Source: Trichothermofontia sichuanensis B231 | Lineage (GTDB): Bacteria > Cyanobacteriota > Cyanobacteriia > B231 | Assembly: GCF_026240635.1 (NCBI RefSeq) | Contig: NZ_CP110848.1 | Span: 2,995,741 to 3,059,740 of the forward strand | Length of the DNA: 64,000 bases | Direction: 5' to 3' | Part shown: one piece after another, positions 1 to 64,000 of the stretch | Position numbering within the stretch: position 1 is the first letter of the stretch | How the letters are laid out: each line of letters starts with the position of its first letter | Translations under genes and position numbers: made by a program | Notes under the pieces: generated by a model | Seen by the model: the letters and a program-made list of their open reading frames with translations, nothing else | What the model was told of the DNA's origin: nothing | Databases searched by the model: none

Positions 1-497
1 AACTGCTCTACTAACGGTTGCAGGGTTTCCGGGGTACTGGCTTCGACCCGACTTTGTAATTGTTGCAGTTGTTCGAGTTGTTGGCCAGCCTGAGTCGTAA
101 GGGTTTGATTGGTTTGTGTGGTAATCCGCACGGTGTTCACCACGCCCAAGGGGACCATGAGCAAAAAGCCCAGAGCCATCAGACCTGCTAGCCAGGAAAT
201 CCCGCGCAACAGCAGTTTTTCAGGACGACGACGACCATAGTGTTCCCCGAAAAAAATGAGGCCCATGCCCAAAAGGGGAACCACAACTCGCTCAACGATC
301 GCCCCGATCGCCTCTAATTCCCAAACGGGATTCAGGAAGCGGGGGGGAATCAGAATTTGCCCCACCTCGATCCCAAAAAACAACAGGAGGCCATAGCCAA
401 CCCAACGCAGCCGATAGATCGATCGTGCCTCATCGCTCACCTGATCAGGGGAGGCGGGCGGGGGAATCGTTGGATTAGTGGCAGGAGAATCAGTCAT
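1..497 (-). CDS. HpsJ-like protein, cyanoexosortase A-associated (C-terminus outside window)
   Basis: The reading frame starts at an ATG complementary to 495-497 (MTDSPATNP) and stays open past base 1, so only about 165 residues are visible. After a short Pro-rich N-terminus come two hydrophobic stretches (roughly residues 30-50 and 95-120), separated by a charged loop containing HYGRRRPEK. A Gln-rich segment beginning TTQTNQTL looks like the start of an extracytoplasmic coiled coil. This arrangement matches the HpsJ family linked to secreted polysaccharide in filamentous cyanobacteria, as I remember it. It lies 92 bp downstream of the exosortase-associated gene on the same strand, which is the usual neighbourhood of the cyanoexosortase A-associated HpsJ type. 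The exact role is unknown; assignment rests on topology plus context. Confidence 0.7.
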   Translation of the reverse strand, partial: MTDSPATNPTIPPPASPDQVSDEARSIYRLRWVGYGLLLFFGIEVGQILIPPRFLNPVWELEAIGAIVERVVVPLLGMGLIFFGEHYGRRRPEKLLLRGISWLAGLMALGFLLMVPLGVVNTVRITTQTNQTLTTQAGQQLEQLQQLQSRVEASTPETLQPLVEQ

Positions 498-589
498 GGG
501 TCAATGGCGATCGATGAAGTTAACAACGAACGTGAGTCAAGGCAGCCAGGAACTTTTGGGGGTATCCAGGGACCAGGGAAACCCCGGAT

Positions 590-1354
590 TCATGACCGCT
601 GCCTGGGGAGGGCAGTTTCAGGGACAGGGGGAGGGAAGTGGGCCTGCCACCAGCGATGCCACGGCACCCAAGCCGATACCAGGATCAGATAGGCCGCTTC
701 CGGTGAAACTGGCCCGGTTGAACCTCCCGTCTCTCCCTGATCTGACGGCTCTGGCGGGTCTGGGGTCAGCTGGATGGCCATCAAGGTCCACAGACAACGC
801 CCATCCCACAAATTCTCCTGCCCTAGGAGCCAGCGGAACACTCGCCAGGGACGAAGACCGGTGGTGTAGCGATTTTGGGCCATCTGTTGCTCCGTCAGCG
901 TACTTTGTCCCTGGGGATTGATGCAGGCGGTTAGGTAGGCCCGTCCCTGGTGCGTCAGGACCCCGTAAAAGCCGGTTTCGGGGTGATAGCGTTCTTGTAA
1001 CTGGGCATTGGCTGCTCGCAGGGCAGTATTAACAAACAACAGGCGGCTAATGTTGCCATCCGTCCACGGGGCCAGGTAGTGGACATCAATGTAGAGGACC
1101 TGGCCCTCCCGTTGAAATTGGTAGGCATGGGAGCCGCGACTGTTGTCTTCCAGCTTGGGTGTGATCGGGAGGCTTTGGAGCAACTGCCATCCGGGTAAGG
1201 GGGGGGCCTCCGGCAGGGCAACGGGGGCTGCGGCCATTTCGGATGGGCGGGAATCGATCACCCAGACCTTGCCCAAGACCAGCCAGACTGCTGTAAAGGT
1301 GAGGGCCAAGAGCGCCGTCCGCCACGGCAAACGCTGCCCCCAGGTGGTTAACAT
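590..1354 (-). CDS. Cyanoexosortase A system-associated protein
   Basis: This is a 254-residue protein with one N-terminal membrane segment (about residues 10-30, ALLALTFTAVWLVLGKVWV). The rest is a soluble, presumably extracytoplasmic domain with the motif RAYLTACINPQG near the middle. Its 5' end overlaps the 3' end of the exosortase gene by 7 bp, so the two are very likely translationally coupled. In cyanobacteria a protein of this size and topology accompanies exosortase A. By analogy with EpsI-like partners of exosortases it may help process or export the sorted proteins or polysaccharide, but no activity can be read from the sequence. Several longer-looking frames on the other strand here are shadows. 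Confidence 0.8.
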   Translation of the reverse strand: MLTTWGQRLPWRTALLALTFTAVWLVLGKVWVIDSRPSEMAAAPVALPEAPPLPGWQLLQSLPITPKLEDNSRGSHAYQFQREGQVLYIDVHYLAPWTDGNISRLLFVNTALRAANAQLQERYHPETGFYGVLTHQGRAYLTACINPQGQSTLTEQQMAQNRYTTGLRPWRVFRWLLGQENLWDGRCLWTLMAIQLTPDPPEPSDQGETGGSTGPVSPEAAYLILVSAWVPWHRWWQAHFPPPVPETALPRQRS

Positions 1355-2214
1355 CGATCGGCTCCCTGGGGATTAGCCGGATGGCGCAGGAAAGCCAGCC
1401 AACAAAAGGCGCCAAACAGCAACACGGCGATCGCGGCGAAGATCAACGAACCGTCTCCCGTATGCCAGTAGTCAAACCAATCCCGGTGATTACTAGCCAC
1501 AAGGACTGCCAGCAAAGCCACCCGCGCCGCATTCACCAAAAAGCCAATGAGCAGGGCTATGACCACACACCCCACCCGTTGTGACCAGCGCAAGGGGACG
1601 ATGAGCAGAAATAGGACTGCAATCAAAAGCATTTGCAAGACACTATTCACCCCAGAGCAGGCCCCATACACCTCTACCCGTCCCGTGGGTAGGACAATAA
1701 AGGCTCCTTGCCGGACGACCTCAAACCCGCTATACCAGAGCATGAATGCTGCCGCTTTAGCCGTCAATAGGGTCAAGTTAATCAATTGCAGGAATCCCAC
1801 AACGATCGGTGATACTAGCAACAGGCCCAAAATCAATAATTCTTTCCAGAACTGCTGTATGCCTCGAAACCCAGAGGCCATCAGGGCTAATCCGAGGTAG
1901 GAGATAAAGGGAGACACCTGTAAATGATAGCCATCGGGTGCCAGACTCTGTACCAAAACGAGTGCAATCAGGCTGGCTCCGACGATCGTTGCCCCAGGGC
2001 TGCTGTCCAGATTGAGGTGTGGGTGCTTTTCCCAGAGCAGCATTGCGATCGCCAGCCACAACAGGCCCACAGTCGCCCATAACTCAGGATTATCAGCCCG
2101 TTGCAAGAAGGTAAGATTTAAGGCCAGTAAGCCCGCCCCAATCCCCAAAAGCCAGTACTGCGGGATGCGCCAGGGTTTGAATCCAGCAAGGTTAAACTCG
2201 GCAAGCTTGAACAT
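1348..2214 (-). CDS. crtA: Cyanoexosortase A (exosortase/archaeosortase family membrane peptidase)
   Basis: This is a 288-residue polytopic membrane protein with about eight hydrophobic segments. The exosortase catalytic triad is visible: Cys in VYGACSGVNS, Arg in FLVNAARVALLA, and His in YWHTGDGSLIF. Exosortases are thought to cleave PEP-CTERM-type sorting signals at the cytoplasmic membrane and transfer the protein to a surface structure. The ATG at 2212-2214 (MFKLAEF) was preferred over an upstream TTG at 2256, which only adds a non-conserved stretch. It is the first gene of a three-gene minus-strand operon with the associated protein and an hpsJ-like gene. No PEP-CTERM substrate is recognisable in the window. 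The symbol crtA follows exosortase nomenclature and should not be confused with carotenoid genes. Confidence 0.88.
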   Translation of the reverse strand: MFKLAEFNLAGFKPWRIPQYWLLGIGAGLLALNLTFLQRADNPELWATVGLLWLAIAMLLWEKHPHLNLDSSPGATIVGASLIALVLVQSLAPDGYHLQVSPFISYLGLALMASGFRGIQQFWKELLILGLLLVSPIVVGFLQLINLTLLTAKAAAFMLWYSGFEVVRQGAFIVLPTGRVEVYGACSGVNSVLQMLLIAVLFLLIVPLRWSQRVGCVVIALLIGFLVNAARVALLAVLVASNHRDWFDYWHTGDGSLIFAAIAVLLFGAFCWLAFLRHPANPQGADRC

Positions 2215-2278
2215 AGGGATGGATGAGTAGGGGGCGTTAGGCCAAGATCGCCTCAACCGTCAACGATAAATTCGGTAG

Positions 2279-2440
2279 CCCAGATTCCCCAACCCCTTCT
2301 CCCAAACGGGGCGAACGGGAGCCGGATTTGCCAGTCCCTCTCCCGCTCTGAGAGAGGGATTGATGATGAAGGCCGCACCCGTCAGCTGCACCCCGCCTAC
2401 CCAGGTAAAATTGGACTTGATGATTCCAGTAAAGGCTGTA
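2279..2440. repeat. Intergenic repeat, family A (TACAGCCTTTACC ends), copy 1
   Basis: The segment has the same order of blocks as the better preserved copies at 2676 and 4882. It contains a CCCCAACCCCTTCTCCC block, the core CCCTCTCCCGCTCTGAGAG, a GGCCGCACCCG block, and the right end CAGTAAAGGCTGTA, which is the complement of the left end TACAGCCTTTACC. The left end is not recognisable here. Probably a non-autonomous mobile element. Confidence 0.6.
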
Positions 2441-2489
2441 CTTGGGTGGCGTGATTGGGTGGCGTGATCATGATCGATCTCAACAATAA

Positions 2490-2508
2490 TGATAATGAGT
2501 CATTATCA
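2490..2508. promoter_or_regulatory. Fur-box-like perfect palindrome
   Basis: TGATAATGAGTCATTATCA is a perfect 9-1-9 inverted repeat and matches the classical Fur operator (GATAATGATAATCATTATC) at nearly every conserved position. It lies 276 bp upstream of the minus-strand exosortase A start and about 700 bp upstream of the plus-strand gene at 3212, between two family A repeats. Which gene it controls is unclear; no siderophore or iron-transport gene is adjacent. A tonB-exbBD group lies 27 kb away. The short frame at 2455-2661 running through it is not convincing as a gene. Confidence 0.55.
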
Positions 2509-2675
2509 ATCACATTGCTACGCAGCAGGCTGGCGGATGAGATAACACAATGGGTCACGCAGTTGGTGAAATCTGCTTTCATGATATCATTGGCCTTCCG
2601 GCAGCCTTCAGGTAACGTGCGATCACACCCGCTGTGTACGTATCCCCGTTCCTTCGCCTGATGCGATCGCTATAG

Positions 2676-2898
2676 TACAGCCTTTACCTAATTTACTCAG
2701 TACACAGTTAAGGTTTGGATCTCGATCCTGCCGGCAGTCCTCATCCCCCAACCTCTTCTCCCAAGTGGGGAGAAGAGGAGTCGGACTTTCAAGTCCCTCT
2801 CCCGCTCTGGGAGAGGGATTTAGGGTGAGGGCCGCACCCGCGGGCTGCCCCCATCCTACCCCAGTAAAACTGTACTTTATGATTGAGGTAAAGGCTGT
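2676..2898. repeat. Intergenic repeat, family A, copy 2
   Basis: The left end TACAGCCTTTACC is inverted at the right end as GGTAAAGGCTGT. The interior carries CCTCATCCCCCAACC, the core CCCTCTCCCGCTCTGGGAG, and AGGGTGAGGGCCGCACCCG. It is a MITE-like element of about 220 bp with possible TA flanks. Together with copy 1 and the Fur-like palindrome it fills most of the gene-free stretch 2215-3211. I see nothing else there apart from the leader of the gene at 3212. Confidence 0.7.
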
Positions 2899-3211
2899 CC
2901 TTCTGGCAAGAACCGTTTGCTGCCGTGGGACGGGAAACGCAGAATGGGGCCGCGATCGTCAACGGTTGTTAACGTGCCCCCTAAAGCTCGCCCCAAAAAA
3001 TTGGCGCTTGCCCCAACATTAACGATCCGATTCTGGTGAGTCAGGCGATAATCAGGAAGAGGGAGCATCCCCAAAGGTTTTGATCGGTGCTGTCTATTAA
3101 GTTGCCCATGTTATCAGTTGCCCATGCGGTCGTCTGTACCAGCGAGTGCCGCATCGGGAGGCTTTGCCAGGGATGCCCTACCGGTGATGTGAGTGAGAAG
3201 GGAGTATTGAT

Positions 3212-4861
3212 ATGCAGTATCAAGCAGGGCGGCGGTTGGCTGCCCAGGTTAGATCGCATCTGATAGGTATGGGGCTGGGGGTCGCGATCCTGGCTATCCC
3301 CCTCTGTACCCGTCCCAGTCCTCGTGATGTTGCTTTGGCTGCCCCCCCGGCTCCTGAAGCCGATTTCTGGCAACAGGCCCAATCCCTCACCCAGGATCAG
3401 ATTAATTTTATCGCCCTCACGGAAGCAGCGGCTCAAAGCCCTGATCCTAATCGCGTTCGGGTTGCCCGTGGCCAACTGGTCGTGCATATTGGCACGATCG
3501 AGCGTTTCCTCCGTCGCCATGCTGCCGATCCGGACGGGCTGTGTTTAGAGAATCAGGCTGAAAATGTGGCCCTCACGCCGCCCCAACGACGGGTCTACTG
3601 CAATCTCTACCTTGCCGCCCAGGAACTGTGGGGCTTGCAACCTAAGTTTAACCACCGCCTGCGCATGTTGGCTAACCAAGCGGAACTGAAGCCCTTAGCT
3701 CTGGTGAGTGGGGAAACGCGCTTGAATATCCTTGGTGCACCGGTGTTTGAGCGGGGGAGTCTGCGCCAGCCGGCGCGTCCTCGCTATGCCCCAGCCCCGG
3801 ATTTGCCCGATCCGAAACCGCCGATCGTGGGCCGCGACGCCAAACCTATCCTGGCTGACTACAGACCCCCTTTCCCGCCAGCCCTAACGGTCCCCCCGGA
3901 CATTGCCGAGTCCCTGCGCATTCTGACGGCCCTCACCACCGACAGTCGCAACCTATTTCCACCCCAGGTCCGCTTCACCGAGCCAGCAGAGATGGCTCAG
4001 ATCATGGATACCAATGCTTATGGCTTCTATCCCCAGGAACAGCAAGTCTACGCCCAATTCCTGAGTACCCCAAATACGGGGATAGCACGGGTGCTCCCAG
4101 CGGCAGTCTACCGACAGGACCCTAACGTGTTGCATAACCGTCGCCTGCCCACGGTTGCTCAAAAATTCCCCTTTGCCCCCCTGATTATTTCAGCCACCAA
4201 TCCGCCGCCGCAGATGGACCCGTCCTGGTTGCCCCGTCTGGCTCCCCAGGAGGCCCAACGTTATGGCTTTATGAACCTCCCGGCCCGTGAGACGGCAGCC
4301 TTTGTCCCTCGTTTAACGCTGCACTTGGTCAACGATTCACCTGGGAAAACCCTACCCGATCGCGTCGAACTGGTGCAAAAGGATCTGGACTATGGCTTCC
4401 TAGCTGATGTGGGTCCTGTGCCCCTGGAGGCTCTGGATGCCAGCCTCTCCCATCATCAGTTGACCCTTCCGCCCCAAGCACGGCACTTTTTCCTGGCCTA
4501 CCGTCCCCCCACCACGCTGGAGGCGCTCCAAGTCGATCGTCGCCGTTTCCTGCTGGGCGAAGGCAGGGCGTCGGGGGTGCCCGATGCGATCGCAACCACT
4601 GCACCCATCCAGGTGAATCACACCTATCTCCTGCGGACAGTCCAATTCGACGTACCGGAACCCGTGCGAACCGGCAGGGCCGTCCCCGAAACCGAGCGCC
4701 GCGCCCTTCCCTTAACGATGGAACTGCACAGTCGGGACTTACTGGTCGCATTTCAACCCGTGCGGCAACGGCCCGACGGCGGCTATACGGTGCTATGGCG
4801 CATTCTTGCCCAGTTCCCCGATCCACAAATTGAGGATCTGGAAAAGTTTGTGCGTTTTTAG
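3212..4861 (+). CDS. Secreted or periplasmic cyanobacterial protein of unknown function
   Basis: This 549-residue product starts at an ATG preceded by a purine-rich AGAAGGGAG. A hydrophobic stretch at about residues 18-32 (IGMGLGVAILAIP) followed by LAAPPAPEAD looks like a signal peptide with cleavage near ALAAP. The mature part has a Pro-rich linker around residues 185-235 (PDLPDPKPPIVG) and otherwise no motif I recognise. The C-terminal third reads like an all-beta domain. It is a singleton flanked by repeats on both sides, with no operon partner. I do not recognise the family beyond a general resemblance to large conserved hypothetical cyanobacterial exported proteins. Confidence 0.75.
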   Translation: MQYQAGRRLAAQVRSHLIGMGLGVAILAIPLCTRPSPRDVALAAPPAPEADFWQQAQSLTQDQINFIALTEAAAQSPDPNRVRVARGQLVVHIGTIERFLRRHAADPDGLCLENQAENVALTPPQRRVYCNLYLAAQELWGLQPKFNHRLRMLANQAELKPLALVSGETRLNILGAPVFERGSLRQPARPRYAPAPDLPDPKPPIVGRDAKPILADYRPPFPPALTVPPDIAESLRILTALTTDSRNLFPPQVRFTEPAEMAQIMDTNAYGFYPQEQQVYAQFLSTPNTGIARVLPAAVYRQDPNVLHNRRLPTVAQKFPFAPLIISATNPPPQMDPSWLPRLAPQEAQRYGFMNLPARETAAFVPRLTLHLVNDSPGKTLPDRVELVQKDLDYGFLADVGPVPLEALDASLSHHQLTLPPQARHFFLAYRPPTTLEALQVDRRRFLLGEGRASGVPDAIATTAPIQVNHTYLLRTVQFDVPEPVRTGRAVPETERRALPLTMELHSRDLLVAFQPVRQRPDGGYTVLWRILAQFPDPQIEDLEKFVRF

Positions 4862-4881
4862 GTGAAGACAGGAGGTGAGGA

Positions 4882-5049
4882 TACAGCCTTTACCTAATTG
4901 ACTCAGTACACCGTTAAGATTGGGATTGTGATCCGACCGGCAGCCTTCATCCCCCAACCCTTTCCCCCCAAAAGGGTGAGGGCCGCACCAGTGGGCTGCC
5001 CCAGCCTACCCAGGTAAAGCTGTACTTTATGATTGCGGTAAAGGCTGGA
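4882..5049. repeat. Intergenic repeat, family A, copy 3
   Basis: The left end TACAGCCTTTACCTAATTG and the right end GCGGTAAAGGCTGGA are inverted copies of each other. The centre is shorter than in copy 2: the CTCTCCC/GGGAGAG hairpin is missing, so only the AAAAGGGTGAGGGCCGCACC part remains. It occupies almost all of the gap between the stop at 4861 and the next gene. Confidence 0.7.
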
Positions 5050-5200
5050 CCTAGCTTAACCATTAGTTACCGTTAGCTGTTGCTGCCAGTGTGTGATCGC
5101 GGGTAGAGAGGCTCTTAATGAGCTAACGTTTTTTGTCAATGTGTCAATAACGGGTAGCAGACATCGCCCAGTTTTGAAATTCCATGCTAGGCTTCAGGCC

Positions 5201-6100
5201 ATGACTGAGGCCAATCATCGTTGTCAGATTAGTTTGTGGATTTTACTGATTGCCCTGGGTTTAACCGTCCTCTTGATGACAGTCAAGTTCTGGGCTGGCT
5301 GGGCAACGCAATCGCTCAGTTTGCAAGCAGAAACATTACACACCCTCGTCAGTAGTTTTAGCTTAATTCTCAGTTTGGTGGCCCTGCAGCTACCTTACCA
5401 TCGCACCAGCCGTCGGGAGTTTCTAGGTCATGGCAAAGCCGAAAGTACACTGGCACTATGCCTAGTTGCAGTACTCGGTTTTGCCAGTTTACGCCTTTTG
5501 GAAGTTATCTACCCTTTTTTGCCATTGACCCTGCAGCAACAGGCGATCGCTAACCCTGCTCAAATTAGCGGTCCCTTGATTCAGTTATTACTGCTGATTG
5601 GTGGGATTACCTTGGGATTAGCGCTTTTTGTGCGCTATGAGGCGAGGGTTCTAGAGAGCTATTTACTGCGGATGAGTGCCATTGTCCTACTGCGGGATGC
5701 CTGGTTAACCCTACTGTTAGTCCCCCTGTTAGGCATCGTTGGCCAAGGGCAGTATTGGCTTGATCCGGTGTTGGGGGTGATCTTGATTGGGCTGGTGGGG
5801 GTCAACTATTGGCAACTGTTGAATTGGCAATTGCCCCTGATGATGCAGTCGATCGCGATTGCGCCGGAAGCACTGGGTTATCTGGTGCGGCGGATGCAGG
5901 GGGTGTTGGCTTGCTACCAAATCCGCTCCTATGGGATTGTCGGTCGCCTCGTGTTTGTCGAAATTCACCTTCTGCTACATGCTGATTATCTGTCAATGGC
6001 TCCCATGATTGCGGAACGCATTGAATCCATGCTCCGCGCACGCTATGGTCCAGTGCAGGTATTGCTGCACGTGAGCAGTCAGGACGAGGCGAAGGAATAG
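5201..6100 (+). CDS. Cation diffusion facilitator-like membrane protein with altered metal site
   Basis: This is a 299-residue protein with about six membrane segments and a C-terminal cytoplasmic domain. CDF hallmarks are QSLSLQAETLH in TM2, EFLGHGKAES in the loop after TM2, and YWLDPVLGVILIGL at TM6. Of the four usual intramembrane zinc ligands, the second of TM2 reads Ser instead of Asp (HTLVS for HxxxD). In TM5 only the Asp of LLRDAW remains, without the His four residues earlier. The C-terminal domain has RSYGIVGRLVFVEIHLLLH, like the CDF dimerisation domain. The ATG at 5201 removes a non-conserved 36-residue extension reaching back to a GTG at 5093. Transport of Zn, Mn, Fe or Co would be typical, but substrate and even transport activity are uncertain here. 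Confidence 0.72.
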   Translation: MTEANHRCQISLWILLIALGLTVLLMTVKFWAGWATQSLSLQAETLHTLVSSFSLILSLVALQLPYHRTSRREFLGHGKAESTLALCLVAVLGFASLRLLEVIYPFLPLTLQQQAIANPAQISGPLIQLLLLIGGITLGLALFVRYEARVLESYLLRMSAIVLLRDAWLTLLLVPLLGIVGQGQYWLDPVLGVILIGLVGVNYWQLLNWQLPLMMQSIAIAPEALGYLVRRMQGVLACYQIRSYGIVGRLVFVEIHLLLHADYLSMAPMIAERIESMLRARYGPVQVLLHVSSQDEAKE

Positions 6101-6471
6101 ACACAAGGCAGAACCCAACGGACAGCGATCGCGGGGTCAGTTGGGATATTGGGAACTCACTAGCGCAACAGAATCACGAGTGGGGGTTAGGGTCGCTAGG
6201 GGGTAACAGGAATCGGGCAGCGTAGGGGGTGCAGATGAGGCTCCAACCGGTCAAAAGGATGCCAAGGCATTTTTCATCAACCTATCCAGTTCAAGTGTCC
6301 CCGCTCTAGAACATGACCCGCTTTAGTTTTAGGATCAGTCTGTAGGTTGCCTAACTGTAATAGCGCCTGGCCGATCTCCCCAGTCAAAGACTTGCGATCG
6401 TCGCCACTCCGAATCAAACTGAATCAATCCCGGCTTCGCCCAAATACTCCCTACCGTCTTACAATGACCGT
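6101..6471. other. Gene-free stretch upstream of glgX
   Basis: The 371 bp hold HIP1-like sites (GCGATCGCG, GCGATCGTCG) and no open frame, repeat or tRNA that I recognise. It presumably contains the glgX promoter, but I cannot mark the -10 or -35 elements with confidence. Confidence 0.4.
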
Positions 6472-8619
6472 ATGTATCATCCAATCTGGCCCGGAAAACC
6501 TTACCCTCTAGGAGCTTCCTGGGATGGGAAAGGCACTAACTTCGCCCTATTCTCGGAAAACGCGGATGGGGTCGTCCTCTGCCTATTTGACGCCCAGGGA
6601 CGCGAGACCCGCATTCCCCTGACGGAGTGCAGTCACTTTATCTGGCATGGCTACGTTCCCGGTGTGGGACCTGGCCAGCGCTATGGCTACCGTGTCTATG
6701 GTCCCTACGAGCCGGAAGCCGGTCATCGGTTTAACCATAACAAACTGTTGATCGATCCCTACGCCAAAGCACTAGATGGCGATCTGGGGCATGGGCCAGA
6801 ACTATTTGGCTATCTCTGGGATGATGATCCTGACACCGATCTGACCTTCTCCGAGACCGATGATGCCCACCTAGTCCCCAAGGGGATTGTGATCGATGAA
6901 AGCTTTGACTGGCAGGGCGATCGCCGTTTACAAATCCCTTGGCACGAAACGGTCATCTACGAAACCCACGTGCGGGGCTTTACCAAACTCCATCCTGATA
7001 TTCCCAAACATCTGCGGGGGACCTACGCCGGACTGGCCCACCCGGCGGCGATCTCCCATCTCCAATCCCTTGGCATTACCGCGATCGAACTTCTGCCCGT
7101 CCACCACTTCCTCGCCTACCCCGGCCATTTGATCAGCAAAGGACTGAGTAGCTACTGGGGCTACGACTCCCTCAACTACATGGCCCCCTATTCCGGCTAC
7201 AGTTCCAGCGGTTGCCAGGGTCAACAGGTCGTTGAGTTCAAGCAAATGGTGAAAGCGCTGCACCAGGCAGGCATTGAGGTGATCCTCGATGTGGTCTACA
7301 ACCATACGGGCGAAGGGAATCACCTAGGACCTACCTTCGCCTTCCGGGGCATCGACAACGCCACCTACTATCGCCTCGTCGAAGATGACCCGCGCTACTA
7401 CATGGACTTTACTGGGTGTGGCAATTCCCTGAACGTGCGTCATCCCCAGATCCTGAAAATGATCATGGATAGCCTGCGGTATTGGGTGTTGGAGATGCAC
7501 GTCGATGGGTTTCGCTTTGACTTGGCCTCTGCCCTAGCGCGGGAACTGTATGAAGTGGATAGTTTGGCGGCCTTCTTCGACATTGTGCACCAGGACCCCG
7601 TGATTTCCAACGTCAAGTTGATTGCCGAACCGTGGGATGTGGGGGAAGGGGGCTATCAAGTTGGGAACTTTCCCCCCTTGTGGTCAGAGTGGAACGGGCG
7701 CTATCGGGATACGGTCCGTGACTTTTGGCGGGGCAAAGATCAAACCTTGGCGGAATTTGCCTATCGCTTTACCGGCAGTTCTGACCTGTACCAGAGCAAT
7801 GGCCGCAGTCCCAGTGCCAGTATTAATTTCATTACCGCCCACGACGGCTTTACGCTCCATGATCTGGTGAGCTACAACGAAAAGCACAACGAGGCCAACG
7901 GCGAAGATAACCAGGATGGCGAAAGTTATAACCGCTCCTGGAACTGCGGTGAAGAGGAGGATGAGGGGGAAACCGATAATCCTGAGGTCTTGAAACTCCG
8001 TCGCCGCCAACAGCGCAATTTCCTGGTAACGCTGTTACTGTCCCAGGGGGTGCCGATGATCCTGGGTGGGGATGAAATGGATCGGACCCAGCGAGGGAAT
8101 AACAACGCCTATTGTCAGGACAACGAGATTTCCTGGCTGAACTGGGACCTTAAGGATGAGAGTGTGAGCCTTCTGGATTTTACGCGCCAACTGGTTTTCT
8201 TCCGGCGGCAGCATCCGGTCTTCCGGCAGCGCAAGTGGTTCCAGGGACGGGCGATCCACGGGACAGGCGTTGAAGACATTGCCTGGTTTAATCCCAACGG
8301 CGATGAGATGACCGAGGAGCAGTGGCAGATTGGCTTTGCGCGAGCGATCGGCATTTTCCTCAACGGCGAAGAAATTGCTGCACCGGGTCCCCAGGGCGAA
8401 CGGATCATCGATGAAAATTTCTACATCTGTTTCAATGCCCACTACGAAGCGATCGACTTTACCCTCCCCCCCCTACTCCAGGGACGGGAATGGGTCATTC
8501 AGATTGATACCATGTTGGCCCATTTCCCCCAGGTAGGCCGCCACTATCGAGAAGATAAGCCAATCCCAGTGGGTGAGCGATCGGTCGTGATCCTGCGTCA
8601 GGTTCAGCAGCCCCGGTAG
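6472..8619 (+). CDS. glgX: Glycogen debranching enzyme GlgX (isoamylase type)
   Basis: This 715-residue GH13 enzyme hydrolyses alpha-1,6 branch points of glycogen in the cytoplasm. The N-terminal carbohydrate-binding module starts right away (GKPYPLGASWDGKGTNFALFS). The catalytic barrel shows DVVYNHTGEGN, VDGFRFDLASAL (nucleophile Asp), KLIAEPWDVGEGGYQ (acid/base Glu) and ITAHDGFTLHDLVSYN (third Asp). Length and order are standard for GlgX/TreX. The gene is monocistronic as far as visible, but glucan enzymes TreS-Mak and MalQ follow 1.5-6.6 kb downstream, so the region looks dedicated to glycogen and malto-oligosaccharide turnover. A MITE fragment and a GT2 gene separate them. Confidence 0.95.
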   Translation: MYHPIWPGKPYPLGASWDGKGTNFALFSENADGVVLCLFDAQGRETRIPLTECSHFIWHGYVPGVGPGQRYGYRVYGPYEPEAGHRFNHNKLLIDPYAKALDGDLGHGPELFGYLWDDDPDTDLTFSETDDAHLVPKGIVIDESFDWQGDRRLQIPWHETVIYETHVRGFTKLHPDIPKHLRGTYAGLAHPAAISHLQSLGITAIELLPVHHFLAYPGHLISKGLSSYWGYDSLNYMAPYSGYSSSGCQGQQVVEFKQMVKALHQAGIEVILDVVYNHTGEGNHLGPTFAFRGIDNATYYRLVEDDPRYYMDFTGCGNSLNVRHPQILKMIMDSLRYWVLEMHVDGFRFDLASALARELYEVDSLAAFFDIVHQDPVISNVKLIAEPWDVGEGGYQVGNFPPLWSEWNGRYRDTVRDFWRGKDQTLAEFAYRFTGSSDLYQSNGRSPSASINFITAHDGFTLHDLVSYNEKHNEANGEDNQDGESYNRSWNCGEEEDEGETDNPEVLKLRRRQQRNFLVTLLLSQGVPMILGGDEMDRTQRGNNNAYCQDNEISWLNWDLKDESVSLLDFTRQLVFFRRQHPVFRQRKWFQGRAIHGTGVEDIAWFNPNGDEMTEEQWQIGFARAIGIFLNGEEIAAPGPQGERIIDENFYICFNAHYEAIDFTLPPLLQGREWVIQIDTMLAHFPQVGRHYREDKPIPVGERSVVILRQVQQPR

Positions 8620-8851
8620 GGGGAGGAGAGAGGAAAGAGGACAGAAACGGTTGATCAGGCTCTCTAGTTTCCTTCAGGGGAGCGAGGACAAAGACCCTGT
8701 TCTCTGGAGGAGCATCTGACTTTAGCAAGACAACACCCTCATTCTTCGGCCCTTTCCCTGGCAAAGAGGCGATCGTTCAGATATCCGCATTGTCCCTACC
8801 TTCCTCACCCCCTCCATGCTCTCATCTCTTTTCACTTTTCTCTTCTCAATC

Positions 8852-8923
8852 CAAATAAACGATCGGAAACGCTGAGTTTATGGTGGGGGCGCTACGCACC
8901 CTCACCATAAACTCAGGAGAGCC
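8852..8923. repeat. Truncated copy of the 112-bp MITE
   Basis: It carries AAATAAACGATCGGAAACGCTGAG, in part, followed by the long hairpin GAGTTTATGGTGGGGGCGCT / CACCCTCACCATAAACTC and the inverted end GGAGAGCC. This corresponds to the hairpin half of the intact copies at 39549-39660. The other half and any target duplication are gone. It lies in the 378-bp gap between glgX and the GT2 gene. Confidence 0.75.
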
Positions 8924-8952
8924 AAAATTTTTCTACTCCAACTCCCAAAAAT

Positions 8953-8996
8953 AACCTCTTTTCTCTTTTCTATTTTCTCTTTTCTATTTTCTCCTA
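8953..8996 (+). promoter_or_regulatory. Pyrimidine-rich leader just before the GT2 start
   Basis: The stretch is almost pure T/C with a repeated unit TTTTCTATTTTCTC and runs right up to the ATG at 8998. No Shine-Dalgarno-like purine run is present, which is unusual next to genes in this window that do have one. It could be a U-rich ribosomal protein S1 binding leader or a slippage-prone promoter spacer. Confidence 0.35.
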
Positions 8997-8997
8997 T

Positions 8998-9876
8998 ATG
9001 CAATTAGTATCGGTAATTATTCCAGCCTATCGAGCGCAAGCTACCATTCAGCGTGCTGTCAATAGTCTACTGGCCCAGACCTATCCCCATTGGGAGGCGT
9101 TGATTGTTGCCGATGATGGTGCCGATTATCGTACGTTTTTAGAGTCCCAATTAGTTCGGGACGATCGCATTCACTATCTAGCTACTGGGCAAGTCGGTGC
9201 TGGTTCTTCCCGCGCACGGAATGTGGGGTTGAGTCAGGCCAAGGGGTCAATTGTGGCATTTTTAGATGCCGATGATGAGTTTCTGCCGGATAAGTTGGCC
9301 ACTGTGGTCCCTCTGGTGCAGCAACATCCATTAGTCTCCTGTGCGGTTGCAATTTGTACAGCCAGCGGTGAAAGGCTGCGGGTAGTGGGTCAGGAGACAG
9401 CGGCGGGTCCGGTTAGTACCGCCCGGTATTTTGAGATCAATGTTTCAACGAATAGCATGGTGGTATTGGATCGATCGGTGATTAGCTGTACCTTCGATGA
9501 AGCCCACCGGTTTTCTGATGATCTGGAATTTATGTTCCAATGCTTTGCCTTTATCGGACAGTTCTATCATGTCCCCACTGTTCTGCATAAATACTATAAA
9601 CAACCTCAATCTGTAACTGCGAGTATTAATTCGAGTCACAATGGCAGTGATTTTAATGTTGACTGCATTCGTTTCAAAGAAAAGTTGATCAATCGACTTC
9701 AGACAGGGTACTATACATTCGCTGATCCGACAACGAAAGCGCATCTACTTGATTTCCTAAATCTCTCTATAGAGGCAGAATTCCTACTGGAGAAACGACT
9801 GGCCACGCAACCTAATGCTCTGTTTGAAGAGGCGATCGCCACCCTCGTCACTCAACGACAAATGCAGGGTTTGTAG
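8998..9876 (+). CDS. Family 2 glycosyltransferase
   Basis: This is a 292-residue GT-A fold enzyme. The nucleotide-sugar binding part is visible as VSVIIPAYRAQATIQRAVNS, then IVADDGAD and the metal-binding VAFLDADDEFLPDKL. The second half is less typical, and the protein ends near residue 290 without membrane segments, so it is a soluble or peripheral transferase. The acceptor cannot be inferred. Its codon third positions look more AT-rich than those of neighbouring glgX and treS, which may mean acquisition from elsewhere. It is preceded by a polypyrimidine tract and followed by a family B repeat, so it stands alone between the two glucan loci. Confidence 0.85.
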   Translation: MQLVSVIIPAYRAQATIQRAVNSLLAQTYPHWEALIVADDGADYRTFLESQLVRDDRIHYLATGQVGAGSSRARNVGLSQAKGSIVAFLDADDEFLPDKLATVVPLVQQHPLVSCAVAICTASGERLRVVGQETAAGPVSTARYFEINVSTNSMVVLDRSVISCTFDEAHRFSDDLEFMFQCFAFIGQFYHVPTVLHKYYKQPQSVTASINSSHNGSDFNVDCIRFKEKLINRLQTGYYTFADPTTKAHLLDFLNLSIEAEFLLEKRLATQPNALFEEAIATLVTQRQMQGL

Positions 9877-9915
9877 ACTGTACTCATTTAACCTGAATGA
9901 GCCTCACCCTCTAGT

Positions 9916-10020
9916 TATAGTCATTGCAATTGAGACTGAAACAGCCCCCTCACTCCCAACCCCTCTCCTACAGGGGAAGAGAGGGGCTTAGACATCTCTT
10001 TCTAATCTTAAATAACTATA
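9916..10020. repeat. Intergenic repeat, family B (TATAGTCATT ends)
   Basis: The left end TATAGTCATTGCAATTGAG is followed by ACTGAAACAGCCCCCTCAC and a CCCTCTCCTACAGGGG hairpin. The right end ATCTTAAATAACTATA is inverted relative to the left. It is MITE-like, about 105 bp, between the GT2 stop and treS. Confidence 0.75.
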
Positions 10021-10153
10021 TCTGACAAATTTTTTCTCTCAGGTGAGGAGAGAGAAGAGAGGAAAACGAACGGAGGTAGTCGCTCAGTTTCCCTCGCTTC
10101 TGACTCCTCTATCCTCACTCCTAAATCTCTGGGACCTGCAGCCCTCACGTATC

Positions 10154-13100
10154 CTAACCGAATGAATCCAGCAGTTGCAGAATTCGGTGTAGTGAAATCT
10201 CAATCCATTGGGGTTTACTGCCCAGGGCATAGCCCAACTCATGCACGGCCTTTTCTAGCAAATAGGCATCCAAAAGCACCTGTAACTCCTGTTGGGTTTT
10301 CGCGATAAATGACGCTTCGCCGGTCAAGCTTAAATAGGCATTAAGAAAGGCCACACTGGTCCAGCTATACCAGAACTGTGCCCACTGCTCCATCAATGGT
10401 AACCGGTCAGGACGGATAATCCCACTTTCAACCTCCTGGCGTAGGGCGGTTTGCACCACAAAACTGAAGGATTGCAGCATCCCGGCAATGTCCCGTAGCG
10501 GCGATCGCTTCATCCGGCGTTCATTGAGCGGACGGCTGCGTTCCCCTTCAAAATCGACAATGACAAAATCTTTGCCCGTATAGAGTACCTGACCCAGGTG
10601 ATAATCCCCGTGGCAACGAATGCGGGTGGCCTGGATCGGCTGGTTCAGTACCGCACCAAAGCGCCCCATCAATTGATCTCGACGGTTTAGGACGCTTTGG
10701 GCCAGTGGTTGTAACTCGGGTGGCAGGTAGGGTAGTTGCTTCTTCAAGGTAAGTAGCGTTTGCCCCGCCAGATTGCGCATGTATTGGTAAATCGATCGCT
10801 GATAGAACGACGTAAACGCCTCCGGGGCAAAGCTAGAATTCTCCGCATCCGACGCCAGCATCAGGTGCAATTCGGCAGTCCGTTGCCCCAGCAGTTCTGC
10901 GGCCCCCAAGTAGGCCCCTAGGAGTTCATAGGCACGGGTAGGGATTGGCTCCATCAGGGTTTGGAGGAGGGGAGCCATTGGCAGCAGGACTTCACTCACC
11001 GCCTCTGCCTGCACCATCACCTGTTCAAAATAATCCCGCAGGACATCCAGGGTGTAGGCCCAGGCATCACGGGTATCGGGGATATAGCGTTGCAAAATGC
11101 CTAGGGCGATCGGCTCGCTCCCTTTGCTGCGGTATTCGAGGAAACCAGCTACGGGGGATAGGTGTTCCGGCAGGGCGGCATGGGTTGCTAGACTTCGCTG
11201 CGTGAGGAACGTCCCCATTTCCACCTCCGGATTGATGCCCGGTTCCACCTTGCGGAAGAGCTTAAAGAACATACAATCGCCATAGACGATCGCCGAGTCG
11301 GTCTGGGCACCTTTGTAGAGATGGGGATCGGTCGTGGTTGCCGTGGCCCGCAATTGCTCAAAGACCCCATTAATCGGCACTGCGACTACCTCGCCCTGAG
11401 CGCCGCTATAGCGCTGACTCTGGGCGATCGCCTGCCAGGGAAAGGCGAGGAAACCAGGGGCCTCAAAGGCATCAAAGAGAATCCCCCGGTCTTCCGTGCC
11501 CTGCACCTGAAGTTGGGCGATCGCGTGTTCGTGGGGGATAGCCATTGGCTCCTCCTTGCCACGGGGTTCATAGGCCAGGGGCAGGACATAAAACTCGGCA
11601 CTGCCTTCGGTATAGTCCACCTGAATCAAAGTGAGGTAGTAGAGCGGTGGGGTCGGCTCAGCCGTGGGGGCGGATAGGCCCCGGTTTTCCCCGGTTTTGG
11701 GATGCGGGTGAACGGGGCTACAGGGAATCACATCCTGGATTTGCACCGCCTGGATGACCCGCGACTTGCCATTAAACCAATAGCAGGTGAGTAGATAGGC
11801 AGGTAATAAGCTTTGTAAGGCTGCCTTTGCCTCGGCTTGGGAAAAGACACTTTCCCAGCTTCGCGTCACCGTCAGGGTCGGCACCTGGGCAACGGGGCGG
11901 GGCGTCTGGATGGGACTATCCTGGAGTTGCAGGGTAAACCAGTAGAAGGAATGGGGTCCCAGGCTGAGGAAATAGGGGGATTCGGTAATGGGTGGAAATT
12001 TAGTGCGGCCAAAAATTTCTACCGGCACCATGCCATTAAAGGCAGATAAGTCTAACTCGACGGTCTGCACAAACCGCGAGAGGTTGGCCACAACTAGAAT
12101 ATGTTCGGTGCCGTAGGTGCGGGTAAAGGCTATGACTTTGCGATTTTCCGGATACAGAAATTCAAAGGTCCCCCGGCCAAAGGCACGGTAGCGGGCACGA
12201 ATCGCCAGGATGCGCTTCATCCACCACCACAGGGAATTAGGATTAGCCCGCTGGGCTTCCACATTCACCGATTCGTAGTGGTATTCCGGATCGACGATCG
12301 GCGGGGCATATAACCGTTGGGGATTACCGCGGCTGAACCCGGCATTGCGATCGCTGCTCCACTGCATTGGTGTGCGCACCCCATTGCGATCACCCAGGTA
12401 GATATTATCGCCCATGCCAATTTCATCGCCGTAGTACAGCACAGGGGTACCGGGTAGGGAAAGCAGCAGGCTATTCATTAATTCAATCCGTCGCCGATTA
12501 TTACCCATCAATGGCGCGAGTCGGCGGCGAATACCCAGGTTAATCCGGGCCTGGGGGTCTGCTGCGTAGACACGATACATATAATCCCGGTCCTCATCGC
12601 TCACCATTTCCAGGGTCAATTCATCATGGTTGCGCAGGAACAAGGCCCACTGGCAGTTATCAGGAATATGGGGGGTTTGTTGGAGAATATCAATAATGGG
12701 AAAACTATCCTCCATGTGCAACGCCATGAACAGGCGAGGCATCAGGGGAAAATGAAAATTCATGTGACATTCATCCCCCTGGCCGTAATAAGCCGCTGCA
12801 TCCTCTGGCCACTGGTTGGCCTCCGCCAGCAACATTCGATTACGGAAGTGGGTGTCAATATGCTGCCGCAGACGCTTGAGAAAGGCGTGGGTTTCCGGTA
12901 AATTTTCGCAGTTTGTATTTTCCCGTTCATAGAGGTAGGGAACCGCATCCAGCCGTAGCCCATCCACCCCCATGCCAAGCCAGAAATCAACGACCTCGAA
13001 GATAGCCGATTTTAGTTCCGGGTGGTTGTAGTTCAGATCCGGTTGATGGGAATAAAACCGATGCCAGTAGTAGGCTTGGGCGATCGGGTCCCAGGCCCAG

Positions 13101-13570
13101 TTGGAGGTCTCAAAATCCTTGAAGATAATCCGGGCCTCTGCATACTTCTGGGGGGTATCACTCCAGACATAAAAATCCCGCTCCGAGCTACCGGCGGGGG
13201 CACGCCGGGCACGCTGAAACCACGGATGTTGATCCGAAGTGTGGTTAACAATGAGTTCAATAATGACCCGAATACCGCGATCGTGGGCTGCATCCAGGAA
13301 GGTTTGAAAATCCTCTAGGGTACCGTAGAGAGGATGGACGTTGGTGTAATCGGCGATATCGTAGCCATCATCCTTGAGTGGGGAGGGGAAAAACGGTAGA
13401 ATCCAGACGGCTGTGATGCCCAAATCGCGTAAATAGTCTAAGCGTTCCGTGAGACCTCGAAAGTCACCGACCCCGTCGCCATCACTGTCGCTAAAGGCAC
13501 GCACAGGAACTTCGTAGATCACGGCATCCTTAAACCACAGTGGATCATCACTTAACGCTTGATGTTGCAT
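10154..13570 (-). CDS. treS: Maltose alpha-D-glucosyltransferase (trehalose synthase) fused to maltokinase
   Basis: This 1138-residue bifunctional protein has two parts. Residues 1-560 or so form a GH13 trehalose synthase: KDAVIYEVPVRAFSDSDGDG, VDGLRLDAVPYLYERE (nucleophile Asp), LLAEANQWPED (Glu) and LRNHDELTLEMV (Asp). Residues about 600-1138 form a maltokinase-like domain with the kinase loop RIRCHGDYHLGQVLY and VIVDFEGERSRP. TreS interconverts maltose and trehalose, and Mak phosphorylates maltose to maltose-1-phosphate, the donor for GlgE. No glgE is in the window. The ATG at 13570 was chosen over the TTG at 13582. It is divergently transcribed from malQ, so the two probably share a control region. 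Confidence 0.94.
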   Translation of the reverse strand: MQHQALSDDPLWFKDAVIYEVPVRAFSDSDGDGVGDFRGLTERLDYLRDLGITAVWILPFFPSPLKDDGYDIADYTNVHPLYGTLEDFQTFLDAAHDRGIRVIIELIVNHTSDQHPWFQRARRAPAGSSERDFYVWSDTPQKYAEARIIFKDFETSNWAWDPIAQAYYWHRFYSHQPDLNYNHPELKSAIFEVVDFWLGMGVDGLRLDAVPYLYERENTNCENLPETHAFLKRLRQHIDTHFRNRMLLAEANQWPEDAAAYYGQGDECHMNFHFPLMPRLFMALHMEDSFPIIDILQQTPHIPDNCQWALFLRNHDELTLEMVSDEDRDYMYRVYAADPQARINLGIRRRLAPLMGNNRRRIELMNSLLLSLPGTPVLYYGDEIGMGDNIYLGDRNGVRTPMQWSSDRNAGFSRGNPQRLYAPPIVDPEYHYESVNVEAQRANPNSLWWWMKRILAIRARYRAFGRGTFEFLYPENRKVIAFTRTYGTEHILVVANLSRFVQTVELDLSAFNGMVPVEIFGRTKFPPITESPYFLSLGPHSFYWFTLQLQDSPIQTPRPVAQVPTLTVTRSWESVFSQAEAKAALQSLLPAYLLTCYWFNGKSRVIQAVQIQDVIPCSPVHPHPKTGENRGLSAPTAEPTPPLYYLTLIQVDYTEGSAEFYVLPLAYEPRGKEEPMAIPHEHAIAQLQVQGTEDRGILFDAFEAPGFLAFPWQAIAQSQRYSGAQGEVVAVPINGVFEQLRATATTTDPHLYKGAQTDSAIVYGDCMFFKLFRKVEPGINPEVEMGTFLTQRSLATHAALPEHLSPVAGFLEYRSKGSEPIALGILQRYIPDTRDAWAYTLDVLRDYFEQVMVQAEAVSEVLLPMAPLLQTLMEPIPTRAYELLGAYLGAAELLGQRTAELHLMLASDAENSSFAPEAFTSFYQRSIYQYMRNLAGQTLLTLKKQLPYLPPELQPLAQSVLNRRDQLMGRFGAVLNQPIQATRIRCHGDYHLGQVLYTGKDFVIVDFEGERSRPLNERRMKRSPLRDIAGMLQSFSFVVQTALRQEVESGIIRPDRLPLMEQWAQFWYSWTSVAFLNAYLSLTGEASFIAKTQQELQVLLDAYLLEKAVHELGYALGSKPQWIEISLHRILQLLDSFG

Positions 13571-13717
13571 AACTTCTTCCAACGCCTACGCGGCTCTGAC
13601 AAAGCAACTGCCCCCCAGGGTAACAGTTCTGATCCGGCTGCACCAACCTCGTCCCCCCGTTCGTCGGCCCCAACGGCGCAAGCCCGCGCTCAGCAGACCA
13701 AGCGGCAGTACCAGGGC

Positions 13718-15244
13718 ATGACTTTTCCCCGCAGTAGTGGGGTGTTGTTGCACCCGACCTGTTTGCCCAGTGCCCACGGGATTGGGGATTTGGGGGGCGG
13801 AGCCTACGAGTTTGTCAATTTCCTGGAACGCAGCGGTCAGAGGCTCTGGCAGATTTTGCCCCTGGGACCAACGGGCTATGAGCATTCGCCCTACATTATG
13901 AATTTCAGCACCTTTGCCGGTAACCCGTTGCTGATCTCCCTGGAGCAGTTGGCCGATGCGGGCCTGTTACGCCACGATGAACTGGCCCCGATCGCGGCGA
14001 ATCCGGACCTGCCTGCCGATCGCATTGACTTCGATCGCGTCATTGCCCACAAAACCCCCTACTTGGAGCGGGCCTTTCACACCTTTGAGCAACGGCTAGC
14101 GGCACAGGCTGATCCTGACTTTGAGCAATTCTGCCAAACCCAAGCCTACTGGCTGGACGACTATGCCCTATTCATGGCGCTGCTGGATGCCCAACCGGGC
14201 ACGACCTGGAATCAGTGGGAACCGGCGATCGCCCGTCGTAATCCTAAGGCACTGGCCCAACAGCGAGAGCTTCACCGCGATCGCATTCGCTATCACCAAT
14301 TCCTGCAATTTCAATTTTTCCGGCAGTGGGCCAACCTGCGGGCCTATGCCAATCAGCGTAATATCAAAATCATTGGCGATATTTCCATCTATGTGTGCTA
14401 CAACAGCGCCGACGTGTGGCAACAGCCGGATATTTTTGAACTGGACAGCAAAACCCTGGAACCGAAATATATTGCGGGTGTGCCACCGGATTACTTCAGT
14501 GAAACGGGGCAGTTGTGGGGCAATCCGGTTTATAACTGGAATCGCTTAAAAGCCACCCGCTTTGATTGGTGGCTCAAGCGGTTTGAAGCAACCCTGCAAT
14601 ATGTGGATTGGGTCCGCATCGATCATTTCCGGGGCTTTGAAGCCTTCTGGCGAGTCCCAGCGGGCGAGAAGACAGCAATTAAGGGAAAATGGATTCCAGC
14701 CCCGGGGGAAGAATTTTTTGCGGCACTCTACGATCGCTTTGGCCAACTACCGGTCCTTGCCGAAGATTTGGGGGTCATTACCCCACCGGTAGAAGCCCTG
14801 CGGGATCAGTTTGGCCTGCCGGGAATGCGTATTCTTCTGTTTGCCTTTGGCGGGGGTAGCGATAACCCCTATCTGCCTCATAATTATGTGCGCAATTGCC
14901 TAGTGTATACGGGCACCCATGATAACGACACCACCGTGGGTTGGTGGCAAGAGAAGGCAACCCCAACCGAGAAGCAATTCGTTGCCGATTATCTGGGCTA
15001 TCGTTCCCCCGATGAGATTCATGAGATTCATTGGGATTTAATCCGCACAGCTTTAAGCTCGATCGCGGATCTGGCGATTATCCCCCTGCAAGACCTGTTG
15101 GGTTTGGATAATCGGGCACGCACGAATGATCCTAGTGTGAACGAGGGCAACTGGCGCTGGCGCTATCTCGATTCCGGAGTGTTGCACCCCGGGCTAAGCG
15201 AGCGGCTATTGGAACTGACCCGCACCTTTGGGCGGTGTCGTTGA
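13718..15244 (+). CDS. malQ: 4-alpha-glucanotransferase (amylomaltase)
   Basis: This 508-residue GH77 enzyme transfers malto-oligosaccharide segments between acceptors. Motifs: RSSGVLLHPTCLPS at the N-terminus, DWVRIDHFRGFEAFW (nucleophile Asp), PVLAEDLGVITPPVEALR (acid/base Glu) and YTGTHDNDTTVGWW. The ATG at 13718 gives the usual family start. An in-frame upstream ATG at 13562 would add a 52-residue low-complexity Ser/Ala/Pro segment overlapping the treS start by 9 bp, and is less likely but not excluded. With TreS-Mak and GlgX it covers breakdown and reshuffling of glycogen-derived glucans. Confidence 0.94.
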   Translation: MTFPRSSGVLLHPTCLPSAHGIGDLGGGAYEFVNFLERSGQRLWQILPLGPTGYEHSPYIMNFSTFAGNPLLISLEQLADAGLLRHDELAPIAANPDLPADRIDFDRVIAHKTPYLERAFHTFEQRLAAQADPDFEQFCQTQAYWLDDYALFMALLDAQPGTTWNQWEPAIARRNPKALAQQRELHRDRIRYHQFLQFQFFRQWANLRAYANQRNIKIIGDISIYVCYNSADVWQQPDIFELDSKTLEPKYIAGVPPDYFSETGQLWGNPVYNWNRLKATRFDWWLKRFEATLQYVDWVRIDHFRGFEAFWRVPAGEKTAIKGKWIPAPGEEFFAALYDRFGQLPVLAEDLGVITPPVEALRDQFGLPGMRILLFAFGGGSDNPYLPHNYVRNCLVYTGTHDNDTTVGWWQEKATPTEKQFVADYLGYRSPDEIHEIHWDLIRTALSSIADLAIIPLQDLLGLDNRARTNDPSVNEGNWRWRYLDSGVLHPGLSERLLELTRTFGRCR

Positions 15245-15445
15245 AATTGATGATTGAGAGGAGTAAGAAGTGAGAGAAACTGAGCAACTATCACCGTTGG
15301 CTTTCCTCGGGTCTTTCTCCTTACGTGAGGAGAAAAGATGGGTCAGCCAACCAGGGGAGGCGGGTCTTCAGTGTTAACAATACCCACTTAACTAAGCTGT
15401 GGCGAACAGCAAAGGCGATCGTTTTCTTTAACCCAATCATGATTG

Positions 15446-15548
15446 TATAGTCATTGCCATTTAGGCTGAAACAGCCCCCTCACCCCCAACCCCTCTCCCA
15501 CAGGGAGAGAGGAGCTTAGACATCTCTTTCTAATCTGAAATAACTATA
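15446..15548. repeat. Intergenic repeat, family B
   Basis: TATAGTCATTGCCATTTAG at the left and CTGAAATAACTATA at the right frame a CCCCTCTCCCACAGGGAGAG core. The element is nearly identical in design to the copy at 9916-10020. It lies in the 306-bp gap between malQ and the recombinase-like gene and ends just before the latter's stop codon. Confidence 0.78.
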
Positions 15549-15550
15549 AT

Positions 15551-16900
15551 CTAAAAAATAAATACTAGGCGTATTTGCCAGGCTTCAGAGGATAAACGAT
15601 CTGACAAGACATGATTGGAACGAATAATTTGGATCTGCTGAATAAACTCCCGTAGATAAAACCGACGTTCCACTTCTGACAAATCCAACCAGAATTGGGG
15701 CAAAGAAACGGTCTGGGCGATCGTGGTTAAATTAGGAGGCGGCAACTGAGCTTGCTGCATTTGTAAGGTAGCCAATTCATTACGGACTTTATAGGCCCGA
15801 AGAGCAGCGGTTTCCTCATCCAAAATTCCCTGCATAACCAGGCTAGGCAGTTGAGCCAAAATAGCCTGCTTCTGGGATTGGGCTGTGGTTAACTGCTGTC
15901 GCATTTGCTCCAGGCCGGCATTACTTAAACCCGCTACCGCGACCGGTAACTCTTGACAAACCGCTGCGATCGTCTTTTCCAATACCTGTTCATAACGCAA
16001 GCTAGGACAGTGGGGACGATGGGGACAGGCCGCTGGCCGGAGGTATACGTATGTCTGCGCCCGTCGCGGGGCAGTTACCTGTACAGTGCGGAATGGGCAC
16101 TGGCACTCCCCGCAGAAGACTAACCCTGCCAGCGATCGCGGCGCACTGGCCGTGCGGGGGGGAAGGCGACGGTTGCGACGCAACAGGCGATCGACTTGGG
16201 CTGCCTCCTCCCGCGAGAGCAAAGCGGGATGGGTGTCTGGGATAATTTCGCCTTGACGATAGGCGAGATCACCTCGGTAGACAGGATGGGTGAGCCAACG
16301 TCGGCCTGTGGAAACGGCAATGCGCTTGCCATATTTTTGCTGGAGATATCGTACTGCTCGGCGTAGAGAACCGTAGAGCAAAAACTGCTCAAAAAAGTCC
16401 TTGACCACGGGTGCTGTCGCCCGATCAACTACGTAACGGTCCTTCCTCCGGCGATAACCGTAGGGGGCTTTCCCAGGGGGGGGAATTGCCTGGAGCCGAT
16501 TGCGGGCATGACCCCGTTGGATGGCTTGGCCATGAACTTGGGGAGGATCGGCGGCAAGGGATCGCAACACCTCGGCGGGACTCAGGGGAACCCCTGTGGG
16601 TACACCATTGGGTGGAACGGCGGCCAGCGAACAGATTTGCACCCCCAGCTGGTGGAGTTGCCAACAACACTCACTAATCGCAGTCACGGTATCCCCCAAA
16701 TCCTTAAGGCGACGCAACACTAACAGAGTAATGCTTCCCGTATGGCAGTCCTGTAATAACTGCGCTAGTTGAGTACGATCGCCCCGATCCCAATAGATGC
16801 GATCAAGCGGTTGTCCCCAGGCGATCGGTGTAACGTCTGGCTCCAGCAAGGGATCTTGATAAACATAGGCAACAACAGAGACAGGAGGGGAAAGCGCCAC
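15551..16900 (-). CDS. Serine-recombinase-like protein lacking catalytic residues
   Basis: This 449-residue protein has the layout of a large serine recombinase. It has an N-terminal resolvase-like domain (1-130) and a Recombinase DNA-binding domain (about 140-250; GKAPYGYRRRKDRYVVD, HPVYRGDLAYRQGEI). A zinc ribbon (FCGECQCPF ... CPHRPHC) follows at about 260-300, then a C-terminal coiled coil. The resolvase motif that normally reads Y-A-R-V-S is AYVYQDP, so the Arg and nucleophilic Ser are absent. The helix that normally reads L-D-R-L-G-R is RLKDLGD, so both active-site arginines are replaced by Asp. It therefore cannot catalyse strand exchange in the known way, although DNA binding looks intact. 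It resembles XisF-type cyanobacterial recombinases in layout. It is a singleton between repeats and shows no frameshift, so it is maintained rather than decaying. Confidence 0.82.
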   Translation of the reverse strand: MALSPPVSVVAYVYQDPLLEPDVTPIAWGQPLDRIYWDRGDRTQLAQLLQDCHTGSITLLVLRRLKDLGDTVTAISECCWQLHQLGVQICSLAAVPPNGVPTGVPLSPAEVLRSLAADPPQVHGQAIQRGHARNRLQAIPPPGKAPYGYRRRKDRYVVDRATAPVVKDFFEQFLLYGSLRRAVRYLQQKYGKRIAVSTGRRWLTHPVYRGDLAYRQGEIIPDTHPALLSREEAAQVDRLLRRNRRLPPRTASAPRSLAGLVFCGECQCPFRTVQVTAPRRAQTYVYLRPAACPHRPHCPSLRYEQVLEKTIAAVCQELPVAVAGLSNAGLEQMRQQLTTAQSQKQAILAQLPSLVMQGILDEETAALRAYKVRNELATLQMQQAQLPPPNLTTIAQTVSLPQFWLDLSEVERRFYLREFIQQIQIIRSNHVLSDRLSSEAWQIRLVFIF

Positions 16901-17141
16901 GATACCGGTTACTTTACTGAGAGTGAGGGACTGGGATTAAGGGTGAGGGCATAGGATTAAGTTTGAGCAACCCTAGGGCTAGGTTTGGCCGTCCAGTATG
17001 CCAGAGGATAGGGCCTTCAGCAGGCAATGGGTTGCAGGCAGTAGAGCCGTGGGACCAGAGGAATAGCTCAACAAAGGACCGGGGGCTCTCCTAACAACTG
17101 CTCCTTTGCGCAGTATAGCGATTACCCGAGGTGATGCTGGT

Positions 17142-17370
17142 AAGTTGCTTGACTGCCAAAACTTGAACTGTCCTCACCCCACCACCTCCCCCAGCACAGG
17201 TGAGGTGCTCATCAAGCCAGGGTTCTGGGGTTAAGTCCCTTCGCCCCTGGTGGGAGCAGGAATTTAGGAGTGAGGATAGAGGCGTGAGAAGTGAGGGAAA
17301 CTGAGCGCCTCTCTCCGTTCTCTTTCCTCGCTGCTCACTCCTCACGTCAAAAGATCGGCCAGTCAACCAG
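17142..17370. repeat. Intergenic repeat, family C (TTGACTG ends), composite copy
   Basis: The left end GTTGCTTGACTGCCAAAAC and the right end AGATCGGCCAGTCAACCAG are imperfect inverted copies. The interior holds CCTCACCCCACCACCTCCCC, GTTAAGTCCCTTCGCCCC, and a GAAGTGAGGGAAACTGAGC block also found near 15270 and, inverted, near 10080. It fills much of the gene-free stretch 16901-17527. The remainder shows nothing I can name. Confidence 0.5.
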
Positions 17371-17527
17371 TTCTGGTAAGTATGCTTTAATAGGTTAACT
17401 TAAAGGCTTGATGGGTACGGCATCGCCGATCGCAGGCAGTCTGGTATCGATCGCTGGGCATTGAGCAGTCTTTGAAATGGGTGAATGAGGCGGGTGAACA
17501 CAATCAGAGCCAACCTAGCCGGAGCAA

Positions 17528-17983
17528 ATGATCATCATGCTGGATGTGCTGATTGTCGAAGATGAAGCGATCGTCGCTTGGGGTATCCAAACAATCCTGG
17601 AAAAACAGGGTTATCGCGTGATTGGCATCGTCGCTTCCGGTGAGGAAGCTATTCAACAGGCGATTACCGCCCAACCGGCTGTGGTTGTCATGGACATTCA
17701 TATCCCTGGGGCGATCGATGGCATTGAAGCCGCCCGTACAATTCAGCACCAGTTAGAGATTCCAGTAGTCTTCGTAACGGCCCACACGGATGAGATTACG
17801 GTCGATCGGGCAATGACGATCAGCCCCTTTGGGTACATCGTGAAACCCTTCTTACCAGAACAATTGCAAACAGCCGTTGATCTGGCCATAACGCGCTATC
17901 GGAGTATGAAACAGCTTGAACAGGAGATGCAAGCATTGGAACGCTTGCTGCATGATCCAGTGGCATACGAGGGCAATAAGTAG
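17528..17983 (+). CDS. CheY-like response regulator receiver protein
   Basis: This is a 151-residue single receiver domain. LIVEDEAIVAWGI holds the acidic pocket, VVVMDIHIPGAIDG the phosphoacceptor Asp (residue 56), FVTAHTDE the Thr, and YIVKPFLPEQL the Lys. A short C-terminal tail after residue 125 (EQEMQALERLLHD) is helical, and there is no DNA-binding output domain. Two in-frame ATGs (17528, 17537) are possible. The GGAG at 17521 is 3 nt before the first and 12 nt before the second, so the start is not certain. No cognate kinase is adjacent; two hybrid-type sensors lie at 55 and 62 kb. Confidence 0.88.
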   Translation: MIIMLDVLIVEDEAIVAWGIQTILEKQGYRVIGIVASGEEAIQQAITAQPAVVVMDIHIPGAIDGIEAARTIQHQLEIPVVFVTAHTDEITVDRAMTISPFGYIVKPFLPEQLQTAVDLAITRYRSMKQLEQEMQALERLLHDPVAYEGNK

Positions 17984-18184
17984 ATCAAGCTCACGCAACT
18001 GAACGCTCATCGTTCGTGCTGCATCTGTGCAAACGAATTGCCACCACCTTCAGTCCTACCCGCCTAGCCTACCGCTAACGGAGGTTGGAGCGAGGGAAAC
18101 CCAATCAGTCTCCCTGCTCCTGACTTGGGAGCAGGGGTTAGGGGAAGAGGACCTTTTGGGCCACTGCTCCGGCCAGTAAGGACT

Positions 18185-18931
18185 TCACGATTCTAGGGGT
18201 GCTTCACGGGGTATCTCACTACCCGCTTCAAAGAAACGCGAGTAGAAGAATCCCGCGATCGCCCCGCCTAAAATCGGAGCCACCCAGAATAACCACAACT
18301 GCGCGATCGCCCATCCCCCGACAAACAGGGCAGGCCCCGTACTCCGGGCCGGATTAACCGAGACGTTCGTGACGGGGATGCCAATGAGGTGAATCAGGGT
18401 CAGGGCCAAGCCAATGGCGATCGGCGCAAAACCCGCCGGGGCACGGCGATCGGTCGCACCCATAATCACAATTAAGAAGATAAAGGTTAACACCACCTCC
18501 GCTACGAAACCCGATAGGAGGGAATACCCCCCCGGCGAATGTTCCCCATAGCCATTGGTGGCCAAGGGATTAGAACCCGTGAGGGCAAAATCCGGATTAC
18601 CCGAAGCAATGAGAAAAATAATGGCCGCAGCGAGAATTGCGCCAAAGACCTGCGCCCCGATGTAGGGCACTAACTCAAATTTGGGGAACCGTTTGCCAGC
18701 CCACAGCCCAATCGAAACTGCTGGGTTCAGATGGCAACCAGAAATATGCCCGATCGCAAAGGCCATTGTTAACACAGTAAGACCAAAGGCAAGGGAAACC
18801 CCGGCTAACCCAATCCCGATCGCATTATTGGCATCGGGGAAAGCGGCGGCAAAAACCGCACTACCGCAACCACCAAACACCAACCAAAATGTGCCAATAA
18901 ACTCCGCAACACACCGCTTTGTCAACGTCAT
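18185..18931 (-). CDS. aqpZ: Aquaporin Z
   Basis: This 248-residue MIP-family water channel has six membrane segments and both Asn-Pro-Ala loops: [13 protein letters not shown] and [14 protein letters not shown]. The selectivity-filter region ([17 protein letters not shown]) is AqpZ-like, with the Arg after the second NPA. The length is slightly above the E. coli protein (231) owing to a short C-terminal tail ending EAPLES. It is monocistronic, and the flanking 475 bp upstream contain nothing I recognise. It probably serves osmotic adjustment; a mechanosensitive-channel-like gene lies next door on the other strand. Confidence 0.93.
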
Positions 18932-19406
18932 TAATGCTTATTCCTTGATGAAAACAATCGTAAGCCGTGACCAATACCTGCGATCGGCTGGCAAGGGTCC
19001 TATTGGACAAAGCGCCAGCCTGCCACCGGTATTCGTCCATATCCATATAAGTAAGTACGAGGATGCCTAAATAGGGTCATTATATCAAGCAGACTTGCAA
19101 AACCCAGTTCTGACACCAACACGTATTTACAAAGTTTTGCGTTTGGTAAAGGTTCGCAACTGATAGGCGGGTGGAGCGGGCGGACTTCCTGGTCAGGAGC
19201 ACCCTAACCTTCGCCTGAGCGCAAGACCGAGGCACCAGTTCATCGAGCGTGGGGAGACTGTGAGGGTTGGCATTGACGCGACTTCTGAAACCCGATAGCC
19301 TACTGATAGTTTGCGGGGTTCCTCTTCAGCAACGGGATGGAATTTTAATGTGTTTGTAGTGTGCTGTAGAGAACCGGAAAACTTGCTTATTGGAGACTCT
19401 TTGCCT
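18932..19406. other. Divergent intergenic region between aqpZ and the channel gene
   Basis: The region must carry both promoters. It has no repeat of the families seen elsewhere, no tRNA, and no palindrome long enough to call. An upstream in-frame GTG/TTG extension of the plus-strand gene (19311-19406) has no conserved look and was left out. Confidence 0.4.
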
Positions 19407-21065
19407 ATGACTGCTCTTCAAACTGCTCTGGTCAGTACAACCCGTTATCTAGCCCAGTTAGATCTCAGTGATCCGAATGCACTGACTGGTCAAATTCAAC
19501 GCGATCTGGGTCCTTTCCTGCTGAGTGTGGGTGGGGCAATCCTCATCTTAGTGGCTGGTTGGATTATTGCCGCGATCGCAGCGTCCCTAACGCGGGGATT
19601 ACTCAAGCGCACGGCGATCGATAACCAGATTGCGACCTGGATTGCCGGTGAGCCATCTGCGGGCAGTCGCACCCCCAGGTTGAAAGTTGAAAAATGGGCA
19701 GCCAGTATCGTTTTCTGGATTGTGATTATTTTCACCCTGATTGCAGTTCTTCAGACCTTACAACTCTCAGGCGTATCACAGCCCCTACAATCGCTTCTGG
19801 ATCAGGTTATTAGCTTTGTGCCGAAGCTAGCTGGGGCCGCTTTACTGCTAGGGGCAGCCTGGATTTTAGCGACGATCGTGAAACTTATCCTAACCCGTAC
19901 CCTACAAGCGGCTAAATTAGATGAACGCCTGGATCAACAGATGGGTGAAGCGGAAGCACCTACCCCTTACTCCCTAACCCAGACGATTAGTAATGTAGTT
20001 TACTGGTTTATTTTCCTCCTGTTCTTACCTGCGGTTCTTAATACCTTGCAATTACAAGGAACTCTGCAACCAGTTCAGCAGTTATTAAATGAAATTTTGC
20101 TGATCCTGCCCAATGTCTTTGCAGCCATATTAATTAGTTTTGTTGGCTGGTTATTGGCCCAGATTGTCCGCCGGATTGTCACAAACTTTCTAGCTGCTGC
20201 TGGTGCGGATCACCTGGGTGTACGCGTGGGGTTGAGTTCAACCAAAACGAGTCAGTCGCTGTCCTGGATTATTGGCGCGATCGTGTATGTGTTGATCCTG
20301 ATTCCTACGGCAATTTCCGCCCTCGAGGCTCTGCGGATTAGTGCGATCTCACAACCGGCGATCGCCATGTTGAATAATGTCTTGGGAGCACTTCCCCGAA
20401 TTTTTACGGCAGTTTTAATCCTGATTGTCGCCTATATGATCGGCCAGTTTGTGGCCGAGTTAGTCACGAACCTGCTAACGGGTATCGGTTTTAATAATCT
20501 GTTTTCCTGGCTGGGTTTACAATCTCCGCGATCGCAATCATCGGAAACAGCCCCATCACCCACAGACACAGTCCTGGTTTCGACTTCAGCCACATCCTCT
20601 GCCCCCCCTGCCCCCCCGCAAAAAACGCCCTCGGAAGTAGTCGGGATCATTGTCCTTGTGACGATTCTATTGTTTGCAACGGTGGCAGCGGTTGATATTC
20701 TCAATATCACTGCGCTGACAACCCTGGTCAGCGGCATTATCGTGATTGCAGGGCGCATTCTGGCCGGTTTGATCGTCTTTGGTATTGGTCTTTACCTAGC
20801 CAACCTGACCTACACCTTAATTGCCGGGGCCGGTAGCCGACAGACTAACATCCTGGGACAAACCGCCCGGATCGCCATTCTGATTTTCGCCGGGGCAATG
20901 GCCTTGCAACAAATGGGCGTTGCACCCGATATTGTTAATTTAGCCTTTGGCCTCCTGTTGGGGGCTGTTGCCGTGGCGATCGCGCTGGCCTTTGGGTTAG
21001 GCGGACGGGACATTGCCGCTGAACAAATCCGGGAATGGATCGCCTTCCTCAAACAACCCCGCTAA
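19407..21065 (+). CDS. Mechanosensitive-channel-like protein with repeated TM-helix units
   Basis: This 552-residue membrane protein is built from at least three related units of about 95 residues. Each starts with a short helix (QTLQLSGVSQPLQSLL, NTLQLQGTLQPVQQLL, EALRISAISQPAIAML) followed by a long glycine- and alanine-rich membrane segment (VPKLAGAALLLGAAW, LPNVFAAILISFVGWL, LPRIFTAVLILIVAYM). A Ser/Pro-rich cytoplasmic linker at about 385-425 precedes a further helix pair and a C-terminal GRDIAAEQIREW motif. Such conserved-TM-helix proteins are annotated as mechanosensitive channels, but I see no MscS beta domain. Start ATG 19407 has GGAG 12 nt upstream. Convergent with tldD, 46 bp apart. 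Confidence 0.8.
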   Translation: MTALQTALVSTTRYLAQLDLSDPNALTGQIQRDLGPFLLSVGGAILILVAGWIIAAIAASLTRGLLKRTAIDNQIATWIAGEPSAGSRTPRLKVEKWAASIVFWIVIIFTLIAVLQTLQLSGVSQPLQSLLDQVISFVPKLAGAALLLGAAWILATIVKLILTRTLQAAKLDERLDQQMGEAEAPTPYSLTQTISNVVYWFIFLLFLPAVLNTLQLQGTLQPVQQLLNEILLILPNVFAAILISFVGWLLAQIVRRIVTNFLAAAGADHLGVRVGLSSTKTSQSLSWIIGAIVYVLILIPTAISALEALRISAISQPAIAMLNNVLGALPRIFTAVLILIVAYMIGQFVAELVTNLLTGIGFNNLFSWLGLQSPRSQSSETAPSPTDTVLVSTSATSSAPPAPPQKTPSEVVGIIVLVTILLFATVAAVDILNITALTTLVSGIIVIAGRILAGLIVFGIGLYLANLTYTLIAGAGSRQTNILGQTARIAILIFAGAMALQQMGVAPDIVNLAFGLLLGAVAVAIALAFGLGGRDIAAEQIREWIAFLKQPR

Positions 21066-21110
21066 AGCTGAGAGCAACGATCCCAATCGTTAACTCCCTA
21101 ACAAACCCCT

Positions 21111-22640
21111 TCAAACCCGCCCTACCTGAATATTCCGGACCCGCACCGGGACACAGGCATGAGTCATTTGAGCAATCTGGAGGGGTTCCCCTTTGCCGCA
21201 AAAACGGGTCCCCTGCTGCTCCCATGCCGACGCTGGCCCGATCGCATCCACCGCATTCCAGAACTGCGTCGTTGATGCCTGATACGTCACATCCTTCAAC
21301 ATCCCCACACAGCGCCCCTGTTCAATTTTCCAAAACGCATCGCCGCCAAACTGAAAATTGCGCCGCTGTTGGTCGATCGAAAAACTCCCAATCCCATCAA
21401 TCAAAATCCCGTTGTCCGTATCGGCGATCATTTCCGCCAGTGTTGCCGTGTGAGATCCCCCATCGGGTCCCGGTTCCAAGCCCAGGTTGGGGATACGCAC
21501 CATTGGCACACTGGCCCAACTATCGGCATAGGCACAGCCCCGACTCCCCCCTTGGCCCAACCGATAGGCCGTTTCGCGATCGCTGAGGTAGTCCACCAGC
21601 ACCCCATCCTTAACCACATACCACTCCTGGGCCGGGACGCCCTCATCGTCGTAGGCCCGTGTGCTTCCCCCTGCCGGTTGGGTACGATCGGCGCGGAAAT
21701 TCACCCACGGCGCAGCATATTGCAATTGACCGAGTTGATCCGGGGTGGCAAAACTGGTGCCGGCGAAATTGGCCTCGTAGCCATAGACCCGATCCAGTTC
21801 CGTGGGATGGCCCACCGACTCATGAATTGTCAAATATAAGTGGGCTGGCGTCAAAATCAATGTCTGAGGTTCTCCCTGGGGACCGGTGGGAGCATGGACC
21901 TTGGCGATCGCCTCCTCCGCCACCCGATCCACCTGGCTTAAGAGATCCGTGGCATCAATATGTTCATATCCGCGATTGAGTGGCGGACGCTCATAGCTGC
22001 GACTTTGGGCATCGCCATTGGCGATCGCTGTCCCCCGAAAACCCGCATGGCTACGGTAGATTACCTGATGGATATGCGAACCTTCCGTCGAGGCAAACCA
22101 CTGGTCTTCTAAGGAAAATCGCAGGGAGGCATAGGCTTTTTTTAAGCCCCGATCGCCATAGCTTAGCAAGCGATCCGTCAGGGTGAGCAACAAATCAGCC
22201 TTGGCCTGGACTGATACCTGGAACGGATCGATCGCAATCGGGGTGATATATTCATCTTGATAGGCCGCAACGGGCGCTAGCCGTATTCGATGGTGTTGGG
22301 ACAGTCGGCTGCCCTGGGCAATCGCGATCGCTAAGGCCACCACCCGTTCCACCTCCGCCAGCGTGCGCCGCGAACTGGCGGCAAAGCCCCAAGCCCCCTC
22401 CCACAACACCCGTACCCCAAAACCGCTGTCTTCGCAATCAGACAATTGCCCCAGGGAGTGATCGTGGGCAAACAAAGATTGGTGTCGATAGGTACAGACC
22501 CGAATATCGCCGTAGTCACAGCCAGCCCGTTGGATCTGAGCGATCGCGTGGGCTGCAAGGTCAGTAGCGGGAACGATTGCAGAGGGGGCAACGGGTGCTT
22601 GTACCATAGGGCCATTCTCTCCAAGAGGGGGGCGAACCAT
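21111..22640 (-). CDS. tldD: TldD-family zinc metallopeptidase
   Basis: This 509-residue cytoplasmic protein has the TldD zinc motif HESVGH within LYLTIHESVGHPTELDRV. The C-terminal QFWNAVDAIGPASAWEQQG and KGEPLQIAQMTHACVPVRVRN are typical of the family. TldD works with PmbA/TldE to degrade unfolded or modified peptides such as precursor microcins; the partner is not in the window. AGGAACA precedes the ATG at 22640 by a good distance; a second in-frame ATG at 22607 is possible. It is divergent from the small membrane protein and tilS. Confidence 0.9.
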   Translation of the reverse strand: MVRPPLGENGPMVQAPVAPSAIVPATDLAAHAIAQIQRAGCDYGDIRVCTYRHQSLFAHDHSLGQLSDCEDSGFGVRVLWEGAWGFAASSRRTLAEVERVVALAIAIAQGSRLSQHHRIRLAPVAAYQDEYITPIAIDPFQVSVQAKADLLLTLTDRLLSYGDRGLKKAYASLRFSLEDQWFASTEGSHIHQVIYRSHAGFRGTAIANGDAQSRSYERPPLNRGYEHIDATDLLSQVDRVAEEAIAKVHAPTGPQGEPQTLILTPAHLYLTIHESVGHPTELDRVYGYEANFAGTSFATPDQLGQLQYAAPWVNFRADRTQPAGGSTRAYDDEGVPAQEWYVVKDGVLVDYLSDRETAYRLGQGGSRGCAYADSWASVPMVRIPNLGLEPGPDGGSHTATLAEMIADTDNGILIDGIGSFSIDQQRRNFQFGGDAFWKIEQGRCVGMLKDVTYQASTTQFWNAVDAIGPASAWEQQGTRFCGKGEPLQIAQMTHACVPVRVRNIQVGRV

Positions 22641-22797
22641 TGTTCCTATCGTAGGATTTTCCTGAACACCTTGATCCCGATTGATCCCAATTGCTCCCGA
22701 TTAAGCCTGATGGTAGGGGGTTCTTGATCGCAGTGTATGATCGGAGTTGGGAGCACGGCTCCCTCCCTTTCCCTCTGCCGTCTGCGTTACCTTACCC

Positions 22798-22923
22798 ATG
22801 AACCCCCAACGTGTGCCGCCAGTGCGGTCAATCGTGAGTATCACCCTGTTCGTTGTACTGAGTTTGGGGGTGTTAGCACTTAGTCTTAACTTGGGCTTGA
22901 TCCTGATCCATCGCTGGCTGTAA
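22798..22923 (+). CDS. 41-residue single-span membrane protein, unknown
   Basis: The frame begins MNPQRVPPVRS, with a positively charged N-terminus. It continues with about 22 hydrophobic residues (IVSITLFVVLSLGVLALSL and on) and ends LIHRWL before TAA at 22921-22923. The tilS start follows 6 bp later, so the two are probably one transcript. The charge pattern and tight linkage argue that it is real. It is not a photosystem subunit I can match. Function unknown. Confidence 0.5.
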   Translation: MNPQRVPPVRSIVSITLFVVLSLGVLALSLNLGLILIHRWL

Positions 22924-22929
22924 GCTGTC

Positions 22930-23982
22930 ATGCGCCATGAGTTGCTACCAGAGTCATTACCGGAACGCCCTGCCCCCAGTAATGTCTGGACTGATCTCCA
23001 TGCCCGTCTCCATCGCACCCTCCGGCAACGCAAACTCTTGGAACCAATGGCACGGCTGTTGGTGGCTGTTTCCGGTGGCCAGGATTCCCTCTGTCTGATC
23101 AAATTGCTGATTGATCTGCAAGTGCTGTGGCAGTGGGAGTTGGCGATTGTTCACTGTAATCATGGCTGGCGCGAGGATGCAACGGCGAATGCCGACTGGG
23201 TAGCCAAACTGGCCCAGGACTGGCAACTGCCCTTTTTCCTGGAAACCGCGACCACACCGCCCACCAGCGAAGCAGCAGCCCGTGACTGGCGCTACCAGTG
23301 TTTTGCCACCCTGGCCGAGCGGCATTATTATCCCTATGTTCTCACGGCCCACACCCAAAGCGATCGGGCGGAGACGCTCTTGTATAACCTGATTCGGGGA
23401 AGTGGGGCGGAGGGGTTGCAAGCTTTAACGTGGGTGCGGCCCCTCTCGCCACAGGTGCAATTGGTGCGCCCCTTACTAGAGTTCAGCCGCCAGGAAACCG
23501 GCGAGTTCTGCCAACAGCAACAGCTCAGGGTTTGGGAGGACGAGAGCAATCGATCGCTCGATTATGCCCGCAATCGCATTCGCCTGGAACTGATTCCCTA
23601 TCTACAAACCCATTTCAACCCCCAGGTGGAGCAAGCCCTAGCGCAGACGGCTGAACTCCTGCGAGCCGATATTGAGTATCTGGATGCCGTAACTGAAGTA
23701 TTGCGCAAACGGGCTACCTTACCAATCGAGGCCCCACAGCAGCAAGCGGTCATCGATCGCCTGTTACTGCGGACCGCCCCCCTGACGCTTCAGCGCCGGG
23801 TTGTGCGTCAAATCCTCCAGCAGGTTTTGCCCAGTACCCCCAGCTATCAGCACGTGGAGAAAATCCTTTTCCTTTGCCATGCCCCCAATAAATCCCAGAC
23901 CGATCCGTTGCCTGGTGGCACGATCGCGGTTGTTGAGGCCGATCGCATTTACCTGCTCAAGCCAGCATCGCCCTCCGATTGA
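22930..23982 (+). CDS. tilS: tRNA(Ile)-lysidine synthetase
   Basis: TilS converts C34 of the CAU-anticodon tRNA-Ile to lysidine, using ATP. The 350-residue protein has the N-type PP-loop VAVSGGQDSLCLIKLL at about residue 47, VHCNHGWREDA, and LTAHTQSDRAETLLYNLIRGSG. A C-terminal segment of about 120 residues follows, as in the short cyanobacterial forms. The ATG lies 6 bp after the small membrane protein, giving a two-gene unit divergent from tldD. It is essential in most bacteria, so the chromosomal core character of this part is clear. Confidence 0.93.
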   Translation: MRHELLPESLPERPAPSNVWTDLHARLHRTLRQRKLLEPMARLLVAVSGGQDSLCLIKLLIDLQVLWQWELAIVHCNHGWREDATANADWVAKLAQDWQLPFFLETATTPPTSEAAARDWRYQCFATLAERHYYPYVLTAHTQSDRAETLLYNLIRGSGAEGLQALTWVRPLSPQVQLVRPLLEFSRQETGEFCQQQQLRVWEDESNRSLDYARNRIRLELIPYLQTHFNPQVEQALAQTAELLRADIEYLDAVTEVLRKRATLPIEAPQQQAVIDRLLLRTAPLTLQRRVVRQILQQVLPSTPSYQHVEKILFLCHAPNKSQTDPLPGGTIAVVEADRIYLLKPASPSD

Positions 23983-24102
23983 ATCAACCTTCTTAACTTC
24001 TTAACTAATGGGGGGTTCGGGGAGCGATAAGTCCCGCGCGGTGCCCGTAGGGTCAGCGTCGGGAGGATGTCACTCAACGTTACTGGTGAGCCAAGGATGG
24101 CT

Positions 24103-24522
24103 CTAGCACCTGGCCGATTGCGCCTGGCTTTTGTACTGCTTGTAAGCCGCCCAACCCCCAAAATGGGAAATATCAGGCCAATTGTATTGTTCCACCACTT
24201 CCTGGGGATAGAGCATAGCCGTAATTTCCTCGCCATCTTCTAGGGTAACTTTACCTGCATAGAGATGGGGGGGCTCAGAAGCCAGGAGGTGATCATACTG
24301 CGCCTGGGTCAGTTCATAGACCTCACCCGGGATAGCCACCCCGCCGCTCTCCACCGCATAAACAGCAGGATGCCAATCATCGCCAACCGCGTGCATCCGA
24401 TAGTTGGGTTGGGTTTTGGCGGCTTTGATAAAGGTCGCTGCTTGGAGATTGGCGTGATCCGGTTGGCCGCGCAGGGCCGAACCACAAATAAAAAAACGGT
24501 GGGTGTTCGGGGTTGTGGTCAT
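24103..24522 (-). CDS. Gamma-glutamylcyclotransferase-like protein (AtzF C-domain type)
   Basis: This 139-residue protein has the GGCT-like fold signature FFICGSALRGQPDHANL at the N-terminus. IPGEVYELTQAQYDHLLASEP and EDGEEITAMLYPQE follow, as in proteins related to the C-terminal domain of allophanate hydrolase. It ends FGGWAAYKQYKSQ. The family is widespread in cyanobacteria as a stand-alone gene; its substrate is not known. A GNAT gene lies 58 bp upstream on the same strand, so co-transcription is likely. Confidence 0.75.
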   Translation of the reverse strand: MTTTPNTHRFFICGSALRGQPDHANLQAATFIKAAKTQPNYRMHAVGDDWHPAVYAVESGGVAIPGEVYELTQAQYDHLLASEPPHLYAGKVTLEDGEEITAMLYPQEVVEQYNWPDISHFGGWAAYKQYKSQAQSARC

Positions 24523-24580
24523 AGAGCAATCCGGTTGCTGAATAGCTGCACCCTAAAAGTATGCCGTGCCGTGGCAGGGG

Positions 24581-25096
24581 TTAGGGAGTCGTGGCTCGAT
24601 CGCGGGTGTGGCCGATCGCTAATTGTCGTAACGCCTCGCCCAGGAGACGGGCTGTGCGCCAATCCGGGAGCACCGTTGCCCCCAGCCGTTGATAGAAGGC
24701 GATCGCGGGTTGATTCCACGCCAGCACCCTCCACTCAAAGCGACCATAGCCCCGCTCTAGGGCCAGCTTCGCGATCGCCTGAAAGAACGCAGTCCCAATG
24801 CCTTGACGGCGATAGGCAGGGAGAACAAATAGATCCTCCAGGTAGAGACCCGGTTGGGTTAAAAAGGTCGAATAATTGGTAAAGAAAAGGGCAAATCCTA
24901 CTAGCTGGTTTTCCACCTCAGCAACTAGGGCCTCCGCGTAGGGTTTCGGGCCGAACAGATGTTCTGCTAGGGCCGTTGGACTGTTGTTCACCGTGTGGCT
25001 CAGTTGTTCATACTCAGCCAAGGCCAGGATTAAGTCAAAGATTTGGGGGACATCGTCAGGAATGGCAGGGCGAATCGAATAGGCGATCGTCGACAT
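24581..25096 (-). CDS. GNAT family N-acetyltransferase
   Basis: This 171-residue protein begins YSIRPAIPDDVPQIFDLILAL. It has the acetyl-CoA motif LYLEDLFVLPAYRRQGIGTAFF and the motif B segment FEWRVLAWNQPAIAFYQRLGA, close to spermidine/diamine acetyltransferases (SSAT-like). The LEDLFV and WNxPAIxFY pattern suggests an amine or amino-acid-like substrate, but this is inference. Same strand as the GGCT-like gene downstream. Confidence 0.88.
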   Translation of the reverse strand: MSTIAYSIRPAIPDDVPQIFDLILALAEYEQLSHTVNNSPTALAEHLFGPKPYAEALVAEVENQLVGFALFFTNYSTFLTQPGLYLEDLFVLPAYRRQGIGTAFFQAIAKLALERGYGRFEWRVLAWNQPAIAFYQRLGATVLPDWRTARLLGEALRQLAIGHTRDRATTP

Positions 25097-25109
25097 AGAG
25101 CTAATCCAT

Positions 25110-25214
25110 TATAGTCATTGCAATTTAGGTTGAAACACTACCCTCACCCCCAGCCCTCTCCCAGAGCGGGAGAGGGCAGTGAAAAACTGTATCGTTCTTA
25201 TTTGGATTGACCAT
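25110..25214. repeat. Intergenic repeat, family B (second right-end type)
   Basis: The left end is TATAGTCATTGCAATTTAG and the core CCCTCTCCCAGAGCGGGAG. The right end TATTTGGATTGACCATA differs from the copies at 9916 and 15446 but equals those at 32344 and 39775. It lies just upstream of the GNAT start. Confidence 0.78.
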
Positions 25215-25327
25215 AAAATCCATTAAAGAAATCCATAGGGATTGGATGACTATCTTCAACGTGGGTTAACTGTTCCTCCATCACCCAAGGCGGTGAATTG
25301 CAACCCCCAAATCTTGGCACGCAATGC

Positions 25328-28300
25328 TCAGAATCCAGGACCTGAAGTGGGTTGCACTCCCAATTCCGCCATCATTTGGTGCACCAACCCTAGGACGATC
25401 GGGTTGGGATCATGGCTAAGTTGGGGTAAGAGTTCCCGGAGAGTGCGAGGGGACGCCATGTGCAGATAGGCCAACACCGCCTCCCGGACCACGCCAGCGG
25501 GATGGTGTAAGCAGGCCAGGATTGCTTCCGGACTCAGGCTCCACCGTTGCTGGCGGGCGAGATGGAAACAGCAGGCCAGCGGCCACTCGGCCAGAAAATG
25601 ACGCAGATCGATTAGGTGACGCAGGCGATCGCTGGGGGAGAGGGACTGATAGGAGAGCTCTGCCGCCAAACTTTGCAATTTTTCCTGATCCGATCGGCGA
25701 TCGAGCAACACCAGCAATGTGCGTTTACTGCGAATATCCAGGGTATTATCAAGAATTTCTAACCCGCGTGCCTTACTGGCATGGGAGGCATCCCGCAGGT
25801 TAAACCGGGCTGCTTGAATGGCATCGGCAGGGTAGAGGAACCGCATGAGGAGATACAACCGCTCCTCCGCATCAGTGATCATATCCCGCAGCGATCGCCG
25901 CAGTAGGTCGGCTTCTGTTCCCACTAACCGCCTTGGCTCGAAGTCTAATAATGCAGCATAGAGTTGCCCGACAAACATAATCTCCTGGTTAATTAACTGT
26001 TCTACCCCCGTGCGCCCCAAGCGATCGAGGACGGCTTCAATCCCAGCTTCATAGGGTAACTTCAGCAAGATGCGCAGCAAATCCCGCCGAGAGGCCCCCC
26101 AGGCCGTCTCCAGGTGGGTTACCAGGGCATCCAGAGCTTCCAGCGTGCCAATCTGACCAATCACATCCCAGGCATCAGCCTGCATTCGGGGGGGCCGTTG
26201 GGGGTCAGCAGCGACGGCCAGCAATAGGGGGAGGGCTGCGTTTTCCAGGCGCACGAGGGCCTGCATGGCGGCTTTACGGGTGGACTTGTAGTGCAGTGCC
26301 CGCAGTAAGGAGGGATAGTACTCCTCTAGCCGGGTGGCCGCGATCGCCTCGAGGAGGGCACACCGCACCCGCAGGGACTCATCCTGAAGCAGGTTGGGAA
26401 TATACAACCGCAGGGCTTGCATATAATCAGCCTCACCGAGGGCACGACAGCCCATCACCCGCTCCCGTTCTCGTTTGTGGGTGATCATTTGGCGTAAACA
26501 ATAGGTGGCTTCGGCCTTTTGATCGCGATTGCCCCGGCGCAGCATCAGGGCCGCTGCCGTTCCGCGCACGATGGGATCAACCTCTGGACGTAAGTAGGGG
26601 CGAAGTTTATTCAGGTTCAGATCCGGTGTGGGGTCTGTGAGCCAGACATACCGCAGGGCCACAGCCAGAACTTCTGGCGGCAGCGATCGGCTGATCAATG
26701 CCTGCACCTGGGGCAGGTAGACAGGGTTCGGGTGGGTGAGCATGGCTTCCAGACTTTTGCGCTGGAGAGTAGGTGAAAAATTCGGGAGTAGCGGCGCCAG
26801 GACTTCCCCCACGTTCTTAGGATCAATTTGGAGTAAGAGTTCGATACAGGATAATTTCTCTGCATCAGGGCCAGGACGCTCTAAGGTTTTAACAAACGCC
26901 GCTTTATATTGTTTAAGACCTGACTCCGAATCCGGTAGGCTCAATTGCCCCCGCTCAGCACTGAGGACTAACAGATTAACGTAGTTGCGTTGAAGCAGGG
27001 TAATCACCACTAGCCAGATAGCAGCCAAGGTAATAATGATTGAGACAAATAACCGGCTTTGTAGAAGTTGTAAAAATGCCAGCGATTGCTGCGGGAAGAT
27101 TATCTTAGTGCCCCAGAGCAGGAGCAGGATGGCAACTCCAGTAAACCCATTGGAAAGCGGTTCGGCAATGCCCCGCACTGCTGACTGGACACGGGCACTG
27201 AGGGCACCGGGAATTGGCTGGAAGAGGACTGGCGCAACGCTAGCGACGAGCGTGTAGTGGAGTAGCTCATCAAAGAATTTAAGAGCCAATAATCCCACAA
27301 AAAGATTAAAAAATGATGCTATACCCGTCAAAATAATGACGGCGGGTAACACCATTAAAGTTAAGAATACCCCCAGCCACTCGATCGCGCGACTGGATAA
27401 AAACCACTGGGCCATCAATTCAAACAAACCCAGGATTCCGCCAAATAGTCCCAAGAAGCTAGCAATCTCGGCCCCGCTAAACCGCTTTTCAATTTGGGTC
27501 AGGTATTGAAAATCGATCAAGACTAGGAGCACCTGAGCCAATACAAAAAATGTCAGGATCAAGATGACATAGCGGCGCAACGGCCCTTGCACACGGCGAT
27601 TAAAGTCCGATCGCTTTGGTTGTTTGCGAACCTTATCCGGAAAGGATTGACGATAGGTGCGGCTGATATAAAACAGGATCAACACACCGATCATCATGAC
27701 GATAAAAGCGGCAAAGATCACATTCGGCAGATCCATCCAGCGCAGCAGTAACGGCAAGGAAAAGCCGCTGACGACATCAGCGACCAGTAGCCCGCTACTA
27801 ATCAGGGGGTAGGCGCGTTTAATCTCGCGGATATTGAACAGTTGGTTGGCAGTGATCGAGGTATTGAGATCACTCAGAACATAGATTGCCTCGACCCACA
27901 GGCGCATGATCGGCACCGTCACGACAACCCAGGCAGCAACGCCCAGCCCCACCGGGAAAAACAAGAGGGGGATTGCTATCAGCAGGGCGATTAACACCAC
28001 CACCCGTCGCAGGGGCAAGACGGTTTGTAACCAGGCATAGAGGAACCCCAGTCCCGACCCAATCCCGGAGCTAGCGATGTAAATCCAGGCCAGGGAATTG
28101 GCCCCATAGCGATCGAGGAATAGGGCCGCCGCGCAAGCTTCCAACCAGATCAAGCCGACGGACATACAGGTATAAAACGCAAACATTAAGAATGTCCGCC
28201 CTGCCTCGTCGGGGCGCAGGTTGACCCAGATGAGCAGTTGTTGCAGGGCTGGCTCTAGCCGTTGTTCCAGCCAGCCGGGAAGGTACTGCCGCAACCATGA

Positions 28301-28333
28301 GGTGGTCAATTGCCGCTCAATTTTCGAGATCAT
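25328..28333 (-). CDS. MFS/nucleotide-translocase-like transporter fused to HEAT repeats
   Basis: This 1001-residue protein has an N-terminal half (about 40-460) with 11-12 membrane segments resembling the Npt/ADP-ATP translocase branch of the MFS (RTFLMFAFYTCMSVGLIWLE, FFDELLHYTLVASVAPVLF). The C-terminal half (about 480-1000) is built of HEAT-like helical pairs (PIVRGTAAALMLRRGN, ESLRVRCALLEAIAA, EAVLAYLHMASPRTLR). Similar fusions are found in cyanobacteria; the HEAT part would be cytosolic and may bind a partner. Substrate unknown, and no key nucleotide-binding residues can be judged by eye. Monocistronic; upstream lies the pstS promoter region of the opposite strand. Confidence 0.8.
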   Translation of the reverse strand: MISKIERQLTTSWLRQYLPGWLEQRLEPALQQLLIWVNLRPDEAGRTFLMFAFYTCMSVGLIWLEACAAALFLDRYGANSLAWIYIASSGIGSGLGFLYAWLQTVLPLRRVVVLIALLIAIPLLFFPVGLGVAAWVVVTVPIMRLWVEAIYVLSDLNTSITANQLFNIREIKRAYPLISSGLLVADVVSGFSLPLLLRWMDLPNVIFAAFIVMMIGVLILFYISRTYRQSFPDKVRKQPKRSDFNRRVQGPLRRYVILILTFFVLAQVLLVLIDFQYLTQIEKRFSGAEIASFLGLFGGILGLFELMAQWFLSSRAIEWLGVFLTLMVLPAVIILTGIASFFNLFVGLLALKFFDELLHYTLVASVAPVLFQPIPGALSARVQSAVRGIAEPLSNGFTGVAILLLLWGTKIIFPQQSLAFLQLLQSRLFVSIIITLAAIWLVVITLLQRNYVNLLVLSAERGQLSLPDSESGLKQYKAAFVKTLERPGPDAEKLSCIELLLQIDPKNVGEVLAPLLPNFSPTLQRKSLEAMLTHPNPVYLPQVQALISRSLPPEVLAVALRYVWLTDPTPDLNLNKLRPYLRPEVDPIVRGTAAALMLRRGNRDQKAEATYCLRQMITHKRERERVMGCRALGEADYMQALRLYIPNLLQDESLRVRCALLEAIAATRLEEYYPSLLRALHYKSTRKAAMQALVRLENAALPLLLAVAADPQRPPRMQADAWDVIGQIGTLEALDALVTHLETAWGASRRDLLRILLKLPYEAGIEAVLDRLGRTGVEQLINQEIMFVGQLYAALLDFEPRRLVGTEADLLRRSLRDMITDAEERLYLLMRFLYPADAIQAARFNLRDASHASKARGLEILDNTLDIRSKRTLLVLLDRRSDQEKLQSLAAELSYQSLSPSDRLRHLIDLRHFLAEWPLACCFHLARQQRWSLSPEAILACLHHPAGVVREAVLAYLHMASPRTLRELLPQLSHDPNPIVLGLVHQMMAELGVQPTSGPGF

Positions 28334-28653
28334 GCCAGCTAAATAAGGGAATTCCCCAGTCGGAATGCCTTTAATTTAGCCTGCCTTCGCCCCCTTGCAT
28401 GCGACTGTCGCGTTCTCGTAGCCTTTGCTGCCGGGAGTCGTGATTCTTAACCTGTTTAACCTGTTTCCTTTAAATGGCAATTACGAAGGCTTAATGTTAG
28501 CCCGATAGCCTAGCGAAGGGGATTCGTGTGCAACCCAGTCGTTTTCAGCCGCTGCCCGGTCGGTACTCGTTCGCGTAGCGTCCCCTCCAGACAATCGACC
28601 TATTTCATTGACGTGCAAACTACGTGCAAATTAGTGTGACAAGAGTGAGTGTT
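28334..28653. other. Divergent intergenic region before pstS
   Basis: Besides the Pho-box-like repeat at 28446-28468 it holds HIP1-like and short inverted sequences. No gene is visible. The GTG at 28624 is in frame with pstS but lies in a non-signal-peptide stretch. Confidence 0.4.
28446..28468 (+). promoter_or_regulatory. Pho-box-like tandem repeat upstream of pstS
   Basis: CTTAACCTGTTTAACCTG contains two copies of TTAACCTGT in direct tandem (period 9), followed by a weaker TTCCTTTAA. The cyanobacterial Pho box is a series of CTTAACCT-type repeats recognised by SphR/PhoB. The match and the position about 190 bp before pstS fit, but the spacing is shorter than the usual 11 bp. Confidence 0.5.
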
Positions 28654-29694
28654 ATGGTAGCCAGTCATCACCGGTTTGAATTCAAGCAGAGTGTGGCGCG
28701 AGCGATCGCCGCAGGCGTGGCCATTGCCGGCACCTTGGGCCTGTTGGGTACTGAGGTGAACGCTCAAGCCGCGCGCAACCTGATCAAAATTGATGGTTCC
28801 AGCACTGTTTTCCCCATCACTGAAGCTGTTGCTGAAGAATTCGAGAAGTCCCAACGGGCAGCGCTCAACGTCACTGTGGGCATTTCGGGTACGGGGGGCG
28901 GCTTCAAAAAGTTCTGTAATGGTGAAACCGACATTTCCAACGCCTCTCGCCCGATTAAGGCCGCTGAGATGCAAGAGTGTAAGGCCAAGGGGATTCAGTA
29001 TATTGAACTGCCCGTGGCCTATGATGCACTAACGGTAGTGATCAATCCCCGCAACACTTGGGCCACTCGGATGACGGTCGCTGATCTGAAAAAGATATGG
29101 TCACCGGCTGCCGAAGGCCGGATTCGGCGCTGGAACCAGGTACGGCCTGAGTGGCCCAATCAACCTCTAGATCTGTATGGTCCTGGTGCTGATTCAGGGA
29201 CCTTTGATTACTTTACAGAAGCGATTGTGGGGAAAGCGCAGGAAAGCCGGGGGGACTTCACGGCCAGTGAGGATGATAATGTCTTGGTGCAGGGGGTCTC
29301 GCGCAACCAGAATGCCCTGGGATATTTCGGCTTTTCCTATTACGAAGCGAATCGAAATCGGCTGCGGGCAGTGGCGATCGACAATGGTAATGGCCCGGTG
29401 ATGCCCTCACGGCAAACGGTCGAAAATGGTACCTACCAACCCCTCTCACGGCCTCTGTTTATTTATGTCAGCACCCGGGCAGCCCAACGTCCCGCAGTCC
29501 AGTCCTTTGTCCAGTTTTATCTAAACAATGTGCCTAAACTAGCAGCAGAAGTGGGGTATATCCCCCTGCCTGCCGAAGCCTACAGGCTGGCTAAGCAAAA
29601 CTTTGCGGCCCGCAAGACGGGATCGGTTTTTGCCAACCGGAATACGATCGGGGTCAAAATTGCCGACCTGTTGCGTTTAGAAGCGCAGCACTAG
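28654..29694 (+). CDS. pstS: Phosphate ABC transporter substrate-binding protein
   Basis: This 346-residue periplasmic protein has a signal peptide ([24 protein letters not shown]) and then the PstS pattern [40 protein letters not shown] and [17 protein letters not shown]. These form the phosphate pocket through main-chain and Ser/Thr contacts. The ATG at 28654 gives a clean signal peptide. pstCAB genes do not follow, so this is an isolated high-affinity binding protein, a common situation in cyanobacteria with several pstS paralogues. The Pho-box-like repeat upstream fits phosphate-starvation control. Confidence 0.92.
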
Positions 29695-29719
29695 TAGCTG
29701 CCAAGGGCACGGGAGTACT

Positions 29720-29820
29720 CCAGTTTGGCAATAGGCAGCCCTCATCCCCCAACCCTTTCTCCCAAAAGGGGCCAAGGGGAGCCGGATTTGCTAGTCCCTC
29801 CCCCGTTCTGGGAGCTGATC
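29720..29820. repeat. Fragment of the shared intergenic repeat core
   Basis: CCCTCATCCCCCAACCC, GGAGCCGGATTTGC and CCCTCCCCCGTTCTGGGAG correspond to the interior of family A copies, but no terminal inverted repeats are left. It separates pstS from the tonB-like gene. Confidence 0.5.
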
Positions 29821-30004
29821 AATATCCCCTAATTTATCCCCTAATTCTGGTCCCCTTGGAGCCGCCATCGTGGCTTCAAGGGGTCTCCTGCCGTTACTGC
29901 TGTCAGGGCAGGTGCGCGATCGGGAGCATCTCGTCCGGCGAAGGTTACCGCCCCTGACTCCTTGTGCAGACTTCCAGCAACACTTACTGCATCATCACTG
30001 GCCT

Positions 30005-30841
30005 ATGACTGGTAATGTTTCTTCGCTTTTCCGTCAGCAGCAGGCGCTGTGGCGTCTGCTCTATCGCCCGATGCTGGTGATTTCGCTAGTACTGCATGGT
30101 GCCGTGCTGGCGGTGCGGTTACCGACTGAGCCACCTCCTCCCCCAGAGCCGGCGCCGAGTCCCTCCCCAACCCTGTCCCGGATTACCTCCTTAACTCCGC
30201 CCGCCCCTAAGCCCAAAGTAACCTCCAAGCCTAAGCCGCAACCTAGCGGTTCCCGTAGCGTCTCCGCCAGCGGATCGACGATCGCGCCAGCGTCGCCTAA
30301 ACCCCAGCCTAGCCCCATTGCTACCCAACCCAGTGCTGCGCCAACGCCGACCCCAGCCTCCCCTGAACCGCTCACACCAAAAGCTAGTCCTGCTGCGTCA
30401 TTGGCAGAGCTGGAAACAGGTGGCCCTGCTGAAGCTGTGGACGAATTTTTGGGACAACTTCAGCAAGGCATTAGTCAGGTGGATGCCGTTGAAGGACAGG
30501 GCATTCCTTATTTTTTATTTGAACAGCCGGAACAATTTTTTACAGCAGAGAGCTTACAGGCCAGCGAGACAACAGGGCAAGCTCCCACCCCCTTAGCGGG
30601 AATTGAAGATATCCTCTGGGCTTCACGGCAACGTCCTGAGCAGATTTATGCGTCCTTACAAAACCAATTTGCGGGTTTTACATTCACAGAGCAACCAGAA
30701 TACGGCGGGGGTACCCTCTATGCTGTGCAAAAGGGGAATACAACCCGTTATATCAGTCTGGTGCGGGCAAGGGATAAAACAGCAACCTTTGTGGTGATTT
30801 GGAAGCAGAACCCTCATCAACCAACGGTAGCTGCAAATTAG
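30005..30841 (+). CDS. tonB: TonB-like energy-transducing protein with unusual C-terminus
   Basis: This 278-residue protein has one N-terminal membrane segment (about residues 20-40) reading VISLVLHGAVLAVRL. It keeps the Ser and His spaced as in the TonB transmembrane motif. A long Pro/Ser/Lys-rich spacer (about 42-140; PPPPPEPAPSPSP, PKPKVTSKPKPQPSG) is followed by a C-terminal domain of about 130 residues. That domain ends GGGTLYAVQKGNTTRYISLV and lacks the canonical TonB C-terminal YP motif. It sits 64 bp before exbB, followed by exbD, and would transmit proton-motive force from ExbBD to outer-membrane receptors. Start ATG 30005; an upstream GTG at 29870 adds a doubtful segment. No TonB-dependent receptor is nearby. 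Confidence 0.8.
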   Translation: MTGNVSSLFRQQQALWRLLYRPMLVISLVLHGAVLAVRLPTEPPPPPEPAPSPSPTLSRITSLTPPAPKPKVTSKPKPQPSGSRSVSASGSTIAPASPKPQPSPIATQPSAAPTPTPASPEPLTPKASPAASLAELETGGPAEAVDEFLGQLQQGISQVDAVEGQGIPYFLFEQPEQFFTAESLQASETTGQAPTPLAGIEDILWASRQRPEQIYASLQNQFAGFTFTEQPEYGGGTLYAVQKGNTTRYISLVRARDKTATFVVIWKQNPHQPTVAAN

Positions 30842-30905
30842 TATCACCATCCCTTACCCTAAAATCGGAACAGTTTGCCTTGACCCTTGAGTTTGCGCTG
30901 AGCCT

Positions 30906-31553
30906 ATGGTTGTGTACGATCTTTTCCTCGCAGGGGGACCCGTGATGTGGCCGATTTTGGCGCTGTCGGTGGCGACGGTGGCCTGTGCTTGCGATCGCGC
31001 CTGGTTCTGGTTTAACCTGCTGCGCCAGGAGGATCGGATCGTGCAGGATGTCCTCGCCGCTGCCCATGAGGATTTGGACAAGGCGGCGGCGATCGCCCAA
31101 CAGGCGCAGGTGTTACCGATCGGGCGCTTTTTGCTGGCTCCTCTAAAGTTAAAACAGCCTAGCCCGGAGACATTCCGTTTGGCAATGGAGTCGGCGGGCG
31201 ATCGTGAATTCGTGCAAATGCGCAAGGGGGATAAGTTGCTGGAAACGGTGGTGGCAGTTGCACCTCTGTTGGGATTATTGGGCACGGTGACGGGGTTGAT
31301 TGGCACGTTTAGTAACCTCAACATTGGGGCGGGAGGAGCCAGCGAGGAAGCCACGAAGGCCGCCGCAGGGATTGGCGAGGCCCTGATTACGACGGCAGCG
31401 GGGATGATCGTGGCGATTTTGGCACTACTGGTGTTTCGGGTGTTAGTGGCACTCCAGGCCCAGCAGATGGACTATTTTTCCAATGTGGGCACGGAGCTAG
31501 AGTTAATCTACCGGCAGGAGTGGTATGAGCGGCGACGGCTAGAGGAGGGTTAA
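30906..31553 (+). CDS. exbB: ExbB/TolQ/MotA-family proton channel protein
   Basis: This 215-residue inner-membrane protein has three membrane segments. The first is GGPVMWPILALSVATVACA near the N-terminus. The MotA/TolQ/ExbB core is ETVVAVAPLLGLLGTVTGLIGTF with GIGEALITTAAGMIVAILAL, including the Thr residues of the proton path. It pairs with the exbD gene 3 bp downstream and with the tonB-like gene upstream. Such a trio powers TonB-type transport across the outer membrane, typically of iron chelates in cyanobacteria. Confidence 0.92.
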   Translation: MVVYDLFLAGGPVMWPILALSVATVACACDRAWFWFNLLRQEDRIVQDVLAAAHEDLDKAAAIAQQAQVLPIGRFLLAPLKLKQPSPETFRLAMESAGDREFVQMRKGDKLLETVVAVAPLLGLLGTVTGLIGTFSNLNIGAGGASEEATKAAAGIGEALITTAAGMIVAILALLVFRVLVALQAQQMDYFSNVGTELELIYRQEWYERRRLEEG

Positions 31554-31556
31554 ACG

Positions 31557-31964
31557 ATGCGGTCCCGTTCCCGACAGGCAGACACTTCTCTGCCAGAGGT
31601 AAACCTGATCCCGATGATGAATGCCATGCTGGCGATTCTGGCTTTTTTTGTGATTGTGGCCATGTCCCTGAGCAGCTTTCAAACCTTAACGGTGGAATTA
31701 CCACCGGCTGAGGATGCGATCGTCCCCCCAAACTTACCAGCCCCCTTGATCGCGAAACTCCAAGCGGGGGGACAAATCCGCCTCAATGACCAACCTGTTA
31801 ATCAAGCCGAGTTAACCGCCGCAATCCGGACTTACCTAGCCACAAATCCCCAGGGAAGTGTCCTCCTCCAGGCGGATGCCCAGGTCCCGTATCGCGAGGT
31901 GATTCAACTTCTGGGTACGATGCAGGATGCGGGGGGCGATCGCGTCTCCCTGGCGATCGATTAA
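31557..31964 (+). CDS. exbD: ExbD/TolR-family protein
   Basis: This 135-residue protein has one membrane segment (MMNAMLAILAFFVIVAMS), preceded by the family motif LPEVNLIPMMNAM. ExbD usually has an essential Asp in this segment (as in PLIDVMLVLL); here the corresponding position reads Asn-Ala (MMNAMLAIL). This could alter proton coupling or shift the residue used. The periplasmic part ends VPYREVIQLLGTMQDAGGDRVSLA, typical of the family. Starts 3 bp after exbB with GAGG upstream. Confidence 0.88.
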   Translation: MRSRSRQADTSLPEVNLIPMMNAMLAILAFFVIVAMSLSSFQTLTVELPPAEDAIVPPNLPAPLIAKLQAGGQIRLNDQPVNQAELTAAIRTYLATNPQGSVLLQADAQVPYREVIQLLGTMQDAGGDRVSLAID

Positions 31965-32108
31965 GGGGCCTATTCGCATTTCCCCAAGATCACAACGGTT
32001 AGGCAAACTTATATTACGTCATGTAACAACTGGTTTCCCTAACTGACGATTTGACGGAAAGTATTTTCATTCAGCCATTCTGTTGCATTAAGGAGTTCAT
32101 TCGTCATT

Positions 32109-32201
32109 ATGCTGTCAGATACCCAAGTTTTTGTGGCGCTAGTGGTTGCTCTCATCCCTGGTATTTTGGCGTTCCGGCTTGCCACGGAACTTTACAAGTA
32201 A
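32109..32201 (+). CDS. psaM: Photosystem I reaction centre subunit XII
   Basis: This 30-residue single-span protein begins [15 protein letters not shown] and ends RLATELYK, matching PsaM of cyanobacteria almost residue for residue (family form [16 protein letters not shown]...). PsaM lies at the PSI trimer/monomer interface. It is too short for ordinary gene finding. It is preceded by 145 bp from exbD and followed by its own terminator, so it is a separate transcript unrelated to the tonB operon. Confidence 0.94.
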
Positions 32202-32267
32202 GGCTAGCACGGGTGTTGGGTGCCAGGGTACTCAGCCCCCGTCTTCCATCTCAGACAACTCATTGCC

Positions 32268-32303
32268 CCTAAGCTCCTTGACGCCGGGAGATTAGGGTTT
32301 TTT
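32268..32303 (+). terminator. Rho-independent terminator of psaM
   Basis: CCTAAGCTCC and GGAGATTAGG pair over 9 of 10 positions around a 9-base loop and are followed by GTTTTTT. It lies 67 bp after the psaM stop. Confidence 0.8.
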
Positions 32304-32343
32304 ATTCGGGTGCTGGCATTGGGAGGGCAGATGGCTTCCCAGC

Positions 32344-32450
32344 TATAGTCATTGCCATTTAGGCTGAAACAGCCCCCTCACCCCCAGCCCCTCTCCCAGA
32401 GCGAGAGAGGGCAGTGAAAAACTGTATCGTTCTTATTTGGATTGACCATA
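32344..32450. repeat. Intergenic repeat, family B, next to a broken gene
   Basis: TATAGTCATTGCCATTTAG at the left, core CCCTCTCCCAGAGCGAGAG, right end TATTTGGATTGACCATA. It is nearly identical to the inverse of the copy at 39775-39881. Its right edge abuts the coding remnant that starts at 32451, which lacks a proper N-terminus. Confidence 0.82.
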
Positions 32451-32904
32451 AGCCTGGAAGCCTCTTTAAGTTGGCTTGGAAAGATGACGAAGGTAATGCC
32501 AGCAAACTGCAGCAAGGAGATCTAATATTGCTTAGGCAAGGTGGTTATGTTACGCACCTTGTGGAAGTACTCGATTACAAGCCGGAGCGTGAAAGGTGGC
32601 AAGGTGATTTCAATATCTATCGAAAGTATTTGGGGCTCTTCTGAGTTTATGGTGGGGGCGCTACGCGCCCCCACCATAAACTCAGCATTTGCGATCGTTT
32701 ATTTGTAGCTGCTGATACTGCTTACCCCAAAATCCCAGAAGAACCGTATTTGGTTACCCAGTTAGGCTTCAGGGTGGCGACGTGATGTTTCTGGAAACAA
32801 TGCCCACTTTTCAGCAAAACTGGCAAAATCAGGGCAGTTTGCCCGCATTTCAAGAGCGTGTTCGGGCTATGCTCACTCTACCTGAGAGGAGCGATAATAG
32901 ATAG
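32451..32904 (+). pseudogene. Remnant of a small-domain gene split by a MITE
   Basis: Two coding pieces flank the MITE at 32634-32745. The first reads GNASKLQQGDLILLRQGG ... THLVEVLDYKPE ... GDFNIYR. The second, in another frame, reads VFGYPVRLQGGDVMFLE ... ERVRAML and ends at TAG 32902-32904. They look like halves of one cyanobacterial protein with a small beta-rich (EVE/PUA-like?) domain; that family call is from memory. The stop codon that ends the first piece is the TGA inside the MITE end GGCTCTTCTGAG. Removing the MITE and one copy of the 8-bp duplication still leaves the halves out of frame, so other deletions exist. The N-terminus is also lost, at the family B repeat. Confidence 0.6.
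32634..32745. mobile_element. 112-bp MITE, copy 1, with 8-bp target duplication GTATTTGG
   Basis: The inverted ends are GGCTCTTCTGAG at the left and the complement of GGTTCTTCTGGG at the right. The left half is a long hairpin GAGTTTATGGTGGGGGCGCT / GCGCCCCCACCATAAACTC. The flanks 32626-32633 and 32746-32753 are both GTATTTGG. The element encodes nothing. The GGCTCTT ends and 8-bp duplication recall the ISL3 family, but no such transposase is in the window. Confidence 0.88.
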
Positions 32905-32934
32905 AGTAAGTATGAAGTGCTGAGTGGAGTAGCG

Positions 32935-33153
32935 ATGACTGAGTTGCTTGAACGCGCAATCGCCCGGTTACAAGCCTTACCTGAAAGCGAACAGGATGCG
33001 ATCGCTGCAATGATTTTGGAAGAGATAGAGGACGATCGGCGTTGGGATGAATCATTCTCTCGGTCACCAGATATTCTTGCAAAACTGGCTGCTTCTGCAA
33101 TGGCTGAATATCATGCAGGTCAAACCCAAGAACTTGACCCAGAGACACTGTGA
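32935..33153 (+). CDS. Small antitoxin-like protein of a type II toxin-antitoxin pair
   Basis: This 72-residue acidic protein reads MTELLERAIARLQALPESEQDAIAAMILEE in its first 30 residues, shown here in pieces: TELLERAIARL, PESEQDAIAAMIL and EEIEDDRRWDESF. This pattern is common for antitoxins of ParE/RelE-type pairs in cyanobacteria. The C-terminus (AEYHAGQTQELDPETL) would wrap the toxin. The stop overlaps the GTG start of the following toxin remnant by 4 bp (GTGA). The frame is intact although the toxin is not. Confidence 0.72.
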   Translation: MTELLERAIARLQALPESEQDAIAAMILEEIEDDRRWDESFSRSPDILAKLAASAMAEYHAGQTQELDPETL

Positions 33154-33419
33154 AATCGCGCACTACTACCGAGTTTCGTAAACTATTCGCTAATTTACCT
33201 AAACAGGTTCAAGAGCAAGCCCGTGCAGCGTATCGTTAGTTTAAGGAAGACCCCAGCTATCCAAGTCTACGCTTCAAGAAGGTTCATCCGGTGTTGCCGA
33301 TCTACTCTGCCCGTATTAGTAAAAGTTATCGAGCGATTGGGCAATTAGATGGAGATACAGTGATTTGGTTTTGGGTAGGTTCTCACGCAGAATACGACAG
33401 ATTGTTGGAGCAGTTGTAG
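33150..33419 (+). pseudogene. RelE/ParE-type toxin inactivated by a nonsense codon
   Basis: From GTG 33150 the frame reads KSRTTTEFRKLFANLP and on to RAAYR, then TAG at 33237-33239 (codon 30). It continues FKEDPSYPSLRFKKVH, YSARISKSYRAIGQL and DTVIWFWVGSHAEYDRLL to the stop at 33419. That is a complete 89-residue ParE/RelE-like toxin except for one TAG where Leu (TTG) would be expected. The overlap with the antitoxin stop is the normal operon arrangement. Sequencing error cannot be excluded from one sequence. Confidence 0.75.
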
Positions 33420-33536
33420 CAGCACGGCATAACAACCCCAATGCACCCGACCGCCGAAAGTCTGTCTGTAAGTGTTCGAGGTTGCTTGCGGCGGGTGATT
33501 GGGAACGTTGGCCGATCAGACCGGCATTTTTTGTAC

Positions 33537-33684
33537 CCGTTTCACCGCCAGTGGGGGGCATGATGATCAATTCTCCTCGTGCCGATCGCTCTAGTCGCAG
33601 GTCACGATTATGACGACAGATTTCCTCGAACTGCTCGTCGGTCAGTTCTAAAGTGGGTTGGAGGGCGATCGCTAAGGTAGTCAT
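33537..33684 (-). pseudogene. Duplicated 5' fragment of the Uma2 nuclease gene
   Basis: It translates to the same first 50 residues as the intact gene at 33731-34327 (MTTLAIALQPTLELTDEQ ... IIMPPTGGETG) with only a few silent base changes. The homology stops at 33537 and the frame runs on into unrelated sequence. No catalytic residues are included. It is a recent partial tandem duplication lying just downstream of the full copy on the same strand. Confidence 0.8.
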
Positions 33685-33730
33685 GGGGATGGCGATAACT
33701 CCCGATCATGGCGGGTAATCGGTGGCAAAG

Positions 33731-34327
33731 TTATTCCGATTCTAGCGAGCTAGTGAGAATGCCGCTCAAATCCAGACTAAAACCTGGCAGCAGGTTTTCC
33801 CCCGACAGGGTTGCCGGATTGATTAATAGTTCAGGATCTTGCTGGGCACGGTAGATTTCTACTGTTCGAGTTTGCGGATCAATTAACCACCCCAGTTGCA
33901 GGCCATTGTCTTGATACTCGCACATCTTGGCCCGGACATCTTCTAACTCATCAGTAGGGGAACGCAGTTCGATCGCAAAATCCGGGCATAGGGGAATAAA
34001 CTTTTCCCGTTGTTGAGGCGTCAGGGCTTGCCAGCGATCGCGCCTCACCCAAGCCGCATCCGGCGCACGAATCGCCCCATTGGGAAGCTTAAACCCGGTT
34101 GAAGAATCAAAGGCTTCGCCTAATCCAGTTTGCTCGTTCCAAAGGCACAGCCGAGTACCCAGCTTGAGGTTCCGTCGTCCCGTTTCTCCACCAGTGGGGG
34201 GCATAATAATCAATTCTCCTCGCGCCGATCGCTCTAGTCGCAGATCACGATTATGCCGACAGATTTCCTCGAACTGCTCGTCGGTCAGTTCTAAAGTGGG
34301 TTGGAGGGCGATCGCGAGGGTTGTCAT
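33731..34327 (-). CDS. Uma2-family (DUF820) restriction-endonuclease-like protein
   Basis: This 198-residue protein carries the DUF820/Uma2 fold. It has FEEICRHNRDLRLERSARGEL and IMPPTGGETG at the N-terminus, then AIRAPDAAWVRRDRW (Asp) and FAIELRSPTDELEDVRAKMCEY (Glu) as the PD-(D/E)xK-like core, with YQDNGLQLGWLIDP following. These genes are strongly amplified in cyanobacteria and presumed nucleases, but their biological role is unknown. The length is normal. A 5' fragment duplicate lies 47 bp downstream. Confidence 0.88.
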   Translation of the reverse strand: MTTLAIALQPTLELTDEQFEEICRHNRDLRLERSARGELIIMPPTGGETGRRNLKLGTRLCLWNEQTGLGEAFDSSTGFKLPNGAIRAPDAAWVRRDRWQALTPQQREKFIPLCPDFAIELRSPTDELEDVRAKMCEYQDNGLQLGWLIDPQTRTVEIYRAQQDPELLINPATLSGENLLPGFSLDLSGILTSSLESE

Positions 34328-34453
34328 CGTAATTTTCGATTAACACCTAACCCTAGTGTAGAGGGTATAACAACCACGTAGGGGTGGGTTTGCACAAAAA
34401 TCTTGATCCATTCTTTAAACTCAAATAGCGTCGCTGTATCTACTGATATGTGA

Positions 34454-34768
34454 ATGTACGACATTGAGTTTACTCAGACTGCCCTACAAGATTTACGGTA
34501 CTTCCGTAAATACGAGCAAAATATTGTCTTGGACGCTATTCAAACCCAACTGACCTACGAACCAACCCTAGAGACAGAAAATCGGTTTCGCCGCGATCCC
34601 CCAGAGATCAGCGAGTGGGAATTACGCATAGGCAAATATCGCGTACTCTACAATGCAGATAGTACTGTGATGATTGTACGCATTGAGCGCATTGGCAGTA
34701 AGCCCAACAACACCCTAAGTTTTCAGGGTCAGCCGTGGTTGGGCAGCCCTAGAAGGAGGAACCCCTAA
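34454..34768 (+). CDS. RelE/ParE-family toxin without visible antitoxin
   Basis: This 104-residue protein reads YDIEFTQTALQDLRYFRKYEQ at the N-terminus and WELRIGKYRVLYNAD with MIVRIERIGSK at the C-terminal part, the RelE/ParE fold. Such toxins cleave mRNA at the ribosome or poison gyrase, normally kept in check by an antitoxin encoded next to them. No antitoxin frame is recognisable in the 126 bp upstream. The gene downstream overlaps its stop by one base (TAATG) and might be the partner, but does not look like a known antitoxin. The tail QPWLGSPRRRNP looks non-native, as if the 3' end was extended by read-through. Confidence 0.72.
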   Translation: MYDIEFTQTALQDLRYFRKYEQNIVLDAIQTQLTYEPTLETENRFRRDPPEISEWELRIGKYRVLYNADSTVMIVRIERIGSKPNNTLSFQGQPWLGSPRRRNP

Positions 34769-35115
34769 TGCTTTGGACCTACCGCGTCTTTCGTGATCAA
34801 TCAGGTCGCTACTCCATCCGTGAAGTCTTCTACGAACACGATGGGCGCTTAATCAGCTACGGCAAACACCCCGTCGCCCCCCTCGCCGCCTCTCTCGAAG
34901 ACCTTATCCAACTCGTGAAATGGTACCGCGAAGCCCTCGATAGCCCCGTCCTCTCCCTAGAAGCTGTCGAAGCCGAACTCAGCACCCAACCCACTCCCGA
35001 CTCATCCACCCCCACCCCTGGCCCCACCCTCCCCCTAGCCGCCGTCATTGCCCAACTTGCCCAAACCCCCGACCCCTCCAGCGATCTCACCCCCGTAAAC
35101 CCACCCACTCCCTAG
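34768..35115 (+). CDS. Conserved cyanobacterial hypothetical protein coupled to RelE-like gene
   Basis: This 115-residue protein has an N-terminal domain of about 70 residues (MLWTYRVFRDQSGRYSIREVFY, LEDLIQLVKWYREALDSPV). The remaining 40 residues are a Pro/Thr/Ser-rich tail (TPDSSTPTPGPTLPLAA). A clear AAGGAGG lies 10 nt upstream of the ATG, and the start overlaps the preceding toxin stop by one base. I do not recognise a function. By position it could be a non-standard antitoxin, but similar proteins occur alone elsewhere in cyanobacteria as far as I recall. Confidence 0.65.
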   Translation: MLWTYRVFRDQSGRYSIREVFYEHDGRLISYGKHPVAPLAASLEDLIQLVKWYREALDSPVLSLEAVEAELSTQPTPDSSTPTPGPTLPLAAVIAQLAQTPDPSSDLTPVNPPTP

Positions 35116-35215
35116 CAGGGCCGGTTTATTCAGATAGTCACTTCCCCACTGCTCTCTAGCCAAAATTGGCCCCTACCACCTACGATCGCACCTATGCCCC
35201 CATACAATCCCACCC

Positions 35216-35467
35216 ATGCAACTCACCATCCCCGACACGATCGTCCAATCTATATGCCTTCCCTACAACCGCATTGAAACCGAACTGCTTAAAGAACTGG
35301 CGATCGGTCTTTATGCCCAAGAACTCCTACCCTTCGGCAAAGCCTGCGAACTCGCTCAGTTAGACTATCGTCAATTCAGCCAACTGCTTGGCGATCGTCA
35401 AATTGTGCGCCACTATTCCCACACCGAACTCGAAGAAGACCTAGCCTATGCCCATTATCGTGAGTAA
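35216..35467 (+). CDS. UPF0175-family antitoxin-like protein
   Basis: This 83-residue protein has the UPF0175 pattern: ELAIGLYAQELLPFGKACELAQLDYRQF then a leucine-rich helix and YSHTELEEDLAY at the end, shown here in short pieces. Family members are usually encoded immediately before DUF3368 PIN-like proteins, and the pair is regarded as a toxin-antitoxin module. The next frame overlaps this one by 20 bp. The gene itself is intact while the partner is broken. Confidence 0.82.
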   Translation: MQLTIPDTIVQSICLPYNRIETELLKELAIGLYAQELLPFGKACELAQLDYRQFSQLLGDRQIVRHYSHTELEEDLAYAHYRE

Positions 35468-35839
35468 CACCTCACCATTACTCAACCTAGCCATTATTGA
35501 TCACCTCTTTTTGCTCCCTCAGCAATTTGGGAAAATCTATATTCCTAATGCAGTCTTTTGTGAACTGCGCATCAATGAAAATCTACCTGGATCAAATTCC
35601 CTGAAAATAGCCTATGAGCAAGGCTGGCTCAAAGTCAAGCCCATCGACAATACATGGAAGCCTGCCAGGTTGCCAGAAGCCTTAACTTAAAAATAACGGG
35701 CGTTTTAGGCATACCCTTAAAGGTGACAAATGATGGTAGTATCTCATCCATATAAGAAGCAATAGATCGCCTTCAGAATGAAGCCAACTTTAGAATTTCT
35801 CCCAGACTATATGCTCAAATTCTAGAGGGGCAACAATAG
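35448..35839 (+). pseudogene. DUF3368 PIN-like toxin with central deletion
   Basis: The N-terminus is normal (MPIIVSNTSPLLNLAIIDHL, then KIYIPNAVFCELRIN). After TWKPARLPEAL the frame jumps. The known C-terminal part continues in another frame as NLKITGVLGIPLKV ... AIDRLQNEANFRISPRLYAQIL, interrupted by an ATATAA stop, and ends at TAG 35837-35839. About 50 residues holding the middle acidic residues of the PIN active site are missing. The toxin must be inactive. Its UPF0175 partner is intact. Confidence 0.75.
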
Positions 35840-35875
35840 CAGGTTATTAAGTAATTAGCGAAAGTTCAGGTCACC

Positions 35876-36172
35876 ATGTCCAACCCTAACGAAAACGGCA
35901 GTCGCCTCGATCGCATCGAAGCCCTGATGCTAGAACTGGCCACCGCCAGCATTCGGCATGACAACGAATTTAGTCGGCTGAACGCTGTCTTAAACCAAAT
36001 CAGCGAACAGCAAGCCGCTAATGCCCGCCAAATCGAGGCCAATACCCGCCAAATCGAGATCAATACCCGCCAACAAGCTCTTAATCAAGAGGATATTCGC
36101 GTTTTGACGGCCAGTATCCAAGGACTTCGCAACCTAGTCGCCGACTACATTCAAGCGCGATCGCACAGTTGA
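35876..36172 (+). CDS. Small coiled-coil protein with heptad-like repeats, unknown
   Basis: This 98-residue protein begins MSNPNENGSRLDRIEALMLEL. It has a run of near-repeats ANARQIEANTRQIEINTRQQ (about residues 53-72) that looks like a parallel coiled coil. No membrane segment or catalytic motif is present. Proteins of this design are frequent in cyanobacterial accessory DNA. Function unknown. It follows the decayed PIN gene by 36 bp but with no evident coupling. Confidence 0.7.
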   Translation: MSNPNENGSRLDRIEALMLELATASIRHDNEFSRLNAVLNQISEQQAANARQIEANTRQIEINTRQQALNQEDIRVLTASIQGLRNLVADYIQARSHS

Positions 36173-36194
36173 CCTAAAGTGCCGTTGAGCGATC

Positions 36195-36322
36195 GGCCAT
36201 GATCTGCAGGAGCGGGTTGCACCCAAATCGCGATCGCCAACCGACACCTCCCATAAACCTGCCCAGCCATCGGGCGAGGCCATGATCTGCAGGGGCGGGT
36301 TGCACCCAAATCGCGATCGCCA
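36195..36322. repeat. Pair of 45-bp direct repeats
   Basis: GGCCATGATCTGCAGGAGCG and the following bases through CGCGATCGCCA (36195-36239) recur at 36278-36322 with one mismatch, 83 bp apart. A unit of CAGTTGACCTAA-like sequence is also found before the first and after the second copy. Either a local duplication or remains of a small insertion. Confidence 0.7.
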
Positions 36323-36995
36323 GATGACCTAAGATGCTTCCATTAACTAGCCCCTCGTCACTCAGGAACCCAAAACCATTAAGGGCACCTCGAAAAATTC
36401 AAATTTTCGCAACCGTGCTCGCACAATCACCAAGGCTTGGGGTGGGTGGCTCCGCTGCCCACCCCAATTAATCGAGGTTCTCTTAATGCAGTTTTCATAA
36501 TGCAGTTTTCACACAACCGCCGTAAAGTAAAGATTTTGCTGCATTTGGCCCTGGGGACTTGCTGAAAGGCCAGCTTCAGGGTAGGGTGAGAGGCTGGAAG
36601 ACCCGATTGGCCCCTGTTGATAACGCCCAAGGCAAGCCAATCGTGGCTGATTGTTGTGTCCAAGTCCGTGTGTATCCGTAAGCGTGCTGTTCCTCAACAT
36701 AGATGACATAAATGCTGCGATGAACTGCTGCGATGACATAGATGCTCAACATGGATGATAGATGCCCGATTGTCAGGGAATCATAGGTTTTGAGTGCCAC
36801 CGTTTTGGGCCATTTGCTAGGGCCGGCGCGCTGGCCTGTCCTTAGGTAAGTCAGGAGCACTGCGATCGCAGCGGGTCTGCCTCCCAGGCAGGGGGGCAAT
36901 CACCACTCCTACTGCTGGTTGCATCACAACCAGTTGGGTGGGTCTCCTATGCTAGAATCAGCGTACCCGCACGCAGCAGGTGATGGACACACGCC
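36323..36995. other. Gene-free region upstream of clpC
   Basis: It holds only short frames without coding character, several ATGATGACATAGATG-like tandem words around 36695-36765, and no known repeat family. It should contain the clpC promoter. No CIRCE element (inverted TTAGCACTC) is visible. Confidence 0.45.
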
Positions 36996-39464
36996 ATGTT
37001 TGAACGCTTCACAGAAAAAGCCATTAAGGTGATCATGCTTGCCCAGGAGGAAGCGCGTCGCCTTGGCCACAACTTTGTCGGCACTGAACAGATCCTCTTG
37101 GGTCTGATCGGTGAAGGAACCGGAGTAGCCGCTAAGGTCCTCAAGTCAATGGGCGTTAACCTCAAGGACGCTCGCATTGAAGTCGAGAAGATTATCGGGC
37201 GCGGCTCTGGGTTTGTTGCCGTGGAAATTCCCTTTACGCCACGGGCCAAACGCGTCCTCGAACTCTCCCTGGAAGAAGCCCGTCAACTGGGTCACAACTA
37301 CATTGGCACCGAGCACTTGCTGCTGGGCCTGATCCGAGAAGGGGAAGGGGTGGCCGCCAGGGTCTTGGAAAACCTCGGTGTTGACCTATCCAAGGTTCGC
37401 ACGCAGGTGATTCGGATGCTGGGTGAAACCGCCGAAGTGTCTACCGGCGGTAGCCAAAGTCGCACCAAAACGCCCACGCTGGATGAGTTTGGTTCCAACC
37501 TGACCCAGATGGCGGCAGAAGGCAAACTGGACCCCGTGGTTGGTCGCCAGAAAGAAATTGAGCGGGTGATCCAAATCCTAGGCCGACGCACTAAGAATAA
37601 TCCGGTCCTGATTGGGGAACCGGGGGTCGGGAAAACGGCGATCGCAGAAGGTTTGGCCCAACGGATTGCCAATGGGGATGTCCCGGATATTCTTGAAGAT
37701 AAGCGAGTGGTCACCCTGGATATTGGCCTGCTAGTGGCAGGGACCAAGTACCGGGGTGAGTTTGAGGAGCGGCTCAAGAAGATTATGGATGAGATCCGCT
37801 CGGCTTCCAATGTGATTCTGGTGATTGATGAGGTACATACCCTGATTGGGGCTGGGGCAGCGGAAGGGGCGATCGATGCGGCCAATATCCTGAAACCGGC
37901 CCTGGCGCGCGGTGAACTTCAGTGTATTGGGGCGACGACGCTGGACGAGTACCGCAAGCACATTGAACGGGATGCGGCGCTGGAGCGGCGGTTCCAACCC
38001 GTGATGGTGGGTGAGCCGACGGTCGAGGAAACGATCGAAATCCTGCGTGGTTTGCGCGAACGCTACGAGCAGCACCATAAGCTCAAGATTTCTGATGAAG
38101 CCCTGGATGCGGCAGCCAAGTTGTCTGATCGCTATATCTCCGATCGTTACCTCCCCGACAAGGCAATCGACCTGATTGATGAGGCCGGGTCCCGTGTGCG
38201 CCTGATTAATTCGCAATTACCCCCTGCTGCTAAGGAACTGGATAAGGAACTGCGCCAGGTTCTTAAGGAAAAAGACGACGCGGTGCGTGCCCAGGACTTT
38301 GACCGGGCCGGGGAATTGCGCGATCGGGAAATGGAGATTAAGGCTGAAATTCGGGCGATCGCCCAGAATAAGAAGTCGGAGGTCCGCAGCGAAGATGATT
38401 CGCCAGTGGTCACTGACGAAGATATTGCCCAAATCGTGGCGGCTTGGACTGGCGTCCCGGTGAACAAACTCACCGAGTCGGAGTCCGAAAAGTTGCTGCA
38501 CATGGAAGATACGCTGCACCAGCGTATGGTGGGTCAGGAGGAGGCCGTACGGGCCATCTCCCGTGCCATTCGCCGTGCTCGGGTTGGGTTGAAGAATCCG
38601 AACCGTCCGATCGCCAGCTTTATCTTCTCGGGTCCGACTGGGGTTGGGAAGACCGAGTTGGCCAAATCCCTGGCGGCCTACTTCTTCGGGTCTGAGGAAG
38701 CCATGATCCGGCTGGATATGTCGGAATATATGGAGCGCCACACGGTCTCGAAGCTGATCGGGTCACCACCGGGCTATGTGGGTTACAACGAAGGTGGCCA
38801 ACTGACGGAAGCGGTGCGGCGGCGGCCCTATACCGTGGTGCTATTTGACGAAATTGAGAAGGCCCACCCGGATGTCTTCAACACCCTGTTGCAAATCCTG
38901 GAGGATGGCCGTCTGACGGATGCCAAGGGGCGTACCGTGGACTTCAAGAACACGTTGTTGATTATGACCTCCAACATCGGCTCGAAGGTGATCGAGAAGG
39001 GGGGCGGTGGTCTCGGTTTTGAGTTCGAGGACAATCAGGCGGAATCCCAGTACAATCGGATTCGCTCCCTGGTGAATGAGGAACTGAAGCAATACTTCCG
39101 GCCTGAGTTCCTCAACCGGTTGGATGAAATCATTGTCTTCCGGCAACTGACCAAGGATGAGGTGAAGCAGATCGCGGATATCATGCTACGGGAAGTCTTC
39201 GGTCGCCTCACCGAGAAGGGAATTACCCTGGAAGTTACCGATCGCTTCAAGGAGCGGCTGGTGGAAGAAGGCTACAACCCCAGCTACGGGGCGCGACCCC
39301 TGCGGCGGGCGATCATGCGTTTGCTGGAGGATGTCTTAGCAGAGGAAATCTTGGCCGGTCGTCTCCGCGAAGGCGATACTGCCCTTGTGGATGTAGGTGA
39401 AGACGGTCAGGTAAAGGTCACCCCCAGCGAACGACGGGAGTTATTACCCCAAGCGGCTGATTGA
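36996..39464 (+). CDS. clpC: ATP-dependent Clp protease ATP-binding subunit ClpC
   Basis: This 822-residue AAA+ unfoldase feeds substrates to ClpP/R. Two N-domain repeats (residues 1-145; [20 protein letters not shown]) precede AAA-1 with Walker A GEPGVGKT near residue 207 and the [15 protein letters not shown] loop. A UVR-type middle motif ([17 protein letters not shown]) follows, then AAA-2 with GPTGVGKT near residue 546 and the C-terminal GARPLRRAI. Full length, HSP100 class with middle domain, as in other cyanobacteria where it is essential. A hairpin at 39494 and a bidirectional terminator at 39732 follow. Confidence 0.97.
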
Positions 39465-39493
39465 CCTAGCGCCCTAGGAACAGTTAAGACTCT

Positions 39494-39526
39494 CAAGCTG
39501 CGAGGTCCCTGCGATCGCGCAGCTTG
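39494..39526 (+). terminator. Hairpin after clpC without U-run
   Basis: CAAGCTGCG and CGCAGCTTG form a perfect 9-bp stem 30 bp after the clpC stop. The following ATATTTG is a poor U-tract, so this may be an RNA-stability hairpin rather than a terminator. Confidence 0.45.
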
Positions 39527-39548
39527 ATATTTGCAGCTTGATATTTAT

Positions 39549-39660
39549 GGTTCTTCTGGGATTTTGGGGTAAGCAGTATCAGCAGCTACAAATAAACGAT
39601 CGCAAATGCTGAGTTTATGGTGGGGGCGCTACGCGCCCCCACCATAAACTCAGAAGAGCC
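39549..39660. mobile_element. 112-bp MITE, copy 2, with 8-bp target duplication ATATTTAT
   Basis: The left end is GGTTCTTCTGGG and the right end the complement of GGCTCTTCTGAG. The element is inverted relative to copy 1, with the same length and hairpin. The flanks 39541-39548 and 39661-39668 are both ATATTTAT. It sits between clpC and the bidirectional terminator. Confidence 0.9.
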
Positions 39661-39731
39661 ATATTTATAGTCTTTGATTAGTCTAGCCTGACAACCCCTG
39701 TCAGCACTAATTCCACACCCTGCTGAAAAAA

Positions 39732-39771
39732 TTGGCCTGCACCCTACGGTATCGGGAGAGGCCAACTTTTT
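39732..39771. terminator. Bidirectional terminator between clpC and infB
   Basis: TTGGCCT and AGGCCAA form a 7-bp stem with an A6 run on one side and CTTTTT on the other, so it can act for the plus-strand clpC and the minus-strand infB operon. It is placed as expected for two convergent units. Confidence 0.6.
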
Positions 39772-39774
39772 GTT

Positions 39775-39881
39775 TATAGTCAATCCAAATAAGAACGATA
39801 CAGTTTTTCACTCCCCTCTCCCGCTCTGGGAGAGGGGCTGGGGGTGAGGGGGCTGTTTCAGCCTAAATGGCAATGACCATA
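39775..39881. repeat. Intergenic repeat, family B (inverse orientation)
   Basis: The left end TATAGTCAATCCAAATAAG is followed by core CCCTCTCCCGCTCTGGGAG and the right end GGCAATGACCATA. It is the near-exact inverse complement of the copy at 32344-32450. Confidence 0.82.
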
Positions 39882-39975
39882 GTTTTAGCGCCAATTTTTA
39901 GCACCAATACCAAGGCAGCGATCGCCCTTACCCCTTGCTCGGCACAAAGTAGGGGGATCGTTCGGTCTCATATCC

Positions 39976-42900
39976 TCAACCGGACAGGGTCCGCCGCTTC
40001 GTCACCATACGGAACGCTTCGATAATATCGCCTTCCTCCCAGGTACTGAAGTTGTCCACCCCGATCCCACATTCGTAGCCGGAGTTAACCTCCTTCACAT
40101 CCTCTTTGACTCGTCGTAGCGAATCCAGGGTCCCTTCATAGACAACCGTATTCCCACGGTGAACACGAATCTGGCAGTTGCGCACCAGCTTGCCAGATTG
40201 CACATAGCAACCTGCCACAGCGCCGCGCCCCACCGGGAAGACCGCCCGCACCTGGGCCTGACCCAGGGGTTCTTCGACTAACTCGGGTTCCAGCAGACCC
40301 TCCATCGCACCCTGGATATCTTCGAGGAGCTTGTAAATAATGTCGTACTCTCGGACATCCACACCCGCTTGATCCGCGGCTTGTCGTGCCCCACTGGCCA
40401 GGGTGGTATTGAAACCAACAATAACGGCCCCACTGGCTGCGGCTAGGTCAACATCCGTTTCAGTAATCTCACCCGGAGCCGCCAGCAATAGACGCACTTG
40501 CACCTCATTCTGGAGTAATTGCTTCAGCGCACCCACGATCGCCTCCACTGACCCCTGGACATCGGCCTTAAGAATCAGGTTCAACTCCTTCAATTCACCC
40601 TCTTGGGCACGGGCCGACAGGGAATTCAGCGTGACCCGCCGCGACGACAGGGCCTGCTGGAGACGGGTTTGGCGCTGGTTAACCAGGCGCTCCTCCACCA
40701 GGGCACGGGCTTGTTTTTCATCCGTAAAGACCTCAAACTCATCCCCCGCCGCCGGTACGTCGTTGAGACCCAGAATTTCCACCGCAAACGAGGGAGAAGC
40801 TTCCTTCACGCGATTACCGCGATCGTCCACCATCGCCCGGACCTTGCCGAGCACCGAGCCAGCCACGACTGTATCCCCAACCCGTAGGGTGCCATTTTGT
40901 ACCAGTAGGGTGGCCACTGGGCCTTTAGCCTTATCCAGGTGAGCTTCGATGACCGTCCCCTTGGCGGGACGGTTAGGATTGGCTACCAATTCCTCCACTT
41001 CTGCAACCAGCAGAATCATCTCCAGCAGCGTATCCAGGTTTTCCCCGGTTAGGGCACTGACGGGAGTCATAATCGTGTCGCCGCCCCACTCTTCAGCCAC
41101 GAGGCCATATTCAGTCAACTCCTGTTTGACGCGATCGGGTTGGGCCTCCTCCTTATCAATCTTATTGATAGCCACAATAATGGGCACACCAGCCGCCTGG
41201 GCATGGCGCAGCGCTTCGATCGTTTGGGGCCGAACCCCATCATCGGCAGCAACCACCAGAATCGCAATGTCCGTTACCCGTGCGCCGCGTGCCCGCATCG
41301 CTGTAAAGGCTTCGTGACCAGGCGTATCCAGGAACACAATTTGTTCCCGCTTGCCATCGTGCTCGACATCAACGTGGTAGGCCCCAATATGCTGGGTAAT
41401 CCCCCCCGCCTCGCCTTGGGCCACCTTGGTTTTGCGGATGGAGTCCAGTAAGGTAGTCTTCCCGTGGTCCACGTGCCCCATAATCGTCACGACAGGCGGA
41501 CGTCGTTGGAGATTGTCTAAATCAGCAGCATCGAGCATTTCCGTAACCTTACGGGCTGCCACTTCCTGGACAGCCGTTTCTACCTGGACACCCAGTTCTT
41601 CCGCCACCATCCGGGCAGTTGCCACATCCAAGGTTTGGGTGATCGTTGCCGCCAGCCCCTGGAAGAAGAGCCGTTTGACAATTTCGGTATCCGGTACCTT
41701 GAGTAGAGAGGCCAATTCCTGGACCGTTAGGTTGCCAGACAGCGTGATCCGTTCCGGGCGTTCGGGTTTAACTTCGGCACTCCGTTCGCGTGCCCCCGAT
41801 CCCCCACTTCCTCCCCCGCGATTGGGACGGCGGGTCTTCTGGGCAGTGGTAACCGGCTTAGCTTGGGCTTGTTGCATCGACTTAGGCTTGGGTGGACGAG
41901 CCAGGGACAGGCTCACTTGGGCAGCAGTGACCGTTGGGATCTCGCTGTCATCAACCAAACCAAAGTCATCCTCATCATCATCTAGCAAGGTTTGGCGCCG
42001 CTTGTGTTTGCTCTTCGGCGCTGGTTTTTCTTTTTCCAGCGTTTCGTCATCGTCTTCCTCATCTCGCCGCTTGGTCCGCTTAACGCGGGGAGGGGTTGGC
42101 CGCATCAACTCGACGATCGGCACTTCATCAACCTCGGTCACCAGATCACTGGTTTCGACCGTAACCGATTTCTCCTTTTCGACCTCAGGGGCGGGTCGTT
42201 GGGGGGGACGGCGTAGCTCGACGATCGTCTGGGTTTTGGGGGGCGCTGGGGGCTTAGCTCCCGCTGCTGCCTCCTTCGCCATAGGCCGGGGTCCTGCCTT
42301 CGGGCGGCTGGGCGGTAGGGTCGTGGTTGCGCCACTGGCTACGGTTGCACTGGGGGCGGCTGGTTGTGACTTGGGACGCTTTAGGGTAGGCCGTTCCACT
42401 AGCTTCGGCGGTGGCGCCAGTGGCTCAACGGGAGGCCCAGGCGGCGTAGGGGGAACAGGGGAGGCCACGGCAGTACTTTCCGTCGGGGGAGGCGGGGCTG
42501 CTGGTGTGGTGACTGACTTCAGGGTTTCCCGGCTGGGCGGCTCCAATAGGGCTGGACGCTCTAGCTGCGGGGGGGGGGCAGGCGGGGACGGGGGTGGGGG
42601 TGTTAGTGGGGTTTCAACCGGACGGGCTTCCTGAACCGCGACTGCGGCAGTTTCCGGCACTTGGGGAGGACGAACTTCTGGAAGAGTCGGAGCGCTGGAC
42701 ATAGAGGGATGCACAGGGCGAGCAGGCGGAGAGGACAGTGGCGAGGGGGAAGGGGGAGCCATTCTTCCCTGGGGAGGCGTGGCAACGGGGCCTTCATGGG
42801 TGGGTTTTACCGACGAGCGCGGACTCGGACTGGGACGCAGACCGACAATTTCTTGCTTCTTCGGGGGCGTCGGCGCCGGGACGCGCAGCGATTTATGCTC

Positions 42901-43113
42901 TGGCTTGCGATGAGCACTGGGTTTAGCCACCGGATGTCCCGATGGGTACATCTCTGCCGCAACCTCGCGGATCCGCTGGGCATCCAACTCGCTAATTGTA
43001 CTACTGTGACTCTTGACGGCAATATTTAGCCGTTCGCAGACAGCCAAAAGCTCCTTATTGTCCAAATTCAATTCCTTTGAAAGTTCGTAAATCCTGACTT
43101 TGCCGTTGTTCAT
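39976..43113 (-). CDS. infB: Translation initiation factor IF-2
   Basis: This 1045-residue GTPase delivers fMet-tRNA to the 30S subunit. The first 440 or so residues are a very long Pro/Ala/Lys/Glu-rich extension, beginning with an IF2N domain ([21 protein letters not shown]). The second IF2N domain is near residue 450 and the G domain near 545 ([38 protein letters not shown]), followed by domains II-IV. GGGAGACGGG lies right before the ATG. It is the last gene of rimP-nusA-ylxR-infB. A spurious 402-codon open frame on the other strand arises from the Pro/Ala-rich region. Confidence 0.97.
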
Positions 43114-43542
43114 CCCGTCTCCCTTTCCCGTGACTACCCCTCTGGGTGAGCATCCAGGGCAACCCTGTCCTGACCGATCATCCTAACGCTAAAACCCTCG
43201 CTATAACCTTAGCTATGCCGTGAACGATGGCCAATGATGGCCAAGGCCCCCCGATGTCAATGACGATATATCCATAACACTTGCTTTTTATACCTTCCTT
43301 CTATTCTAAAGCCGACGCCTTCTCCCCAACTCATTTATCCTCGCAAGTCCTCACTCACCCCTGTCTTCGAGATCAGCCTGATTCAGTTTCTTAGACACCT
43401 CAGCATACCCTAATGATCCCCTTTTCCCCACTCTAGCGGTTCTGCCAGGCTATTGGGAACTCCTCCCTCACCCCCACCTTAGCCAACCGGTCGGAGGCTG
43501 ATCAGGTAGCCTCAACGCAGGTGGCCTCAGTGGACGCGTTTT
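43114..43542. other. Unusually long ylxR-infB gap
   Basis: The 429 bp are gene-free although ylxR and infB are normally adjacent. It contains minus-strand TATAAAAAGC and similar promoter-like bits, but no repeat family member. It may house an internal infB promoter. Confidence 0.45.
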
Positions 43543-43947
43543 TCACTTGGGTGATCGCGATTGTGGGGCCGATTGCTCGCAAGCGGGAGAAGTTCCGGGC
43601 TTGGCAGCGGGCGAGGACGCTGCCTGGCTACCCAGGCTGGCTGGGCTAGCGATTGGCGGGGTGTCGCCACGGGCTGGGGTGGAGGCGACAGGGGCCGGCG
43701 GGGATTGTACACGTTGCCACAGGGCTTCGTAGATGGATGCAGGTACTTTAACTTTCAGCATCCGACTCAGGCGATCGCGCTTCTGGGCTGCCTCTAGACA
43801 GGCCGCCGTTGGGCAAAGATAGGCCGATCGCCCCATGCCCTGATCCAATTGTACGGTGTGAGTGGGATGAAGCCTGACAATTCGCAAGAAGGCCGATTTA
43901 GGGGCAACTCGGCGGCAACTGACACAGCGACGATCGTTGGGGGCCAT
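43543..43947 (-). CDS. ylxR: YlxR family (DUF448) RNA-binding protein
   Basis: This 134-residue protein begins NDRRCVSCRRVAPKSAFLRIVR and has GRSAYLCPTAACLEAAQ, the two-Cys-pair YlxR fold that binds RNA. The C-terminal 50 residues are an unusual Pro/Ala/Ser-rich extension (PPAPVASTPARGDTPPIAS). It sits between nusA and infB as in most bacteria. It may regulate RNase P or transcription, as in other species. Confidence 0.9.
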   Translation of the reverse strand: MAPNDRRCVSCRRVAPKSAFLRIVRLHPTHTVQLDQGMGRSAYLCPTAACLEAAQKRDRLSRMLKVKVPASIYEALWQRVQSPPAPVASTPARGDTPPIASPASLGSQAASSPAAKPGTSPACEQSAPQSRSPK

Positions 43948-44004
43948 AGCCAGCGCAAGTAGCAGTCAATGGAACGGTTGCCTGGGATGATCTACAGCAA
44001 CCCA

Positions 44005-45288
44005 TCAGGCTTCTTCTAACATCACAGCAACGGCTTCGGCTTCATCATCAGGTGCGATCGCAGCCGGCAGGGGCGTATCCACCTGGGCAGCCGGCGCTGG
44101 CAATGAATCACTGGCGGTCGTCGCACTCGTAGAGGCCGCCTCTTTCTCGGCATCAAGGCGATATTTAGCGGTGTCTTTGATGTCGATCTTCCAGCCTGTA
44201 AGGCGAGCCGCTAGGCGAACATTTTGCCCCTCCTTACCGATCGCCAGACTCAATTGATCCTCCGCTACCAGCACATGGGCTTGCCGTTCCTCCGCATCGA
44301 TTAAACGGACCTCATCGACGCGGGCAGGGCTGAGGGCATTCGCAATGTAGGTTGCCGGGTCAGGGGACCAGCGAATCACATCAATTTTTTCGCCCCGCAG
44401 TTCGTTCACTACGACTTGAATCCGGGATCCCCGTGCGCCGATACAGGCGCCAACAGGGTCTACATCGCGCTCCAGGGTATCGACGGCAATCTTGGTACGG
44501 GGACCCACGTGACGGGAGGGGGGGTTAGCCTCACGGGCGACGGCCACAATGCGCACGACTTCGTCTTCAATTTCCGGGACCTCGTTGGCAAACAAATAGA
44601 CAACGAGACCGGCATCAGCCCGTGAAACGATCAATTGCGGTCCCCGTTGGGAGCCTTCACACACACGCTTGAGGTAAACCCGAAAGGTGGCATTGGCCCG
44701 ATAGTTGTCGTTGGGGAGTTGTTCCCGCTTAGGCAGTTCAGCTTCTACTTCAGGACGCCCGAAGCCACTAGTGATCGCCATGATCACTGATTGGCGCTCG
44801 AACCGGAGTACCCGTGCTTGCAGGACAGTCCCTTCGAGATCCTGGAACTCCTCTTGAATCAGTTTGCGCTGCTGATCCCGCAGTTTTTGGGCTAGAACCT
44901 GTTTTGTTTGAATAGCAGCCATTCGCCCAAAGTCATTCTGATCGGGGGTGATGTCGAGGACAACGGTATCGCCCAGTTGCGCCTCGGCCACGACCTCCTG
45001 GACTTCCTGGAGGGAAATTTGGTGATCAGGGCTTTCGACGGTTTCAACGATCGTTTTTGTGGCGAGGACGCGAAACCCTTCTTCCTCAATATCCAGTTCA
45101 ATTTCCAGGTTGTCGAAATAACCTTCATCGAAGGCAGGGCCATTCAGGCGTTGAGTGCGGCGATAACGCTCGTAGCCCTTGAGGAGGGCTTCCCGCAGGG
45201 CCGCTTGCACTGCTTGTTTGGGCAGATTGCGTTCCTGGCTAATTTTTTCAATCATTTCCCGGAGTCCGGGTAGGGCAACCATTGACAT
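44005..45288 (-). CDS. nusA: Transcription termination/antitermination protein NusA
   Basis: This 427-residue protein has an N-terminal RNA-polymerase-binding domain (LPGLREMIEKISQERNLPKQ), an S1 domain around residues 140-205, and two KH domains (VGACIGARGSRIQVV and LAIGKEGQNVRLAARL). A short acidic C-terminal tail replaces the repeats of the E. coli protein. GGAGG lies 8 nt before the ATG at 45288, which decides the start over an ATG two codons later. Second gene of the rimP operon. Confidence 0.96.
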   Translation of the reverse strand: MSMVALPGLREMIEKISQERNLPKQAVQAALREALLKGYERYRRTQRLNGPAFDEGYFDNLEIELDIEEEGFRVLATKTIVETVESPDHQISLQEVQEVVAEAQLGDTVVLDITPDQNDFGRMAAIQTKQVLAQKLRDQQRKLIQEEFQDLEGTVLQARVLRFERQSVIMAITSGFGRPEVEAELPKREQLPNDNYRANATFRVYLKRVCEGSQRGPQLIVSRADAGLVVYLFANEVPEIEDEVVRIVAVAREANPPSRHVGPRTKIAVDTLERDVDPVGACIGARGSRIQVVVNELRGEKIDVIRWSPDPATYIANALSPARVDEVRLIDAEERQAHVLVAEDQLSLAIGKEGQNVRLAARLTGWKIDIKDTAKYRLDAEKEAASTSATTASDSLPAPAAQVDTPLPAAIAPDDEAEAVAVMLEEA

Positions 45289-45531
45289 GGCAAAACCTCC
45301 ATTGCATCTACAAATTTCGGAAATTTAGGGATAGAAATTTAGGGATATGAGATGTGATTGAGCGTAGACTGGCCTGTCCACAAGGGATAGGGCTTGGCCC
45401 CCCAAACCGAGGGTGTTGGGGGACGATCAGCGGCCAGTCGGAGGCTGGCTGCCTTAGGCCCTTGGCTGTAAGCTAACCGGGCAAACGCCTGCTGCCTTGG
45501 CACCCATCCGCAGGCGATCGCGGCGGCTGGC

Positions 45532-45999
45532 TCAGTCCCCCTCAGCTTCAATTAACTGCACAAGACGAATCCGATCGCGGGGGATGGCCAGGGTACGACC
45601 TCGCTGATTCAGATAAACCGCTGTTTCATCGCGTCGGATCAAGCGCCCCTGCCAGTGGCTGCGGCCTTCATGGGCGGGATCAACCACAATTTGGATGGGG
45701 AACCCGCGAAAGGACGTAAAGTCGCGATCGCTGCTCAGGATATCGGAGAGACCAGGACTAGAGATTTCGAGCACGTAGGGTTCTGCGATCACATTTTCAG
45801 CATCAAGACTAGCTTCTAGGGCACGGCTCATGGCCTCACAATCATCCAACCCGGTGTCCCCCTGGACATTGCGCACATCAACCCGCAGCACCGGGGGAGT
45901 TTGGTTGGTCTGGAAGACCGCCCCAACCACTTCCAAGCCCAAGCGCTGCGCGATCGGCGCTGCAAGGGTCAGAATTTGAGGAATCAGGGGATGGGTCAT
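45532..45999 (-). CDS. rimP: Ribosome maturation factor RimP
   Basis: This 155-residue protein begins with MTHPLIPQILTLAAPIAQRLG. It shows LRVDVRNVQGDTGLDDCEAM, YVLEISSPGLSDIL and FRGFPIQIVVDP, the RimP N- and C-domain motifs for 30S assembly. A 15-residue upstream extension exists in frame but lacks conservation. First gene of the operon; nusA begins 243 bp downstream, more than usual. Confidence 0.93.
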   Translation of the reverse strand: MTHPLIPQILTLAAPIAQRLGLEVVGAVFQTNQTPPVLRVDVRNVQGDTGLDDCEAMSRALEASLDAENVIAEPYVLEISSPGLSDILSSDRDFTSFRGFPIQIVVDPAHEGRSHWQGRLIRRDETAVYLNQRGRTLAIPRDRIRLVQLIEAEGD

Positions 46000-46079
46000 A
46001 ACGTCACGACTTCGGGACAGGCAATTGGTTGGGCGAGCAATCAATTTAGGCCATCAATTCAAGCAATCGATCAGGCAAT

Positions 46080-46100
46080 AAAAAAGTGGGTTGCACCCAC
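46080..46100 (-). terminator. Rho-independent terminator of the alpha/beta hydrolase gene
   Basis: On the minus strand GTGGGTGCAACCCAC is followed by TTTTTT. It separates the hydrolase transcript from the rimP operon. Confidence 0.75.
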
Positions 46101-46292
46101 TCCTCATGAAAATCTATTCCCATGAAGCGAACCAGACAGCCCGTAAGCCGCCTGCTTCTGCTTCCAGTGTAGCCGATTAATGCCAAAAAGGGGAAATCCC
46201 CTAACCCGCGTGGTTGACTGACCCAGCTTTTCCCCTCACCTGAGGCGAGAGAAGGGCCGTTCGAGTTTTGGCCGTCAATCAGCCTGACCGGT

Positions 46293-47204
46293 TCAGATTG
46301 CCTTGATCCAATCCCGCAGGTATTGGTTCACTTGATCGGGAAGTTCATCATGGGGGCAGTGCCCTGCCGGCAGGAAATGCTCCTGAAGGTTCTCAAGGTG
46401 GGGATAGTGCTGACGAAATTGGGCACTCCGCTTGTTAACATCCATCCAGGGATCCCCTTCCCCCCATAGCAGCAGCAGGGGATGCCGAAGATCGCGCAGC
46501 AGTGTATCTACCCATTCACCTTGCGGGGTGCGGAAGATTGAGGCAAAAACCTGGGCAGCTCCCGGATCGCAGGCGGGCCGATAAATGTCTTCTACCAATT
46601 GATCGGTGACGGCACTTTGATCCAGGTACACCTTTTGCAGGGTTTTGCGGATCGTCGATCGCCGTCGGGTGTACTGGAAGATTAAATAGCTAACCCAATC
46701 TTGCTGGAAGAGCGTCTGCAAGGTTCGGCGGCGCAGCGTTTGCCAAAGGCTAGGGGGTTGGGTGGGTTCACTGTCGCTAAAGGGACCCGCACTATTGAGC
46801 AAAACCAGGCCACAGGCACTATTGGGTCGTTGGGCCGCCACACACAGGGACGCATAGCCCCCCAGGGAATTGCCGACTAAGACAACCGGCTGTCGGATCA
46901 CATCGGTGATAAAGTCGTGCAGTTGGTCACGCCACAGGTCACCGCTGTATTCCCAGTTGGGTTTGGCCGATCGCCCAAAGCCGAGAAGATCGATGGCCCA
47001 AATCGCAAACTCGTCCTGTAGCCCGGCGATCGTTTTGCGCCAATGATCCGTTGAGGCGCCAAAGCCGTGGACCAGCAGCAAGGGAGGGTATTGGGATCGG
47101 CTAGGACCTGCCTGGACATAGTAGATCAATTGGTCGCGCCAGGTGCAATAATTCCCGATCGCCGTCTCGGCACAGAGTTGCGTCATGACCCAAACCCACA
47201 GCAT
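46293..47204 (-). CDS. Alpha/beta-fold hydrolase
   Basis: This 303-residue serine hydrolase has LLLVHGFGASTDHWRKTI (oxyanion region), the nucleophile elbow VGNSLGGYASL, Asp in LLLWGEGDPWMDVN and His in PAGHCPHDELPDQ. It is similar in size and motif to cyanobacterial and chloroplast hydrolases of the pheophytinase-like group, but substrate cannot be inferred. It is preceded by a shared divergent gap with the GT28-like gene and followed by a terminator. Confidence 0.88.
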   Translation of the reverse strand: MLWVWVMTQLCAETAIGNYCTWRDQLIYYVQAGPSRSQYPPLLLVHGFGASTDHWRKTIAGLQDEFAIWAIDLLGFGRSAKPNWEYSGDLWRDQLHDFITDVIRQPVVLVGNSLGGYASLCVAAQRPNSACGLVLLNSAGPFSDSEPTQPPSLWQTLRRRTLQTLFQQDWVSYLIFQYTRRRSTIRKTLQKVYLDQSAVTDQLVEDIYRPACDPGAAQVFASIFRTPQGEWVDTLLRDLRHPLLLLWGEGDPWMDVNKRSAQFRQHYPHLENLQEHFLPAGHCPHDELPDQVNQYLRDWIKAI

Positions 47205-47260
47205 TAAGTAATGTTGAGAGATGTGTCTCTATTGTAAATAATTGTATGGGGAATTGCGGT

Positions 47261-48385
47261 ATGGTCAAGGCAAGGCCGACGTTGTATGTGGCGATTACTA
47301 ATCATGGGTTTGGTCATGTTACCCGCACGGCCTCGGTGGTTGCCGCGATTCAGGCGCGTTGCCCGGAGATTTTGCCGATCCTGGTGACTACAGCTCCCCG
47401 CTGGTTACTGGCGTCCTATTTGAGCGATCACTTTATCCATCGGCCCCGCAGTTTTGATGTCGGTGTGGTGCAGTCAGACAGTTTAAATATGGATAAGGCG
47501 GCAACGCTGGCGAAGTTGAGGGAGATTCGTGCCCGGGAAGCGGCGATCGTGGCGGCGGAAGCGGGTTTTATTGAGCAGAACCGGGTGGGGTTAGTCCTGG
47601 CTGATATTCCCCCGCTGGCGGCGCGGATCGCCCGGACAGCCGGGGTTCCTGCTTGGATGCTGAGTAATTTTGGCTGGGATTTTATCTACCGGGATTGGGG
47701 CGGCGCGTTTAGTGCGATCGCGGATTGGATCAGTGGCTGTTATCAGCAGTGCGATCAGTTGTTTCGCTTACCCTTTCACGAACCGATGGCGGTCTTTCCT
47801 CGGATCACTGACGTGGGCCTGACCGGGGGAACACCTCGGTATGATCTAGACTTCCTACGGCAATTGTTGGGCTTAACCACTCCCCCTGAGCGAACCGTGT
47901 TACTGACTTTTGGGGGGTTAGGTCTACAACAAATTCCCTATGCTGGATTGGCGGCGTTTGCCGACTGGCAATTTTTGACTTTTGATACCCAAGCGCCCGA
48001 CCTGCCCAATTTGATTGCTGTGCGTGGGCCTGCGATCCGGGCGCGGGCGGGCGACTTTGATCTCAAGCGTTTACGTCCCGTGGACCTGATGCCTCTCTGT
48101 GGTCGGGTGGTCTCGAAGCCAGGATTCAGTACCTTTGCCGAAGCCTGTCGGTTGTCGATCCCGATCGTCACTCTCACCCGGGATGATTTTGCCGAAGCGG
48201 CGATTCTGATCAATGGCATTCAGGATTACGCCTACCATCAAGTCTTGACACCAGATACCTTTAACCAGGGCACCTGGGCCTTCCTGCATGAGCCACCGCA
48301 TCCGCCGCGCCGAGGGGCGGACATGATCGCTAGGGATGGTACAGACACGATCGCCCAGGCCGTAGTCGAGGCCCTATTAGCCTAG
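47261..48385 (+). CDS. GT28/GT1-like glycosyltransferase
   Basis: This 374-residue protein begins with RPTLYVAITNHGFGHVTRTASVV, a Gly-rich loop like that of MurG and related GT-B folds. The C-terminal half has VLLTFGGLGLQ, VVSKPGFSTFAEACRLSIP and the Asp-containing TRDDFAEAAI donor loop. It resembles the N-terminal half of plant L-arabinokinase and bacterial MurG-like proteins. ATG 47261 has GGGGA 10 nt upstream; ATG 47246 is the alternative. It is divergent from the hydrolase gene by under 60 bp. The acceptor is unknown. Confidence 0.78.
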   Translation: MVKARPTLYVAITNHGFGHVTRTASVVAAIQARCPEILPILVTTAPRWLLASYLSDHFIHRPRSFDVGVVQSDSLNMDKAATLAKLREIRAREAAIVAAEAGFIEQNRVGLVLADIPPLAARIARTAGVPAWMLSNFGWDFIYRDWGGAFSAIADWISGCYQQCDQLFRLPFHEPMAVFPRITDVGLTGGTPRYDLDFLRQLLGLTTPPERTVLLTFGGLGLQQIPYAGLAAFADWQFLTFDTQAPDLPNLIAVRGPAIRARAGDFDLKRLRPVDLMPLCGRVVSKPGFSTFAEACRLSIPIVTLTRDDFAEAAILINGIQDYAYHQVLTPDTFNQGTWAFLHEPPHPPRRGADMIARDGTDTIAQAVVEALLA

Positions 48386-48515
48386 TCTGCGATCGTGCTG
48401 TCAGCAGCAATCGTCTTTGCAACAGGCCAGACGTTGACGCCATGTCCCGGCTCATCTGTGGGCTAACGAATGGATGAGGTAAACTCCAGCTAGCTGACCC
48501 AAACTCTGTTTTTTT

Positions 48516-48627
48516 GGCTCTCCTGAGTTTATGGTGGGGGCGCGTAGCGCCCTCACCATAAACTCAGGGTTTCCGAGCGTTTATTTGGAGTTGCTGATAC
48601 TGTTTACCCTAAAATCCCAGAAGAGTC
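48516..48627. mobile_element. 112-bp MITE, copy 3
   Basis: GGCTCTCCTGAG at the left, hairpin GAGTTTATGGTGGGGGCGCG / CGCCCTCACCATAAACTC, and the right end AAAATCCCAGAAGAGTC. The length is the same 112 bp as the other two copies. The flanks are T-rich (GTTTTTTT / AGTTTTTT), so the target duplication is not clean. It lies in the gap 48386-48994, which otherwise holds two weak overlapping short frames (48690-48818, 48715-48915) that I do not trust. Confidence 0.82.
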
Positions 48628-48994
48628 AGTTTTTTAGGGTGCAGAAATCGATACAATTGGGGTAATCAAGTTTTAAGTCAACGGTAAGCATGGGCAAATT
48701 GACTTCGACACAAGGTGACACCCTACCTGCTGCCAATTTGGAAAAGGGCTTGTGGATCCTTAGCAACTTTCTTAACCTTGGTAGCTCTGGTTGTGTTCTG
48801 GTTACAGTCAATTGCTAATGAGCGCGATCAAACTTGCTCCTGCCAGTTATTGGGAGCATTCCAGTTGGGTCATCGGCTGCCCTCAGCCCCTAAGCGCTTC
48901 CCCCAGCCCCCCTAGCCCCCCGTTTGGGGGGGGATGGGGCGATTGAGGGTGAGGGTAGTGCAAGGGGAATGTACCCAAGCTATCCATTATCAAT

Positions 48995-49046
48995 GGTATT
49001 CAATCAAAGTATTCGATCAAGGCATTCAATCAAGGTATTCAATGGA
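48995..49046 (+). repeat. Four 13-bp tandem repeats containing the start codon of the next gene
   Basis: GGTATTCAATCAA, AGTATTCGATCAA, GGCATTCAATCAA and GGTATTCAATGGA follow each other without gap. The last unit carries the ATG at 49042. Nothing resembling a ribosome-binding site intervenes. Copy-number change would shift the leader but not the coding frame. Confidence 0.75.
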
Positions 49047-49752
49047 ACTCCAAAGAGAATTTTTCCCCCGCGTTCGCAAAACTGTGATGCCGCGTCCCTA
49101 TTTCGCGGAAGTTCCGGATGTGTTAGGCCAAAGTGGTACGGCCTGGGCCGTTGATGCGGCTATCTATGGTGATAATTGGTATCTCGATCGCTGGCAAGGT
49201 TTGATCGAGATTTATGGGGCAGGTGCGGCCATCAGCTTCTTTTCCCTGTTACCCCGGAAGAATAAATACGAGGCTGAGGGACTCTACCTGCGGTTGAAGT
49301 TGGCTTATCGCACGACGGCCAATGCTAATGTCAATATTCGGACTTTTTCGGGTCGCCATGTGACTCTCCCTAACAGTGTTGAGGGAGCTATTTTTGACGA
49401 TCCGGAAACCTACTGGTGGGTAACGGACGATCTAACTCTGAATATCAACTCGATCTATACGGATGAAAAACTCTGGATTCAGCGGGTGGATTGGGAATGG
49501 GTCAGCAAAGAAGTTATTTATGAAGATGAAGTTGGCATTCAAGATCCGTTCCTTACCCGTACCCTCTCTGAGGTAGAAAAGCTCTATGCACCTAAGGCGA
49601 TTAATCCAGATTCGGTGAAACAGTTTTTGATTGACAAAATCCAGAAGGACGAGGGGTTCGCCAAGCGCTGTCTCGGCCTGCTGTGTCAGGATCAACTCAT
49701 GGGCAAAGATTTGGTACAAATGTTTACAGATGGAGGGTTAACGCTCTCGTGA
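49042..49752 (+). CDS. Protein of unknown function, convergent with phoU
   Basis: This 236-residue soluble protein has no signal peptide or membrane segment. It has an Arg- and Tyr-rich beta-like centre (YDRWQGLIEIYGAGAA-like, LRLKLAYRTTANANVNIR) and an acidic C-terminal half (YEDEVGIQDPFLTRTLSEVEKLY). I do not recognise it. The stop codon is one base from the phoU stop on the other strand. A frame continues upstream of the ATG through the tandem repeats but is low complexity, so ATG 49042 is used. Confidence 0.65.
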   Translation: MELQREFFPRVRKTVMPRPYFAEVPDVLGQSGTAWAVDAAIYGDNWYLDRWQGLIEIYGAGAAISFFSLLPRKNKYEAEGLYLRLKLAYRTTANANVNIRTFSGRHVTLPNSVEGAIFDDPETYWWVTDDLTLNINSIYTDEKLWIQRVDWEWVSKEVIYEDEVGIQDPFLTRTLSEVEKLYAPKAINPDSVKQFLIDKIQKDEGFAKRCLGLLCQDQLMGKDLVQMFTDGGLTLS

Positions 49753-49753
49753 C

Positions 49754-50422
49754 TTATCCCCGTTGGCCCGTCACAATGTAGGCGACGCGACCGCCAATAT
49801 TCGTGGCATGATCGGCCATACGCTCCAGATACCGAATGGTTAACACTAGCAGCACGATCGGCTCAATCGCACCAGGCACATCGTGTTGCAAGGCCAGTAA
49901 CTGGTAGAGGCGATCGTAGTCGTCATCGACGGTGTCATCCCTGGCTTTCATCTCGATACCTGACTGGGCGTCTAAATCCGACAAGGCTGCCAAACTCATG
50001 GCCAACATTGCCCGACAGCGATCGAGCATAATTTGCACCTGGGGCAGGCAATGGTGGGGGGGATAAGGAAAAAGCTTCACTGCAACTTCGCCTAAATCCT
50101 TGGCATAGTCTCCAATACGCTCCAGGTCGCGGACCAGTTGCATAATGGCACTCACTAGGCGCAAATCCTGGGTGACGGGTGCCTGAAGGGCCATAATACT
50201 GACGCAATCCAGTTCGATCTGGCGATAAAACTGATCGATTTTTTTGTCCTGGCGGGCGATCGCGTCGGCGGCGGCTAAATCCCGTTCAAACAGGGCCTGA
50301 CGGGCTAGCCAACAGGATTTCTCAACTAATGCCCCCATCCGCAGGACATCCTGTTGAAGTCGCCGCAGTTGACGATCGAAATGGGGACGGCTGCGTCGTT
50401 GCTCCTCGGAGTCTGTGTTCAC
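49754..50422 (-). CDS. phoU: Phosphate signalling complex protein PhoU
   Basis: This 222-residue protein consists of two three-helix bundles. The PhoU-type metal-binding pattern shows as LVRDLERIGDYAKDLGEVAV and VLTIRYLERMADHATNIGG. PhoU links the Pst transporter to the sensor kinase and keeps the Pho regulon off in phosphate-replete cells. It is far from pstS (28.7 kb) in this window and not in an operon. Start ATG at 50422. Confidence 0.94.
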   Translation of the reverse strand: MNTDSEEQRRSRPHFDRQLRRLQQDVLRMGALVEKSCWLARQALFERDLAAADAIARQDKKIDQFYRQIELDCVSIMALQAPVTQDLRLVSAIMQLVRDLERIGDYAKDLGEVAVKLFPYPPHHCLPQVQIMLDRCRAMLAMSLAALSDLDAQSGIEMKARDDTVDDDYDRLYQLLALQHDVPGAIEPIVLLVLTIRYLERMADHATNIGGRVAYIVTGQRG

Positions 50423-50889
50423 GCGCAGTCTTTACCATAATTAAGCCTAGGGAATGCAGACCGACAGCAGCAGCCTGTACTGTTTAGTATAACGACCTCT
50501 ACCCATCGGTGCAGGGTGTGGGCAGTACGATTCAGCGATCCTACACCCATAACGCGTGTACTCCTAGTAATACCTAGGCAACGGCGATCGCCCGAGCGTG
50601 CTGCACAGCTCTAGCTCTCTTGTATCAGCTCCATCCATATAGCTTCACCTGAAGTTTGTCAGTTAGGCGTTGTAATCGCAACCGTTACAGCCCTGCTTTA
50701 TCGGCGACACTGGGCCTACCATCGCTTAGTGACTAACCTAACTTGTATGCCAGCCAACTTCGTAGCCGAATCGCTTGCCCCCAATCCACGCGCGCTTCTA
50801 CCGCGATCGCTACTTGGACAGTAGTTTCACGGCTCTTCTGAGTTGATAGTGGGGGTGTGTAGCACCCCCAGCATATAGCCTTTCCCGAT
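50423..50889. other. Gene-free stretch with a degenerate MITE half
   Basis: Nothing coding is visible. 50831-50878 (GGCTCTTCTGAGTTGATAGT, then GGGGGTGTGTAGCACCCCC) is a degraded copy of the hairpin half of the 112-bp MITE. The left edge of the IS630 element follows. Confidence 0.6.
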
Positions 50890-50892
50890 CTA

Positions 50893-51900
50893 TTGGGGTA
50901 CGATATAGTCAAAGTACCCTAGCTGACAAGGAGCTACAGATGAAGGCATATCCACTGGCGTTTCGCCAGAAGATCTTGGCGGTCTATGAATCGGAACCCA
51001 TCTCCCAACGACAACTCGCTCAACGTTTCCGAGTCGCTAAAAGCTTTGTGCAGAAACTCCTCAAACAGCAGCGGGAAACCGGATCGATCGCCCCGAAAGT
51101 GCGCACCCAACAAACGCCCACCAAGCTGAATAGTGAGCAGTTAGCGATCCTTGCACGTCTAGTGGCGGATAACAACGACGCCACGCTGGAAGAACTCCGC
51201 CAGTTATTGGCAGACGCAACTGGGGTTACAGTGAGCAAATCCACCATTGATCGAATGCTCAAGAAGCTCAATATCACGTTCAAAAAAAAACATTCCATGC
51301 GGAGGAGCAAGCCAGTGAACAGGTCCAGGAAAAACGGGTAAAATTCTGACAAATCAGCCAAGAGATTTTGGCCAAAGACCTGATTTTCATTGATGAAACT
51401 GGGATTAACCTAGCGTTAACGCGCTTATGTGCCCGCGCACCCAAAGGTAAACGAGCGCTGGGTAAGCATCCCCAGAAACGGGGCAAGAATGTTGCGGTTA
51501 TTGGAGCGATTGGTCTCCAGGGAGTGCTCGCGTATGTGGCCGTGATGGGGAGTGTGGATAAACTCACATTTGAAGCGTTCATTGCCTGTAAATTAGTATC
51601 GAAACTATGGGTAGGTGCTTATGTAATTATGGACAATGCTGCGATTCATTTTAGTGAGGAGGTAAGGCGGCTGATTACAGAGGCAGGTGCACAATTAAGG
51701 TGTACAATTAATTTATTTGCCACCCTATTCACCTGATTTTTCGCCGATTGAGAATTTTTGGTCGAAGGTGAAATCAATTTTGCGGGTGTTACAAGCCCGG
51801 TTGTATCCAGAGCTGGCGGTAGCGCTTGCCACAGCTTTTCAGCGAGTTTCTCAGAAGGATATTGAGCACGGGTATACTCATTGCTGTCATTGTACCTCAA
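50893..51900. mobile_element. IS630-family insertion sequence, 1008 bp, with TA target duplication
   Basis: The left end TTGGGGTACGATATAG and the complement of the right end, TTGAGGTACAATGACA, match at 11 of the first 13 positions. Both sides are flanked by TA (50891-50892 and 51901-51902), as expected for IS630/Tc1 elements. The ends look complete, but the transposase is broken, so it is immobile unless helped in trans. Confidence 0.88.
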
Positions 51901-51908
51901 TAGACTAG
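50940..51908 (+). pseudogene. IS630 transposase, broken in three places
   Basis: The N-terminal helix-turn-helix (SQRQLAQRFRVAKSFVQKLL) is in frame 1 up to an A9 run at 51282-51290. After that the sequence continues in the -1 frame (EEQASEQVQEKRVKF). An in-frame TGA at 51347 interrupts it before DLIFIDETGINLAL and YVIMDNAAIHFSEE. A 13-bp imperfect tandem duplication (51687-51699 and 51700-51712) then shifts the frame back. The last part PPYSPDFSPIENFW is in frame 1 again. All three DDE acidic residues survive in the pieces. The A9 could be a programmed slippage site, as in some IS630 members, but the TGA and the duplication cannot be repaired that way. Confidence 0.86.
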
Positions 51909-52022
51909 GAAATTTTATATATCTCACGATCGTGTAAACACTCTAAATATTTCAAATATGTGGATACGCTCTATCTGAACATTGCTAATAATCAATTAAT
52001 CGCGTTCACGAGTAGAAATATC

Positions 52023-52925
52023 ATGAGTGTTATTTACGACCTGGAGCATATCACCACTTATCAATATCGCAAACCCGTCACCTTTGGTGAACATCGGGCG
52101 ATTTTCCTCCCCAGTGGTGGCGTTGGTGGGCGCATCTTCAGCTATGCGTTGGAAACCAATATCCCCTCAGAGGTACGCTGGATGATGGATACTTTATCCA
52201 ACAATGTGGCGCTGATTAAATTTAGTGAAGCAGCCTCGGAACTGCGGGTTACCTATCGGGTGCGGGGAGAGCATTTCGGGTGGCGTCCGATCACTGACTT
52301 CCCGCTTGATCCACGGGCAGAAGCAGTGCCCGTGCAATATACCCCAGATGAATGGTTAGATTTATCAGCGTTTATGCGCCCCCATGCGGCTGATCCGGAT
52401 GGCAGTGTGGCCGCGTGGGCCAAAGCGTTTGTGGCGGGGGATCAGGATACAACTCTCGACGTATTACAGCGCATGATGGATACCATTGGGAGTACCTTAA
52501 CGTACCAGGCACGGGAAGCGGAAGGAACCCAATCGCCAGGGGAAACACTCCGTTTGGGCAGTGGTACCTGTCGAGACTATGCCTGGTTAATGATCGAGGC
52601 GTTGCGACGGTTGGGGTTCGCTTGTCGCTTTGTGAGTGGTTATCTCTATGATGAAGCACTAGATGGAGGTGAAGTGGGGATGGTGGGGTCGGGTGCAACC
52701 CATGCCTGGTTACAAGTTTATTTACCGGGGGCAGGTTGGCGGGCCTATGATCCGACCAATCGCTTAACCGGCGGCTACGATTTAGTCCGCGTGGCGATCG
52801 CACGGCATCCAGGGCAGGTTCTTCCCCTGTCAGGGTCCTGGTTCGGTGAGCCACAGGATTATTTGGGGATGGAAGTATCGGTGTCGCTGCGGAAACTGGC
52901 GACACTGCCTGAATTTGAAGATTAG
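52023..52925 (+). CDS. Transglutaminase-like cysteine protease
   Basis: This 300-residue protein has the N-terminal beta-sandwich IYDLEHITTYQYRKPVTFGEH and the catalytic Cys in LRLGSGTCRDYAWLMIEAL. His is in GSGATHAWLQVYLPGAGW and Asp in AYDPTNRL. It is soluble, without signal peptide. Bacterial members of this type act as peptidases or amidases rather than cross-linking enzymes. Upstream lies the IS element at 120 bp, so the promoter may have been affected by the insertion. Confidence 0.9.
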   Translation: MSVIYDLEHITTYQYRKPVTFGEHRAIFLPSGGVGGRIFSYALETNIPSEVRWMMDTLSNNVALIKFSEAASELRVTYRVRGEHFGWRPITDFPLDPRAEAVPVQYTPDEWLDLSAFMRPHAADPDGSVAAWAKAFVAGDQDTTLDVLQRMMDTIGSTLTYQAREAEGTQSPGETLRLGSGTCRDYAWLMIEALRRLGFACRFVSGYLYDEALDGGEVGMVGSGATHAWLQVYLPGAGWRAYDPTNRLTGGYDLVRVAIARHPGQVLPLSGSWFGEPQDYLGMEVSVSLRKLATLPEFED

Positions 52926-52969
52926 CAAAAGAGGATTAGCAAATTAGCAAAAAAGGAAGGAGATTAGGG

Positions 52970-53033
52970 AACTCAGGCAGTGGCTAGCCATTCAAACATC
53001 AAACTCAGGCAGTGGCTAGCCATTCAAACATCA
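52970..53033. repeat. 32-bp tandem duplication at the end of the DUF2949 gene
   Basis: AACTCAGGCAGTGGCTAGCC and the next 12 bases occur twice in direct succession with no mismatch. The gene's last codons (EWLATA) and stop lie within one unit, so the duplication supplied a second, unused copy of its 3' end. Probably very recent. Confidence 0.85.
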
Positions 53034-53211
53034 AATCGAGTTGTTCGAGCGACACTAGGCCATATCGCCAGAGGGTGACGGGTAAAAGATGCACATCGTT
53101 ATTGCAGTAGCGCAGGGCCATCTTGATGGCGGCGGCTGAAATAAGCAGTTCTTCTTGGAGAAACCGAAGGAACCGGGTATCCAACTTTTGGGCTGTTTTT
53201 GGGGTTGGCAT
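53005..53211 (-). CDS. DUF2949 family protein
   Basis: This 68-residue protein begins MPTPKTAQKLDTRFLRFLQEELL. It has ISAAAIKMALRYCNNDVHLLP and then VTLWRYGLVSLEQLDLMFEWL, the DUF2949 signature of cyanobacteria. Role unknown. The ATG at 53211 fits the family; a 30-residue upstream extension is unlikely. Its 3' end is duplicated in tandem. Confidence 0.82.
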   Translation of the reverse strand: MPTPKTAQKLDTRFLRFLQEELLISAAAIKMALRYCNNDVHLLPVTLWRYGLVSLEQLDLMFEWLATA

Positions 53212-53655
53212 GGGATTTACCTCAGGCAATGAACCGTGAGTGATGAGGTGAGGCAAGGACAGTGCGATTTTCATGTCCTGATCAGGAAAATCCCACCGCA
53301 ACTACCCCCGTTCGCACCGCGTCTCCACCGGAGAATCGCCCCCTAACCGAAACCGGCTGGGTATGCAGGTGCGATGGCGACTGACTAAACCCACGCATCC
53401 TAAACCCACAAGTGTTACCAGGCTTGTCGAGTATCGTTAAGCATGGGATGACTATGATGCATGGCAATACAGGGTAATACCTAGATGCCAGGTAGGACCG
53501 TAGGTTAGCATACTAGGCGATTGAGCTTGATAGTTTGTGATTAATCGAAATCTATTGACATAAGAACATACATAATTAGGAGTAAATGCTCTCCTCTTAC
53601 CCATCAGCCTAATGCCCCCTAGCCGCAACCCACATCAGACGAACGTAGAAGACGA
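53212..53655. other. Gene-free stretch between DUF2949 and the SDR gene
   Basis: The 444 bp hold no repeat family member and no convincing frame. AT-rich parts around 53530-53590 (TTAATCGAAATC, GACATAAGAACATAC) may be the SDR promoter. Confidence 0.4.
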
Positions 53656-54477
53656 ATGACGATGCGCTTTCAAGATCAAACGATCGTGATCACGGGGGCT
53701 TCGATGGGCATTGGCCGTGCCTTAGCGATCGCCCTGGCTGCCCGTGGAGCCAAGTTAGCCCTAGCCGCCCGCAGTGCTGAGGCGTTGGCGGAAACGGTTC
53801 AGTTGTGTGAAGCAGCCGGGGGAACCGCGATCGCCGTGCCGACAGATATCACCGAGCCAACGGCCTGTCAGGCCCTGATCCAGCAAACCATCCAGACCTT
53901 TGGTCAGCTTGACTGCCTTGTCAATAATGCAGCCCTGTCGATGATCGCCCCTTTTGAGCAGGTGCAAGACCTGTCAGCGTTTGAACAAGTGATGCGGGTG
54001 AATTACCTGGGGGCAGTGGCCTGCACCTATTACGCTTTACCCCATCTGAAGGCCAGTCAGGGATTAGTCGTGGCGATCTCCTCCCTGTGTGGAAAGACAG
54101 GTATCCCAACGCGATCGGCCTATGTGGCCAGTAAACACGCTCTGCAAGGTTTTTTTGATACCCTCCGTATCGAATTGCGGGGAACCGGGGTGGCAGTATT
54201 AGTGGTATCGCCCGGGTTTGTAGCTACGGGTATCCGGCAACGGGCACTGAATAGTCAGGGGCAGCCCTGGGGGGACAGCCCCCGTGATGAAAGCCGCAAT
54301 ACCCAATCGATCGCCGCCTGTGTGAGCCAGATTGTCCGTGGGATGGAGCGTCGCCAGCGGGAAGTCATCACGACGCCGAAAGGGCAACTCCTGACCTGGA
54401 TCAAACTGGTGGCTCCTGACTTGGTGGATTGGCTAGCGGTCCAGGCAACCCTGCCTCTCTCCCCCCGTCGATCGTAA
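53656..54477 (+). CDS. Short-chain dehydrogenase/reductase (SDR) family oxidoreductase
   Basis: This 273-residue Rossmann-fold enzyme has TGASMGIGRALAIALAARG (NAD(P) binding), LDCLVNNAAL, the catalytic SSLCGKTGIPTRSAYVASKHA (Ser, Tyr, Lys) and VVSPGFVATGI. Arg after the first strand (ALAARSAEAL) favours NADPH. Substrate unknown. It is a singleton bordered downstream by a family A repeat. Confidence 0.9.
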   Translation: MTMRFQDQTIVITGASMGIGRALAIALAARGAKLALAARSAEALAETVQLCEAAGGTAIAVPTDITEPTACQALIQQTIQTFGQLDCLVNNAALSMIAPFEQVQDLSAFEQVMRVNYLGAVACTYYALPHLKASQGLVVAISSLCGKTGIPTRSAYVASKHALQGFFDTLRIELRGTGVAVLVVSPGFVATGIRQRALNSQGQPWGDSPRDESRNTQSIAACVSQIVRGMERRQREVITTPKGQLLTWIKLVAPDLVDWLAVQATLPLSPRRS

Positions 54478-54480
54478 AGT

Positions 54481-54710
54481 ATAGTTTTACTTGACATAGC
54501 TAGGATGGGGGCATCCTCCTAGGGCGACCCTCACCCCCAATTCCTCTCCCAGAGCGGGAGAAAGACTTGAACATCCGGCTCCCCTTCGCCCCATCCCCCG
54601 CAAACGGGGGGCTAGGGGGGCCGGGAGAAGGGGTTGGAGGATGCGGGCTACCGGTAGGCTCAAGATCCCAACCTTAACGGCGTACTGAGTAAATTAGGTA
54701 TAAGGCTGTA
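54481..54710. repeat. Intergenic repeat, family A, copy 4 (inverted, composite)
   Basis: The right end is AAATTAGGTATAAGGCTGTA, the complement of the left end of copies 2 and 3. The left part TATAGTTTTACTTG matches the inner right part, so the outer right end is missing. The interior contains CCCTCACCCCCAATTCC and an additional CAAACGGGGGGCTAGGGGGG insertion. Confidence 0.6.
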
Positions 54711-54715
54711 CCAGG

Positions 54716-55035
54716 GTTAAACCCAGATTTTCCCTGTAACTTTTTTCACGCTACCTTTGCGTGGTTGCGGGCTAGAGCCAGCACGTCCAGACTGATCGGA
54801 GCAAGTTTGGGGCAAGTTTTCTGACCGGCTTGGGTTTGTTGCTAAATGTAGAAGAATTGTTTCATTTCACGAACCTGCGGCAGCAAATCTACAATTGTGA
54901 CAGAGCGAATGGGCATCTTAAAGGTATCGATATCTAACCGATATCCATTAGAGAGGGCAAACATCAACGGATATTGACAGATATTGATGGGTATCAACCG
55001 GAACCTGCAACCCAGTGGAGGTGACCTGATTACTA
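54716..55035. other. Leader region of the GAF histidine kinase
   Basis: It is AT-richer than its surroundings, with repeated GATATC/GATATT words at 54930-54990 that might be an operator. It ends with GGAGGTGACC as a strong ribosome-binding site just before the ATG at 55036. Confidence 0.45.
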
Positions 55036-57120
55036 ATGGTTAGCCTACCTGCCTCAAAAGACACGCGGATAGTCCCCCTCTTGCCTCAAGGCAGCCCTTT
55101 GGCAACCGCGAAGAGCTTTCCTGATCCTTACGTTCCTACCTCGGCCTTCCCGATAGGTACATCCTTGACTCCTGATTCCTCGTCCTCTGTCGAACAACTG
55201 ATTCATCTGAGTGCCACCATCAGTACGCTCTTGGTGCAACCCGATCCCCTTTTAGCACGTCTTGATCAGGTGGCTCAAACTTTATTGGCAACTTTTAAGG
55301 ATGGCCGCATCTACATCTGGGCTTTTGATACCCAGAGCAATTTCCTGGAGCTTCAGGCGATCGCGGGTAAACATGAACAACTCAACTACTTTGCCAGCCA
55401 AATTCCCCTGGGCATTTCCCTCATTGGTCGCATTGCCCAAACGGGTCAGCCCTACTTCAGTCACGATGTTGCCCACGATATTTGTATTAACCTTTCCCCA
55501 GATGCCCTAGAGCCACACCTGAAGGCTTTTGTTGGCTATCCCCTGCTGGTGAACGATCGTTTGGTGGGGGTGATGGCTCTGTTGTTGCCCTGTCCCCTGA
55601 CGACGAGTATCCAAATTGCCCTACAAGGGGTGGCGGCTTGTTTAGCCCTCGCGATCGAGGCGGCCCGCACCCAAGAAGAACTCCTGGATCGGCGCGAAAT
55701 CCTGCTCTTTCGTCTGGCCAATCAAATTCGCAACTCCCTGGATATCGATACGATTTTGGATGTGGCCGTCCATGAGATTCGCCAATTGTTAGGCATTGAT
55801 CGCTGTCACTTCCTGTGGTGTTGGACAACCCCGGAGGCGGATCCTGGAGCCGCTACTCCCCAGGCCCTCCTAGCGATTACCCATGAAGATAAACGGGAAG
55901 AACTGGCTAGCCTGATTGGGGAGTGTTCCCCAGAACAATTGGCGATTCTGTGGCCCTATATTGCCAATTTCCAAATTTTACGAGTGGAGGATATTGAGCA
56001 AGCAACGGACTTGGATGCTAACCTCCAGGCGCTGTTACTGGACTGGGGCATGACCGCCCAACTGTTGCTCCCAGTGGAAACCCGATCGGGGCAAATGGGG
56101 GCGATCGTCTGTAGCCATAGCAGGGGTCCCCGGAGGTGGCAGGACAGTGAAATACAACTGCTACAGGCGGTAACCACTCAACTGGCGATCGCGATCGATC
56201 AGGCCGAACTCTATGCCCAAACCCGCGCGGCAGCAACAGCCGCCCAAACCCAGGCCCACCAATTAGCGGAAGCACTGGGCTACCTGCGTAAAACCCAATC
56301 CCAGTTGATCCAAAGCGAAAAAATGTCTAGCTTAGGGCATTTAGTGGCTGGGATTGCCCACGAGATTAATAATCCTGTGAACTTTATTAGTGGGAATCTG
56401 ACCCATGCCAGTGATTATTTCCAAGATCTACAACACTTGATTCAACTCTATCAAGAGTACTATCCAGAGCCGGCACCTGAAATCCAGGCCTATGCTGAAG
56501 AAATCGACCTGGAGTTTTTGCTCGACGATCTATCAAAACTCTTGACTTCCATGCATGTGGGAACCGAACGGATTCGCCAAATTGTCCTGTCGTTGCGTAA
56601 CTTCTCCCGGCTGGATGAGGCTGAGGTTAAACCAGTAAATCTGCACGAGGGGATCGATAGCACACTGTTGATTTTGCAGGGGCGTCTGAAGGCCAAAGGC
56701 GCCTGGTCTGGTATTGAAGTCCAACGATGCTATGGTAATTTACCACTCATTGAATGCTATGCGAGCCAGCTTAATCAGGTCTTTATGAATCTGTTAAGCA
56801 ATGCGATCGATGCCCTGATGGATCGACCTGAACCCCGACGAATTAAGATTACAACCGATGTGGGAGTTGCTGAGGCCGATCCAACGACAAAAGTTGCCAG
56901 GATTATCATCGAGGATAACGGCACTGGGATGCCTGAAAATGTGCGCCAGCGGATCTTTGATCCCTTTTTCACCACTAAGCCGGTAGGGCAAGGGACGGGC
57001 TTAGGGCTGGCCATTAGCTATCAAATTGTGGTCGAAAAACATCATGGGTGGATTCACTGCACCTCGACACCGGGGGAAGGCACCACATTTACGATCGAGA
57101 TCCCCGTGCGCCGTCCTTGA
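55036..57120 (+). CDS. Two-GAF sensor histidine kinase
   Basis: This 694-residue soluble kinase has no membrane segments. Two GAF domains are visible (about 55-215, LEQLIHLSATISTLLVQPDP-type start; and about 215-395). A short coiled coil follows, then the H-box GHLVAGIAHEINNPVNF with His at residue 442. The HATPase domain has the N box QVFMNLLSNAIDALMDRP, the G box IIEDNGTGMPENV and GQGTGLGLAISYQIVVEKH. No chromophore-binding Cys of the phytochrome type is evident in the GAF domains. It is probably a cytoplasmic sensor of small molecules or light. A strong Shine-Dalgarno (GGAGGTGA) precedes the start. A Spy-like gene follows 93 bp downstream. Confidence 0.92.
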   Translation: MVSLPASKDTRIVPLLPQGSPLATAKSFPDPYVPTSAFPIGTSLTPDSSSSVEQLIHLSATISTLLVQPDPLLARLDQVAQTLLATFKDGRIYIWAFDTQSNFLELQAIAGKHEQLNYFASQIPLGISLIGRIAQTGQPYFSHDVAHDICINLSPDALEPHLKAFVGYPLLVNDRLVGVMALLLPCPLTTSIQIALQGVAACLALAIEAARTQEELLDRREILLFRLANQIRNSLDIDTILDVAVHEIRQLLGIDRCHFLWCWTTPEADPGAATPQALLAITHEDKREELASLIGECSPEQLAILWPYIANFQILRVEDIEQATDLDANLQALLLDWGMTAQLLLPVETRSGQMGAIVCSHSRGPRRWQDSEIQLLQAVTTQLAIAIDQAELYAQTRAAATAAQTQAHQLAEALGYLRKTQSQLIQSEKMSSLGHLVAGIAHEINNPVNFISGNLTHASDYFQDLQHLIQLYQEYYPEPAPEIQAYAEEIDLEFLLDDLSKLLTSMHVGTERIRQIVLSLRNFSRLDEAEVKPVNLHEGIDSTLLILQGRLKAKGAWSGIEVQRCYGNLPLIECYASQLNQVFMNLLSNAIDALMDRPEPRRIKITTDVGVAEADPTTKVARIIIEDNGTGMPENVRQRIFDPFFTTKPVGQGTGLGLAISYQIVVEKHHGWIHCTSTPGEGTTFTIEIPVRRP

Positions 57121-57213
57121 GTCCTGCCTGCGATCGGGTATAGAGCGCATTGAACTTTCTGGACACCACCGCAGTCTGAAAGAGTGATGTGACTCAAGAT
57201 GAGGTGAGAACCG

Positions 57214-57780
57214 ATGCGTCCACGTTACCTGACCGCTGCGATCGCCGCGCTTGTCCTAACAACGACCTCTGGTTTGATCGGTGCCAGCTATGCCCAAACC
57301 GGTCCCCAAGCTGGCCCAGGGCAAGCCGGTCAGTGGCGGTTTCCCCAGGGATCGCGTCGCGAATCGCTTGCCAAACCCCGGATGAACTTCACGGAAGCCC
57401 AACGGCAACAATTCCAGGCCATTCGCCAGCGAACCCGTGAGCAAATCAATGCGGTGCTAACCCCACAACAACGCGCCCAAATCGAATCCCGGAAACGGGG
57501 AGAACCGATCAATTTGAACCTGACGGAAGCCCAGCAAAGTCAAATTCATGCTATCCGGGTTCAGGCTCGCCAGGAGATGGATGCCCTGCTCACGCCAGAG
57601 CAACGTCGGCTACGGGATGAAATGTGGCAGAACTGGGAAGAAAACCGAGGCCGACCAGGAATGGGACCTGGGATGGGCCGGGGTATGGGACCGGGAGGCA
57701 TGGGACCGGGAGGCATGGGATTGGGAGGCATGGGATTGGGAGGCATGGGACCAGGCACGGCATCCCCCAATGGCCGCTAG
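57214..57780 (+). CDS. Spy/CpxP-like periplasmic protein with Gly-Met-rich tail
   Basis: This 188-residue protein has a signal peptide (LTAAIAALVLTTTSGLIGASYAQ) and two LTxxQ-type helices (NFTEAQRQQFQAIRQ ... VLTPQQRAQIE and LNLTEAQQSQIHAIRV ... LLTPEQRRLRDEMW). The tail is built of near-identical GPGGM and GLGGM units (about residues 150-180), which come from a 15-bp tandem DNA repeat and may vary in number. Such proteins are chaperones or metal-stress adaptors in the periplasm. It follows a histidine kinase gene in the same direction, suggestive of a sensor-adaptor pair, which is inference. Confidence 0.82.
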   Translation: MRPRYLTAAIAALVLTTTSGLIGASYAQTGPQAGPGQAGQWRFPQGSRRESLAKPRMNFTEAQRQQFQAIRQRTREQINAVLTPQQRAQIESRKRGEPINLNLTEAQQSQIHAIRVQARQEMDALLTPEQRRLRDEMWQNWEENRGRPGMGPGMGRGMGPGGMGPGGMGLGGMGLGGMGPGTASPNGR

Positions 57781-57923
57781 GGCAGCCCGATTAACGGCAC
57801 TACGCTTGTCGTAACCCAACTCCTTCACCCAAACAGGGCGAAGGAAACCCTCACCCTCACTCTCTAGCTCTGGCAGAGGGATTGAGGGCGAGGGGGCTGT
57901 TTCAGCCGCAATTGCAACGACTA

Positions 57924-58044
57924 TATGGTCAATCCCAATAAGAACGATACAGTTTTTAATTCCCCTCTTTTAATTCCCCTCTCCCGCTCTGGGAGAGGGG
58001 CTGGGGGTGAGGGGGCTGTTTCAACCTAAATGGCAATAACTATA
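57924..58044. repeat. Intergenic repeat, family B, with internal duplication, abutting a second copy
   Basis: TATGGTCAATCCCAATAAG at the left, core CCCTCTCCCGCTCTGGGAG, right end GGCAATAACTATA. TTTTAATTCCCCTC is duplicated inside. Immediately to its left, 57835-57925 is the end of another copy (GGGGGCTGTTTCAGCC, TTGCAACGACTATA) which shares the TATA boundary. Confidence 0.72.
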
Positions 58045-58047
58045 TCT

Positions 58048-59925
58048 TCAAGGCGATCGCTGTTGGCTAATGCTCATAAAGGCTTGTTGAAAATCCTGGG
58101 TGGTAATCTGGATGAGGGTAGGATCAGTTTGCCCTTGGCTGCGATAGCGCCGAATCGCTGCTAGCGCGGCTTGATTACTCAGGTGGGCTAAATCCGCGCC
58201 ATTCCATCCAGCGGTTTGATCGGCCCAGTCGGCTAGGGAGATGCCATCTAGGGGCCGATCGCTGTTGTGGACCTGCAAAATAGCCAGACGCCCCTCGCGA
58301 TCGGGCAGATCGACCTTGAGCTGCAATTCCAACCGACCGGCACGCAGGAGGGCTGGATCAAGACTATCCGGGCGGTTTGTTGCCCCAATCACCACAATCT
58401 GGCTCTGGGGCTGAACGCCGTCTAACTCAGTTAGTAATTGACCAACGACACGATCGCTGACCCCGGAATCGCCACTGTAACGCCCACGGGCCGGAGCCAA
58501 GGTATCAATCTCATCAATAAACACAACACAGGGAGCGGCATGCCGTGCCCTAGCAAAAATTTCTCGCACGGCCTGTTCGGATGCGCCCACCCAACAGCTC
58601 AGCAGTTCCGGGCCATTGACTGCAATGAAGTTCGCCCGTGCCTGGGAGGCCACCGCCTTGGCCAACAGGGTTTTGCCCGTCCCTGGCGGCCCCCACAACA
58701 AAATACCACGGGGAGCCTTGGCCTTGGTCTGTTGATAAAGTTCGGGATAGAGCAGCGCACCCTCGACGGATTCGCGCAGGGTTTGCTTGATGGTCTCCAA
58801 ACCACCAATTTCCTCCCAGGGCACATCCGGCGTTTCCACGCTCACTGATCGCAGCACCGAGGGTTTCACCTCCCGCAGGGCAGCCAGGAAATCGGCTTGG
58901 GTAACGGCTAACGTTGCGGGTGATGGGGCTTCCAGAGAGGGCACTGATCGCCGCAGGGTGGCATAGGCGGCTTTTTGACACAGGGCCTTGAGATCGGCTC
59001 CAACAAACCCCACCGCTAGATCGGCGATCGCTAGCAGATCCACGGTTGTCTCTAGGGGCATCGTCCGCGTCAGGATGCGCAAAATCTCCAGGCGACCGTC
59101 GCGATCGGGGACCCGGAATTGCACCTCGCGATCGAAGCGGCCCGGACGACGCAGGGCTGGGTCAATGTGATCGGGCCGATTGGTCGCAGCCAGTACAACC
59201 ACTCCCTGGGTTTGGGCAAAGCCATCCATCAGGCTGAGCAATTGAGCTACTAGGCGTTTTTCCACTTCCCCTTCGACTTTGCTGCGATCGGGGGCAAGGC
59301 TATCGACTTCATCAATAAAAATCAAACAGGGGGCCGAGCGGGCAGCTTGCTCAAACAGGCTGCGCAGACGGGCTTCAGCTTCGCCATAGTATTTGCCCAT
59401 GACCTCCGGACCAGCGATCGCGATGTAGTTTACCCCTAAATCTTGGGCTAGGGCACGGGCCGTGAGCGTTTTCCCCGTCCCCGGCGGTCCCACCAGCAAC
59501 ACCCCACGCGGCGGTTCGAGACCTAGTTGCTGGAGCAAATCCGGGCGTTTGAGGGGGAGGGCGACCAATTCTTTCAGCTCAGCCAAGACTGGCGCTAAGC
59601 CCCCCACGTCCTGCAGGGAGAGTCCCAACGCCGGCGCAGGCTGATTTGGACTGGCCGAGACAGGCGGGGGAGTCATGATCGGGACTGGCTCAGCGGCGGA
59701 TGAGGCCGGATTGGGAGCCGATGGGCCAGTTGCGGCACTCGCTCCCCCCCGCTTAACCGTAAAAGGTGGCCCTGCGGCAGGTGACGGTCTGGTTTGACGG
59801 GGAATGCTGCTGAACGCGCGTGAATTGATTTGGAATTCCGTTTTCAGTTCCCCCCGTTCAGCCTTTTCCTCCAGGGTTTTGGCGAGTTCCAGTAACTGCT
59901 CAAATCCCTTAAACAGCTCGTTCAT
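58048..59925 (-). CDS. Cdc48/p97-like protein with two AAA domains
   Basis: This 625-residue ATPase has a short helical N-terminus (NELFKGFEQLLELAKTLEEK) and a Pro/Ala/Ser-rich linker to about residue 100. AAA domain D1 has Walker A GPPGTGKT 146-153, Walker B LIFIDE 201-206 and the arginine finger segment ALRRPGRFDRE. AAA domain D2 has GPPGTGKT 412-419, VVFIDEIDTLAPARG and ALLRAGRLELQ. There is no Cdc48 N-domain; the N-terminal 100 residues must provide substrate or partner contacts instead. A bacterial Cdc48 relative, probably an unfoldase or remodeller. Family B repeats lie next to its stop. No partner protease is adjacent. Confidence 0.88.
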   Translation of the reverse strand: MNELFKGFEQLLELAKTLEEKAERGELKTEFQINSRAFSSIPRQTRPSPAAGPPFTVKRGGASAATGPSAPNPASSAAEPVPIMTPPPVSASPNQPAPALGLSLQDVGGLAPVLAELKELVALPLKRPDLLQQLGLEPPRGVLLVGPPGTGKTLTARALAQDLGVNYIAIAGPEVMGKYYGEAEARLRSLFEQAARSAPCLIFIDEVDSLAPDRSKVEGEVEKRLVAQLLSLMDGFAQTQGVVVLAATNRPDHIDPALRRPGRFDREVQFRVPDRDGRLEILRILTRTMPLETTVDLLAIADLAVGFVGADLKALCQKAAYATLRRSVPSLEAPSPATLAVTQADFLAALREVKPSVLRSVSVETPDVPWEEIGGLETIKQTLRESVEGALLYPELYQQTKAKAPRGILLWGPPGTGKTLLAKAVASQARANFIAVNGPELLSCWVGASEQAVREIFARARHAAPCVVFIDEIDTLAPARGRYSGDSGVSDRVVGQLLTELDGVQPQSQIVVIGATNRPDSLDPALLRAGRLELQLKVDLPDREGRLAILQVHNSDRPLDGISLADWADQTAGWNGADLAHLSNQAALAAIRRYRSQGQTDPTLIQITTQDFQQAFMSISQQRSP

Positions 59926-60435
59926 GCTACCGCCTCTGCTGACTTATTTCCCAGTTTATCCAGACCCAATAGGCAATTGCAGCGCGGATATCTCCGCCTA
60001 CACCTAGGGGCCGTCGCGTCCCCGGCGAGCGTGGCAACCCCAGAGAATGCTGGCTTCACCATACAGGGTACAGTCCGGGGGATCAGGATGGCGATCGTCG
60101 TACAATCCCGATAGCCCATAGCCCTTCCACCCCAATCATACCCGTCTGCTTTTCCAGGCTGAACGGTTGTCATCGTCGGCCCAGCGGACATTGAGACGAC
60201 AGGCCGTTACGGGAATCCCGACCTGCTCCAGGCCGATCGCGATCCGGGGAATTGGGGATAAAGCGTTACGATAGATGAAGAATCCACCCTGGAGCCGTAA
60301 CCCCAACTCACCTCCCTGGGAGGGGGTAGCCAATCTTGGGGTAACGCACTCGCTCCCCCCTGTCCTTCAGGAAAAGCCAGCCCTTGCTCAGGGTTGGTAT
60401 AGTCTTCACGATCGAACCACGTAAGAGAAAGCCCT

Positions 60436-61383
60436 ATGGCGAACAAACTGCTGACAATCATTAAGCCCTTCCTCAAACCCCTGTTGGCCCTGGGGTTGGT
60501 CCTTGCCCTATTCTTGGGCCATGCCAACAGTGCCCTAGCCGCCAGCGGTGGGCGGATCGGCGGTGGCTCCTTCCGGGCACCTGCACGGAGCTTCACGGCC
60601 CCCAGTCGTTCCTATACGGCTCCAGGCGGTGGCTACTATGGCGGTGGTGGCTTTGGATTTCCCTTTATCCTGCCCTTCTTCGGCTTTGGCGGCGGCTTTG
60701 GCGGCTTGTTTTCTATCCTCATTGTGTTTGCGATCGCCAACTTTCTGCTGAACACCTTCCGGAATATTTCGGAGGAGAAGACGATCGCTGAGGTCACCAA
60801 TCCCAAGGTCTCGGTGGCCAAAGTTCAGGTGGGTTTACTGGCCCAAGCACGGGACCTGCAAAGCGACCTGGAAAAACTCGCCCGTCGTGCCGATACCAGT
60901 ACATCGGCAGGCTTAGCCGAGGTCCTTCAGGAAACCACCCTGGCTCTGTTGCGTCATCCTGAGTACTGGGTCTATGCCGGTTCCGAAAGTCAGCAAGCCC
61001 GCCTCGAAGCAGCGGAGTCGCAATTTAACCGGCTAGCCCTCATGGAACGGAGCAAATTCTCCGAAGAAACCCTGTCCAACTTCAACAGCCAACTCAAACA
61101 AGCGAGTTCGTCTCAGCTAGCGGTTGCCCAAAAGGCAGGAGCACTCGCCAGTCAACAACCTGGCGAATACATTGTGGTGACACTGCTGGTTGCGGCACAG
61201 GGCCAATTGGATCTACCCCAAGTTACCAGTCCTGATACGCTGCGGCAAGCGTTGCAGCAGATTGGGGCAGTTTCAAGCGATCGCCTGCTGGCGTTGGAAG
61301 TCCTCTGGGCACCCCAAGCTGAGGGGGATGTCCTGACCCGCGATGACATGATTACGATGTACCCTAATCTGCGGCTCATTTAG
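60436..61383 (+). CDS. DUF1517 family membrane protein
   Basis: This 315-residue protein has an N-terminal signal-like segment (FLKPLLALGLVLALFLGH). A Gly/Ser/Tyr-rich stretch follows (GGRIGGGSFRAPARSF, YTAPGGGYYGGGGFGF), then a membrane segment near residues 80-105 (LFSILIVFAIANFLL). The soluble C-terminal DUF1517 domain starts KVSVAKVQVGLLAQARDLQ and ends LLALEVLWAPQAEGDVLTRD. The family is typical of cyanobacteria and plastids (thylakoid proteins). Its function is not established. It is an isolated gene with a family C repeat downstream. Confidence 0.88.
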   Translation: MANKLLTIIKPFLKPLLALGLVLALFLGHANSALAASGGRIGGGSFRAPARSFTAPSRSYTAPGGGYYGGGGFGFPFILPFFGFGGGFGGLFSILIVFAIANFLLNTFRNISEEKTIAEVTNPKVSVAKVQVGLLAQARDLQSDLEKLARRADTSTSAGLAEVLQETTLALLRHPEYWVYAGSESQQARLEAAESQFNRLALMERSKFSEETLSNFNSQLKQASSSQLAVAQKAGALASQQPGEYIVVTLLVAAQGQLDLPQVTSPDTLRQALQQIGAVSSDRLLALEVLWAPQAEGDVLTRDDMITMYPNLRLI

Positions 61384-61469
61384 CGAACATCGTTGGCTGC
61401 CAATGTTTCGCAATCATGCTTGTGGGGTGGCAACCAATGCCACCCTTTTTGTTGCGCCTTGCCGGACTG

Positions 61470-61619
61470 ATTGGCTGACAAAACTCGGACTGCCCTCACC
61501 CCAACCCCTCTCCCAGAGTGGGAGAGGTGCTCACGAGCCAGGGGGTTGGGTTGAAGTCCCTTCGCCCACAAGGAGCGAAGGGATTTAGGGAGGAGGGGCA
61601 AAGATTGGTCAACCAACCA
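61470..61619. repeat. Intergenic repeat, family C
   Basis: GATTGGCTGACAAAACTCGG at the left and AGATTGGTCAACCAAC at the right are imperfectly inverted. The interior has CCCTCTCCCAGAGTGGGAG and a GTTGAAGTCCCTTCGCCCAC block as in the copy at 17142. The gene-free stretch 61384-62057 is otherwise unremarkable, apart from the leader of the sensor gene. Confidence 0.55.
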
Positions 61620-62057
61620 GGTTGCCGGAGTGGTTGGCCGCGTAGGAAATTTACCCCACCAGGACTGGGGCGCAATTGTTCAATTAAGTTCAATTAACGT
61701 GAAGGGTAACGGAGCGATCGTGTTTTTTATTCTAGGATTGAGATAGCTATTAGGTGTTCTCCCACCCATCGTTGTGAGAGGGCCTCCTACCACCTGAGTT
61801 GGGATTACCCATTAAGCGTAGGATGAACGTCTTCAGGGTTTCAGGGGCAGGGAAACTGCCGATGCTGGGGCTATTTGATTGACTGGAACTCGTTAAAGTA
61901 AGGGTGATCCGTCCCTATCAGGAAACTGGTTGGTAAGGCACTGAGTTAATGAACTGATTTACGGATGGTGAACAGGTTGATGTGTTAGTTGACTCAAGGA
62001 TTGCCCAAGGACACTAGCGGGAGATTTTGGGTATCGGCGTCGGGACAATTGGTGATC

Positions 62058-64000
62058 ATGGTCAACAGTGGCTGGTTCTTAATATCGGTAATTAGCCTAA
62101 TGTTCATCGGCTGGGCGAGTATGATTGCTTGGCGACATTTCTTCCCTGCCAGGGTGTCCCCTAAAACCACCGTGCTCGATGAACAGAACCAGTTTCTCCC
62201 ACTTTTGCTCCAGCATATCCCCCTAGCGATCGCGATTTTTGATCGGGAGATGCGCTATATCTGCGCGTCGGATAATTGGTGCCATACCTATAACCTAAAA
62301 CCCCAAACCCTCATCGGTCGATCGCACTACGAGCTGTTTCCCGAAATTTCTGATCGTTGGCGGGCTATTCACCAACGGTGCCTAGCTGGAGCGACTGAAA
62401 CCTGTGACCTTGACCCCTTTCCCCGTGCCGATGGTTCAGTCGATTGGGTCAAGTGGGCCATTCATCCCTGGTATGCGGCTCCTGGCCAAGTGGGTGGTCT
62501 GGTCATGATCACCGAAGTCATTACCGATCGTGAAGCTAAATATCGACACCTGATTGAAAACCTCCATGCGGGGGTGGTGGTTCATGCCCCCGATACGCGA
62601 ATTTTGCTGTGTAACACCAAGGCTTGTGAACTCCTTGGCTTAACCTTAGAACAAATGCTAGGGAAAACAGCGATCGATCCGGTCTGGCATTTTGCCTATG
62701 AAGATGGTAGGCCCATGCCCCAGTCTGCCTATCCCGTGAATCAGGTGATTGCCAGCGGCCAACCCTTAAAAAACCTTGTCGTTGGTATTCACCGCCCCCA
62801 GATCACAGGGTGTACATGGGTGCTGGTGAATGCCTTCCCAGAAGTTGACGCCCAGCAGTCCTTACGCCAGGTTGTCGTCACCTTTATTGATATAACGGAG
62901 GTTAAGCAGGCAGAAGCCTTCCTGGCGCAACAGGCGGCCCAGGAACGGTTGCTCAGCCTGATGGCCAAACGCATTCGCCGATCGCTGGATCTGAGTACCA
63001 TCCTTAATACCACTGCCCAGGAAGTGGGCCAATTTCTACAGGTCGATCAGGTGACAATCTATCGCCTGACAAACCCCAACCGGGGGCAAATGATGGCGAT
63101 GGCCGGTCTGTCCGCAGTAGCCCCTGGTGGTCCAGTTTTACCCCCCTCCCGACTCGCGACGGGGGAATTGGCAACCGACCAATCCTTATCCCTTACTGAT
63201 CCCCAGGGCCAGCGGCGATCGCTCATGGAGCCACAAATCATTGATGACTGTCATGGCTATCAGGGGGGGCTAGTGGCAGCCCCCGTTGCGGCCCTACTCA
63301 CAGTCCCGATCGCCTGGGCACCAATGGCATGGGGTGTCCTCGTCGCGCAACATCGGCAACCCCGTTCCTGGCAAGCGGCTGAGATTCAGGTAATCACACA
63401 ACTGCTAGATCAGGTTGGAATTGCCATCCAACAATCAGAACTGTATCAACAGGTCCAAACCCTCAACTGGCGTTTAGAACAAGAAGTCCAGGAACGGACG
63501 GCCCAACTTCAGCGATCGCTCGACTTTGAAGCTCTCCTCAAGCGGATTACCGATAAGGTTCGGGATAGCCTGGACGAACGTAATATTTTCAGTACGGTCG
63601 TGCACGAGCTAGCCGAGGGATTGCGTACCTATAGTTGTGACTCGGACATTTTTGATTTAGCCCATCAGACGACAACGATTCAGTATGAATATATTCGCCA
63701 TTCTATGCCCTCTGCCTTAGGGAAAGTGGTACAAATGGCTGATTTTCCCGGCCTCTACGAGTTACTGCTCCAAGGGCAAACCTTGCAATTTTGCTGGCTG
63801 CCTAGCGGTAACCCTGTTCATCGGGTGCAGCAACCCCTCGTTAGCCTTGCCTGCCCAATTAGCGACAATCAACAGTGTTTAGGATCGATCTGGCTGTATC
63901 GATCAGCCGATCAGCCCTTTGATACGCTGGAAGTCCAGTTAGTTGAACAGGTAGCCAACCAATGCGCGATCGCGATTCGCCAAGCCCGACTGTATAGCGA
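62058..64000 (+). CDS. Membrane-anchored PAS/GAF sensor protein (C-terminus outside window)
   Basis: The frame starts at the ATG at 62058 and is open to the end of the window (647 codons). One N-terminal membrane segment (GWFLISVISLMFIGWASMI) is followed by a PAS domain from about residue 45 (LLLQHIPLAIAIFDREMRYI, SHYELFPEI). A second PAS starts at about residue 165 (RHLIENLHAGVVVHAPDTRI), a GAF domain at about 300 (LSTILNTTAQEVGQFLQVDQ) and a coiled coil (LEQEVQERTAQLQRSLDFEAL). The next GAF domain begins near residue 500. A C-terminal histidine kinase or GGDEF output lies outside the window. Architecture is typical of cyanobacterial multi-sensor kinases. Confidence 0.85.
   Translation, partial: MVNSGWFLISVISLMFIGWASMIAWRHFFPARVSPKTTVLDEQNQFLPLLLQHIPLAIAIFDREMRYICASDNWCHTYNLKPQTLIGRSHYELFPEISDRWRAIHQRCLAGATETCDLDPFPRADGSVDWVKWAIHPWYAAPGQVGGLVMITEVITDREAKYRHLIENLHAGVVVHAPDTRILLCNTKACELLGLTLEQMLGKTAIDPVWHFAYEDGRPMPQSAYPVNQVIASGQPLKNLVVGIHRPQITGCTWVLVNAFPEVDAQQSLRQVVVTFIDITEVKQAEAFLAQQAAQERLLSLMAKRIRRSLDLSTILNTTAQEVGQFLQVDQVTIYRLTNPNRGQMMAMAGLSAVAPGGPVLPPSRLATGELATDQSLSLTDPQGQRRSLMEPQIIDDCHGYQGGLVAAPVAALLTVPIAWAPMAWGVLVAQHRQPRSWQAAEIQVITQLLDQVGIAIQQSELYQQVQTLNWRLEQEVQERTAQLQRSLDFEALLKRITDKVRDSLDERNIFSTVVHELAEGLRTYSCDSDIFDLAHQTTTIQYEYIRHSMPSALGKVVQMADFPGLYELLLQGQTLQFCWLPSGNPVHRVQQPLVSLACPISDNQQCLGSIWLYRSADQPFDTLEVQLVEQVANQCAIAIRQARLYS

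Follow-up and report, generated by a model that had tools for sequence, protein, structure and literature searches.

On the reverse strand of the 64,000-nucleotide window, that is, the whole stretch of Trichothermofontia sichuanensis B231 DNA analyzed here, an open reading frame at positions 15551..16900 starts with GTG and encodes 449 amino acids with no internal stops, bearing out the clean frame over 449 codons described in a sequence-only reading of this locus. Based on its reading frame and on Pfam and NCBIfam searches, the gene encodes a homologue of large serine recombinases that appears to be catalytically dead. An N-terminal resolvase-fold domain (residues 9-95, positions 16616..16876; recognized by alignment, predicted fold and structural match), in which Y14, D16, K66, D67 and D70 replace Arg, Ser, Asp, Arg and Arg and R42 is retained, is followed by a linker and a long predicted helix (residues 96-139, 16484..16615; predicted fold and structural match) and by a recombinase DNA-binding domain (residues 140-252, 16145..16483; PF07508) whose conservation is the highest of all parts of the protein. 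Beyond these lie a zinc ribbon (residues 253-300, 16001..16144; PF13408) with invariant cysteines C263, C266, C292 and C298, a predicted coiled-coil hairpin region (residues 301-386, 15743..16000; predicted helices 303-324, 327-356 and 362-384), and a conserved C-terminal part (residues 387-449, 15554..15742; delimited by conservation and predicted fold), all encoded on the same reverse strand.

The Recombinase (PF07508; E 5e-12, residues 162-243) and zinc ribbon (PF13408; E 3e-6, residues 257-315) models both matched the B231 protein above their cut-offs, in agreement with the earlier description of these two parts as well preserved, and the Resolvase model (PF00239) reached 18.9 bits over residues 40-93, below its cut-off of 23.3. 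Across the family, PF00239 was found in 48 of 48 members of an alignment termed here A2 at E<=0.01, as were PF07508 and PF13408. The top NCBIfam model was that of XisF, the fdxN element excision recombinase (NF041201), which matched residues 39-425 with 119 bits and thus fell short of the curated cut-off of 375 that defines an XisF equivalog; the two proteins share the same domain order, but the B231 family lacks the catalytic motif and forms a separate group in the tree. The sole solved structure matched by sequence search was that of the A118 phage integrase (residues 182-297 of the B231 protein).

An AlphaFold2 model of the protein had a mean pLDDT of 84 and a pTM of 0.47, and because of this low pTM the model does not support any particular domain arrangement or dimer geometry. 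When compared with those chains that Foldseek ranked high, the modeled N-domain (residues 4-112) matched 3g13 with a Z of 11.9 and an rmsd of 2.5 over 97 aligned residues, and residues 136-449 matched the DNA-bound A118 recombinase 4kis with a Z of 13.6, but with an rmsd of 14.9 over 268 residues. The modeled N-domain has a short first helix (residues 25-28), and helices 327-356 and 362-384 are predicted to form the coiled-coil hairpin. The predicted resolvase-fold N-domain, recombinase domain, zinc ribbon and predicted hairpin together identify the protein, as modeled, as a large serine recombinase by descent. Features shared with the integrases of A118 (4kis, 6dnw), PhiC31 and Bxb1 are the fold predicted for the N-domain, the recombinase domain, the zinc ribbon and the coiled-coil region. 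Unlike these integrases, members of the B231 family have no Ser nucleophile, are unmatched among the mobile-element records searched, and are usually encoded by a single cyanobacterial gene.

To describe the active site, we use gamma-delta resolvase numbering (Y6/R8/S10, D67/R68/R71 and R45). In alignment with XisF-type proteins, the YxRxS motif corresponds to Y12-V-Y14-Q-D16 of the B231 protein and the DRLGR motif to K66-D67-L68-G69-D70, such that the equivalents of active-site arginines R8, R68 and R71 are Y14, D67 and D70. The sequence-only reading had placed AYVYQDP at the Arg-x-Ser site and RLKDLGD at the DRLGR site, and the alignment confirms both. Its stronger statement, that all catalytic residues are replaced, holds for the Ser nucleophile and the three arginines but not for the R45 equivalent: this residue is kept as R42, and therefore not every catalytic residue has been replaced.

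Residues were scored in 153 distinct relatives, obtained from 169 family proteins by merging those with identical C-terminal ends, although closely related sequences and a handful of partial or frameshifted ones (e.g., L047, L056 and L059) persist among them. The first catalytic Arg was present in none of 146 scorable relatives, and a Ser occupied the place of the nucleophile in one of 146 (L204, which has a Cys at the first Arg place); an Arg was found at the R68 place in one and at the R71 place in two of the 153. These last exceptions, namely a protein that retains the D-R of DRLGR (L193) and two that retain its final Arg (L037 and L039), all lack both the first Arg and the Ser. Conversely, D38 was kept in all 146 scorable relatives and the R45-equivalent Arg in 146 of 148, and both the Arg and the Ser were present in all 19 scorable rows among 20 XisF-type rows (a set that includes L167 as well as L184, the same gene as L151). 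The alignment with XisF, proposed earlier as a way to see whether the loss is shared by a clade, thus finds it common to the whole family. Judged by these aligned residues, the nucleophilic Ser is absent, as are three key arginines of the active site, and this loss is a property of the entire orthologous family and not of the B231 gene alone.

The substituted residues are in turn conserved. Scanning named genomes yielded 80 loci, the best 80 of 361 relatives, in which the nucleophile place is held by Asp (67), Asn (8) or Glu (5) and never by Ser; the place of the first Arg by Tyr (79) or Phe (1); that of R68 by Glu (76), Asp (2) or Gln (2); that of R71 by Asp (71), Asn (5), Glu (3) or Ser (1); and that of R45 by Arg (79) or His (1). 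The loss of basic residues in favor of conserved and mostly acidic ones suggests selection on a new state rather than drift. A Ser and Arg pair elsewhere in the N-domain, an outcome that would contradict the catalytic loss, did not stand out: the invariant columns of A2 (48 sequences) include no N-domain Ser, and an RxS string within the first 60 amino acids, present in 11 of the 153 relatives, lay in the nucleophile motif in none of the 11. A hidden catalytic Ser/Arg pair was rejected on these grounds.

Median pairwise dN/dS was lowest, at 0.07 (23 pairs), in the DNA-binding part comprising the recombinase and zinc domains, and was 0.14 both in the N-domain (21 pairs) and in the coiled coil and C-terminus (23 pairs), with a highest counted value of 0.39, these figures excluding comparisons with dS below 0.03 (the L133/L135 N-domain, ratio 0.92) or with undefined dS (the L122/L124 N-domain). 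Purifying selection acts on every domain, and chance or artefact can be dismissed on the basis of these ratios and of family conservation. Mean pairwise identity among the best 80 of 361 relatives is 0.79 in the recombinase domain versus 0.59 in the N-domain. Moreover, no N-domain was found in proteins of 283-342 amino acids encoded by five genomes, which occupy three branches of the tree (L194, L195, also L034, L196, also L051, L197 and L198), although a diverged or frameshifted N-domain may lie upstream of them; all five short proteins retain the recombinase, zinc and coiled-coil parts. The N-domain thus appears to have been dropped in these five genomes, and the short forms fit a working core of DNA binding plus coiled-coil hairpin; its recurrent loss speaks against a single essential function of the N-terminal half. 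Broken copies of the gene also occur: one is split and contains stops (G139), one survives as a pair of fragments containing 11 and 5 stops (G389), and one is a 59-residue piece (G174). Genome G389 (2.8 Mb) contains only its stop-filled remnant (C1:1826495-1827166) and belongs to the same genus group as G385, whose copy is intact, and G416 has no copy; the counts of HIP1, the highly iterated palindrome (GCGATCGC), in G389, G416 and G385 are 103, 108 and 2995.

A search of 291 sampled genomes of the class returned matches at E<=1e-5 in 192, of which eight were removed as weak (seven are other recombinases with 23-28% identity, and the eighth is the 59-residue piece of G174), leaving strong matches in 184 of 291 genomes and in 31 of 39 families. 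The gene is typically present in a single copy, with best matches of ~50-60% identity across the class. It was found in none of 35 f2, six f13 and six f10 genomes, in none of the six genomes of f6, f14, f21, f30 and f33 taken together, and in only 5/33 f23 and 2/8 f16 genomes; with these ten families set aside, it is present in 177 of the 197 genomes of the remaining 29. At the level of the phylum, 94 of 194 genomes had a match, 75 of the 94 in the same class, and the 19 matches in other classes were weak (best E 2.5e-19). A tree built from 313 columns of the C-terminal half placed the 66 family rows in one clade apart from 18 XisF-type rows (SH-aLRT 100); it is a quick tree without bootstrap, in which a long branch separates the family from the XisF-type group and from which L184 and L167 were left out. 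A named S. elongatus control genome matches PF07508, and a member of the family is likely to exist in this model strain. Literature searches, in a collection from which preprints, supplementary tables and subscription journals are largely absent, turned up no description of this family. Active Xis recombinases are treated in the accessible text of PMC4874684, and the family is not mentioned in the accessible portions of PMC3025956 or PMC5101192.

No relative was found among IMG/VR viral contigs, PLSDB plasmid records or INPHARED phage records, and thus the collections searched, like the usual single copy, give no indication of an association with phages or mobile elements. In the neighborhood of the gene, 62 of the 80 named loci (the best 80 of 361 relatives) have a small gene of the VOC (glyoxalase) fold on the same strand no more than 8 kb upstream, and at 49 it is no more than 240 bp away, distances being approximate because start codons were chosen by rule. 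Among the class genomes in which both positions were printed, the two genes are adjacent in 40 of 128, spread over 11 families. They are not adjacent in the B231 window, a related VOC gene being located elsewhere in that genome, nor in families f3, f5, f12, f24 and f26, and f13 genomes carry the VOC gene without the recombinase homologue. The VOC link is therefore an operon in some lineages and no fixed pair. The upstream VOC-fold gene (L067, L094 and other named loci) itself belongs to a widespread cyanobacterial family with matches in 185 of 291 genomes, and reaches no NCBIfam cut-off. A search for an operator, in which 8-mers, 10-mers and gapped dyads from the DNA preceding the operon at the 80 named loci were compared with 589 control upstream stretches, recovered no common motif, the top-ranked motifs listed being shared by at most 12 of the 80 (best 80 of 361 relatives); apparent motifs upstream of the recombinase homologue itself probably represent VOC coding sequence.

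We assign a probability of about 0.6 to the reading that these genes encode an old domesticated large serine recombinase of mainly vertical descent, whose ability to cleave DNA would have been lost a single time, in the ancestor of those cyanobacterial lineages in which the gene occurs, and which would now bind or loop DNA without cutting it. On this reading, a dimer would bind a specific DNA site via the recombinase domain together with the zinc domain, and two such protein-DNA complexes would be joined chiefly by the coiled-coil hairpin, with a contribution from the N-domain helix, yielding a regulator or chromosome organizer equivalent to a recombinase halted at the synapsis step. Binding, dimer formation and coiled-coil bridging are all taken by analogy from large serine recombinases, and the loss of cleavage would follow from the residues; because those key to cutting are gone, the protein probably holds or bridges DNA rather than cutting it. 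The earlier proposal of DNA binding without recombination is, by inference, well supported by the clade-wide catalytic loss, by purifying selection and by the superior conservation of the DNA-binding part. Speaking against this reading are the absence or rarity of the gene in ten of 39 families and the lack of a shared operator motif. A more ambitious version, which we regard as speculative, holds that this is an ancient, class-wide cyanobacterial DNA-bridging protein, derived from an integrase frozen at synapsis, whose coiled coils would tie distant sites together uncut and thereby organize the chromosome or regulate genes; we know of no counterpart of such a bridging system in other bacteria.

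Several other explanations account for part of the evidence. The frequent upstream VOC gene would be expected if the protein acted locally to regulate transcription of its own operon, with the VOC protein or its substrate setting the signal, but the inconstancy of this neighbor, which is missing beside the gene in B231 and five families and present without the homologue in f13, together with the lack of a shared upstream motif, makes such a role unlikely. The retained fold, and the co-occurrence of XisF-type genes with a catalytic motif in some genomes carrying the homologue, might point to a protein that partners with or inhibits an active recombinase. In B231, however, PF00239 has no match at E<=0.001, PF07508 and NF041201 match no gene besides ORF 15551..16900, and the two tyrosine-recombinase matches are both below cut-off; with no other serine recombinase detected in this genome, the structural partnership suggested by the sequence-only reading finds no support there, and we consider a partner role improbable. 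Recombinase activity persisting through a rearranged active site would accommodate the near-universal R45 equivalent and D38, but is very improbable given the lack of an invariant N-domain Ser, the replacement of three active-site arginines (in two cases mostly by acidic residues), and the five genomes in which the N-domain is missing.

The broken copies noted above would suit a decaying relic of a prophage or other element, but the intact reading frame, the usual single copy with class-wide identity and the low dN/dS of each domain, where neutral values would have favored decay, leave very little room for this explanation. Least probable of all is that the homologue is the binding protein for HIP1. 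The two are strongly associated across the 291 genomes (164 with both, 53 only HIP1-rich, 20 with only the homologue and 54 with neither; odds ratio 8.4), and an initial sample of 45 hand-picked genomes gave an even better picture than the full set, but this association vanishes within families (Mantel-Haenszel odds ratio about 1.2): 26 f23 and all six f10 genomes lack the gene yet are HIP1-rich, and all eight f5 genomes have the gene without HIP1. HIP1 binding was rejected for this reason.

The domestication that we favor has an analogue in TldR, which derives from a TnpB nuclease. TldR, described in the accessible text of PMC13418256 as an RNA-guided transcription factor of phages, is likewise a mobile-element protein turned to regulation, but it belongs to a different protein family, and regulation by the B231 family would be a candidate role. 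Because its domain content would get the gene listed as a recombinase, a conserved and probably DNA-binding cyanobacterial family stays hidden; should its members bridge or mark DNA, this family would represent a case of an integrase turned into a host protein and a concrete candidate for chromosome organization or regulation in cyanobacteria.

Tyrosine recombinases typically carry a His two positions ahead of a Leu-Arg-His motif. No B231 gene exceeds the PF00589 cut-off, and the better of the two weaker matches (L208 544-1740, outside the window; 398 amino acids, 25.0 bits against 27.1) reads SPYSLRHAW at the place where this His is expected; the usual Xer pair may be missing from this genome or diverged. 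Within the window, a 23-base repeat (CCCTCACCCCCAACCCCTCTCCC-like consensus) occurs in seven copies with at most three mismatches, where shuffled sequences lead to an expectation of zero (2809-2831, 9947-9969, 15477-15499, 32375-32397, 39828-39850, 54528-54550 and 57991-58013), one of them just downstream of the recombinase homologue. At 10154-15244, two genes, presumably trehalose synthase/maltokinase-like and 4-alpha-glucanotransferase-like, start head to head and, when read as longest open reading frames, overlap by 24 bases at 13559-13582.

What the first reader, a model, noticed from the sequence alone, without database searches (positions are those of the whole stretch)
32626..32753. A 112-bp MITE family with 8-bp target duplications, three full copies in this window
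Copies at 32634-32745, 39549-39660 and 48516-48627 are all exactly 112 bp, share ends GGCTCTTCTGAG / GGTTCTTCTGGG, and consist half of one long perfect hairpin. Two copies have perfect 8-bp direct repeats (GTATTTGG, ATATTTAT); the third has only an imperfect T-rich one. Two degraded halves lie at 8852 and 50831. GGCTCTT ends with 8-bp duplications recall the ISL3 family, but no such transposase is here. Basis: the repeats are seen; the IS family is inferred.
Basis: partly seen in the sequence, partly recalled or inferred. Interest (0 to 1): 0.6.

Follow-up and report, generated by a model that had tools for sequence, protein, structure and literature searches.

The report
Hairpin MITE mobilised by ISL3 transposase
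A 112-base parasitic DNA element with no genes of its own has spread to about 100 places in this cyanobacterium's chromosome; its ends and 8-base scars match the ISL3 family of jumping genes, and the only ISL3 gene found on the chromosome is now broken, so the family is an ordinary but unusually clear case of a known kind.

Summary
The own chromosome (4.44 Mb, one contig) carries 99 copies matching the 112-bp element, plus at least one 115-bp copy, and 129 hairpin cores in all. 76 of the 99 have a perfect 8-bp target duplication; 0 of 9,702 non-self flank pairs match. Two near-clonal subfamilies (45 and 29 copies identical outside the 3-nt loop) show recent bursts. The ISL3 reading is supported. 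Full-length ISL3 elements in other cyanobacteria (about 1.25 kb) have the same kind of ends, GGCTCTTCTGGG/AG...TGGTG, and three have exact 8-bp duplications. The MITE's long end resembles the IS left end; its hairpin end resembles the IS right inverted repeat. The own chromosome holds one ISL3 copy, truncated and carrying a MITE inserted with duplication TGACTTAT, so no intact helper was found. A sister 112-bp MITE, 76-78% identical, lives in another cyanobacterial family. Extras: the hairpin loop is inverted in many otherwise identical copies and arm changes are compensated, as template switching predicts; A/B mosaic copies lack target duplications, pointing to recombination between copies. 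An ISL3-linked MITE with GGCTCTTCG ends and 8-bp repeats is published for Microcystis, so this is a new member of a known kind.

The parts
32634..32745 (+). MITE copy 1, subfamily A (loop TAC), 112 bp
   Evidence: (27 copies 100% identical genome-wide)
32626..32633 (.). 8-bp target duplication GTATTTGG, left
32746..32753 (.). 8-bp target duplication GTATTTGG, right
32641..32661 (+). hairpin 5' arm (21 nt); with GGCTCTT before it, this is the hairpin-side terminal inverted repeat
32665..32685 (+). hairpin 3' arm: inverted copy of the terminal repeat lacking its outer 7 nt; 3-nt loop TAC at 32662-32664
32686..32745 (+). long end; its reverse complement GGTTCTTCTGGGATTTTGGGGTAAGCAGTAT resembles the left end of ISL3 elements
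   Evidence: comparison by eye of the ends printed
39549..39660 (-). MITE copy 2, subfamily A with loop inverted (GTA read in element orientation)
39541..39548 (.). 8-bp target duplication ATATTTAT, left
39661..39668 (.). 8-bp target duplication ATATTTAT, right
48516..48627 (+). MITE copy 3, older diverged copy; flanks GTTTTTTT / AGTTTTTT (6 of 8)
8852..8923 (-). truncated copy: hairpin end plus part of the middle, long end missing
50831..50880 (+). decayed left half with imperfect hairpin

Best explanation
A non-autonomous ISL3-family element (MITE). It keeps the recognisable ends of a ~1.25-kb ISL3 insertion sequence: its long end corresponds to about 35-45 bp of the IS left end, and its other end corresponds to the IS right inverted repeat, duplicated in inverted orientation to form a hairpin with 21-bp arms. 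An ISL3 transposase acting in trans moved it (inferred), leaving 8-bp duplications (shown), mostly in AT-rich intergenic DNA (shown as a distribution; selection may contribute). It amplified in at least two bursts, A and B (inferred from near-identical copies). The autonomous element has since been lost or broken on this chromosome (shown), so the copies are probably immobile now unless a plasmid supplies transposase (inferred). Copies later recombined with one another, giving mosaics without target duplications (inferred from association). Template switching at the palindrome most likely keeps the arms matched and inverts the loop (inferred from pattern).
For: 99 copies with 76 perfect 8-bp duplications. 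Autonomous ISL3 elements with the same kind of ends: G088 1,247 bp with duplication GACTCTAC on the printed strand; Filamentous cyanobacterium Phorm 6 (L154) 1,248 bp, GAGTTTGG; Lyngbya sp. (L155) 1,248 bp, CACAGCAG. In G007 a sister 112-bp MITE has perfect 8-bp duplications at four of eight copies, in a genome with an ISL3 element whose 387-aa transposase is intact and scores 327 bits to NF033550. Own ISL3 remnant with left end GGCTCTTCTGGGTTTTTGGTGTAAA and a MITE inside its transposase gene, duplication TGACTTAT. Only one ISL3 remnant genome-wide. Empty sites restore open frames across e.g. a 226-aa Uma2-like gene (name by eye) and a 337-aa gene. Mosaics: 6/6 clear A/B recombinants lack duplications against 11/85 pure copies, p = 1.9e-5; counting every non-pure copy, 9/14, p = 1.1e-4.
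Against: No transposition was observed and no intact helper exists in the held assembly. There is no close relative with empty sites. The IS right-end correspondence covers only about 21 nt. The own ISL3 remnant's left end differs from the MITE long end at several positions, so it need not be the exact helper.
Confidence: 0.93

Rival explanations
1. The element is moved by a different resident transposase that also makes 8-bp duplications, such as the multicopy IS1-type element in this genome.
For: IS1-type copies are identical and multicopy (8 weak hits of NF033550), and one shows an 8-bp duplication ATAACCCT (L177).
Against: Its ends are GAGAGTTTCAAGTAA, unlike GGCTCTTCTG. ISL3 elements elsewhere have both the ends and the duplication size.
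Confidence: 0.03
2. The hairpin is a REP-like or structured-RNA repeat kept by host selection, and the flanking repeats are incidental.
For: Very stable fold (-56 kcal/mol, z = -8.7), compensated arm changes, strong avoidance of coding frames (14/76 in ORFs of at least 150 aa against 59% of random sites).
Against: Perfect 8-bp duplications at 76/99 sites, fixed ends, burst-like identical copies, insertions inside genes and inside a transposase gene. No Rfam match above threshold; only sub-threshold eukaryotic microRNA models. Loop inversions with compensated arms are an expected product of template switching without selection (PMC8604942, PMC8794818).
Confidence: 0.04
3. A sub-question: copies without duplications arose by one-ended or duplication-free insertion rather than by recombination between copies.
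For: No reciprocal flank pairs were found among the 22 copies with two or more mismatches.
Against: Clear A/B mosaics are confined to copies without duplication. Deletion between direct copies removes the reciprocal product, so absence of pairs is expected.
Confidence: 0.2

Closest known systems
187-nt ISL3-linked MITE of Microcystis aeruginosa PCC 7806 (PMC11448079)
   Same: Cyanobacterial MITE; terminal repeats starting GGCTCTTCG shared with a ~1.2-kb ISL3 element; 8-nt direct repeats; tens of identical copies; folds into a stem-loop; mostly intergenic.
   Different: 187 nt against 112; no subterminal 21-bp perfect hairpin described in the passages read; Microcystis genomes still carry ISL3 transposases with matching ends, whereas this chromosome has only a truncated one.
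Nezha MITE of cyanobacteria (Zhou et al. 2008, cited in PMC10969869)
   Same: Active cyanobacterial MITE family; from memory also with 8-bp duplications.
   Different: The primary paper is not held, so its sequence and IS family were not compared here.
Autonomous ISL3 elements of cyanobacteria (L152, L154, L155)
   Same: Terminal repeats and 8-bp duplications.
   Different: 1,247-1,248 bp with a transposase gene; the right ends printed show no terminal hairpin.
Loop inversion and arm homogenisation at short inverted repeats by template switching (PMC8604942; RNA hairpins: PMC8794818)
   Same: Inverted loops in otherwise identical copies and compensated arm changes.
   Different: Described in yeast genes and RNA hairpins; here seen on a transposable element with many near-clonal copies.

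Membership tests
ISL3 family, non-autonomous derivative | Terminal inverted repeats beginning GGCTCTTC/GGTTCTTC | tested here: met
ISL3 family, non-autonomous derivative | 8-bp target duplication | tested here: met
   76/99 perfect, 0/9,702 non-self pairs; also in autonomous relatives
ISL3 family, non-autonomous derivative | Ends shared with an autonomous ISL3 element | tested here: met
   Own remnant L031 left end and IS ends in G088, L154, L155
ISL3 family, non-autonomous derivative | Mobilised by ISL3 transposase in an assay | not testable with these tools
   On the chromosome only one truncated ISL3 gene was found; a live helper in the same cell is not required of a MITE relic, and this strain's plasmids are not held.
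MITE | Short, non-coding, multicopy, terminal inverted repeats, fixed-size target duplications | tested here: met
REP/RAYT-type palindromic repeat | No target duplication on insertion (from general knowledge) | tested here: not met
IS1-type derivative | IS1-type terminal repeats as in the resident IS1-like element | tested here: not met
   resident IS1-like ends GAGAGTTTCAAG

The most novel reading that the evidence does not exclude
The perfect hairpin at one end is a working part of the transposition signal (an inverted second copy of the end bound by the transposase, giving the MITE an advantage over the IS that it outlived), which is why two cyanobacterial families share the same 112-bp hairpin architecture while the other half has diverged.
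Probability: 0.15. Interest if true: 0.45.

Novelty: new member of a known kind. Interest (0 to 1): 0.3.

Why it matters
The element is ordinary in kind, but about 100 near-clonal copies in one complete chromosome make a good natural experiment. They let one read target choice, recombination between short repeats (copies lacking duplications), and inversion of palindrome centres. They also show a MITE family left on a chromosome whose only recognisable helper is dead and was itself hit by the MITE.

Tried and rejected
Plasmid collection: no MITE match. Viral contigs: none. Genome-contig scan by transposase: relatives only, own species left out and not named. Reciprocal flank pairs, which would show inversions: none convincing. 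Weak extra NF033550 hits looked like possible helpers but are an 805-bp IS1-type element with other ends. Hairpins in G088 and G075 that hit by BLAST: the G088 ones share only the GGGGGCGC-NNN-GCGCCCCC core in other repeats, not the MITE ends. The split reading frame of the own ISL3 remnant was first taken as decay; relatives are split at the same A-run or open through it, so the frame split alone does not show that it is dead, but its missing 3' half does.

Full report
Observation. The window is G000:C1:2995741-3059740 of a single 4,436,989-bp contig. A hairpin pattern finds 129 places, reversed control 0. A near-full pattern finds 99 copies (46 + and 53 -), control 0. In the 99 copies read with their flanks, 76 have a perfect 8-bp duplication, one has one mismatch, and two have a 7-bp duplication (L106, L125). 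Among non-self left/right flanks, no perfect match occurs in 9,702 pairs. The 99 were found with a fixed-length pattern, so 'all 112 bp' is partly by construction. The gap-tolerant search gave 39 copies of 112 bp and one of 115 bp among 40 scored, and the 115-bp copy has an intact duplication (TTAAATTC).

Subfamilies. With the loop masked, 45 copies are identical (A) and 29 are identical (B); A and B differ at seven sites outside the loop. Within one substitution of A there are 54 copies with nine substitutions in all. This indicates recent amplification (inference).

Origin. PF01610 and NF033550 find one ISL3 gene on the chromosome, at about 3638855-3639562, and its DNA has no second copy. 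It begins with GGCTCTTCTGGGTTTTTGGTGTAAATG and lacks its 3' half. A MITE-A copy sits in the remnant with duplication TGACTTAT. Because the duplicated target runs across the point where similarity to intact transposase genes stops, the MITE appears to have inserted after the truncation, so some other transposase source was then active (inference). Directly upstream lies the hairpin half of another MITE copy abutting the IS left end.

Autonomous relatives. Seven ISL3 loci in other cyanobacteria show both recognisable ends; five of the seven are 1,247 or 1,248 bp. Three have exact 8-bp duplications: G088 (L152), Phorm 6 (L154) and Lyngbya (L155). Left ends read GGCTCTTCTGGGTTTGCGGTGTAAAGTGTATAAT and similar; the reverse-complemented MITE long end is GGTTCTTCTGGGATTTTGGGGTAAGCAGTATCA. 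Right ends read GGCTCTTCTGGGTTGATGGTGATAAG and similar; the MITE hairpin end is GGCTCTTCTGAGTTTATGGTGGGGG. These correspondences were read from the printed ends, not scored. G007, in another family of the class, has eight related 112-bp MITEs (76-78% identity for the best full-length matches), four with perfect duplications, and an ISL3 element with an open 387-aa transposase. In 390 genomes of the class, beyond the own genome, only G007 has the full element.

Where it lands. Empty-site reconstruction puts 14 of 76 copies in an open frame of at least 150 aa, against 59% of random window sites, p about 1e-12. Of the ten longest interrupted frames, seven are hit within the last few codons. Duplicated targets are AT-rich, 55-75% per position against 45.5% in the window. 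Choice by the transposase and removal by selection cannot be separated here.

Recombination. Six clear A/B mosaics all lack duplications, against 11 of 85 pure copies (p = 1.9e-5). Because 'clear mosaic' was defined after seeing the data, the broader test on all 14 non-pure copies is also given: 9/14 lack duplications, p = 1.1e-4. No reciprocal pairs were found, which fits deletions between direct copies better than inversions.

Palindrome behaviour. The loop is TAC in 27 and GTA in 18 otherwise identical A copies, and 23 against 6 in B. G007 also has TCA and TGA, which are reverse complements. Arm changes are compensated in L145 (own) and in four G007 copies. With 14 rows and shared ancestry the covariation count is modest evidence. 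Loop inversion and arm homogenisation are the described products of polymerase template switching at short inverted repeats (PMC8604942), so no new mechanism is needed. The number of independent flips is unknown: as few as one per subfamily would do.

Known work. A 187-nt MITE of Microcystis with GGCTCTTCG ends, 8-nt repeats and a matching ISL3 element is published (PMC11448079). The present family is therefore a new member of a known kind. What is less usual is the copy number without a live helper on the chromosome, and the one-sided perfect hairpin shared by two cyanobacterial families.

Limits.

Noticed in passing
window 25110-25217, 32343-32451, 39774-39882, 57924-58044 (also 9916-10020, 15446-15548): A second short repeat family of about 105-120 bp with ends TATAGTCATTGC... 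/ ...TGACCATA, starting and ending in TA; looks like an IS630/Tc1-type MITE. Two of its copies lie within 200 bp of the 112-bp MITE copies.
   Followed up: no
L031, L152, L150, L062, L063, L067, L154, L155, L153 (element nt about 470-483): In nine of nine ISL3 elements an A-run of 6-9 sits at the same place in the transposase gene; in most the frame is split there into two overlapping ORFs, in G007 (A9) it is open throughout. Suggests expression by slippage or programmed frameshifting in this ISL3 subgroup.
   Followed up: partly
L175-L177 (805-bp element at 1368-2172): Multicopy, identical IS1-type element with ends GAGAGTTTCAAG and two overlapping ORFs; one copy has duplication ATAACCCT.
   Followed up: partly
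L048, L051 (G088); L050 1400-1450 (G007): The core GGGGCGC-NNN-GCGCCCC recurs in unrelated palindromic repeats of cyanobacteria with different outer arms.
   Followed up: no
window 33536-33684 and 34179-34327: A 149-nt direct repeat, 93% identical, covering the start regions of two neighbouring - strand ORFs.
   Followed up: no
L015, L108, L013, L144, L020, L090, L011: MITE insertions within the last few codons of genes (for example a peroxiredoxin-like and an argininosuccinate-lyase-like gene, named by eye), which change the C-terminal residues or supply a new stop.
   Followed up: partly
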